IMG/VR virus record: IMGVR_UViG_3300026130_000018
Coordinates: 1 to 28,771 of that record
DNA from: a virus
Reading direction: 5' to 3' (one strand)
DNA: 28,771 bases
The position numbers and the translations under genes were made by a program. Positions 1-28,771 of the stretch are shown in pieces (position 1 is the stretch's first letter; each line of letters opens with the position of its first letter). Below the pieces are notes generated by a model that saw only the letters and a list, made by a program, of their open reading frames with translations, was not told where the DNA came from and made no database searches.

Positions 1-2840
1 GCAGGGATCTTCATCTCCACCACCTCAGTACCGTACCCTTCAGCTTGACCTCTTGGTGATGTCGAGAAGAAAATTCCATCTTCTTTAGGGGTGAATACAC
101 CTGTCTTACGAATCTGTTCAGCTTGCTCTGGCGTAGTGCGATGATAAACGGTCATCATGCCATTCTCATCGATGTTAGCCATACCTTCGATCTCATCGAT
201 CCAAGAAGGCATTTCAGCGTTGACCTGGCGACTCGCAGATCTCTGGTTACTTAATCCACGCACATTGCTCGGCATACCATATTCATCGACCACCACCTGC
301 TGGTACTCAGGGGTTCTACCCCATTCCTTACCGGTCCAGGGTGGATTATCTATACGGTCCTGCATAGACATACGCAGACGCTCCTGCACAGTGCGAGCTT
401 CAACTTCACCTGCTAAGTCGGTGTATAAACCGGAGCCACCCGAGTATTCGTAACGAGATAGGAAGTTGTTCAAGTCATTCACGCGCAGCCTAGCATCATT
501 CATTTCTACACCGAATGACTCTTGAGCCGCAGATCTCGCTTTGTTCAATTCACGCTGATACTTAGCGTAAGGATTCTTCACACCGGAAGTTTGAACCTGC
601 TCAACCAGAGTTGGATCGAGACGCTCTTCAGCGTACTTGATGGCATTCTCGATATACTGAGCATACTGCGCATCACGCTCGGCTTGTGGACGATGACGCT
701 TGGACCAGTTTATATCCATACGCATACGATATTCATCGTTCGGGTCCATGATAGAACCGGCAGAATTGAAGATATTCCTACGCTTATCGGTGAGTTTACC
801 ACCTTGATAGTAAGTGCTTAGATAACCTTTTAATCGGTCTATCTCGTTCATCTGATACGCAGTGCGAGACAAATCCTGGAAGTTATCATAACCACGATTC
901 TTAAGCGTCAGCTCAAAACCTTCTTTTGCGTTCGCGAATTCTTCCTCTGCATACCGAAGGTCCATTCTGGCACGTTCGATAACGCGCTCCATAGATTCGG
1001 TATTACCACCACGCGCAAAACCTTCTCGCTCTTGGATGGCGTGTTGAAGCTCGTGAGCGATAGTGCCTAGCATATCCTCATCAGTGCGAGGTCCAGTACC
1101 CATCGGGTTGTGATAACGGATGTCGATAGTGTCACTATCTGGGAAGTACGCGCCTCGATATGACGGTTCTCTGGTGTTGCTCGATATATCAACATCACCC
1201 AAGTTATAGTCACTTTGCGCACCAAACCCCTCGACAATATCGTCTAGCCAATTCATCTGGCTACCAGGCTCGAATACGTTGACTTGGATGTTGCGATCTT
1301 TGAGCGTATTGCGCAGTAGGTTCTTGAACGCTTCTTCTTCAGTGTCACCGAAGGCACCCATTGTACGGAACTGATCACCTTGAACTCGCGCAGCGATCAC
1401 ACCGTTCTCTTCGGTGGTGAATTGCACCGCATCAGCTAATTCCTGCGCGACACCTTCGACTTCTGGGTTCTTCTTGAGTTGCATGAACTCATCAGACACT
1501 TCTTGTCGCCATTGGCCATCGGCCCCACGCATCATAGGCGCACCAAACTCTTCACCAGTGGCTTTCCAGATAGCGTCTCTCGACTTACCTGCAGTTTCCA
1601 TCTGCTCGGCCAGCTCTCTCGCTTGCGCCTTAAAACTACGCGCCATCTGACCGACGAACGATGCTTCAGCGTCAGGTGTATTGAGTGCTACACCGGTAGC
1701 CGTTGCTGTGGTGAAAATCTTAGCTGCCAGGGGGAGAGTCAGACCATACTTCTTTGCGATACTAACAATGCGAGGATCGAATACGACGAAGTTGCTAGTA
1801 CCACCATCGGCTTTGCGCGATGTCGCATCAGCGTACTTGATACCTCTAATGCCAACAGATTCCAGTAGTTTTGAAGCAGCTTCAGGTGATTTAGGATCGC
1901 CAAAGTCAGTGTCAGGGTAACGATTGAAACGCTCGGACAATGTTTTATATACGTCCTGGCCTGACATATCACCCCAGATAGTACCAAACGCAGTGTTCGG
2001 ATTACCCTGTAGAATGCGTGTCTGGTCCTTATCGAATAGGCCAGGATTGCTATCTGCTATCTGCAGCAAAGCCTGCTTAACATTATCGGTCTGCTTACTT
2101 AACGGTTTATCCCAATCAAGCAGATCGTTCGGATCAGCATCGATGTCTACTTCATAGAGTTTGCCAGACTCGTACAAGCTATCATCAGCTTCAGCTAAGA
2201 ACCTAAACTTGGCATTGTCAGCCTGTGTGCTGTTGAGCCAATCGGCTTTAACCTGCTCCACTGGATCACCAGCAGCAAGTCTTGGGTTATTCTTCATTAG
2301 ATCTAAACGCTCGCTCTCGAGCGCATTTAGATCTTCCCTCAATCGTCGGCTTGTTGCCCCATACTTGTCCTGCCATTGGCTAACAGCAGGATCGTCGAAT
2401 AGCCAATCAAACTCGCTAGTCGTACCTTCAGGTGGTTCTGGGAAGGGTGGCAGATCATCGAGTTGCTTCTGCAATGCTGTCTGAGATCGCTCGATCTGCT
2501 TCAAACGATTCCAGGGTTCGACCTTCACATTGGCCCATTCTTCCATGTGCTCCTGCAGAGCTTTCTGACCGGCCTCATTAAGATCACCTGACGCGAGGTT
2601 GTCCCTATACCAGCGAGCAACTTCAGGATTCTCAGCGAAGTAGTGACCGTAACCATAGGCCTGAGCGCCTTCACCAGTACCGATGTACTCATCAAGAAAC
2701 TGCTCGAAGTCTGCAGGTGAACCGTGAAACGCTTTGATCTTAAGCCTGATCGCTTCATCAGCGACCTTATCACCTTTCAATGCGCGTTCAACAAGCTCCT
2801 TACTAGCAGCCTTAGCTACAGCACTTGTCGTGGACATCAT
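1..2840 (-). CDS. Large polyvalent effector protein: ADP-ribosyltransferase-like and zincin-like domains (3' end cut by window)
   Basis: The frame is open for 946 codons from an ATG at 2840 to the left edge with no stop, so the protein is C-terminally incomplete. The start overlaps the portal stop as ATGA. Residues about 35-375 resemble the ART-PolyVal family (ADP-ribosyltransferase of polyvalent proteins): AFHGSP at 37-42, a GTGEGAQAYGYGHYFAENP segment, a YEVDI strand and a closing NFVVFDPRIVSIAKKYG. The middle carries H596-E-L-Q-H600, an HExxH zinc site in a context like the LPD23 polyvalent-associated domain, ending near GEVEARTVQERL. From about residue 895 a second ART-like start appears (VYHRTTPEQAEQIRKTGVF, then GIFFSTSPRGQAEGYG) before the sequence ends. 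Polyvalent proteins are known as large multi-domain proteins thought to be delivered with phage or plasmid DNA to counter the host. The position beside portal in a late operon fits packaging in the virion, but injection is inference. Confidence 0.85.
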   Translation of the reverse strand, partial: MMSTTSAVAKAASKELVERALKGDKVADEAIRLKIKAFHGSPADFEQFLDEYIGTGEGAQAYGYGHYFAENPEVARWYRDNLASGDLNEAGQKALQEHMEEWANVKVEPWNRLKQIERSQTALQKQLDDLPPFPEPPEGTTSEFDWLFDDPAVSQWQDKYGATSRRLREDLNALESERLDLMKNNPRLAAGDPVEQVKADWLNSTQADNAKFRFLAEADDSLYESGKLYEVDIDADPNDLLDWDKPLSKQTDNVKQALLQIADSNPGLFDKDQTRILQGNPNTAFGTIWGDMSGQDVYKTLSERFNRYPDTDFGDPKSPEAASKLLESVGIRGIKYADATSRKADGGTSNFVVFDPRIVSIAKKYGLTLPLAAKIFTTATATGVALNTPDAEASFVGQMARSFKAQARELAEQMETAGKSRDAIWKATGEEFGAPMMRGADGQWRQEVSDEFMQLKKNPEVEGVAQELADAVQFTTEENGVIAARVQGDQFRTMGAFGDTEEEAFKNLLRNTLKDRNIQVNVFEPGSQMNWLDDIVEGFGAQSDYNLGDVDISSNTREPSYRGAYFPDSDTIDIRYHNPMGTGPRTDEDMLGTIAHELQHAIQEREGFARGGNTESMERVIERARMDLRYAEEEFANAKEGFELTLKNRGYDNFQDLSRTAYQMNEIDRLKGYLSTYYQGGKLTDKRRNIFNSAGSIMDPNDEYRMRMDINWSKRHRPQAERDAQYAQYIENAIKYAEERLDPTLVEQVQTSGVKNPYAKYQRELNKARSAAQESFGVEMNDARLRVNDLNNFLSRYEYSGGSGLYTDLAGEVEARTVQERLRMSMQDRIDNPPWTGKEWGRTPEYQQVVVDEYGMPSNVRGLSNQRSASRQVNAEMPSWIDEIEGMANIDENGMMTVYHRTTPEQAEQIRKTGVFTPKEDGIFFSTSPRGQAEGYGTEVVEMKIP

Positions 2841-4957
2841 TCACCTCCGGCAATACGGATCAAATCTTCCGTACTCATACCCTGCATATTTTGCTGACCT
2901 GGCTGTGGCGCACCCTGTCCGAGAGCACCAGCAGTCTGACGCACCTGCTCGGCTGCTTTGATCAGTCGATTCTGACCTTCTGACTTGATGCTCGACATGG
3001 TTTCCATTGTCTTCGCTTTCGTCTCTTCAGCTTTAGCCAGTGCCAGCAGTGTATCCGCTTGCGCCTTCTTAGCCTTCGCTTGCTCGTTCTGTGCAGCAGA
3101 CTGCAGATAGATCGTGTTCGCGTCTGGCTGTTGGTTCTGCATCGCTTCCTGCATCGCTTGCAGCTCTTCCTGGGTAGGTTCGACCACACCCATTTTGACC
3201 AGCTTGTCGCGGTAGAACTTGCGAACGTCTTCGATACCTTCGCCTTCCATGTTCATCATCGCCATCGATGTGAGTACCTGGATGGTCTCTGGGTCTTGCG
3301 TCATCGCCAGCATACCGGTGATCGCCTTCACGGTCGCAGCTCGCTTGCTGCTGGTGCTCGGGCCAACACTCACAGCGATGTCATACTTCGCTTCGCGCAG
3401 ATCGTTGGCGTACTCTACCTGACCGGTCTCAGCGTTCAGGGTAGGCATCGACAGCTCGACCTGACCAGCTTCATACTCGCTGTTCAGCGTCTTCATCTTG
3501 CGACCACGCTCAACCAGGACATCTTTGGCCATACTCAACCAGATCTCACCGGAACGCTTGATCGCCTTCGACATATTGCTCATGTAGATGAACGCTTGCA
3601 TATCCAGCTTCTGCTGGATCAGCTCGATCGCTTTACCTGAGACGTTCGGCTGTAGCTGTTCGCCAGCTTCCTGCTTACCCAGAACATCCTGCATGTCCTG
3701 CTCAGTGATCTGCAGCAGTGCTGCCATCGCTGGTGGGATCTGCGGAGACTTGGTGTACGCCACTGGTCCGGCTGGCTGCATCTCACCATTCATGCCGGTG
3801 ATCGGATTCACCAACAGGTATGGGTAGTCTTTGAGGTTGTCTTCTGCCCACATCATCTCGAAGCCAGCGACCTGCTCAGGCATCATGATAGGCTTCTCGA
3901 CAGTGCTCATCGCACTGATCTCAGCGAGCTTGCTCAATTGCATATTCTTCAGACGCTGCGCATCTTTCGCCAGACGCACATGGCCCATGCAGCGTTCGAC
4001 GTTATCGACGAACCACCGCTTGCCGTACACCGGCACGATCGGAATGCACTGACCTGCAATGTATCCACAGTCTTCCAGGACACCGCCACCGGACATGATG
4101 TACTTGCGCACCTTGCGCTTCTTCGTCTTCTTCTCGCCAGTCTTGACAGCACCGGTCGCTGCGAGCGTCTGCTCTAAGGTCTCATCAGCCTCGAAGTCAT
4201 CATCGGTGTAGCGTTCTTCCTCGCCATCCAGGGTCTGGTAGACATGAACCGTATGACGAATCTCTTCGACTCGGTACATCTCAGCCACATAGACCACATC
4301 GGGGGTGGACCAGTCGAAGCTCACATCAGTGATCGACTTAGGCCATGAGGTAGGATCATCGTCGTAGGTTTCCATGTACTCGCTGCGAGTCATGGAGGTG
4401 AGCACATAGCATCGCTTCGCGTCAGACTTGTCCTGACGTTTAGCGCCCAGGTCGAAGAACACAGAGCTATCAGCATCGTAGATCGGTTCGATCATCACGC
4501 GCTGACGGTCATCTTCGTCGTCTTCTTCATCTTCGTAAGCTGCGCGTAAGCGCCAGGCACCGAAGCCACCCCCGACAGCTTCCTCGAAAGCATTGTCGTA
4601 GGCTTCATCGGCACTGGAGAATTCTTCGTCGGCCCGATACAGGCCATCGCAGGTGTCAGCCAGTCGATCGTTCTCGATCCCTTCCTTGCTGACAAAATCG
4701 ACTGTGATGCGATTGTTGCGGTATTCGTTGATGATACGCATGACCGACAGATGGATCTTGTTGACCTCCATCTTCGGTTTGTTCTCGAACTGCTCTTTGA
4801 GTGGACCTTCCCACTGAGCACCTGCGATGCTGTAGAAACGTCGATCTTCCAAGCATTGCAGACGCTCATCCCTGACAGCCGATTGGATATCGTCGAATTC
4901 AGCGATAGCCTCGGCATGGATTTGCGCCAGACGTTGCTCTTTGCTAATTCTGGCCAT
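2837..4957 (-). CDS. Portal protein, P22 gp1-like
   Basis: The 706-aa product is close to the P22 portal in length (725 aa) and matches that family in its opening: an acidic helical N-terminus, a DRRFYSIAGAQWEG segment and an NKIHLSVMRIINEYRNNR segment typical of the stem/wing region. The C-terminal third is a long Ala/Gln/Lys-rich helix (roughly 590-690), consistent with the barrel region of P22-type portals. Portals form the dodecameric ring at one capsid vertex through which the terminase packs DNA and through which DNA leaves. It lies directly after the large terminase with a 34-bp gap and overlaps the polyvalent gene by 4 bp, the usual packaging-cluster order. The start ATG has GAGGTAAC about 5 bases upstream as a plausible ribosome site. 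No coat or scaffold follows in the window; they are expected beyond the polyvalent gene. Confidence 0.93.
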   Translation of the reverse strand: MARISKEQRLAQIHAEAIAEFDDIQSAVRDERLQCLEDRRFYSIAGAQWEGPLKEQFENKPKMEVNKIHLSVMRIINEYRNNRITVDFVSKEGIENDRLADTCDGLYRADEEFSSADEAYDNAFEEAVGGGFGAWRLRAAYEDEEDDEDDRQRVMIEPIYDADSSVFFDLGAKRQDKSDAKRCYVLTSMTRSEYMETYDDDPTSWPKSITDVSFDWSTPDVVYVAEMYRVEEIRHTVHVYQTLDGEEERYTDDDFEADETLEQTLAATGAVKTGEKKTKKRKVRKYIMSGGGVLEDCGYIAGQCIPIVPVYGKRWFVDNVERCMGHVRLAKDAQRLKNMQLSKLAEISAMSTVEKPIMMPEQVAGFEMMWAEDNLKDYPYLLVNPITGMNGEMQPAGPVAYTKSPQIPPAMAALLQITEQDMQDVLGKQEAGEQLQPNVSGKAIELIQQKLDMQAFIYMSNMSKAIKRSGEIWLSMAKDVLVERGRKMKTLNSEYEAGQVELSMPTLNAETGQVEYANDLREAKYDIAVSVGPSTSSKRAATVKAITGMLAMTQDPETIQVLTSMAMMNMEGEGIEDVRKFYRDKLVKMGVVEPTQEELQAMQEAMQNQQPDANTIYLQSAAQNEQAKAKKAQADTLLALAKAEETKAKTMETMSSIKSEGQNRLIKAAEQVRQTAGALGQGAPQPGQQNMQGMSTEDLIRIAGGE

Positions 4958-4991
4958 TTGTGTTACCTCGCGAGTGGTACCGATTAATATA

Positions 4992-6221
4992 TCACCATCT
5001 AGACACTGTGGCTATTGGTCGCGCCACTGCTGGTTTCTGCGCACCACCTCGACGTAAACCTTCCAGCGCATACCGCAGCGCATCGATGCAGTGGTTATCT
5101 TTATCCTGCAGTACCGGCAGGATCGCCTCGGTCACAGGGTCCACCTTGTAGCTATACAGCGTCAGCTCATCGATCAGGTGCTTACACCTCGGATGGACCA
5201 CGATGTCGTAGGTCTTGATGAACTCGACACCTTCGTTGACGCTGTTCTTACCCTTCACTGCTGGCTGGATCTTCGGAAAGCCATGCTTGCGAAGGTGACT
5301 GATCGTCTCGGGTCTCGCTGAGTCAGCGATGATCGGCCACTTCTCAGCGTCAGGGACCGTGAAGAACAGATCCGGTGTATCGAGGATCTCACAGCCGACC
5401 TGGTACGCTTCGTAATCGACGTACAGCGTCCGACCTTCGACGTAGCATCTGATGAGTGTAGTCGGATCTACCGAAAAGCCAAAGTCGGCACCGAGACGGA
5501 ACATCGCTGCAGGGTCCGTCTCGAACTCTTCGATGCGCCAGTTGTGGAACACTCGGCTGTTGGTGTTCTTGACGTACTCACCGAGCCAGACATGGGCATA
5601 CTTGTCTGGGTCTCTCGCCTTGTCGTACTCCATCTCATCGCGCAGGACATCAGGCAACCAGGGGTTGTCCATGTAGTTCGCCTGGAGAATCGTCGAGTCT
5701 GGGGGTGGGTTATCGCCACGCAGCAAAACGTCAACCGGATCACTCGCCAGGTAGGGGTTCCATGTGAACATCAGAGAGCTGTCTGGCTTACGGATAGTCG
5801 GACGCAGCAGGTCGATGGACCGTTGGCTGAGTGACTGCGCTTCCTCCACCCAGGCACAGTCGAAGCCTTCCAGCGACTTGATCGAGTCGGCTGTATGGTT
5901 CTGCATACCTGCGAAGATGATAATGCCATCACCGCGCTTAGATTTGATCTGAGACTCTTGGACATCGAAGTACGCTCCGACACCCAGCTTCTCGATCTTC
6001 TGCTCCAGTAGCGCCTTCACCGACATCTTGATCGACTTCTGCACTTCTCGAATACAGACCGTCTTGCGGTTCTGGTCCATGACATGAGCTTCGATGATCA
6101 TCTCAGCGAAAAAATGTGACTTCCCGCTACCTCGACCACCATAGGCTCCCAGGTAGCGAGCAGGTTGAAGTAACGGAAGCGCCCACCTGGGCGTAGGGAT
6201 CTCAAGAGTCGATAATGACAC
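4992..6221 (-). CDS. terL: Terminase large subunit (packaging ATPase-nuclease)
   Basis: The 409-aa protein has both motor and nuclease halves. The ATPase shows a Walker A GGRGSGKS at 28-35, Walker B CAWVEEA at 122-128 with the catalytic Glu pair E126/E127, and a coupling motif MFTWNP at 151-156. The C-terminal RNase H-like nuclease shows candidate metal ligands D246 (GADFGF), D300 (IIADSA) and D380 within DNHCIDALRYAL. This is the Terminase_3/PBSX-like type used by many headful-packaging phages. The start is a GTG at 6221 preceded by GAGGTG; it overlaps the end of the small subunit by 20 bp, so the two are probably translationally coupled. Length and motif spacing look normal and no damage is visible. 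Confidence 0.95.
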   Translation of the reverse strand: MSLSTLEIPTPRWALPLLQPARYLGAYGGRGSGKSHFFAEMIIEAHVMDQNRKTVCIREVQKSIKMSVKALLEQKIEKLGVGAYFDVQESQIKSKRGDGIIIFAGMQNHTADSIKSLEGFDCAWVEEAQSLSQRSIDLLRPTIRKPDSSLMFTWNPYLASDPVDVLLRGDNPPPDSTILQANYMDNPWLPDVLRDEMEYDKARDPDKYAHVWLGEYVKNTNSRVFHNWRIEEFETDPAAMFRLGADFGFSVDPTTLIRCYVEGRTLYVDYEAYQVGCEILDTPDLFFTVPDAEKWPIIADSARPETISHLRKHGFPKIQPAVKGKNSVNEGVEFIKTYDIVVHPRCKHLIDELTLYSYKVDPVTEAILPVLQDKDNHCIDALRYALEGLRRGGAQKPAVARPIATVSRW

Positions 6222-6612
6222 GCTTCACCTCAGTTACTGCGATGGGTGCGCTCTCATCACCGGCATGGATAGTGCGATCGCCATACTTCTTCGGTTTGAT
6301 CTTCGACAGGTACCACTTCGTCGTATCAACACGCAGCTTCAGTCGCTGCACATCGGTCTCTTCGTCATACGCTGCACCGAACATAGCTTCGATCAGCGAG
6401 TCGGCTGAATCTTCCTTCGCTCGCGCGTAGCGCTCCGAAAACTCAGGCTTCTCGCCTATCCATCGATAGATCGTATCGGCTGAAGGCATCGCTGGATCAG
6501 CGCAAATACTTCTGACCGACTCACCTACAGCGATTCGCCCTAAGATCTTACCTGCCAGTTGGTCGTTGAACTTCGTCGGGCGACCACCCTTGTTCTTCGG
6601 CTTTGCTGTCAT
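6202..6612 (-). CDS. terS: Terminase small subunit
   Basis: The 136-aa basic protein begins with a GGRPTKF segment, followed by a helix-turn-helix (about 28-60, containing SADTIYRWIGEKPEF). A helical oligomerisation region follows, and then the VDTTKWYLSKIKPKKYGDR signature that recurs in small terminases partnered with PBSX/P22-like large subunits. It recognises packaging-start DNA and recruits the large subunit. An AGGAG site lies 9 bases before the ATG. The upstream 58-aa gene overlaps its beginning in another frame, and its own end overlaps terL by 20 bp. Context and motif agree, so alternative roles as a transcriptional regulator are unlikely. Confidence 0.9.
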   Translation of the reverse strand: MTAKPKNKGGRPTKFNDQLAGKILGRIAVGESVRSICADPAMPSADTIYRWIGEKPEFSERYARAKEDSADSLIEAMFGAAYDEETDVQRLKLRVDTTKWYLSKIKPKKYGDRTIHAGDESAPIAVTEVKRVIIDS

Positions 6613-6724
6613 TGCTTTTTGCTCCTGGTTCTGTTACAGGGTTACCAAATATTCTAGTGAAGTTTTCGTCGAATGTCTTCCTATCAACACTCAACGGTCT
6701 TGGCGCACTTCCTTTCCCACTCAC
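6548..6724 (-). CDS. Small conserved phage protein (58 aa, GKG-RPL...IFG type)
   Basis: A GTG at 6724 overlaps the stop of the DUF3310 gene as GTGA and opens a frame of 58 codons ending in TAA inside terS. The product starts V-S-G-K-G-S-A-P-R-P-L-S-V, continues with FDENFTRIFG near residues 18-27, and has a polar tail. From memory, very small phage proteins with a GKG(S/D)xxRP opening and a closing Phe-Gly are common in podophage and siphophage early or packaging regions; their function is unknown to me. It fills what would otherwise be a 108-bp gap in a tightly overlapping operon. The terminal ~22 residues lie within terS in another frame. The start codon is inferred from the overlap, since no strong ribosome site of its own is evident. 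Confidence 0.65.
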   Translation of the reverse strand: MSGKGSAPRPLSVDRKTFDENFTRIFGNPVTEPGAKSNDSKAEEQGWSPDEVQRPTGR

Positions 6725-7008
6725 TTCGATACCCTCAAGCTGTTGTAGTTCGGATCAAGCGCATTCTGCCGAGTATTCGTAGAACGCTCTGTAAGCACTT
6801 CTGAGAGCTTTTCCAGATAATGTATAGCCTTACCTACCTCTTGCACCGTTTCATCCTTAGAACCCATCCTGAGAAGGTATTTGAGCGCATTACCACGGTA
6901 ATACCCAATGCGCTGCTCTAACGGCCAGGTATCGACCACATCCCACGGTTGTATCGATTGGTCCTTGTAGTGACTTCCACCGACTTGCTTTTTGTTCGCC
7001 TCACTCAT
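6721..7008 (-). CDS. DUF3310 family protein
   Basis: The 95-aa product opens MSEANKKQVGGSHYK, then IQPWDVVDTW and GNALKYLLRMGSKDETVQEVGKA. The pattern GGxHY ... (I/V)xPW ... NxxKYLxR is characteristic of the DUF3310 family, found widely in phages and also recognisable in the C-terminus of the T7 gp1.7 nucleotide kinase. A nucleotide-metabolism role is possible but not shown here. The ATG at 7008 is preferred over an upstream frame extension because it overlaps the VRR-NUC stop as ATGA and has GGGAG five bases upstream. The gene sits between a nuclease gene and the packaging genes in one leftward operon. Confidence 0.85.
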   Translation of the reverse strand: MSEANKKQVGGSHYKDQSIQPWDVVDTWPLEQRIGYYRGNALKYLLRMGSKDETVQEVGKAIHYLEKLSEVLTERSTNTRQNALDPNYNSLRVSK

Positions 7009-7283
7009 AGTAACTCCCACACATCTCTCATCATCTGATTCACATCCTCTTTCGACCACACGACAAACACCATCTGATCGAGCGATCGCATCACACCGAT
7101 CGTGTGCCGCTGTAACGGACTAATCTTCCCACCCTTCGTCTTCACCTCAACAAACAGCGTAAGACCACCAGGCAGCATCACAATACGGTCAGGCACACCT
7201 CTTTGTCCGGTCCACTTCCAGCAGCGTCCACCGGCAGCCTCCACAACACGTACAAGGTGTCGTTCAATGTCTCGTTCTCGCAT
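7005..7283 (-). CDS. VRR-NUC domain nuclease
   Basis: The 92-aa stand-alone nuclease has the VRR-NUC (PD-(D/E)XK superfamily) motifs in order: an N-terminal helix RERDIERHLVRVVEAAGG, then QRGVPDRIVM with the catalytic Asp, FVEVKTKGG with the E-x-K pair, and LQRH with the motif IV Gln. Phage VRR-NUC proteins of this size commonly lie beside primase, polymerase or SNF2 genes and are proposed structure-specific nucleases; Holliday-junction cleavage has been reported for some members. The ribosome site is AGGTGG six bases before the ATG. Upstream lies the repeat array, which separates it by 338 bp from the primase-helicase gene in the same orientation. Confidence 0.92.
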   Translation of the reverse strand: MRERDIERHLVRVVEAAGGRCWKWTGQRGVPDRIVMLPGGLTLFVEVKTKGGKISPLQRHTIGVMRSLDQMVFVVWSKEDVNQMMRDVWELL

Positions 7284-7296
7284 CCTCTACCACCTA

Positions 7297-7612
7297 GCGT
7301 CCGTCCGTTTTTTGTCCTTAAATTTTTTGTCCGCGTTTGTGCGTGTGTCCGTTTTATATAGTCCCTATATAAAACGGACAGGACGGACGCACTTCACATT
7401 ACGCCAAACGGACGCAAACAAACGTAAAACGGACACTAATTTCTTTATAAAACAAAGACTTACCTCTAGCGTCCGTTTCCGTCCGTTTTTTAGCTCAAGA
7501 AAAAACGGACACCCCCAAAAAAAGCGAAAAACGGACGCTTTTTGATCATTTTTTAACCAGCGTCCGTTTGTCCGTTTGCGTCCGTTTTTCAAAAAACGGA
7601 CAAACGGACGCT
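7297..7612. repeat. Iteron-like array: 14 copies of GTCCGTTT in both orientations, candidate replication origin
   Basis: In this gap between VRR-NUC and primase-helicase the octamer GTCCGTTT occurs seven times on the plus strand (7303, 7347, 7471, 7481, 7562, 7570, 7580). Its complement AAACGGAC occurs seven times (7372, 7406, 7427, 7503, 7529, 7594, 7602). Several copies are extended by GC before or after (GCGTCCGTTT), and near-copies include GTCCGCGTTT at 7329. Copies pair into inverted repeats: a 16-bp hairpin (7346-7380), an 11-bp pair (7481-7491 with 7500-7510) and a 19-bp pair (7559-7577 with 7594-7612). A/T runs are interspersed. Dense short repeats next to a helicase-primase gene are typical of phage and plasmid origins. 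An alternative is an operator array or a structured leader for the VRR-NUC operon. Confidence 0.9.
7346..7380. repeat. Perfect 16-bp inverted repeat with 3-nt loop
   Basis: Arms 7346-7361 and 7365-7380 are perfect complements separated by TCC. Each arm contains one copy of the array octamer followed by TATATAG. The near-palindromic A/T-rich centre could extrude as a cruciform and serve as a melting or initiator-binding site; this is inference. It is not a conventional terminator because no T-run follows either arm. Confidence 0.9.
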
Positions 7613-7621
7613 CAATTTTCA

Positions 7622-9664
7622 TCACACTCTAACCACAAAAACGCCATCACATATCTGCGCATGATGACGTTCTCGTATGTTAGAACAGCCTGCAGTCCAA
7701 GCTCCTCTGACTGTACTTTGGTTGTCCCTTCGAGGGTGATCGCGTTCAAATTTATCCCTGACTCGATCCACATCGATAGCCACTCCACACGTTGCGAATG
7801 GGAACTCGATGGTCGCTTCAGGGGGAACAGCTCGATGCGCTGTGGGGTCGTTATCCATAAAATAACGGATGGTATCCATCAGCAATTTGCCGTTGCGAGA
7901 TAGCTTCATCTTGGCGCTATCGAGCTGATCCTGGGAATTAGCTGACGCTCGTAGGATGGCTGAATAGGTCACATTGCCGTACTCATCATCGTAGTTTGAT
8001 GGCAGTTGGATCTGTACGAATTCAAACACCACTGGCTCAAACTGTGGGCCTTCCTTCATCTTGCGACACTCCATCACCACGCCATTGATGCCATCTCTGC
8101 GCACCATTGCGATCTCAACATCCATAGATGCCTTGATGTTTTTGGAGCCAGCAGAGCTGTCGGTGGTATGTTTTGGGGTGTGATGTACGACCATGATGGT
8201 GCAATCGTACTTGCGCGATATATGCGTCAGGTATTCGATGATGGGCTGCACTTCTTCTGAGCTGTTCTCATTAATACCGGCCGTTGCGCGGCCCCAGGTG
8301 TCCACGACCACTAGCTGTGGGTCATCGAGTTTGTCCAGGTACGCTTCCAGTGTCTTGCGCTCCTTATCCATTGATAAGTTGATCGCTCGATTGGTCATAA
8401 TGAAGTTAGACGCATCGGGGAAGTTACGCTCTGAGCGCCACGCATAGGCTCGACGGTTCACACCATTATGGCCTTCACCTGCGATGTATAGCACCTGGCC
8501 TTTCTTGGTTCGCATACCGAGCCACTTGTCGCCAGTCGCTACCGATAAAGCTATATCGATCGCACCGAAGGATTTACCCACGCCAGACTCACCGTAATAG
8601 TTCACCACCGCTGCCTGTTCCACATACCCTTCAATGGTCCAGCGCACTGTATGACTGGCGTTTTGATACGCATCTGTCAGTGGGACAAACAGCGCATTGG
8701 GTATCGATGTCGCAGCGACTTCATCTTGGTACTCATCAGAGTCGTACTCGGTGGGAATGTCTTTAGTACGCTTATGCTTCTTGGCGATGGCTGACAGGTC
8801 AGCACCGTATCGCTTGGCCCACTTCGCGATCGATCCCAGGTTGTACTTGGTGGTGCGTTCGGTGTTGGTGAACCGATCCCACTCATGGCGCATATCGCGC
8901 AGTCCATCGTACTTCTCCGAGCGTTGCGACCATTGGTCCCACAGCTCGAAACCATCAGTAGAACCGTGGAAGTGAGTGTTGAGCGCCATGCTGACATCGA
9001 TCCACATCTGTTCGTTGTCTGCAGGTATGTACGACAGCAGCTCGCGTATCTCTTCGATCGGGGTGTTAGAGACGATGTGACCACTGAAGACATCATCGAT
9101 CTCTTGCTCTGGCGATGGCTGGATGGGCTGACTGTACTGCTCTACGATCTCAGCCAGTTGTCCGTTCTTGCGAGCGATCTGGTGCAGCTTTCCCATCGTG
9201 TTGCCGGTGATGGTCAGGAAGCGAGCACTGTTACCGGAATACACCTCATAGGGTTCTTTGAGATCTTTGGCCGGTGGTGTATCGACCTGGTAGACCAGTC
9301 GCATACCGTTACCAGAGGGTGAACGCTCGACGTAGGTCTCACCCAGCGCCTTCAGCTCATCCGGTAGTTTGTTTGAGTCATCGATGTCGATGAACGCCAG
9401 ACCATCCTTGGTCGCCAGTCGGCCGACACCGTTGAAGCCGCCACCGAGGTAGAGCTGCTGGGCCTGATCGAACGTCAGCCAGGTGTCTGGCTCAGTGGTC
9501 TTGATCGTGTTGATGCCGTTGAAGGGTATCTTGTCGTACTTGCCGTTACCCTTCGGTCTAGCCTTCCAGACGCACCAGGGACCATCGCGCAGTAACTCTG
9601 GGATGTTCTCAAATTTAGGTGCGAGTCCAAATCCATGTGGGTGCTTTATATTATTCTTGGGCAT
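7622..9664 (-). CDS. Bifunctional primase-polymerase / RepA-like replicative helicase
   Basis: The 680-aa protein has three parts. Residues ~20-160 form an archaeo-eukaryotic primase-like prim-pol domain: acidic pair D93-x-D95 in FIDIDD, a SPSGNGMRL turn (115-123) and VYSGNSARFLTITG (141-154). Residues ~200-290 match the PriCT-2 type helical domain (EIRELLSYIPADNEQMWIDV, then SIAKWAKRYGAD). Residues ~335-560 form an AAA_25/RepA hexameric helicase core, with Walker A GESGVGKS (358-365), Walker B LVVVD (451-455) and sensor-like VVHHTP (492-497). It should both prime and unwind at the phage fork. The ATG at 9664 is chosen because AGGAGA lies seven bases upstream and the extended N-terminus from 9691 has none. 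It overlaps the Cro-like gene by 14 bp. The repeat array begins 10 bp beyond its stop. Confidence 0.93.
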   Translation of the reverse strand: MPKNNIKHPHGFGLAPKFENIPELLRDGPWCVWKARPKGNGKYDKIPFNGINTIKTTEPDTWLTFDQAQQLYLGGGFNGVGRLATKDGLAFIDIDDSNKLPDELKALGETYVERSPSGNGMRLVYQVDTPPAKDLKEPYEVYSGNSARFLTITGNTMGKLHQIARKNGQLAEIVEQYSQPIQPSPEQEIDDVFSGHIVSNTPIEEIRELLSYIPADNEQMWIDVSMALNTHFHGSTDGFELWDQWSQRSEKYDGLRDMRHEWDRFTNTERTTKYNLGSIAKWAKRYGADLSAIAKKHKRTKDIPTEYDSDEYQDEVAATSIPNALFVPLTDAYQNASHTVRWTIEGYVEQAAVVNYYGESGVGKSFGAIDIALSVATGDKWLGMRTKKGQVLYIAGEGHNGVNRRAYAWRSERNFPDASNFIMTNRAINLSMDKERKTLEAYLDKLDDPQLVVVDTWGRATAGINENSSEEVQPIIEYLTHISRKYDCTIMVVHHTPKHTTDSSAGSKNIKASMDVEIAMVRRDGINGVVMECRKMKEGPQFEPVVFEFVQIQLPSNYDDEYGNVTYSAILRASANSQDQLDSAKMKLSRNGKLLMDTIRYFMDNDPTAHRAVPPEATIEFPFATCGVAIDVDRVRDKFERDHPRRDNQSTVRGAWTAGCSNIRERHHAQICDGVFVVRV

Positions 9665-9848
9665 CCGTTGTCTCCTGGTAGTATCTCTCATCGATCTTCA
9701 GCTTCCTGCCGCTAATCACATACAGCTCGAATTGTTTAGCCTTCGGTGGTCGTTCTCCCCATGCATAGATCGCCTGTGGATATATGTCCAAAGCGTTGGC
9801 CAAATATTTAGGACCACCGTAGTATTCGATAGCCTCTTGAGTCGTCAT
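9651..9848 (-). CDS. Cro-like transcriptional repressor (P22 Cro family)
   Basis: This 65-aa protein has the layout of P22-type Cro: TTQEAIEYYGGPKYLANALD (helices 1-2), IYPQAIYAWGERPP (recognition helix and the W-x-x-x-x-P turn) and then a short strand region FELYVISGRKLKIDERYY. P22 Cro has the same order, a dozen-residue helix, a VSQW-like recognition helix and an alternating beta tail. It is the first gene of the leftward operon, with GGAGGTG seven bases before its ATG, and it faces the DUF2800 gene across a 99-bp control region. It most likely binds there and damps one or both divergent operons. No partner CI-type repressor is seen next to it. Confidence 0.85.
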   Translation of the reverse strand: MTTQEAIEYYGGPKYLANALDIYPQAIYAWGERPPKAKQFELYVISGRKLKIDERYYQETTDAQE

Positions 9849-9884
9849 GGTGATACACCTCCGTAAAATATTTTTTCAAGAACG

Positions 9885-9921
9885 GTTGACAGGGTAGTTT
9901 GCGATTTATAGTATTGTCAAC
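9885..9921. promoter_or_regulatory. Inverted GTTGACA/TGTCAAC pair: candidate operator in the divergent control region
   Basis: GTTGACA at 9885-9891 is repeated in inverted orientation as TGTCAAC at 9915-9921, 23 bp apart. One arm is the -35 hexamer of the rightward promoter and the other lies just after its -10. The second arm, read leftward, is itself a TTGACA hexamer followed 18 bases later by a poor -10 (TACCCT), so a weak leftward promoter is possible. Binding by the adjacent Cro-like protein is inferred from position only. Confidence 0.5.
9886..9914 (+). promoter_or_regulatory. Sigma70-type promoter for the rightward early operon
   Basis: TTGACA at 9886-9891 is a perfect -35 hexamer, the spacer is exactly 17 bases, and TAGTAT at 9909-9914 matches four of six bases of the -10 consensus. 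It lies 34 bases before the DUF2800 start, whose ribosome site is CGGAG seven bases upstream of the ATG. It should drive DUF2800, SSB and, past the terminator, polymerase and helicase early in infection using host RNA polymerase. Confidence 0.85.
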
Positions 9922-9947
9922 AGATAAACGCGCAACGGAGAAACGGT

Positions 9948-11066
9948 ATGAACGTCGAAGACCTCATCAAAATCGCCAGGGACACTGGCCACCACCCAAT
10001 GGGACCATCTGCAGCGACTCGCTGGATGTCATGTCCTGGTTCAGTTGAATACACCTTAGAGATGCCTGACTACGGTTCGAGCTATGCCGCTGAAGGCACA
10101 CACGCTCACACCCTGGGCGAGATCTGCCTGAGTGAGAACGTCGATGCCTATGACGTTGATGGCTTCCCTGACGATATGCGCGACCACATCAATAACTATG
10201 CGATTTACGTTCGCGGTATTGCCGATGGCGAGCGCATCTATGTCGAGCAATCCCTCGATCTGAACGACTACATTCCTGGCGCGTTCGGTACAGCCGATGC
10301 GCTGGTGATCAAAGGTACTGACCTTCACGTTATCGATCTGAAGTACGGTATGGGTGTGGTCGAAGCTGAGAACAATCCACAGTTGATGATCTATGGCCTG
10401 GGTGCTGTGAATAAGCTGCTGGCCAAGAAGATCGAGATCAAAGAAGTGGTGCTGCACATATTCCAGCCTCGCGCTGGTGGCTCTCGCACCTGGTCCATCT
10501 CGGTTGATGACCTGCTGGTGTATGGCGGTAAAGTCGCTCGCGCTGCGGAGCTGTGCTTGGAAGATGACGCACCGCTGAACCCATCAGAGAAAGCCTGTCA
10601 GTGGTGTAAGGGTAAAGCGACCTGTCCTGCGCTCTACCAGAAGAACCTTGAGCTGGTGGGTGGCGACTTCGAGATGCTGCCATCGGTGGAGAACATGAGC
10701 GACGACCAGATCCGTCTGGTGTTGGAGCACAAGAGTTTAATCGAGTCCTGGCTGAAAGCGATCGAGTCGCACATCTTCTCGCGCTTGGAGCATGGTCAGG
10801 GATTTGAAGGATTTAAGATGGTTGAAGGTCGATCCATTCGCAAATGGAATGGTGACGCTGAGACCAAGCTGGTGAAGTTGATGGGCGATGCAGCGTTCGA
10901 TAAGAAGCTGATCGGCATCACTGCAGCAGAAAAGATTCTGGGTAAGAAGCAGCTCGAAGAGCTGAAGATCACCGAGAAACCACCAGGCAAACCTGTCCTG
11001 GTACATGAATCAGATAAGCGCCCAGCACTGCCTGTCGCTACTGATGATTTCGATACGTTAAACTGA
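9948..11066 (+). CDS. DUF2800 protein: Cas4/RecB-like PD-(D/E)XK nuclease with four-Cys cluster
   Basis: The 372-aa product is a DUF2800 family member. It has the pattern of a RecB/Cas4-type exonuclease: motif I EGTHAHTLGE (50-58, H52/H54 region), D117 in GTADALVI, and D130-L-K132 in HVIDLKYG, followed by the Q145 motif NNPQLMIYG. Four cysteines are placed like the Fe-S ligands of Cas4/AddB nucleases: C29 in SCPGS and C217, C220, C226 in CQWCKGKATC. The C-terminal ~130 residues form a helical extension ending in a Lys-rich then Pro-rich tail. DUF2800 genes typically precede DUF2815 and the polymerase gene, as here, and are thought to act in recombination or end-processing during replication. 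The nuclease reading is from motifs; the iron-sulphur cluster is inference. Confidence 0.88.
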   Translation: MNVEDLIKIARDTGHHPMGPSAATRWMSCPGSVEYTLEMPDYGSSYAAEGTHAHTLGEICLSENVDAYDVDGFPDDMRDHINNYAIYVRGIADGERIYVEQSLDLNDYIPGAFGTADALVIKGTDLHVIDLKYGMGVVEAENNPQLMIYGLGAVNKLLAKKIEIKEVVLHIFQPRAGGSRTWSISVDDLLVYGGKVARAAELCLEDDAPLNPSEKACQWCKGKATCPALYQKNLELVGGDFEMLPSVENMSDDQIRLVLEHKSLIESWLKAIESHIFSRLEHGQGFEGFKMVEGRSIRKWNGDAETKLVKLMGDAAFDKKLIGITAAEKILGKKQLEELKITEKPPGKPVLVHESDKRPALPVATDDFDTLN

Positions 11067-11077
11067 GGAAACGAAAA

Positions 11078-11650
11078 ATGGCTGATAATATTCGCAAGAA
11101 ACTGGTACTACAGAACGTGAGACTGAGCTTCCCTTCACTGTGGCAGACTGAAACGTACAAAGGTAACGACACAGGCAAATACGTTGCGTCATTCCTGGTG
11201 GATAAAACCACCGATGCCGGTAAAGCACTACCGAAGATGATCACAGAAGTGGCTGAACAAGCGTTCGGCAAACCGATCCCTAAGAAGGTTGAATACTGCC
11301 TGAAGGATGGTGATCAGCAGGAGTATGATGGCTACGCAGGAATGTGGGCAATCAAAGCTAACACTAAATACCGTCCGACTGTGATCGATCGCCAGAAGCG
11401 TCCGGTGACTGAGGAAGACGATCTGATCTACCCTGGCTGCTATGTGAACGCATCGCTCGAAGTGTACTCATACGATGGTCAGTACGGTAAACGTGTCGGT
11501 TGTTCTTTGAACGCGATACAATTTGTGCGCGATGGTGAATCGTTTGTGGCTAGTTCAGGTGACTCCCTGAGCGACTTCGACGTACTGGATGAGGCTTCAT
11601 CTGCGTCTGTCACCGATGACTTCGATGACGATGACTCTCCATTTGCATAA
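11078..11650 (+). CDS. DUF2815 protein: gp2.5-like single-stranded DNA-binding protein
   Basis: This 190-aa protein belongs to DUF2815, which resembles T7 gp2.5-type ssDNA-binding proteins. It begins with a basic patch followed by LVLQNVRLSFPSLW, has a beta-rich core (VASFLVD, YPGCYVNASLEVYSYDG, RVGCSLNAIQFVRDG) and ends in a strongly acidic tail with a near-terminal aromatic: DDFDDDDSPFA. The acidic C-terminus is the hallmark of phage SSBs that bind partner polymerase or helicase. It follows DUF2800 by 11 bp and precedes the polymerase gene; a terminator directly after it may keep its dose above that of the polymerase. Confidence 0.88.
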   Translation: MADNIRKKLVLQNVRLSFPSLWQTETYKGNDTGKYVASFLVDKTTDAGKALPKMITEVAEQAFGKPIPKKVEYCLKDGDQQEYDGYAGMWAIKANTKYRPTVIDRQKRPVTEEDDLIYPGCYVNASLEVYSYDGQYGKRVGCSLNAIQFVRDGESFVASSGDSLSDFDVLDEASSASVTDDFDDDDSPFA

Positions 11651-11661
11651 ATAGCTAACAG

Positions 11662-11686
11662 GGGTGCGCTAGTCGCACCCTTTTTT
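11662..11686 (+). terminator. Intrinsic terminator between SSB and polymerase genes
   Basis: Stem GGGTGCG (11662-11668), five-base loop CTAGT, complementary CGCACCC (11674-11680) and six T (11681-11686). It lies 12 bases after the SSB stop and 17 before the polymerase GTG. No promoter is evident behind it, so it probably acts as a partial attenuator or is bypassed by antitermination. Confidence 0.85.
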
Positions 11687-11702
11687 AACAGGAGTAGGGA
11701 AC

Positions 11703-13481
11703 GTGTCCCAGAAACTGATCCCAGTCGCATTCGACATCGAGTGCTACAAAAACTATTTCCTCGCTGTCTTCGCGTCCGAAGACGGTACCACCTACAGCAT
11801 CAAGCTGCATAACGATAAGCTGACCGGCAGTAAGCAAGTGGTCGAAGCTATCCTGCGTAAGAACCCACTAATCAGCTTCAATGGCGATAACTATGATCTG
11901 CCGGTGTTATCTGCATTCCTGGCAGGTTGGTCCAATGCGAAGCTCAAAGAATTATCAGATGCGATCATCCTTAAGAATCTACCTCGCTGGCAGCTATCGG
12001 ATCACTTCCCATCGCTGCGCATTAAGCGAGTCGATATGGGTCATATCGATCTGATAGGGGTGACACCTTTGAAGTCATCACTCAAGACCTATGGCTGTCG
12101 CATCCATTCCAAAAAGCTGCAGGATCTACCTATTGATCCGAGCGCCAGCATCAGCGAACAGGATGCTGTGGTACTCGAAGACTATTGTAAGAACGATGTG
12201 ATGGTCACCTGGGATATCTACCACACCTTGCATGGCGAGCTGGTCCTGCGCTCTGACATGAGCAAAGAATACGGTATGGACCTGCGCAGCAAGTCAGATC
12301 CACAGATCGCTGAAGCGATCATCCGTCACTACATGGAAGAACATGGGTACGATGTATCGAAGCGTACTGCCGCTGTGGAGCCATTCAAGTACAAGGTGCC
12401 AGACTTCATCGAGTTTGAGACTAAGCAGCTTCAGGATGTCTTAGAGACCGTCAGAGAATGTACGTTCACTGTCAAAGACACCGGTAACGTCGAGCTACCT
12501 GATGCGATCAAGAACCTGGTCATCGAGTTTAATGGCGCTAAGTACAAGCTCGGCATCGGTGGCCTGCACTCGCAAGAGAAGCGCCAGGTCATCGAGCCAA
12601 ACGAAGATCTACTGCTAGGCGAATACGATGTGGCCTCGATGTACCCATCGATCATTTTGGGCCAGGGTCTGTACCCTGAGCACCTCGGTGATGGTTTCCT
12701 GGAAGTGTACCGCATGATCTTCGATAAGCGCATGGCAGCGAAGCGTACAGGTGACAAGACAACAGCAGATACCCTGAAGATTGTACTGAACTCGTCATAC
12801 GGAAAGTTTGGCAGCAAGTATAGCTTCTTGTATTCGCCTGAGCTGCTCATACAGACGACCATCACCGGTCAGTTGGCACTGCTCATGCTGATCGAGCGTC
12901 TCAGTCTGGTGGGCGCACAGGTTGTCTCAGCGAACACCGATGGCGTTGTGATCCTGATGTACGCGGATCTTGAGGTTGAGGTTGAGTATCGGTGCCATGA
13001 GTGGTCGAAAGCGACCACCTACATCCTAGAGTGGACACCCTATAAAGCGATGTATAGCGAGTCAGTGAACAGCTATGTGGCACTGAAACCTGATGGTAGC
13101 GCGAAGACTAAAGGGTTGTACGAGTCTGGATCGATCCGCAAAGGATACTCGGCCCAGGTGTGTAACGATGCGATCGTTGCGCGACTTACACATGGCACCC
13201 CCATTGATCGTTACATCCAGAACGCGACTGACATCCGAGACTTCCTGGTCATGCGAGGTGTCAGAGGGGGTGGTTACTGGAACAAGCAGAACATCGGTAA
13301 GGTGGTGCGCTGGTACTACAGCACAGAAGGCCATCCGATCCGCTACGCCAATGGCAACAAGGTCGCTGGCAGTGATGGTGCTGTACCGCTGATGGACCTT
13401 ACGGACACCATACCGGCTGACTTAGACATCCAGAAATATATCGACATCGCATACGACAAACTGAAGAGACTGGGCCTATGA
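11703..13481 (+). CDS. Compact family B DNA polymerase with 3'-5' exonuclease
   Basis: The 592-aa protein carries an N-terminal proofreading domain: Exo I D11-x-E13 (FDIECY), Exo II FNGDNYDLPVL (about 59-69) and Exo III Y161-x-x-x-D165. The family B polymerase motifs follow: motif A EYDVASMYPSII with D309, motif B LKIVLNSSYGKFG with K359 and Y366, and motif C SANTDGVV with D413. Two features are unusual. Motif C has Asn in place of the first Asp of the usual DTD, keeping only the metal-binding D413. Motifs A and B are only about 50 residues apart, much closer than in phi29 or RB69 polymerases, so there is no room for a TPR2-like insertion. Start: GTG at 11703, with GGAG upstream (start 11691). 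It overlaps the helicase gene as ATGA. Confidence 0.93.
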   Translation: MSQKLIPVAFDIECYKNYFLAVFASEDGTTYSIKLHNDKLTGSKQVVEAILRKNPLISFNGDNYDLPVLSAFLAGWSNAKLKELSDAIILKNLPRWQLSDHFPSLRIKRVDMGHIDLIGVTPLKSSLKTYGCRIHSKKLQDLPIDPSASISEQDAVVLEDYCKNDVMVTWDIYHTLHGELVLRSDMSKEYGMDLRSKSDPQIAEAIIRHYMEEHGYDVSKRTAAVEPFKYKVPDFIEFETKQLQDVLETVRECTFTVKDTGNVELPDAIKNLVIEFNGAKYKLGIGGLHSQEKRQVIEPNEDLLLGEYDVASMYPSIILGQGLYPEHLGDGFLEVYRMIFDKRMAAKRTGDKTTADTLKIVLNSSYGKFGSKYSFLYSPELLIQTTITGQLALLMLIERLSLVGAQVVSANTDGVVILMYADLEVEVEYRCHEWSKATTYILEWTPYKAMYSESVNSYVALKPDGSAKTKGLYESGSIRKGYSAQVCNDAIVARLTHGTPIDRYIQNATDIRDFLVMRGVRGGGYWNKQNIGKVVRWYYSTEGHPIRYANGNKVAGSDGAVPLMDLTDTIPADLDIQKYIDIAYDKLKRLGL

Positions 13482-14803
13482 AATTCACACCAAGACCATA
13501 CCAGCAGGATATCATCGATCATGTAGCTGGTAACACATCAGCGTTCGTACTGGCCCAGATGGGCGCAGGGAAGACCTCTGCGCTGCTGCAGAGCTTGAAG
13601 CAGGTCAAACCTAATCGCGTGTTGATCATTGCACCGCTGCGCGTAGCGAAGCACACCTGGCCCGATGAGATTAAGAAGTGGGATAACTTCGCTAAGTACA
13701 CCTACGCTGTGGCTGTGGGTACCCCTAAGCAGCGCACAGCAGCCGTTGAAGGTAGCGCCCGAATCGTCATCATCAACCAGGAGAACGTGACCTGGCTGAT
13801 CGATAAGATGTGGTCCAAGCTCAATTTCGACATGGTGGTGATCGATGAGTCGAGCGCCTTCAAGAGCGCCAGCTCAAAACGGTTCAAGGCACTGAAGAAG
13901 CTGCGCACAAAGAAACCAATCTCGCGCTGGGTGCTGATGACAGCGACACCCACCCCCAACAGTCTGATGGAAGCCTGGAGCCAGATGTTCTTACTCGATG
14001 GTGGTAAGCGACTAGGTACTGCGTTCTATAACTTCAGAAACCGGTACTTTAACTCGGACTACATGGGGTTCAAGTGGGAGCTGAAGCCAGGTGCCGGTAA
14101 GAAGATACGCGATAAGATCGCAGAGCTGGCAGTGGTGGTTGAGCGATACGATGGTCTGCCTGATCGAGTGGACCTGACTGAGCGAGTGTACCTGCCACCC
14201 AAGGTGAGGAATGAATACGAGCAGCTCAGTAAAGACTTCCTGCTGGAGCTGCAGGACAGTGACATCACGGCCGTAAACGCTGCGGTCCTGGTGGGTAAAT
14301 TACAACAATTAGCCAGTGGAGCTGTGTACCGAGATGATAAGGAATATGAGATCTACCATAACGCTAAATTGGATGCACTGCAGAGTCTGGTGGATCAGGC
14401 TGAAGGTGAAAATTTGCTGGTGGCGTATAGCTACCGTCATGAATATGAACGCATTAAAGCGATCTATCCTCACGCTGTTAGCATCAAAGATCCAGACGTT
14501 ATCGGACGCTGGAATCGAGGCGAGATCAAAATGCTACTCGCACATCCAGCGTCTGCTGCGCATGGATTGAACCTGCAGGATGGTGGTCGCAGGATCATCT
14601 GGTACTCACCTACCTGGTCCAATGAGATGAAGCTGCAGTTTGACGCACGACTTCATCGCCAGGGTCAAAAAGATCATGTCTACGTTCACACAATCTGCGC
14701 TGACAGTACGATCGATGATGAGATCGTCAAAGCTGTGGCCGGTAAGAAGTCTGCCCAAGACATTCTCTTAGCTGCTGTTAAAAAGTACAGGGAAAAAATA
14801 TGA
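13478..14803 (+). CDS. SNF2-type superfamily 2 helicase/translocase
   Basis: The 441-aa protein shows SF2 motifs in order: Q-motif-like RPYQQDII (6-13), Walker A QMGAGKTS with K32, motif Ia VLIIAPLRVAKHTW, motif II VVIDESSAFK (D123-E124), motif III LMTATPTPN, motif V AHGLNLQDGG and motif VI FDARLHRQGQ. The combination is that of compact phage SNF2 proteins that accompany VRR-NUC and polymerase genes. It lacks extra N- or C-terminal domains, so it probably acts with the other fork proteins, possibly moving on duplex DNA to remodel proteins or forks. The ATG overlaps the polymerase stop by four bases, implying coupled translation. Motif II is DESS rather than DEAH, as is common in phage SNF2 proteins. 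Confidence 0.93.
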   Translation: MKFTPRPYQQDIIDHVAGNTSAFVLAQMGAGKTSALLQSLKQVKPNRVLIIAPLRVAKHTWPDEIKKWDNFAKYTYAVAVGTPKQRTAAVEGSARIVIINQENVTWLIDKMWSKLNFDMVVIDESSAFKSASSKRFKALKKLRTKKPISRWVLMTATPTPNSLMEAWSQMFLLDGGKRLGTAFYNFRNRYFNSDYMGFKWELKPGAGKKIRDKIAELAVVVERYDGLPDRVDLTERVYLPPKVRNEYEQLSKDFLLELQDSDITAVNAAVLVGKLQQLASGAVYRDDKEYEIYHNAKLDALQSLVDQAEGENLLVAYSYRHEYERIKAIYPHAVSIKDPDVIGRWNRGEIKMLLAHPASAAHGLNLQDGGRRIIWYSPTWSNEMKLQFDARLHRQGQKDHVYVHTICADSTIDDEIVKAVAGKKSAQDILLAAVKKYREKI

Positions 14804-14833
14804 TGGGATTTGAAAATTAATTTACATTTTGTG

Positions 14834-14862
14834 TTGACACATAGTGGGTGATTAGATATATT
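14834..14862 (+). promoter_or_regulatory. Second sigma70-type rightward promoter
   Basis: TTGACA at 14834-14839, a 17-base spacer and TATATT at 14857-14862 form a near-consensus promoter 28 bases before the XRE repressor gene. The core is bracketed by two copies of ATTTACAT (14820-14827 and 14860-14867), exactly 40 bp apart; the second overlaps the -10. These may be operator half-sites for the repressor encoded just downstream. Confidence 0.82.
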
Positions 14863-14890
14863 TACATCATACCAACACGGAGATACAGAC

Positions 14891-15115
14891 ATGAAAACAC
14901 CCGAGAACATCCGCAAACTTCGCGAGAAGCACGACTTAAACCGTGACCAGTTTGCCAGGCTGGTCTACAGCACCCCACGCGCTGTTTACTCATGGGAATT
15001 AGGCGAGCGCACTATGCCAGAAGGCTTGTGGGAGCTGGCGCTAATTAAGCTAGAACACGCAGCTCCAAACATACCTGAGTTTATTGAACCTAAGCGTATG
15101 AGGTTTGAGTTATGA
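14891..15115 (+). CDS. XRE-type helix-turn-helix regulator
   Basis: The 74-aa protein has an N-terminal HTH: IRKLREKHDLNRDQFARLV (helices 1-2), STPRAVYSWELGERTMPE (recognition helix with the W-E-x-G-x-R turn typical of XRE proteins), then LWELALIKLEH and a short tail. CGGAGA lies seven bases before the ATG. It is the first gene behind its own promoter, which suggests self-regulation or control of the small-gene cluster. Its VYSWELGER resembles IYAWGERPP in the Cro-like protein in general placement only. A lysogeny role cannot be claimed because no integrase is visible. Confidence 0.85.
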   Translation: MKTPENIRKLREKHDLNRDQFARLVYSTPRAVYSWELGERTMPEGLWELALIKLEHAAPNIPEFIEPKRMRFEL

Positions 15116-15195
15116 CTGACAGCATCTGGTACGCAGGAACGGTCGTCTTAGGCTTCATACTGCTCGCGAGTTACTTAGAAGGGTGTATAGGATGA
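15112..15195 (+). CDS. 27-aa single-span membrane peptide
   Basis: An ATG overlapping the XRE stop (ATGA) opens 27 codons, and its stop in turn overlaps the ATG of the next gene (ATGA). The peptide has a short polar start (MTDSIWY), a hydrophobic stretch AGTVVLGFILLASYL long enough to cross a membrane, and EGCIG at the end. Both overlaps match the tight coupling of neighbouring genes. Function unknown; small inner-membrane peptides in phage early operons often modify the host envelope or exclude other phages, which is only a possibility here. Confidence 0.5.
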   Translation: MTDSIWYAGTVVLGFILLASYLEGCIG

Positions 15196-15380
15196 TGAAA
15201 TTAACTGAACGCGAATACGAGATGATGATGCGTTTTCGCGAGGCCATCGACCTGTTCTGTGACAACGGACAGTGGCACGTAGAGAATGGTGTGACGACCT
15301 TCGTAATCGATGAGAAGACAGCAGACCTTATCTTAATCTTGGTAGACGAAGACCAGGAGGTACCGTATGACGAAGAATGA
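15192..15380 (+). CDS. Small acidic early protein, unknown function
   Basis: The 62-aa product starts MMKLTEREYEMMMRFREAID and contains a QWHVENGVTTFVIDEKTADL segment followed by an acidic end (DEDQEVPYDEE). The predicted fold is a helix followed by strands and a helix. The ATG at 15192 is taken in preference to the GTG at 15183 because it overlaps the preceding peptide stop as ATGA and has GAAGGG eight bases upstream. I do not recognise a family. It overlaps the next gene by 14 bp. Confidence 0.6.
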   Translation: MMKLTEREYEMMMRFREAIDLFCDNGQWHVENGVTTFVIDEKTADLILILVDEDQEVPYDEE

Positions 15381-15558
15381 ACTCGAAGGCGTACTGTCCC
15401 TAATAGATGACTGTAATCGTTTCCTTAAAGGACAGACGCACAGCAAGTGGATCGCAGAGATCGCCCATACAGCCGCTCTTAGAGCTGTTACCGAGCGTAA
15501 AGAATCACTCTTTGAACGACTAAGAAACGCGGGGTTGAACATAGAGGAGGATGTATGA
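15367..15558 (+). CDS. Small helical early protein, unknown function
   Basis: The 63-aa product is almost entirely helical (LEGVLSLIDDCNRFLKG, then IAHTAALRAVTERKESLFERL). A strong GGAGG site lies six bases before the ATG, inside the end of the previous gene. The stop TGA overlaps a following ATG (15555) preceded by AGGAGG, which is the start of the interrupted frame described next. No family recognised. Confidence 0.62.
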   Translation: MTKNELEGVLSLIDDCNRFLKGQTHSKWIAEIAHTAALRAVTERKESLFERLRNAGLNIEEDV

Positions 15559-15572
15559 GAGACAAGTAGGTT

Positions 15573-15863
15573 GTGAATTATGTCGCGGGAATCGCCCAGC
15601 GCGATAACTACGGTGAAACTGTAGTCGCAACATGCAGGCACTTTCCGCACTACTCTCCTGACTACATTATCGAAGTCATACGCGCTGTCTACCACTTCAA
15701 CAAATGGCTTGAGATAAAGCACTACAGCAGGCCAGCAAGGAAGCTGGCACAGAACCAAATAACTCACTACCAAAAAATAATGGATGAACTCTATGCTGAA
15801 GCCACCCACACAAAACGCCAGAACAGCCAAGCGCCAACACGAGATCGAGCAGATATTCATTAA
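15573..15863 (+). CDS. Early protein with in-frame amber after codon 4 of a stronger upstream start; unknown function
   Basis: The main frame (96 aa from GTG 15573) encodes a basic protein: VAGIAQRDNYGETVVATC, a helix YIIEVIRAVYHFNKWLEIKHY, and RPARKLAQNQITHYQKIMDEL. The GTG has no good ribosome site. In the same frame an ATG at 15555 overlaps the previous stop as ATGA and has AGGAGG upstream, but is followed by AGA-GAC-AAG and then TAG (15567-15569) before GTT-GTG. The natural gene therefore looks like M-R-D-K-(amber)-V-V-N-Y. Amber is an ordinary stop elsewhere here (18202-18204, 18604-18606, 26510-26512), so recoding is unlikely; reinitiation at GTG, a recent nonsense mutation (CAG to TAG would fit) or a sequencing error are the options. 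The coding end overlaps the next gene by 80 bp. Confidence 0.55.
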   Translation: MNYVAGIAQRDNYGETVVATCRHFPHYSPDYIIEVIRAVYHFNKWLEIKHYSRPARKLAQNQITHYQKIMDELYAEATHTKRQNSQAPTRDRADIH

Positions 15864-16107
15864 GCGCAGAGAAGAGATCATTGCCGATATCGAGGATCTA
15901 GAGAACAACGCCACCGACCTGGCTAAGAAGTACGGTATAGGCGAGCGATCCTTCAGGCGATGGATGGAGCGTTTAGGCTACTGCCCGAATGAGCGACACA
16001 AGAAGCGTAATGCGATGCGCAAAGGAACCAAGCAGAAGCAGATACACGTTAAGAAAAGCACCTACGACGACAAGCCGCAGGCGCATAAATTAGTGGGGTT
16101 ATGGTAA
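15784..16107 (+). CDS. Helix-turn-helix protein (homeodomain-like)
   Basis: The 107-aa basic protein contains a likely HTH, NATDLAKKYGIGERSFRRWMERLGYC, after a helical lead (EIEQIFIKRREEIIADIEDLE). The rest is Lys/Arg-rich (KKRNAMRKGTKQKQIHVKK), consistent with DNA or RNA contact. It may be a small regulator; a second small-terminase-like role is not supported because terS is elsewhere. Start is uncertain: ATG 15784 or ATG 15793, the latter having a weak GGA eight bases upstream. It overlaps the preceding gene by 80 bp and its stop shares bases with the start of the next gene. Confidence 0.62.
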   Translation: MNSMLKPPTQNARTAKRQHEIEQIFIKRREEIIADIEDLENNATDLAKKYGIGERSFRRWMERLGYCPNERHKKRNAMRKGTKQKQIHVKKSTYDDKPQAHKLVGLW

Positions 16108-16370
16108 TGGATGATCGCGAGATTGATTTAGCGATAGCTAAGATTGAGTACCCTGAAACTCGCAATATTAAGCTGTGGGTTGAGCAGAATATGGTCTCGT
16201 TCACTGAAGGCTGGTACGACATCGGCCCCATAATAGAGCGTGAAAAAATAGGTATACGCCCAGTACCAAGAGGATGGGAAGCGTTTTGCGGTAGCAGTAT
16301 CGCTATAGCCGATACACCGACCAAAGCAGCAGCACTGGTGTTTCTTAAGATCAAAGGGTTTGAGGTGTAA
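16107..16370 (+). CDS. NinX / DUF2591-like phage protein
   Basis: The 87-aa product shows a GPIIEREKIGIRPVPRGWEAF segment and a closing TPTKAAALVFLKIKGFEV. DUF2591 (NinX) proteins have the same layout: a xGPIIExxxIxI strand, a W-x-A-F turn and a TPLxAAMxxFL C-terminal helix. Function of the family is unknown; members sit among small early genes of lambdoid and P22-like phages. ATG 16107 is preferred to ATG 16101 because GTGGGG is eight bases upstream of it but only two from the other. Resemblance is from memory, so family membership is moderate confidence. Confidence 0.65.
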   Translation: MDDREIDLAIAKIEYPETRNIKLWVEQNMVSFTEGWYDIGPIIEREKIGIRPVPRGWEAFCGSSIAIADTPTKAAALVFLKIKGFEV

Positions 16371-16372
16371 CA

Positions 16373-16813
16373 ATGGCTAAGGTGCGCAAGAAATATAATA
16401 AATCCAAGCACTTCACCCAGTTTGCCGAGCACCACCTGCGTGACATAGTGATCGCGTATCTCGATAGCTGGGAAGGGTGCCACTTCATAGACGTTAAGCG
16501 CGAGCAGATCGTGAAGGCCAATGACCTGTTGGTGAGCTGTGCCAATATGCCACATAAGTGGTCAGCTTACCTGGCAGTATTCGGACGCAATCAACTTGGT
16601 GAGGAGTACATGAAGTCTGTAGAGGTTACGACACCCTCACGCTTCTACCAGAAAGACTTAGCGCCTGTGCTCGAAGCTCACCACCTAGAGCTGATGAAGC
16701 AGGTGCCTGACCACCACCGCTGTGGTGTCGCATGGGTCGCGTCACCTACAGGTAAGACTTTCTCTGAGAAGGAAGCAGGTGAACTATTCGGTAAGCTAGG
16801 GGTCTGGAACTGA
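16373..16813 (+). CDS. Conserved-looking hypothetical protein, 146 aa
   Basis: The product opens with a basic segment (AKVRKKYNKSKHFTQF), continues with an alternating core (HLRDIVIAYLDSWEGCHFIDVKREQIV) and an Ala/His-rich region around AYLAVFGRNQLGEEYMKSVEV, and ends with HRCGVAWVASPTGKTFSEKEAGELF. The ASPTGKTF stretch resembles a P-loop only superficially and lacks the rest of a nucleotide-binding fold. GAGGTG precedes the ATG, three bases after the DUF2591-like gene. No family recognised. Confidence 0.6.
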   Translation: MAKVRKKYNKSKHFTQFAEHHLRDIVIAYLDSWEGCHFIDVKREQIVKANDLLVSCANMPHKWSAYLAVFGRNQLGEEYMKSVEVTTPSRFYQKDLAPVLEAHHLELMKQVPDHHRCGVAWVASPTGKTFSEKEAGELFGKLGVWN

Positions 16814-16899
16814 GCTATACTGCAAGAGCTGATCAGCCTAAGTGATCCAAGTCAGAATGGCGTATACTTAAACGCAGTCACTTAAAGGGGTCAGCAACT

Positions 16900-17085
16900 T
16901 TGCATTGCCGTTTTTGTAAGAGTAAGGAAATCGTTCGCCTATCGTCTGTCGATATGGTTCTGTGTAACAAATGTAAGCGATACACTCAGTGGTCCCTAAA
17001 GGATGGGGAGCAGTCTGTCTTAATCGAAGGGAAGAAAGGATGCTCCGAGAACGATACTACCAAGTCATCTCCCACCTCAAGCTAG
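16900..17085 (+). CDS. Small zinc-ribbon protein, TTG start
   Basis: The 61-aa protein begins M-H-C3-R-F-C6 and contains L-C22-N-K-C25, a CxxC...CxxC zinc ribbon spaced by 15 residues, followed by a polar tail. TTG 16900 is the only usable start: the frame is open back to a TGA at 16843-16845 without ATG or GTG, and AAGGGG lies nine bases upstream of the TTG. Such ribbons may bind nucleic acid or host transcription proteins; role unknown. Its tail overlaps the next gene by 46 bp. Confidence 0.6.
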   Translation: MHCRFCKSKEIVRLSSVDMVLCNKCKRYTQWSLKDGEQSVLIEGKKGCSENDTTKSSPTSS

Positions 17086-17237
17086 ATTTAGACCACCTCG
17101 AAGAACAGATGAAGTTTGAAGACGACCTTAGAGAGCTGGCCCACCTACGCTCGCTGGCGCTAGAGATGCGCGGGAAAATCTACGCGTATGAGATGGCTCT
17201 TAAATCTATGACAGAGCAAAAAACCCCGCACCTGTGA
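17040..17237 (+). CDS. Small helical early protein, unknown function
   Basis: A 65-aa product, MLRERYYQVISHLKLDLDHL then EEQMKFEDDLRELAHLRSLA, with heptad-like spacing of Leu suggesting a coiled coil and probable oligomerisation. The ATG at 17040 follows GGGAAGAAAGG, so it is preferred to an upstream GTG at 16989 whose extra residues are unrelated. It is the last rightward gene before convergent transcription from the late operon. No family recognised. Confidence 0.55.
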   Translation: MLRERYYQVISHLKLDLDHLEEQMKFEDDLRELAHLRSLALEMRGKIYAYEMALKSMTEQKTPHL

Positions 17238-17259
17238 AAGCACTAAAGTAGATGCGGGG
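17218..17259 (-). terminator. Back-up leftward terminator with a 22-base loop
   Basis: Read leftward, CCCCGCA (complement of 17253-17259) pairs with TGCGGGG (complement of 17224-17230), followed by six T (complement of AAAAAA 17218-17223). The stem is short with a 22-base loop, so efficiency is uncertain. It lies over the end of the last rightward gene and would stop late-operon transcripts escaping the terminator at 17312-17343. Confidence 0.45.
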
Positions 17260-17311
17260 AAGGCTCTCGCTGCTGCCCCTAGCATCAAGCACTATCCATG
17301 CCACCTAACAT

Positions 17312-17343
17312 AAAAAAGCCCGCTATTGGTGCAAATAGCGGGC
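17312..17343 (-). terminator. Intrinsic terminator of the leftward late operon
   Basis: A perfect 10-bp stem (17318-17327 with 17334-17343, GCCCGC core) with a six-base loop is followed, in the leftward direction, by six T (complement of 17312-17317). It ends transcription from the lysis genes 45 bases after the lysozyme stop. In the rightward direction there is no T-run, so it acts for one strand only. The 150-bp interval 17238-17387 holds nothing else clear. Confidence 0.9.
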
Positions 17344-17387
17344 AAGGTTCTCAATCAAAGAAGAGGCTAAGACTGACCTCAACTAAG

Positions 17388-17816
17388 TTATAGACCTCCT
17401 GGCGGATACTCGCCAACTTCGATCATATAAGACACATCCTGTGCTCGCTGTCCTACCTGCTTTGCGTAGCGACTATCCAAAATCTCCATGCTGGCTCTAC
17501 CGTAGTCTTGAGCTTCCATAGCTGCGATCATCTTCTTAAACTTAGCGAACGTATTAGCGCCTACGTTGAACATAAAGTTGACCATCGCATCGAAGCGCAC
17601 TTGATCTAACTCTGCCGCCCAAGGGTACTTATCTAGCTCTCTGATTGCTGCGTACACATCATTCTTTAACAAGTACTCAGCTTCAGCATGAGTAACCCCC
17701 ACATCTTCTAGGTTGCGACCGTAGCCGACAGACAGTTTCCCAGACGTACACAAGTAAGGGTAGCTGCGAAAGCCTTCATGCCTCTTAAGCTGCGCTAATA
17801 ACTCTGAGCTAATCAT
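17388..17816 (-). CDS. Endolysin: T4-type lysozyme (glycoside hydrolase 24)
   Basis: The 142-aa muramidase has the GH24 N-terminal signature: K-R-H-E14-G, then C23 and S29 at the positions of the E11/D20/T26 triad of T4 lysozyme, followed by VGYGRNLED. The Asp-to-Cys change is known in several phage lysozymes, while Ser for Thr is conservative. Later elements DAMVNFMFNVG and the Arg/Gln-rich C-terminus also match. There is no signal peptide or anchor, so it would need the upstream holin to reach the wall. Its ATG overlaps the holin stop as ATGA. It is the last gene of the leftward late operon. Confidence 0.95.
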   Translation of the reverse strand: MISSELLAQLKRHEGFRSYPYLCTSGKLSVGYGRNLEDVGVTHAEAEYLLKNDVYAAIRELDKYPWAAELDQVRFDAMVNFMFNVGANTFAKFKKMIAAMEAQDYGRASMEILDSRYAKQVGQRAQDVSYMIEVGEYPPGGL

Positions 17817-18199
17817 GACTTCAGTTTCCCCGCTATGTTCATTACGAAGTAGAAGCTAAGAATGATATTGAACGGCTGCACTACGACTGACTCTAAGAAG
17901 ATTTTCACAGACCCAGCGTACTCAAGAGCAGGCGTATAGCTCGCCAGATACCCCACACCACCGCTAATGAGCCAAACAGTAGCGATAAGGCTATAGAGAA
18001 TAACCAGCACCAGAGCAATAAAGCGTCTAACTTCTGACTGGTGCTTAGTGCGATCCATGTATTGCAGAATGAACTCAGACTTCTCCTTAGCTGACATTTC
18101 ATCAAGGCCACCCAGCTTCCTCACGGCATCAATAGCAGTGTCTTGCATCTTGGTAGAGCTAAATAGCCCCGCAAAAAACGTCGCAATTCCGGAGAACAT
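17813..18199 (-). CDS. Putative holin
   Basis: The 128-aa protein has a hydrophobic N-terminal segment (MFSGIATFFAGLFSS), an acidic/basic middle, a clear transmembrane span RFIALVLVILYSLIATVWLISG, and a further hydrophobic region VVVQPFNIILSFYFVMNIAGKL near the charged C-terminus GKLKS. It lies immediately upstream of the lysozyme with overlapping stop/start and after a membrane-anchored coiled coil, the usual lysis cassette. The start has GAGGTAGGT adjoining the ATG. Membrane topology is predicted by eye, so class cannot be fixed; a phage holin of the 3TM type would fit. Confidence 0.75.
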   Translation of the reverse strand: MFSGIATFFAGLFSSTKMQDTAIDAVRKLGGLDEMSAKEKSEFILQYMDRTKHQSEVRRFIALVLVILYSLIATVWLISGGVGYLASYTPALEYAGSVKIFLESVVVQPFNIILSFYFVMNIAGKLKS

Positions 18200-18201
18200 A
18201 C

Positions 18202-18594
18202 CTACCTCAACAAATATTCTTTGATTAAAAATCCGACAATGCCGAGCAATGTTGTGAACATCGCCCAGCTCACCTTTTCAATGCGAGCAATGACCAGGGT
18301 ATTGTCATGCGTATCTAGCTTGACCTTCTCCAGATCCTTGTCCATGTCTTTGAGTTCCATATGGAACGTCTCAGCAATAACGACTTTGTTAGATAAGGTA
18401 TGCGCTTTATCGCGCAGTTTACCAATCTCCACTGACTGACCATCGACCTTCGTCTCCAGTGCCTGGTGCTTAGAAAATATAGTAGTAAGCTGCTCTTCGG
18501 TCCTAGCAATAGCCACCACCGCATCAGATAGTTTATCGAGCTTGGCCTCTATTCGATCCAATCGTTCAAGTGGCATATTAGTACCGACAGACAT
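18202..18594 (-). CDS. Membrane-anchored coiled-coil protein of the lysis cassette (XhlA-like)
   Basis: The 130-aa product is a long coiled coil (LERLDRIEAKLDKLSDAVV ... VDGQSVEIGKLRDKAHTL ... KDMDKDLEKVKLD) followed by one C-terminal hydrophobic segment (SWAMFTTLLGIVGFLI) and a basic end KEYLLR. The layout resembles XhlA-type haemolysin/holin-associated proteins, which have an N-terminal coiled coil and a tail anchor. It precedes the holin by two bases. Its stop is TAG (18202-18204). A spanin role is less likely because there is no signal sequence. Confidence 0.65.
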   Translation of the reverse strand: MSVGTNMPLERLDRIEAKLDKLSDAVVAIARTEEQLTTIFSKHQALETKVDGQSVEIGKLRDKAHTLSNKVVIAETFHMELKDMDKDLEKVKLDTHDNTLVIARIEKVSWAMFTTLLGIVGFLIKEYLLR

Positions 18595-18603
18595 TGCTGC
18601 CTC

Positions 18604-20580
18604 CTATTTATTATTAGGTTTAGATTCCTTTCGCTTCAGTAGAGTTTTAACTGCCTCCAGAGCATTAGGTTCATTAATTCCCTGTGCGCGTTCGTAAGCC
18701 TTCTCTGCGAGCGACATCGCTAGTCCAGCGACATCTCTTCTCTGTGCAGCTTCCAGTCCAGGTCTGATCGCTTGTTCGATCTGACCTTTGAACGACATCG
18801 CACCAGGTGCGCCAAACATACGATCCATTGCGTTCACAAAAATCAGTTGGTTGATTAGATCGTCATTGATCTTCAGACCGTTCTGAATAGCGACCGATTC
18901 AAGCTGATCAAGCGCCTCGATGATCTGTGCGCGTGTTGCATAGTTGCTAAGAATTCGACGCATCGATGTACCATACGCTTCGTTCGCCTGTGGACTATCG
19001 AGATCGACCTTAACTTTAGCCGCTTTCTGCAGGTCATCCAGTGCCGTTTTCGTTGCGCTATATACCTGGTTCACTTCTCGGTACTGTGGGAACTCATCGC
19101 CCAGCACAGTGTTGAGATCGGTGCGCAAGTCTTTAAGCACACGCGCAGCTTGATCCGTCAGTGGGTTGCCCAGCGTCTGCTTACCCCATCCGACCTGCGT
19201 ATCGATGAATCGCTTCGCAGTATGAAGACCGTAAGCGTCCGGTGGCTCAACATCGCTCAGACGTTGAAGTACAGCATCGATAATGCGCTTGGCCTGGCGA
19301 TCACCCTGTATGTCAGAATTACGCAGGTCAGACTTCGCGATACCTGTCTCCAGGTCCAGCTCGACCTTCACACCCAGCTCATCGAGGTTCGCTAAGAACT
19401 TATCGATCGCTGGCTGATAATTCACCTGAGCACCCTTCAGATCGTTCTTGGCGATCGCTTCCAGGTCTTTACCAGCCTTCTTGCGCGTATCGTTGACGAA
19501 GCTAATACGATCGGTCACAGACTCACCTAGCACCTGCGCAGGACGGTCCAGAGCGCCAGCTCGCGCATCGGTCTTACTGGTCTCATAGATCTTGATCATC
19601 TTCTGAGCTGCCAGCTTATCTTTGGGTGTCATCGCCTTGATCGTAGCGACCTCGGCAGGTTCCCATCCCTGGCGTAGAGCTTCAGTCGCTTCGTTGTCAG
19701 TGATCGGGCGACCGTTCTGCAAGCGATACTCCACCACCTCGGTGTTGTATGGCTCTTCAGTAATGGTGCGAGCGATCTGCTGTCTGCGAGCATTGAAACC
19801 TTCAGCCGCACCTTGAGCACCTTTGCGCACACGACTGCCGACATTCTGAGCTGCTTCGATCGCACCCCCGATGACGGTACCATCACCAGCAGCGCCTGGT
19901 GCCATCGCACCAGGGGGTTGTTGTCTAAGTATCGGAGCTGCTTGTGTGGCCTGGCGAGTCGCTTGGCTCAACATCTGCAGCTCACCAGTCAGACCAGCCA
20001 GAGGTGCTGCGACTGATTCTAGTGTCTCAGCAGTCTCTCTAGTGTACTCCTGACCGGCAGGGGTCTTGGGTTCATACGTCAGCATCTTGGCAACACGCGC
20101 AGCTTCGTTAGCCACACGGTTAGCCGCTTCTTGAGTGCCGTACTTACCATCAGCGATCTCTTTAGCGAGCTGAGTCAGAGTGCCGTAGATCATACCAGCC
20201 GTACCGCCAGTGGCACCTGTAGCGAGCGCGAGACCAGTCTCACGCACACCTTCGTTAATCTCACCAAGCGTATAGTCTGGCGCACCCTGACCAGGGGGTG
20301 TGATTAGATTACCTTGAGCATCCAGTTGAGGGATGTCCGAGGATGGGTCATACACCTGACCTGGGTACATCTGTGGTCCAGTCGGTTCGGTCGGTGTCGG
20401 TTCGGCCATCTCGATCGGTTGTGGACCTTCAGGTAGAGCCGCACCCGCAGGTTCAACCGGCCCAGCAGCCTCCTCCTGCTTGGCCATCTCATACGCCTGA
20501 GCGACTGTATCGAACTGAGGTGTACCTTTCTTGTCTACGTTATCAACAAGCCATTTTGCGTAGTCATCTGCCGTAGCCAT
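18604..20580 (-). CDS. Large ejection protein (P22 gp16-like position)
   Basis: The 658-aa protein starts with a DYAKWLVDNVDKKGTPQF segment, seen in many large internal virion proteins, then a Pro/Glu-rich linker (about 35-100), an Ala/Gly-rich hydrophobic patch (LALATGATGGTAGMIYGTL, possibly membrane-active) and a long helical C-terminal two-thirds. By order and composition it matches the last and largest of the three P22 ejection proteins (gp16, 609 aa), which leave the capsid with DNA and help it cross the envelope. Sequence resemblance to gp16 itself could not be verified. No lysozyme or protease motif was found. It shares one base with the preceding gene (TAATG). Confidence 0.75.
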   Translation of the reverse strand: MATADDYAKWLVDNVDKKGTPQFDTVAQAYEMAKQEEAAGPVEPAGAALPEGPQPIEMAEPTPTEPTGPQMYPGQVYDPSSDIPQLDAQGNLITPPGQGAPDYTLGEINEGVRETGLALATGATGGTAGMIYGTLTQLAKEIADGKYGTQEAANRVANEAARVAKMLTYEPKTPAGQEYTRETAETLESVAAPLAGLTGELQMLSQATRQATQAAPILRQQPPGAMAPGAAGDGTVIGGAIEAAQNVGSRVRKGAQGAAEGFNARRQQIARTITEEPYNTEVVEYRLQNGRPITDNEATEALRQGWEPAEVATIKAMTPKDKLAAQKMIKIYETSKTDARAGALDRPAQVLGESVTDRISFVNDTRKKAGKDLEAIAKNDLKGAQVNYQPAIDKFLANLDELGVKVELDLETGIAKSDLRNSDIQGDRQAKRIIDAVLQRLSDVEPPDAYGLHTAKRFIDTQVGWGKQTLGNPLTDQAARVLKDLRTDLNTVLGDEFPQYREVNQVYSATKTALDDLQKAAKVKVDLDSPQANEAYGTSMRRILSNYATRAQIIEALDQLESVAIQNGLKINDDLINQLIFVNAMDRMFGAPGAMSFKGQIEQAIRPGLEAAQRRDVAGLAMSLAEKAYERAQGINEPNALEAVKTLLKRKESKPNNK

Positions 20581-21914
20581 TATTCACCTCGCAGGATTGC
20601 GTCAGCTTGTGCTCTAACATCCACACCTTGCGCCTGTGCGCCAGTTGCTCTCGATTGGTTGTACGCCTCTACCGCTTGCTGATAGTTGCCGTACTTAGAT
20701 TCTAGTTTAGTCTGACCACGCTTGAAGATCTCCAGTATGTTCTCCAGAGTACCCATCAAGCGATCACTGCTCTGAGTGCGATCCAAGCTACCAAGCAATC
20801 GCTCGATGCGCTCACCTTCAGGGCCGGTCAAGGCACCCAGGCCTCGCATCGCAGCCACACCATCCATGAACACCTGCGCCTGAACAGTATCAAGCGCATT
20901 GATGAAGTTGGCGACATCCTCATTCGCACCGAAGGCAGGTTGAATACCTTCGAGTGATCCGGTCGCTGCATCGATCGCTGTGCGTCCAAAGCCTACATCG
21001 ACATTACCCAGGTTGATGACATCTTCGATTGCCGCGACAGCATCGGTGGATTTGCTCAAGTCGCTCTGTGCGTTATCCAACAGCTCCTGAGCTGCTTGGT
21101 CTTGCTTGAAGCGTAGCTCTGCGACTTGCAGCCTGAGCGTCTCAGCTTCGTTCTGTCTGTTCTGAGCTTCGAGCTTCTGGATCTCTTTATTCTTAACAGC
21201 CAGCGCAGTGTTGAGCTTCTTCAGGTTCGGATCTGCGATCATGAAGCTAATATCGAGACCGGCTGCAGCAGCGTCCATCGCTGGTTTCAATTCAGCGAAG
21301 CGAGCATCGATTGCTGCTGTAGCTGCTTCAGCTTTCGCCTTATCCAGTTGAGGTTTAGCCAGGTCCGTATCGATGCGAGACTGGTTGATCTTCTGCCAAG
21401 TCTCAGCGAACTTATCTGGACCGGCAGTGGTCGATAGAAATAGGCCAGCAGTGAGCCTGGCTGCTTGAGGGTTGTTTTGCACCAGCATAGCGAGAGCTTT
21501 AGCTTCATCGGCCATCTGCTTGTTACCCGCATTCTCAGCAGCGAGCTGTTGCTCTTCGAGCATCTGCAGTGCGACATCGTTTTGACCACTGCTCAGTGCC
21601 GCGTAGATCTTAGTCGCGTTCGACAGCTTGTACTGTTGCTGCTCAGAGCTGAGGATGTCGTAGTTGGTCTTGAGCGTCTCAGCCATCTGTGGGTATTTAC
21701 GCATCAGCGCAGAATACTGATCAGGTGTTGGGTTATCACCGAGCGAGGCCACATCAGCATTGAACGCATTGCGCTGCGCCAGTGCATATTCGTACTGCTC
21801 TTTTTTCAGCTTGTTAGCATCGGCCTGGAGCATGACATTACCCAGCTCGACACCCTTCATCGCCATGTTCAATGGGTCGGCTGTGGGTAGGAAATTTGAA
21901 TAATTAACTGGCAT
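20580..21914 (-). CDS. Ejection protein, P22 gp20-like
   Basis: The 444-aa protein is helical and rich in Ala, Gln and Glu (KLKKEQYEYALAQRNAFNAD, long coiled region ~210-290). Its C-terminal part contains the VQAQVFMDGVAAMRGLGALT and GERIERLLGSLDRTQSSDRL segments, typical of gp20-type DNA-ejection proteins (P22 gp20 is 471 aa). It is injected ahead of or with DNA to build the trans-envelope conduit. It is 11 bp from the gp7-like gene and immediately followed by the largest ejection protein, preserving the gp7-gp20-gp16 order. Confidence 0.85.
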   Translation of the reverse strand: MPVNYSNFLPTADPLNMAMKGVELGNVMLQADANKLKKEQYEYALAQRNAFNADVASLGDNPTPDQYSALMRKYPQMAETLKTNYDILSSEQQQYKLSNATKIYAALSSGQNDVALQMLEEQQLAAENAGNKQMADEAKALAMLVQNNPQAARLTAGLFLSTTAGPDKFAETWQKINQSRIDTDLAKPQLDKAKAEAATAAIDARFAELKPAMDAAAAGLDISFMIADPNLKKLNTALAVKNKEIQKLEAQNRQNEAETLRLQVAELRFKQDQAAQELLDNAQSDLSKSTDAVAAIEDVINLGNVDVGFGRTAIDAATGSLEGIQPAFGANEDVANFINALDTVQAQVFMDGVAAMRGLGALTGPEGERIERLLGSLDRTQSSDRLMGTLENILEIFKRGQTKLESKYGNYQQAVEAYNQSRATGAQAQGVDVRAQADAILRGE

Positions 21915-21925
21915 GATTTAACTCC

Positions 21926-22648
21926 TTAAGCGAATGGACCGTAGCCCATCATTCCTAGTACACCGAGCTGACCAACAGAGCCAGCGACATTACCCCACAT
22001 ATTGGCGTTCGCCTGTCCTGACATCAGCGCAGCTTGCGCTCTCGCATCGCCAGCAGCCATGTTCAGGTTGCCGATGTTGGAGGCCATCTCCATACCCTGC
22101 GCTGCTTGACCGGCTGCTGATGCCTGACCGAGTTTAGCCAGATTCTGGGTCATACCGGCACCGAAGTTGGCGAAGCCACCCAGACGGTCGTAGGTGTTCT
22201 GTATCTCTTGGCTCAACATCTGGGGCCGGTACTGAGCGAGCGCACCCTGCAAGTTACCACCACGCAGACCACCCGTAGCTGCTGCGTTCTGCAGCAATGC
22301 CTCTTCACCCTGGCGCACTTGCGCCTGGTACAGCTCTGACTGCTCGATGTTCTGTATCGCAGCCTGTTGAGCTTCGGGTCCGTTAAGGCCAGCCAGGTTA
22401 GCTTGCGCCTCTAATGCCTTCGGTCCGATGTCAGCGTACCCCGCCATCTGTGCCAGCGCAGGACTACCTGCAGTGACATAGGGTTCGAGTAGAGCTTTCA
22501 TCTCATCAAACTGTCTGCGCTGCTCTTCAACAGACGCTTCAGTGGCTTGTGTCTGTGCTGCCGATGCTGTCTTAGCTGCGCTCTTAGTGGCACTTGATGA
22601 CGCTATGCCACCGACGACCGCACTTCCGATAACTGCTGCTGCGACCAT
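21926..22648 (-). CDS. Ejection protein, P22 gp7-like DNA transfer protein
   Basis: The 240-aa product begins with a hydrophobic Ala/Val/Gly stretch (MVAAAVIGSAVVGGIASS) followed by a Gln-rich coil with RRQFDEMKALLEPYVTAGSP. A NAAATGGLRGGNLQGALAQYRP segment, the most recognisable feature of this family, comes next, and an Ala/Met-rich tail ends the protein. P22 gp7 is 229 aa and is processed at its N-terminus. The ATG at 22648 is chosen over 22666 because CGGAGA lies six bases upstream and the longer version overlaps the GNAT gene. Confidence 0.9.
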   Translation of the reverse strand: MVAAAVIGSAVVGGIASSSATKSAAKTASAAQTQATEASVEEQRRQFDEMKALLEPYVTAGSPALAQMAGYADIGPKALEAQANLAGLNGPEAQQAAIQNIEQSELYQAQVRQGEEALLQNAAATGGLRGGNLQGALAQYRPQMLSQEIQNTYDRLGGFANFGAGMTQNLAKLGQASAAGQAAQGMEMASNIGNLNMAAGDARAQAALMSGQANANMWGNVAGSVGQLGVLGMMGYGPFA

Positions 22649-22650
22649 AA

Positions 22651-23106
22651 TTATTCTCCGATCCATTTCGAGAAGTAGATTTCTACTTGTTCAAACTTTA
22701 GGTATTTAAATAAGGCACTGGCATCAGCATGGCATTTAGAGCCAACAAACCACCGATCCACACCGCGCTTACGCAATACGTCTTCAACAAACTTAAATAG
22801 CTTAATACCAGCTCTACCCTGGCGTTTATCTGGATGCACATAAAAGATATCCATTGTGCAGGTCAGGCAGGTTTTATAGTGCAGACCTGGTGCAACAAAT
22901 CCGATGAAGTACCCGATGGGTTCACCATCTTCACGCATAGTGACGAACACCATCTCACCTCGACGCTCACGCTCGAAGTAGACATCGTACTGAGGGTCCA
23001 GTGGCACTTTATCTTTATTAAGCGCCAGCTCCTGCCAGTGCAGGGGGAACAGTGGTTTAAATTCGTCTTGCGTCTCTATGAAACTCTCTTCTTGAATGGT
23101 GATCAT
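22651..23106 (-). CDS. GNAT-family acetyltransferase
   Basis: The 151-aa protein has the GNAT fold signature: strand/turn region VFVTMREDGEPIGYFIGFV, then DIFYVHPDKRQGRAG with the acetyl-CoA-binding R/Q-x-x-G-x-A/G loop, helix IKLFKFVEDVLRKRGV and a closing ALFKYLKFEQVEIYF. It would transfer an acetyl group to an amine; the substrate is unknown. It overlaps the hydroxylase gene by four bases and lies three bases from the gp7-like gene, so the two modifying enzymes and the ejection proteins form one transcription unit. Similar pairs occur in other podophages, and a role in modifying virion or host proteins is plausible but unproved. Confidence 0.88.
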   Translation of the reverse strand: MITIQEESFIETQDEFKPLFPLHWQELALNKDKVPLDPQYDVYFERERRGEMVFVTMREDGEPIGYFIGFVAPGLHYKTCLTCTMDIFYVHPDKRQGRAGIKLFKFVEDVLRKRGVDRWFVGSKCHADASALFKYLKFEQVEIYFSKWIGE

Positions 23107-23648
23107 TGTCCAAACCTCAGATCGACGATCAGAGCTATCCGATCTTGTGATGAATTATTCACGACTGAGTGTTCAGCTTTATTGTTGATCAACCAAACTT
23201 CACCTGGTTTGAAATTCACTTGCTCATCTTCGATGATGAAGTTGCAGCCAGGTGCCGATTGCAGACAGATTTGAAAACGCTGATAAAAGGTTGCTGGTGT
23301 ACCCTGATCGACATGAGGGTCGATCTTTTTACCTGGTGGTAGCTTAGTGATGACGCATCGACCAAGCTGTGTCGCTTCGACTACGCGCATCAGATCAAAG
23401 ATGATAGGACGTACTTGAGGGAGCTTTTGCCAGGCAGGGTATGGAACAGTTTGAAGATCTTCGATTGCTTCAGCCGGATTATCTGTCATTTCATTAAACC
23501 AGAGCCAAATATCGCTGACATCTTTATGGGGTGTATCAGGATGACTGGTGCGCAGTGGGTTTTGATCCCATAGCTCAGGTTGACTCTGCAGTGCAGCCAT
23601 TAGAGGTGCAACAGCAGCCGCATTCGACAAACGAAGGAAATTCCTCAT
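23103..23648 (-). CDS. Fe(II)/2-oxoglutarate dioxygenase, Asp/Asn beta-hydroxylase type
   Basis: The 181-aa enzyme has the double-stranded beta-helix facial triad H112-x-D114 (IDPHVDQG) and H160 (NKAEHSVVNN), with R170 nearby (QDRIALIVDLR) to bind 2-oxoglutarate. The preceding CVITKLPPGKKI and following PGEVWLINN strands match aspartyl/asparaginyl beta-hydroxylase-like proteins. It would hydroxylate a side chain in a protein or small molecule; target unknown. All catalytic residues are present. Behind it is a 98-bp gap with no gene and a TATATA-containing stretch. Confidence 0.88.
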   Translation of the reverse strand: MRNFLRLSNAAAVAPLMAALQSQPELWDQNPLRTSHPDTPHKDVSDIWLWFNEMTDNPAEAIEDLQTVPYPAWQKLPQVRPIIFDLMRVVEATQLGRCVITKLPPGKKIDPHVDQGTPATFYQRFQICLQSAPGCNFIIEDEQVNFKPGEVWLINNKAEHSVVNNSSQDRIALIVDLRFGQ

Positions 23649-23746
23649 GCTTCAAACTCTCCAAATAATGAAGGAACGAAGCCGTCGGTCGCTTCCGGTT
23701 AAATGTCTCGACAGTTTATATAGTGTGGCCGGTAATTGGCCAAATA

Positions 23747-24085
23747 TCAACCAGTAATCACGCGACCTGTCGCGCTGATAGTTATCGATGTAGCAGCGCC
23801 AGCTAGGGTGCTAATAAACCCACCAGCTTCCAATACCTGACCGATTAATTCTGGGCAGGTGTACGTCTCACCTGGCGCTAATGTGCGAGTATCGAGCACT
23901 AGGTTCGCATCGGAAGCAGAGTCACCAGTGGCGACCAGGTTGACACTAAAATCGACATTCGATGCGCTGGTGTTCGTCGCAGTGAATTTATCGATGAGGG
24001 TCTTGGCATTATCCGAAGTGTACTGACTGGTCTGAACCGCTTCAGCTTGCTTGCGAGGGATAATATTTTTGATTGTGATGGCCAT
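23747..24085 (-). CDS. Small beta-rich probable structural protein
   Basis: The 112-aa product has no charged catalytic motif and alternates Ser/Thr/Val/Ala strands (VDFSVNLVATGD, ANLVLDTRTLAPGETYTCPE, ATSITISATGRVI) after a basic start (ITIKNIIPRKQAEAVQ). This is typical of small virion decoration or Ig-like fibre-associated proteins. It sits between a fibre-like gene and the modifying-enzyme pair. No family recognised, so structural role is inference from position and composition. Confidence 0.5.
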   Translation of the reverse strand: MAITIKNIIPRKQAEAVQTSQYTSDNAKTLIDKFTATNTSASNVDFSVNLVATGDSASDANLVLDTRTLAPGETYTCPELIGQVLEAGGFISTLAGAATSITISATGRVITG

Positions 24086-24094
24086 GATGACTCC

Positions 24095-25111
24095 TTAAAC
24101 AATACTTGTGATAACACCGTTAGAGACGGTCACCGTCTTGCCATCGGTGGTTGTGAACGAACCAGACGCGCCAGTGCTCTCTAATGCCATCGAACCTAAA
24201 CCTAGACTGCTACGCGCAGTGGCCGCACTCTCGTTCTCCCAGCGACTATTCCCTGAGTTGTAGACCAAGAAGTCGTTATTGGCCACAGATGAGATCTCGA
24301 CGTTCTGCAAGCCATCCAGGGACTCGTTTATGCTCATGCGAACGAAGATAGTACCGTTGGTCGCTGCGTTGATAACAACACCCACAGGGTTGTGCAGGTT
24401 CGGTGCTGATGGCTGCGTCTTGGTCCAAGTGCCAGCAGTGGCAGGATCGAAGTAGAGCAGATCGCCATCGTTCCAGGTCTCACTGTAAGGTGAGCCGGTC
24501 GTGTTCACCTGGCGCACGATACCGAAGCTGGTCACATAGCCAAAGTCGTTATTGGCGATATCCTGAGTAGCCACACCCATCATGTAGCTCGATGGGAAAC
24601 TACCGTCAGCGACAGCCTTACCAAATTCGAGCTTACCTGACGCACCGACAGTGCCGGTGAACATACAGGGGGTGCCATTATCGATCTGAGCGCCAGAGGT
24701 GTTCTTGGCGTAGTACATCATCTCCTGACCGACCTGCAGTACCGATCCATTATACAGACCGACATCCAGGGTACCGTCATCATCGTTCCACTGTAATCTG
24801 CGCTCGCGCTGAATGTGTGGACCGTTGATCGGGAAGTCTACATAGTCGCCTTTCAGGAACGTATCGCGCTGATCAATAGGTGCGCTTGCCAGCACATCCA
24901 GTGAATCAGCGATGCGAGTCAGTACCGCCAATGCTTCATTAGCCTTACCGTCTGCAGTACCTGCGATGACTGTCGTATCATTGATAGCATCCAGCAGCTC
25001 AATTAGCTCACCAGGGATAAGATCGAATAGCTGCTCGAACGCGCGAACAGCTCGCTGATTAGGGAGAAACTCCTCTAACTCAGCGCGAGTAAGGGGTCTT
25101 GGATTAGCCAT
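24095..25111 (-). CDS. Tail-fibre/needle-like structural protein
   Basis: The 338-aa protein has a short helical N-terminus (LEEFLPNQRAVRAFEQLFDL) and a coil with ELIELLDAIND. A beta-rich middle follows, with LQWNDDDGTLDVGLYNGSVLQ and an alternating GVATQDIANNDFGYV and NDGDLLYFDPATAGTW pattern. The C-terminus is fibre-like: LVYNSGNSRWENESAATARSSLGLGSMAL and finally GKTVTVSNGVITSIV. The AxxSLGLGS segment recurs in phage tail fibres. It follows gp10-like in the order where P22 has its needle (gp26), so a plug/needle or head-fibre role is possible. Its ATG shares one base with the gp10-like stop. Confidence 0.65.
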   Translation of the reverse strand: MANPRPLTRAELEEFLPNQRAVRAFEQLFDLIPGELIELLDAINDTTVIAGTADGKANEALAVLTRIADSLDVLASAPIDQRDTFLKGDYVDFPINGPHIQRERRLQWNDDDGTLDVGLYNGSVLQVGQEMMYYAKNTSGAQIDNGTPCMFTGTVGASGKLEFGKAVADGSFPSSYMMGVATQDIANNDFGYVTSFGIVRQVNTTGSPYSETWNDGDLLYFDPATAGTWTKTQPSAPNLHNPVGVVINAATNGTIFVRMSINESLDGLQNVEISSVANNDFLVYNSGNSRWENESAATARSSLGLGSMALESTGASGSFTTTDGKTVTVSNGVITSIV

Positions 25112-26505
25112 CAGAACACCAGTGGCTCAATACGAGCATCGAGGCCAGCGAACGATATGTGGGCTGCGCTGGTACCAGTGAATCGCTGTATGCGCCAATT
25201 GCGCATCTTACCCTGCCTGCGCCAGCACAATCGCTTGGCGTACTCACCTGGCGCACCGGCATCGATGCTGACATCGGCTGTATAGGTCACACCATCATTC
25301 GAGTGAGAGGTGCTGATCTGCGTCTCAGCAGTCACATGACCAGTCAGGCCGACCAGCTCCAGGTTGTGGAACACAGCGCCAGTCGTGTTGTTGTACATAA
25401 TTATCGTACCGAACTCCCAGCGCACATCGACACCCCAATGGCTGCTGATGGTCTCATCGAACGTACCGATCGCAGTAGACTGAGGATCAGCCACGTTCCA
25501 GCGATCATACGCCCACACAAGGTTGCGAGCGCGATACTGGGAGAAACCTGCAGTGGCAGTCGTCAGAGTGAACCAGACAGGTGCCTGGAGCGACTGTGAC
25601 GCACCGGCATCATAGACTAGGGTGCGATCAGGGAGATGCACATAGAGCAGCTTCTGAGACTGTAGATTGCGCGACTCTAGCAGTGCGGTAGATAACTCAG
25701 CTTCGGTGTAATCGAGCAGTAGCCGGTCGATCTCTTGGGTGCTGATCTTCGCAGTCTGACCACCAGCGCCCATGTAAATACTGGGCTGCTCATTGCGACC
25801 AGAGCCGATGAATGCGATTGAGTCCATGAACACGCAACACGCATGGGTACCAATAGCACCTTTAGGGATCTGCGCACCATCGATACGCTGGAAGGGGAAC
25901 AGCTCACCCCCGATATTGTCGAACACTTCGATCGAGTATCGGTTGATCGCGTACACTTCGTTGCGGATCTCTTTGATCGCCAGAATAGGGTCTGGGTCCA
26001 CTTCAGATGAACCATACTTCAGTGGGTTCACAGACAGGGGATCAGACAGCTCAGTGACCACCAGAAAATCACCGTCAGTGGTCATGAAGTAACCATCGAT
26101 CCAGATCATGTCTACGACCGTACCCAGGTCAGGGTCAGTCACCTGAGTGAGTGTTGATCCGTCCCAGTAGAACAGGTTCCCGTTCGATGCGATCGCCAGA
26201 CGGTCGAATGAGTAGTCGAGTGACACCTGGTCGGTACCACCCACATCACCCAGCACCGTCACCACATCGTTAGCATCGATCGAGATGAGCTTTGTACCAC
26301 TGACGCGATAATGCACACCTTCCCAATTGATACCACCACGATCAGTACCCTGGCCGGTGGTTGTCTGTACGATACCATCACCTGGTCGCAGGTAGGAGTT
26401 GCTGATACCAGACATCATCGGTACAGGGACCATGTTGACAGGGTAATTCGCTCTAAAGTGAGCATCGCTGTCGGTGTATACTCCGCTTAATATTGGTACC
26501 TGCAT
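25111..26505 (-). CDS. Tail-stabilisation (packaged-DNA stabilisation) protein, P22 gp10-like
   Basis: The 464-aa protein matches P22 gp10 (472 aa) in length and layout: an N-terminal YPVNMVPVPM, then SYLRPGDGI, repeated beta-propeller-like strands such as VHYRVSGTKLISID and LFYWDGSTLTQV, IEVFDNIGGELFPFQRIDG, IGTHACCVFMDSIAFIGSG, and a closing KRLCWRRQGKMRNWRIQRF. Gp10 forms the hexameric nozzle ring below the portal adaptor and is where needle and tailspikes attach. Ribosome site GGTAGGA lies close to the ATG, right after the HExxH gene stop. Confidence 0.92.
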   Translation of the reverse strand: MQVPILSGVYTDSDAHFRANYPVNMVPVPMMSGISNSYLRPGDGIVQTTTGQGTDRGGINWEGVHYRVSGTKLISIDANDVVTVLGDVGGTDQVSLDYSFDRLAIASNGNLFYWDGSTLTQVTDPDLGTVVDMIWIDGYFMTTDGDFLVVTELSDPLSVNPLKYGSSEVDPDPILAIKEIRNEVYAINRYSIEVFDNIGGELFPFQRIDGAQIPKGAIGTHACCVFMDSIAFIGSGRNEQPSIYMGAGGQTAKISTQEIDRLLLDYTEAELSTALLESRNLQSQKLLYVHLPDRTLVYDAGASQSLQAPVWFTLTTATAGFSQYRARNLVWAYDRWNVADPQSTAIGTFDETISSHWGVDVRWEFGTIIMYNNTTGAVFHNLELVGLTGHVTAETQISTSHSNDGVTYTADVSIDAGAPGEYAKRLCWRRQGKMRNWRIQRFTGTSAAHISFAGLDARIEPLVF

Positions 26506-26509
26506 ATTC

Positions 26510-26845
26510 CTACCTTTCTAAATCAGCCAATGCTTCATCATAGGATACATTGAGATTGTATTTTGTCGTAATGAAAGTGGCGTATTGTTCAGCGCGACCT
26601 GGCGACACCTGTAGCTGACGACGATACGCTTCGACTTCTGCCTTGTACCGATACTTCTCACTAAACAGGTAGAAGAATGGCATAAGACCGAATGAGCGCA
26701 GGTACTGCCTGACATGAACACGCTCATGAGCATGGAGGCCAGCATCATCTTTATATTGGGGTCGAATGAATATAAAGATGGCGCGAGTACATCCAGCGAA
26801 ACCTTCAGGTACTAATCGATCTGAGTAGAAGACGATACCGGTCAT
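26510..26845 (-). CDS. Small HExxH zinc-metallopeptidase-like protein
   Basis: The 111-aa product contains H40-E-R-V-H44 (HAHERVHVRQYLRSFG) and, about 26 residues later, KAEVEAYRRQL with E70/E72 as candidate third ligand. HExxH with a downstream Glu is the zincin pattern. The segment MPFFYLFSEKYRY between them is hydrophobic and may anchor or pack it. Start ATG 26845 is preferred to 26863 because it overlaps the upstream stop as ATGA. Proteins of this size with this motif are common in podophage tail regions but function is uncertain; peptidase activity on the host envelope or virion proteins is possible. Its stop is TAG (26510-26512). Confidence 0.65.
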   Translation of the reverse strand: MTGIVFYSDRLVPEGFAGCTRAIFIFIRPQYKDDAGLHAHERVHVRQYLRSFGLMPFFYLFSEKYRYKAEVEAYRRQLQVSPGRAEQYATFITTKYNLNVSYDEALADLER

Positions 26846-27066
26846 ATAAAACTCACTGTCCAAATCACCACAATGCTACCGCCTACTATAGTCGCGAGGG
26901 CATCGGCTAGTTCAGGTGTACCCTTACCGCTCACTAAGTCGTACACTTCCTTACCTATCCCTGCCGCTGCTACACCCAGCAAAGCCGACTCAAACCCGAA
27001 GGGTAGAAGCAGGGCAGCTAAGAAGCCGCCCGAAAAGAAGTGGAGGAGCTTGTCTGAGGGGATCAT
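26842..27066 (-). CDS. Small membrane protein, YfiM/VanZ-like appearance
   Basis: The 74-aa product starts IPSDKLLHFFSGGFLAALLL, has a GVAAAGIGKEVYDLVSGKG loop and a second span ALATIVGGSIVVIWTVSFI. The D-K-x-x-H-F-x-x-G opening, GKE-x-x-D turn and D-x-x-x-T end resemble small YfiM/DUF2279-like membrane proteins seen in phages and bacteria; this is from memory. It overlaps the tailspike stop and the next gene start by four bases each. A lysis-accessory role is possible. Confidence 0.62.
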   Translation of the reverse strand: MIPSDKLLHFFSGGFLAALLLPFGFESALLGVAAAGIGKEVYDLVSGKGTPELADALATIVGGSIVVIWTVSFI

Positions 27067-28771
27067 AAATTACCTTCAGATACCCAAGTACCCGGAGTAC
27101 CTGACACCGTACATACCCAAGCTTTAGGACTTCCAACGGAGGCTAAGGCATTTTCAACCCTACTCCCTCTAATCCATGATCCAGTGGTTGGGGCCGCTGT
27201 ACCTGTAGCTGTTGATATTAAATATGTTGAAGATTGAGATACCGTCTGCGCACCATTAGAAGTTCCTGATGTAATCATTATTGTCATAGTACCCGCAACA
27301 TAATCAACATTACGAACTTTTGCAGAACCCCCAAGAGAGAATGTAAGTGCATCTCCAGAGTTAAAAGAAGCTGAGTCAGAGGCCGTTGTAAATGTAAATA
27401 TTGTCCCCGACAAAGAGCCACTTATACCAGTTGCTGGAGAATCGTATGCCATTTCAAGAGTGCTTGAACCTGCATGAGCGTATCTAATATTATAATTTCC
27501 AATACGCACACCACCTGTTATCAATCTACCTACATTGGGATTAGCTACCTGTACACCCCAATTAATCCCATTTACCTCATCTTTAAGTGTTGAAAAATTA
27601 ACAGCGGATAATGCACGGGTCCCATAGTGGAACTCTTGACCTAGACCAAATGAGCCAGCCTGATACCCCGGTTTGTATGAACGTCTATATATGTCACTAA
27701 CACAATATAAAGCTGAGTATTGGATAGCTGAGTAGGTACAAGGTTCTACATTTAAATCACGAACTGCTGCGTTACAATAAACAGCAAAATTAGCTGTTCT
27801 GAAGTGACAGGAACGTACATCTACTAAGCTTACATATCCATCCTGAGATGCCGTGCCTAGCTCAATACAGTAGTCGCCTGAAGGCGCTTCAAAGTAAACT
27901 TGGTCAATGACAACATTACTAATGCTGTCTAGTTTTATCGTTCCCAGATCAACCGCAAAACCCTGAAGTAAAATTCTAACTCCATGCGCTGTACCCGCAG
28001 GTATTGCGGTAGAGAAATCTGGATCACCTATTTTGACAGCATAGGTGCCGACATTACCAGAGTAGTTACCTCCAATTACGTTTATATCATTAATTTCTTG
28101 GTTAGTAGCTGGGCCGTACATTGATAGGTTACAGGTATTTCCTGTTGCGACACACTGGTTTAAACCTACCGAAAAAGTGGCAACCACTATTCCATATGCA
28201 CAATAATTTGAAACGCAGTCAAATAGTTGTGTTCTGGATGCGCTTATACCAGTACCCTTTACCTGTATACCTATAGTGCCATTAGCCGGGTCAGTACCCG
28301 GAGAACCTGCAACAATAACACCGTAATGTACTGTTCTCGCTGTTATATCAAATACAACAGCATTAGCCGCAATACCTGACGGTTTTAAAATAGCGTTTTT
28401 ATCAAACCTAGTGCTACAAGTCACAGTTAAAGTTGAAGAGACTATGTACGTACCACTTGGGAAATATAAAAACTCGCTGCCAGTAGCATCAATAGCAGCC
28501 TGAATAGCCGCAGTGTCATCCGTTACACCGTCACCAACGGCACCAAACTGACGGGCATTAACTGAGCCTTCAGTCTGTAGTACAGCCACATTGCCATTAG
28601 CAAGACTATGATCGCCATACTCATCAGGCGTACCCGCATAATCCACTGCTGTCTTAATGAGGTAGGTAGCACCGCCACCATCGCCTGCTGTTGTGTAGCC
28701 CTTTGTGCTAGTTAGCTGCCCTGCTGTTAGAGAAGCTGCTACTAGGTCACTTACCGAATTGAAAATCTTCA
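27063..28771 (-). CDS. Tailspike with right-handed beta-helix (pectate-lyase-like), 5' end cut or exactly at window edge
   Basis: At least 568 codons are visible. The frame remains open to the right edge; the last bases there are -TG before AAG, so the start could be an ATG split by the edge or lie further upstream. The N-terminal part has IFNSVSDLVAASLTAG and GDGGGATYLI, a tailspike/pectate-lyase module, followed by VNARQFGAVGDGVTDDTAAI, the classic start of phage beta-helix domains. Beta-solenoid-like repeats rich in Asn, Ser and Thr fill the middle. The C-terminus ends TGSWIRGSRVENALASVG and WVCTVSGTPGTWVSEGNL, a trimeric cap seen in spikes. It should bind and probably cleave a surface polysaccharide. 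Base composition is visibly more A+T-rich than in neighbours, consistent with exchange of host-range modules. Confidence 0.88.
   Translation of the reverse strand, partial: KIFNSVSDLVAASLTAGQLTSTKGYTTAGDGGGATYLIKTAVDYAGTPDEYGDHSLANGNVAVLQTEGSVNARQFGAVGDGVTDDTAAIQAAIDATGSEFLYFPSGTYIVSSTLTVTCSTRFDKNAILKPSGIAANAVVFDITARTVHYGVIVAGSPGTDPANGTIGIQVKGTGISASRTQLFDCVSNYCAYGIVVATFSVGLNQCVATGNTCNLSMYGPATNQEINDINVIGGNYSGNVGTYAVKIGDPDFSTAIPAGTAHGVRILLQGFAVDLGTIKLDSISNVVIDQVYFEAPSGDYCIELGTASQDGYVSLVDVRSCHFRTANFAVYCNAAVRDLNVEPCTYSAIQYSALYCVSDIYRRSYKPGYQAGSFGLGQEFHYGTRALSAVNFSTLKDEVNGINWGVQVANPNVGRLITGGVRIGNYNIRYAHAGSSTLEMAYDSPATGISGSLSGTIFTFTTASDSASFNSGDALTFSLGGSAKVRNVDYVAGTMTIMITSGTSNGAQTVSQSSTYLISTATGTAAPTTGSWIRGSRVENALASVGSPKAWVCTVSGTPGTWVSEGNL

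Follow-up and report, generated by a model that had tools for sequence, protein, structure and literature searches.

The octamer array and its neighbouring genes

The window, by which we mean the whole 28,771-nucleotide stretch of viral DNA analysed here, contains an intergenic gap of 338 bp (7284-7621) that separates a primase-helicase gene (7622..9691, minus strand, 689 aa) from a VRR-NUC nuclease gene on its far side (7005..7283, minus strand). The gap holds an array of 14 exact GTCCGTTT words distributed over both strands (7297..7612), which we regard as a candidate replication origin. Because both flanking genes are on the minus strand and the helicase gene ends into the gap, the array lies directly 3′ of the primase-helicase gene, beginning about 10 bp past its stop codon. 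A P22 Cro-like repressor gene is found directly upstream of the primase-helicase (9651..9848, minus strand), and terminase genes lie within about 1 kb of the array, on the same side. The window also encodes a family B DNA polymerase (PolB; 11703-13481) that is closest to those of Vibrio and Pseudoalteromonas phages (48-49 %), followed by seuratvirus-like E. coli phages (43-44 %).

An initial annotation had placed fourteen exact octamers, seven per strand, between these two genes and had judged their density to be beyond coincidence; counting bears out both statements. The copies of GTCCGTTT/AAACGGAC, seven on each strand, span 7303-7609 (307 bp), whereas dinucleotide shuffles of the record contain 0.54 on average and never more than three (100 shuffles). 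The octamer, the most frequent 8-mer of the window, is also special to the locus, with no further exact copy in the whole 28.8 kb record; allowing one mismatch adds scattered single sites only. All 14 copies recur in UViG_3300026125_000013, an IMG/VR contig identical to this one.

The words are ordered as two plus, three minus, two plus, two minus, three plus and two minus. The inverted repeats that had been noticed among them can be resolved into three inverted blocks (7303-7434, 7471-7536 and 7562-7609) and two perfect repeats. One of these, at 7346..7380, has 16 bp arms (7346-7361/7365-7380), a 3 nt loop and an AT-rich centre (TATATAG-TCC-CTATATA), making it a candidate hairpin or melting site. 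The other, at 7559..7612, has 19 bp arms (7559-7577/7594-7612) containing four words, and the 16 bp that separate the arms contain one more. The description of the gap as otherwise empty stands in general, the exception being short mechanical open reading frames made by the repeats themselves. The GC content of the array is 43 % against 51 % for the record. Cumulative GC skew, proposed as a check, proved uninformative about the array: its turning point, at 9-10 kb, coincides with the switch in gene direction, and the array does not stand out.

The primase-helicase, the proposed reader of the array, is identified by domain matches and by its similarity to NrS-1. It combines an N-terminal PrimPol (AEP) domain, which matches the NrS-1 primase structure (6a9w, E 1.6e-9), with PriCT_2 (215-292) and an AAA_25 RepA-type helicase (339-508); a Toprim primase is absent. 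The last ~100 amino acids have an unassigned fold and no detectable relative, profile and phmmer searches with the C-terminus giving no match. In particular, no profile match to a winged helix was obtained, and the AlphaFold model, with pLDDT below 50 over most of the C-terminal region, is unusable there. In IMG/VR the protein is accompanied only by its identical contig and by proteins about 25 % identical, no close relative was found among genome contigs, and the best full-length protein relative is that of Caulobacter phage GB2A.

Arrays at the end of primase-helicase genes in other phages

To find similar loci, IMG/VR was scanned for the inverted octamer pair, which occurs in at least 119 stretches. 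Since many chance pairs are expected in such a scan, the analysis was confined to clusters with four or more octamers in 400 bp. Among the matches listed, 10 contigs besides the window's own virus meet this threshold, and in 9 of these 10 unrelated contigs an AAA_25 primase-helicase gene has the cluster either just past its stop or within its 3′ end. The helicases next to the clusters have a primase of one of two unrelated kinds, either PrimPol-type together with PriCT_2 (L064, L121) or Toprim (L136); L028, with three octamers, has a Toprim primase too. One cluster was set aside: at 494-609 of L040, next to a DUF5131 gene, the GTCCGTTT/AAACGGAC pair forms part of a 54-bp tandem repeat that seems to have no connection with the arrays behind helicases.

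Relatives' loci were then picked by protein similarity. The seeds L028 and L064 came from the motif, their relatives did not, and the seed CRP-821 (a Roseobacter phage) was chosen by protein similarity only. A pooled alignment was too diverse to serve as a search query. Many phages with an AAA_25 primase-helicase have, where that gene ends, an array of words in both orientations, with a word that differs by lineage (among them CGGAC, CGTAC, CCCCCT, GGTAAC, GGAAC, GGGACA, CTACAAA, TCCTAAA and ATGTGAA). The L028 clade (75 relatives) has its array past the stop codon, the word being CGGAC, CGTAC, CCCCCT, GTAAC, GGAAC or GACCCT, while in the L064 clade it falls within the final coding stretch of the gene and its words are built on GGACA. 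The relatives of CRP-821 (n=69) use words including CTACAAA, TCCTAAA, GTATAAA, ATGTGAA, GTATGAA, TGTAGAA, GGAGGA, CGTACCA and ATACCA. The gene beyond the array varies between phages; the primase-helicase is constant.

Among cultured or complete named phages, those with arrays, judged from word counts and by eye, are Salicola CGphi29 (GGGGACA), Idiomarinaceae 1N2-2 (CGGTACA), Alteromonas XX1924 (TGGTTCA), Roseobacter CRP-406 (GGCTGGAA) and CRP-821 (TGTATAAA), Vibrio 1.076.O (CGGACA), E. coli phage sortkaff (GTAAC) and MW202867 (TGGGACA). By the same judgement no array is present in Caulobacter GB2A, Mycobacterium LilMcDreamy, Gordonia Evaa, Vibrio 168E36-1 or MW202475. The expectation that relatives would keep an array with a diverged yet equally repeated word is therefore met by many, with a minority, including GB2A, lacking one. 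Repetitiveness was scored with words of 5-6 letters, since a 7-letter count proved too strict where the word has five letters. By this score no stretch of the locus is more repetitive than the array region in 56/74 loci of the L028 clade, 34/40 of the L064 clade, 65/69 of the CRP-821 clade and 6/7 named phages, as well as in 4/4 of one further set of loci.

Vibrio phage LP.1 shares the gene order of the window (primase, small gene, DUF2800, OB-fold protein, PolB, VRR-NUC, SNF2), and its PolB is 48.8 % identical to that of the window. The LP.1 gene (L337, 4377-6590) syntenic to window positions 7622-9691 has a helicase part of the DUF5906 (SF3-like) type, not AAA_25, and is followed by an array of AAGCGGATA. 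Pseudoalteromonas phage AL is similar to the LP.1 locus and has a weaker array. Mosaic arrays mixing two words, as if caught mid-replacement, were seen in L385 and L388 about 280 bp past the helicase stop and also in L397, L398 and L415, the words being TAGGAAA with TCGGAAA, and GTACCA, ATACCA and GTAGTGA.

In one clade the word covaries with the helicase C-terminus

The association between word and protein was examined in 43 representatives of the L028 clade, which use six words. A tree of residues 1-560, from which the C-terminus is left out, requires 21 or more changes of word. Expressed as a fraction of column entropy, the mutual information of residue and word amounts to about 0.37 along most of the protein and to 0.77 for residues 600-639. 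Finer resolution places the maximum at 616-639 (0.83-0.86), with lower values again near the gene end (0.43-0.63). The word and the C-terminal codons are physically adjacent, so that part of the covariation can be linkage. Simple linkage to the adjoining array would not give a signal that drops towards the gene end. In this clade the word tracks the C-terminus and not the primase half of the protein.

One-base changes of the word are accompanied by two fixed residue differences. Phages with CGGAC and CGTAC have only two fixed differences in 670 residues, Y631S and P632A, and the only fixed differences between GTAAC and GGAAC phages are Q625V and position 632. L192 and L242, whose words differ, are 99.6 % identical over residues 1-560 and 41 % identical after 600. 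Where the word switches, the final ~350 bp of the gene and the array are replaced together, between flanks that are mostly 90-99 % identical. A wider replacement accompanies the CCCCCT/GGAAC swaps (L191/L241, L186/L204, L195/L242), where the upstream Cro-like region is exchanged too and the helicase body between is mostly 90-99 % identical.

The word-linked region of L169 is modelled by AlphaFold as a winged helix with its helix 3 at 620-627. The best Foldseek matches of the modelled region are mostly winged-helix regulators, with weak E-values. The stretch that precedes the array in the L064 clade weakly matches a GntR-type helix-turn-helix, and in the CRP-821 clade the word is confounded with lineage and the residue signal is not localised. 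Word-linked residues of the L028 clade cluster in what is modelled as a C-terminal winged-helix domain of the helicase. What sequence comparison shows is the array, its position directly behind the helicase gene, the turnover of the word at this locus in relatives and, in a related clade, its covariation with this predicted winged helix.

DnaA boxes and hairpins in the arrays

A perfect TTATCCACA DnaA box is present within 250 bp of the stop codon in 46/73 arrays of the L028 clade, compared to 9/1397 control windows. There are none in the arrays of the CRP-821 clade (0/69) or near the array of the window. DnaA boxes are common in iteron-type origins without being universal. A CCTTTAGG/CCTATAGG-type hairpin lies inside the arrays of 57/73 L028-clade loci (5/1397 controls) and 47/69 CRP-821-clade loci (7/1012 controls). 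This type of hairpin recurs across clades although the words differ. The inverted repeat at 7346-7380 of the window may be its counterpart.

A probable replication origin, proposed to be read by its own primase-helicase

We consider it likely that the array is the replication origin of the phage and that it is bound by the C-terminal domain of the adjacent primase-helicase, although for the window neither DNA binding, nor initiation at the array, nor the C-terminal fold has been demonstrated. That the window's protein binds the words, and that binding starts replication, is inferred. For the window the inference of an origin rests on the position of the array and on relatives only about 22-28 % identical. 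It agrees with the initial annotation, which had suggested an origin bound by the helicase or an unknown initiator; two of the conditions named there as refuting were examined, and neither the octamer's distribution in the record nor the comparison with relatives went against it.

An alternative reading would have the words serve as template start sites for the PrimPol domain, recognised on single strands as TTTGGTTA is by the NrS-1 polymerase. It draws support from the match of the N-terminus to the NrS-1 primase structure and from the report that NrSPol recognises an 8-nt motif thought to be a start mark of replication (PMC8718748). We nevertheless find it unlikely, as arrays of this kind, sharing the CGGAC core, also stand behind helicases with a Toprim primase (L136, L028), the word of the L028 clade goes with the C-terminus, and the word of the window is GTCCGTTT rather than an NrS-1-type TTTGGTTA or GTG motif. 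Inverted words also look like operators, and the Cro-like gene upstream of the helicase, in the window and in relatives, offers a candidate to bind them, in which case the array would regulate downstream genes through this or another regulator. Yet none of the 14 words of the window is at the promoter of the Cro-like gene. In L186, L205 and L225 an identical Cro-like protein coexists with three different words (CCCCCT, GGAAC and GTAAC), so the Cro-like protein is not the reader in the L028 clade, although its region differs too in the CCCCCT/GGAAC pairs compared; the L225/L241 pair (GTAAC/GGAAC) retains 94-100 % identity in the upstream region. It is moreover the primase-helicase and not the gene past the array that remains the same among phages. 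Operators are accordingly a poor prospect, and the primase-helicase is favoured over the Cro-like protein as the binder of the array, a preference for which there are no binding data and which sequence comparison alone supports.

The proximity of the terminase genes leaves room for a packaging (pac) or partition site in place of an origin. We give this very little credence: in relatives the array stays with the primase-helicase whatever its neighbours, its word changes follow the helicase C-terminus, many relatives have DnaA boxes, and no partition gene was recognised among the scanned proteins. Scarcely credible, finally, is the idea that the array works behind the helicase gene as a terminator or a structured transcript, even though the array as single-stranded DNA folds far better than shuffles (z -9.1) and pairing of opposite words would also force them to change in lock-step. 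Such pairing leaves unexplained the tandem same-strand copies, the covariation with helicase residues and the DnaA boxes. A search of Rfam found no family match. Within the array just one terminator-like match occurs, on the plus strand and not on that of the flanking genes, and such matches are no more numerous than chance predicts.

Under the origin reading, many copies of the primase-helicase would bind GTCCGTTT via the C-terminal DNA-binding domain. With words in both orientations, two helicase rings could assemble face to face, as we propose, and these facing rings would open the AT-rich hairpin region. The fused PrimPol domain would then prime synthesis and hand over to the phage PolB. 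As every lineage has a word of its own, which evolves together with the C-terminal domain, we further propose that each initiator reads its own origin.

More tentatively, and with somewhat more doubt than confidence, we suggest that AEP or Toprim primase-helicases share a swappable origin-specificity cassette. The cassette would pair the C-terminal winged helix with the array behind the gene, whose lineage-specific word is written in both orientations. Genomes would trade this pair, and its two halves would change their spelling in step, which would yield dozens of origin specificities and a protein-DNA code that can be read. Rivalry between co-infecting phages, or nucleases directed at origins, could be what drives the turnover. 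If the origin reading is right, the origin becomes readable from sequence in hundreds of phages. The natural pairs that are one word base and two residues apart constitute a ready-made test of how initiator specificity changes, and could show whether origin specificity isolates co-infecting phages from one another.

Comparison with known systems

A limited search, restricted to open papers, found no literature on such arrays or on origins of AAA_25 primase-helicase phages, and the origins of most of these phages appear to be undescribed. Several characterised systems nonetheless share elements of the proposal. Similar in layout are SaPI Rep and SCCmec Cch2, where iterons lie directly downstream of the initiator helicase gene and Cch2 binds via its C-terminus (PMC7581432). 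As proposed here, these origins have short repeated words directly 3′ of the helicase gene and a C-terminal helicase domain that binds them. They differ in using D5-type helicases and few direct repeats, whereas in the window a primase is fused to the RepA/AAA_25 helicase and the words are numerous and lie in both orientations.

The P4 alpha protein (cited in PMC4234260) is described as binding repeats via a winged helix, unwinding and priming, all in a single protein as is proposed for the initiator of the window; its primase is of the Toprim type, unlike the PrimPol domain with AAA_25 helicase found here. The PrimPol-helicase ORF904 of pRN1 has an essential origin just downstream of its own gene, formed by a stem-loop without iterons, and a downstream origin has been proposed for the PrimPol-helicase of Bordetella phage BIP-1 (PMC4234260). 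Both match the window in having a PrimPol-helicase, with PriCT_2 in the phage versions, and, as is proposed for the window, an origin downstream of the gene; the large stem-loop without iterons is unlike the array. The NrS-1 PrimPol has a related N-terminal primase domain and likewise an 8-nt word, which differs from GTCCGTTT in being TTTGGTTA and in being read by the primase part on single strands (PMC8718748).

The exchange of words has its own precedent in PLE RepA of the Vibrio cholerae satellites, where the DNA-binding domain of the initiator and the iterons swap as a module (PMC8263062). PLE uses a RepA_N initiator, not a primase-helicase, and three ~30-bp repeats of which few variants are known, but its joint exchange of DNA-binding domain and origin repeats resembles that of the predicted winged helix and the array in the phage clade described here.
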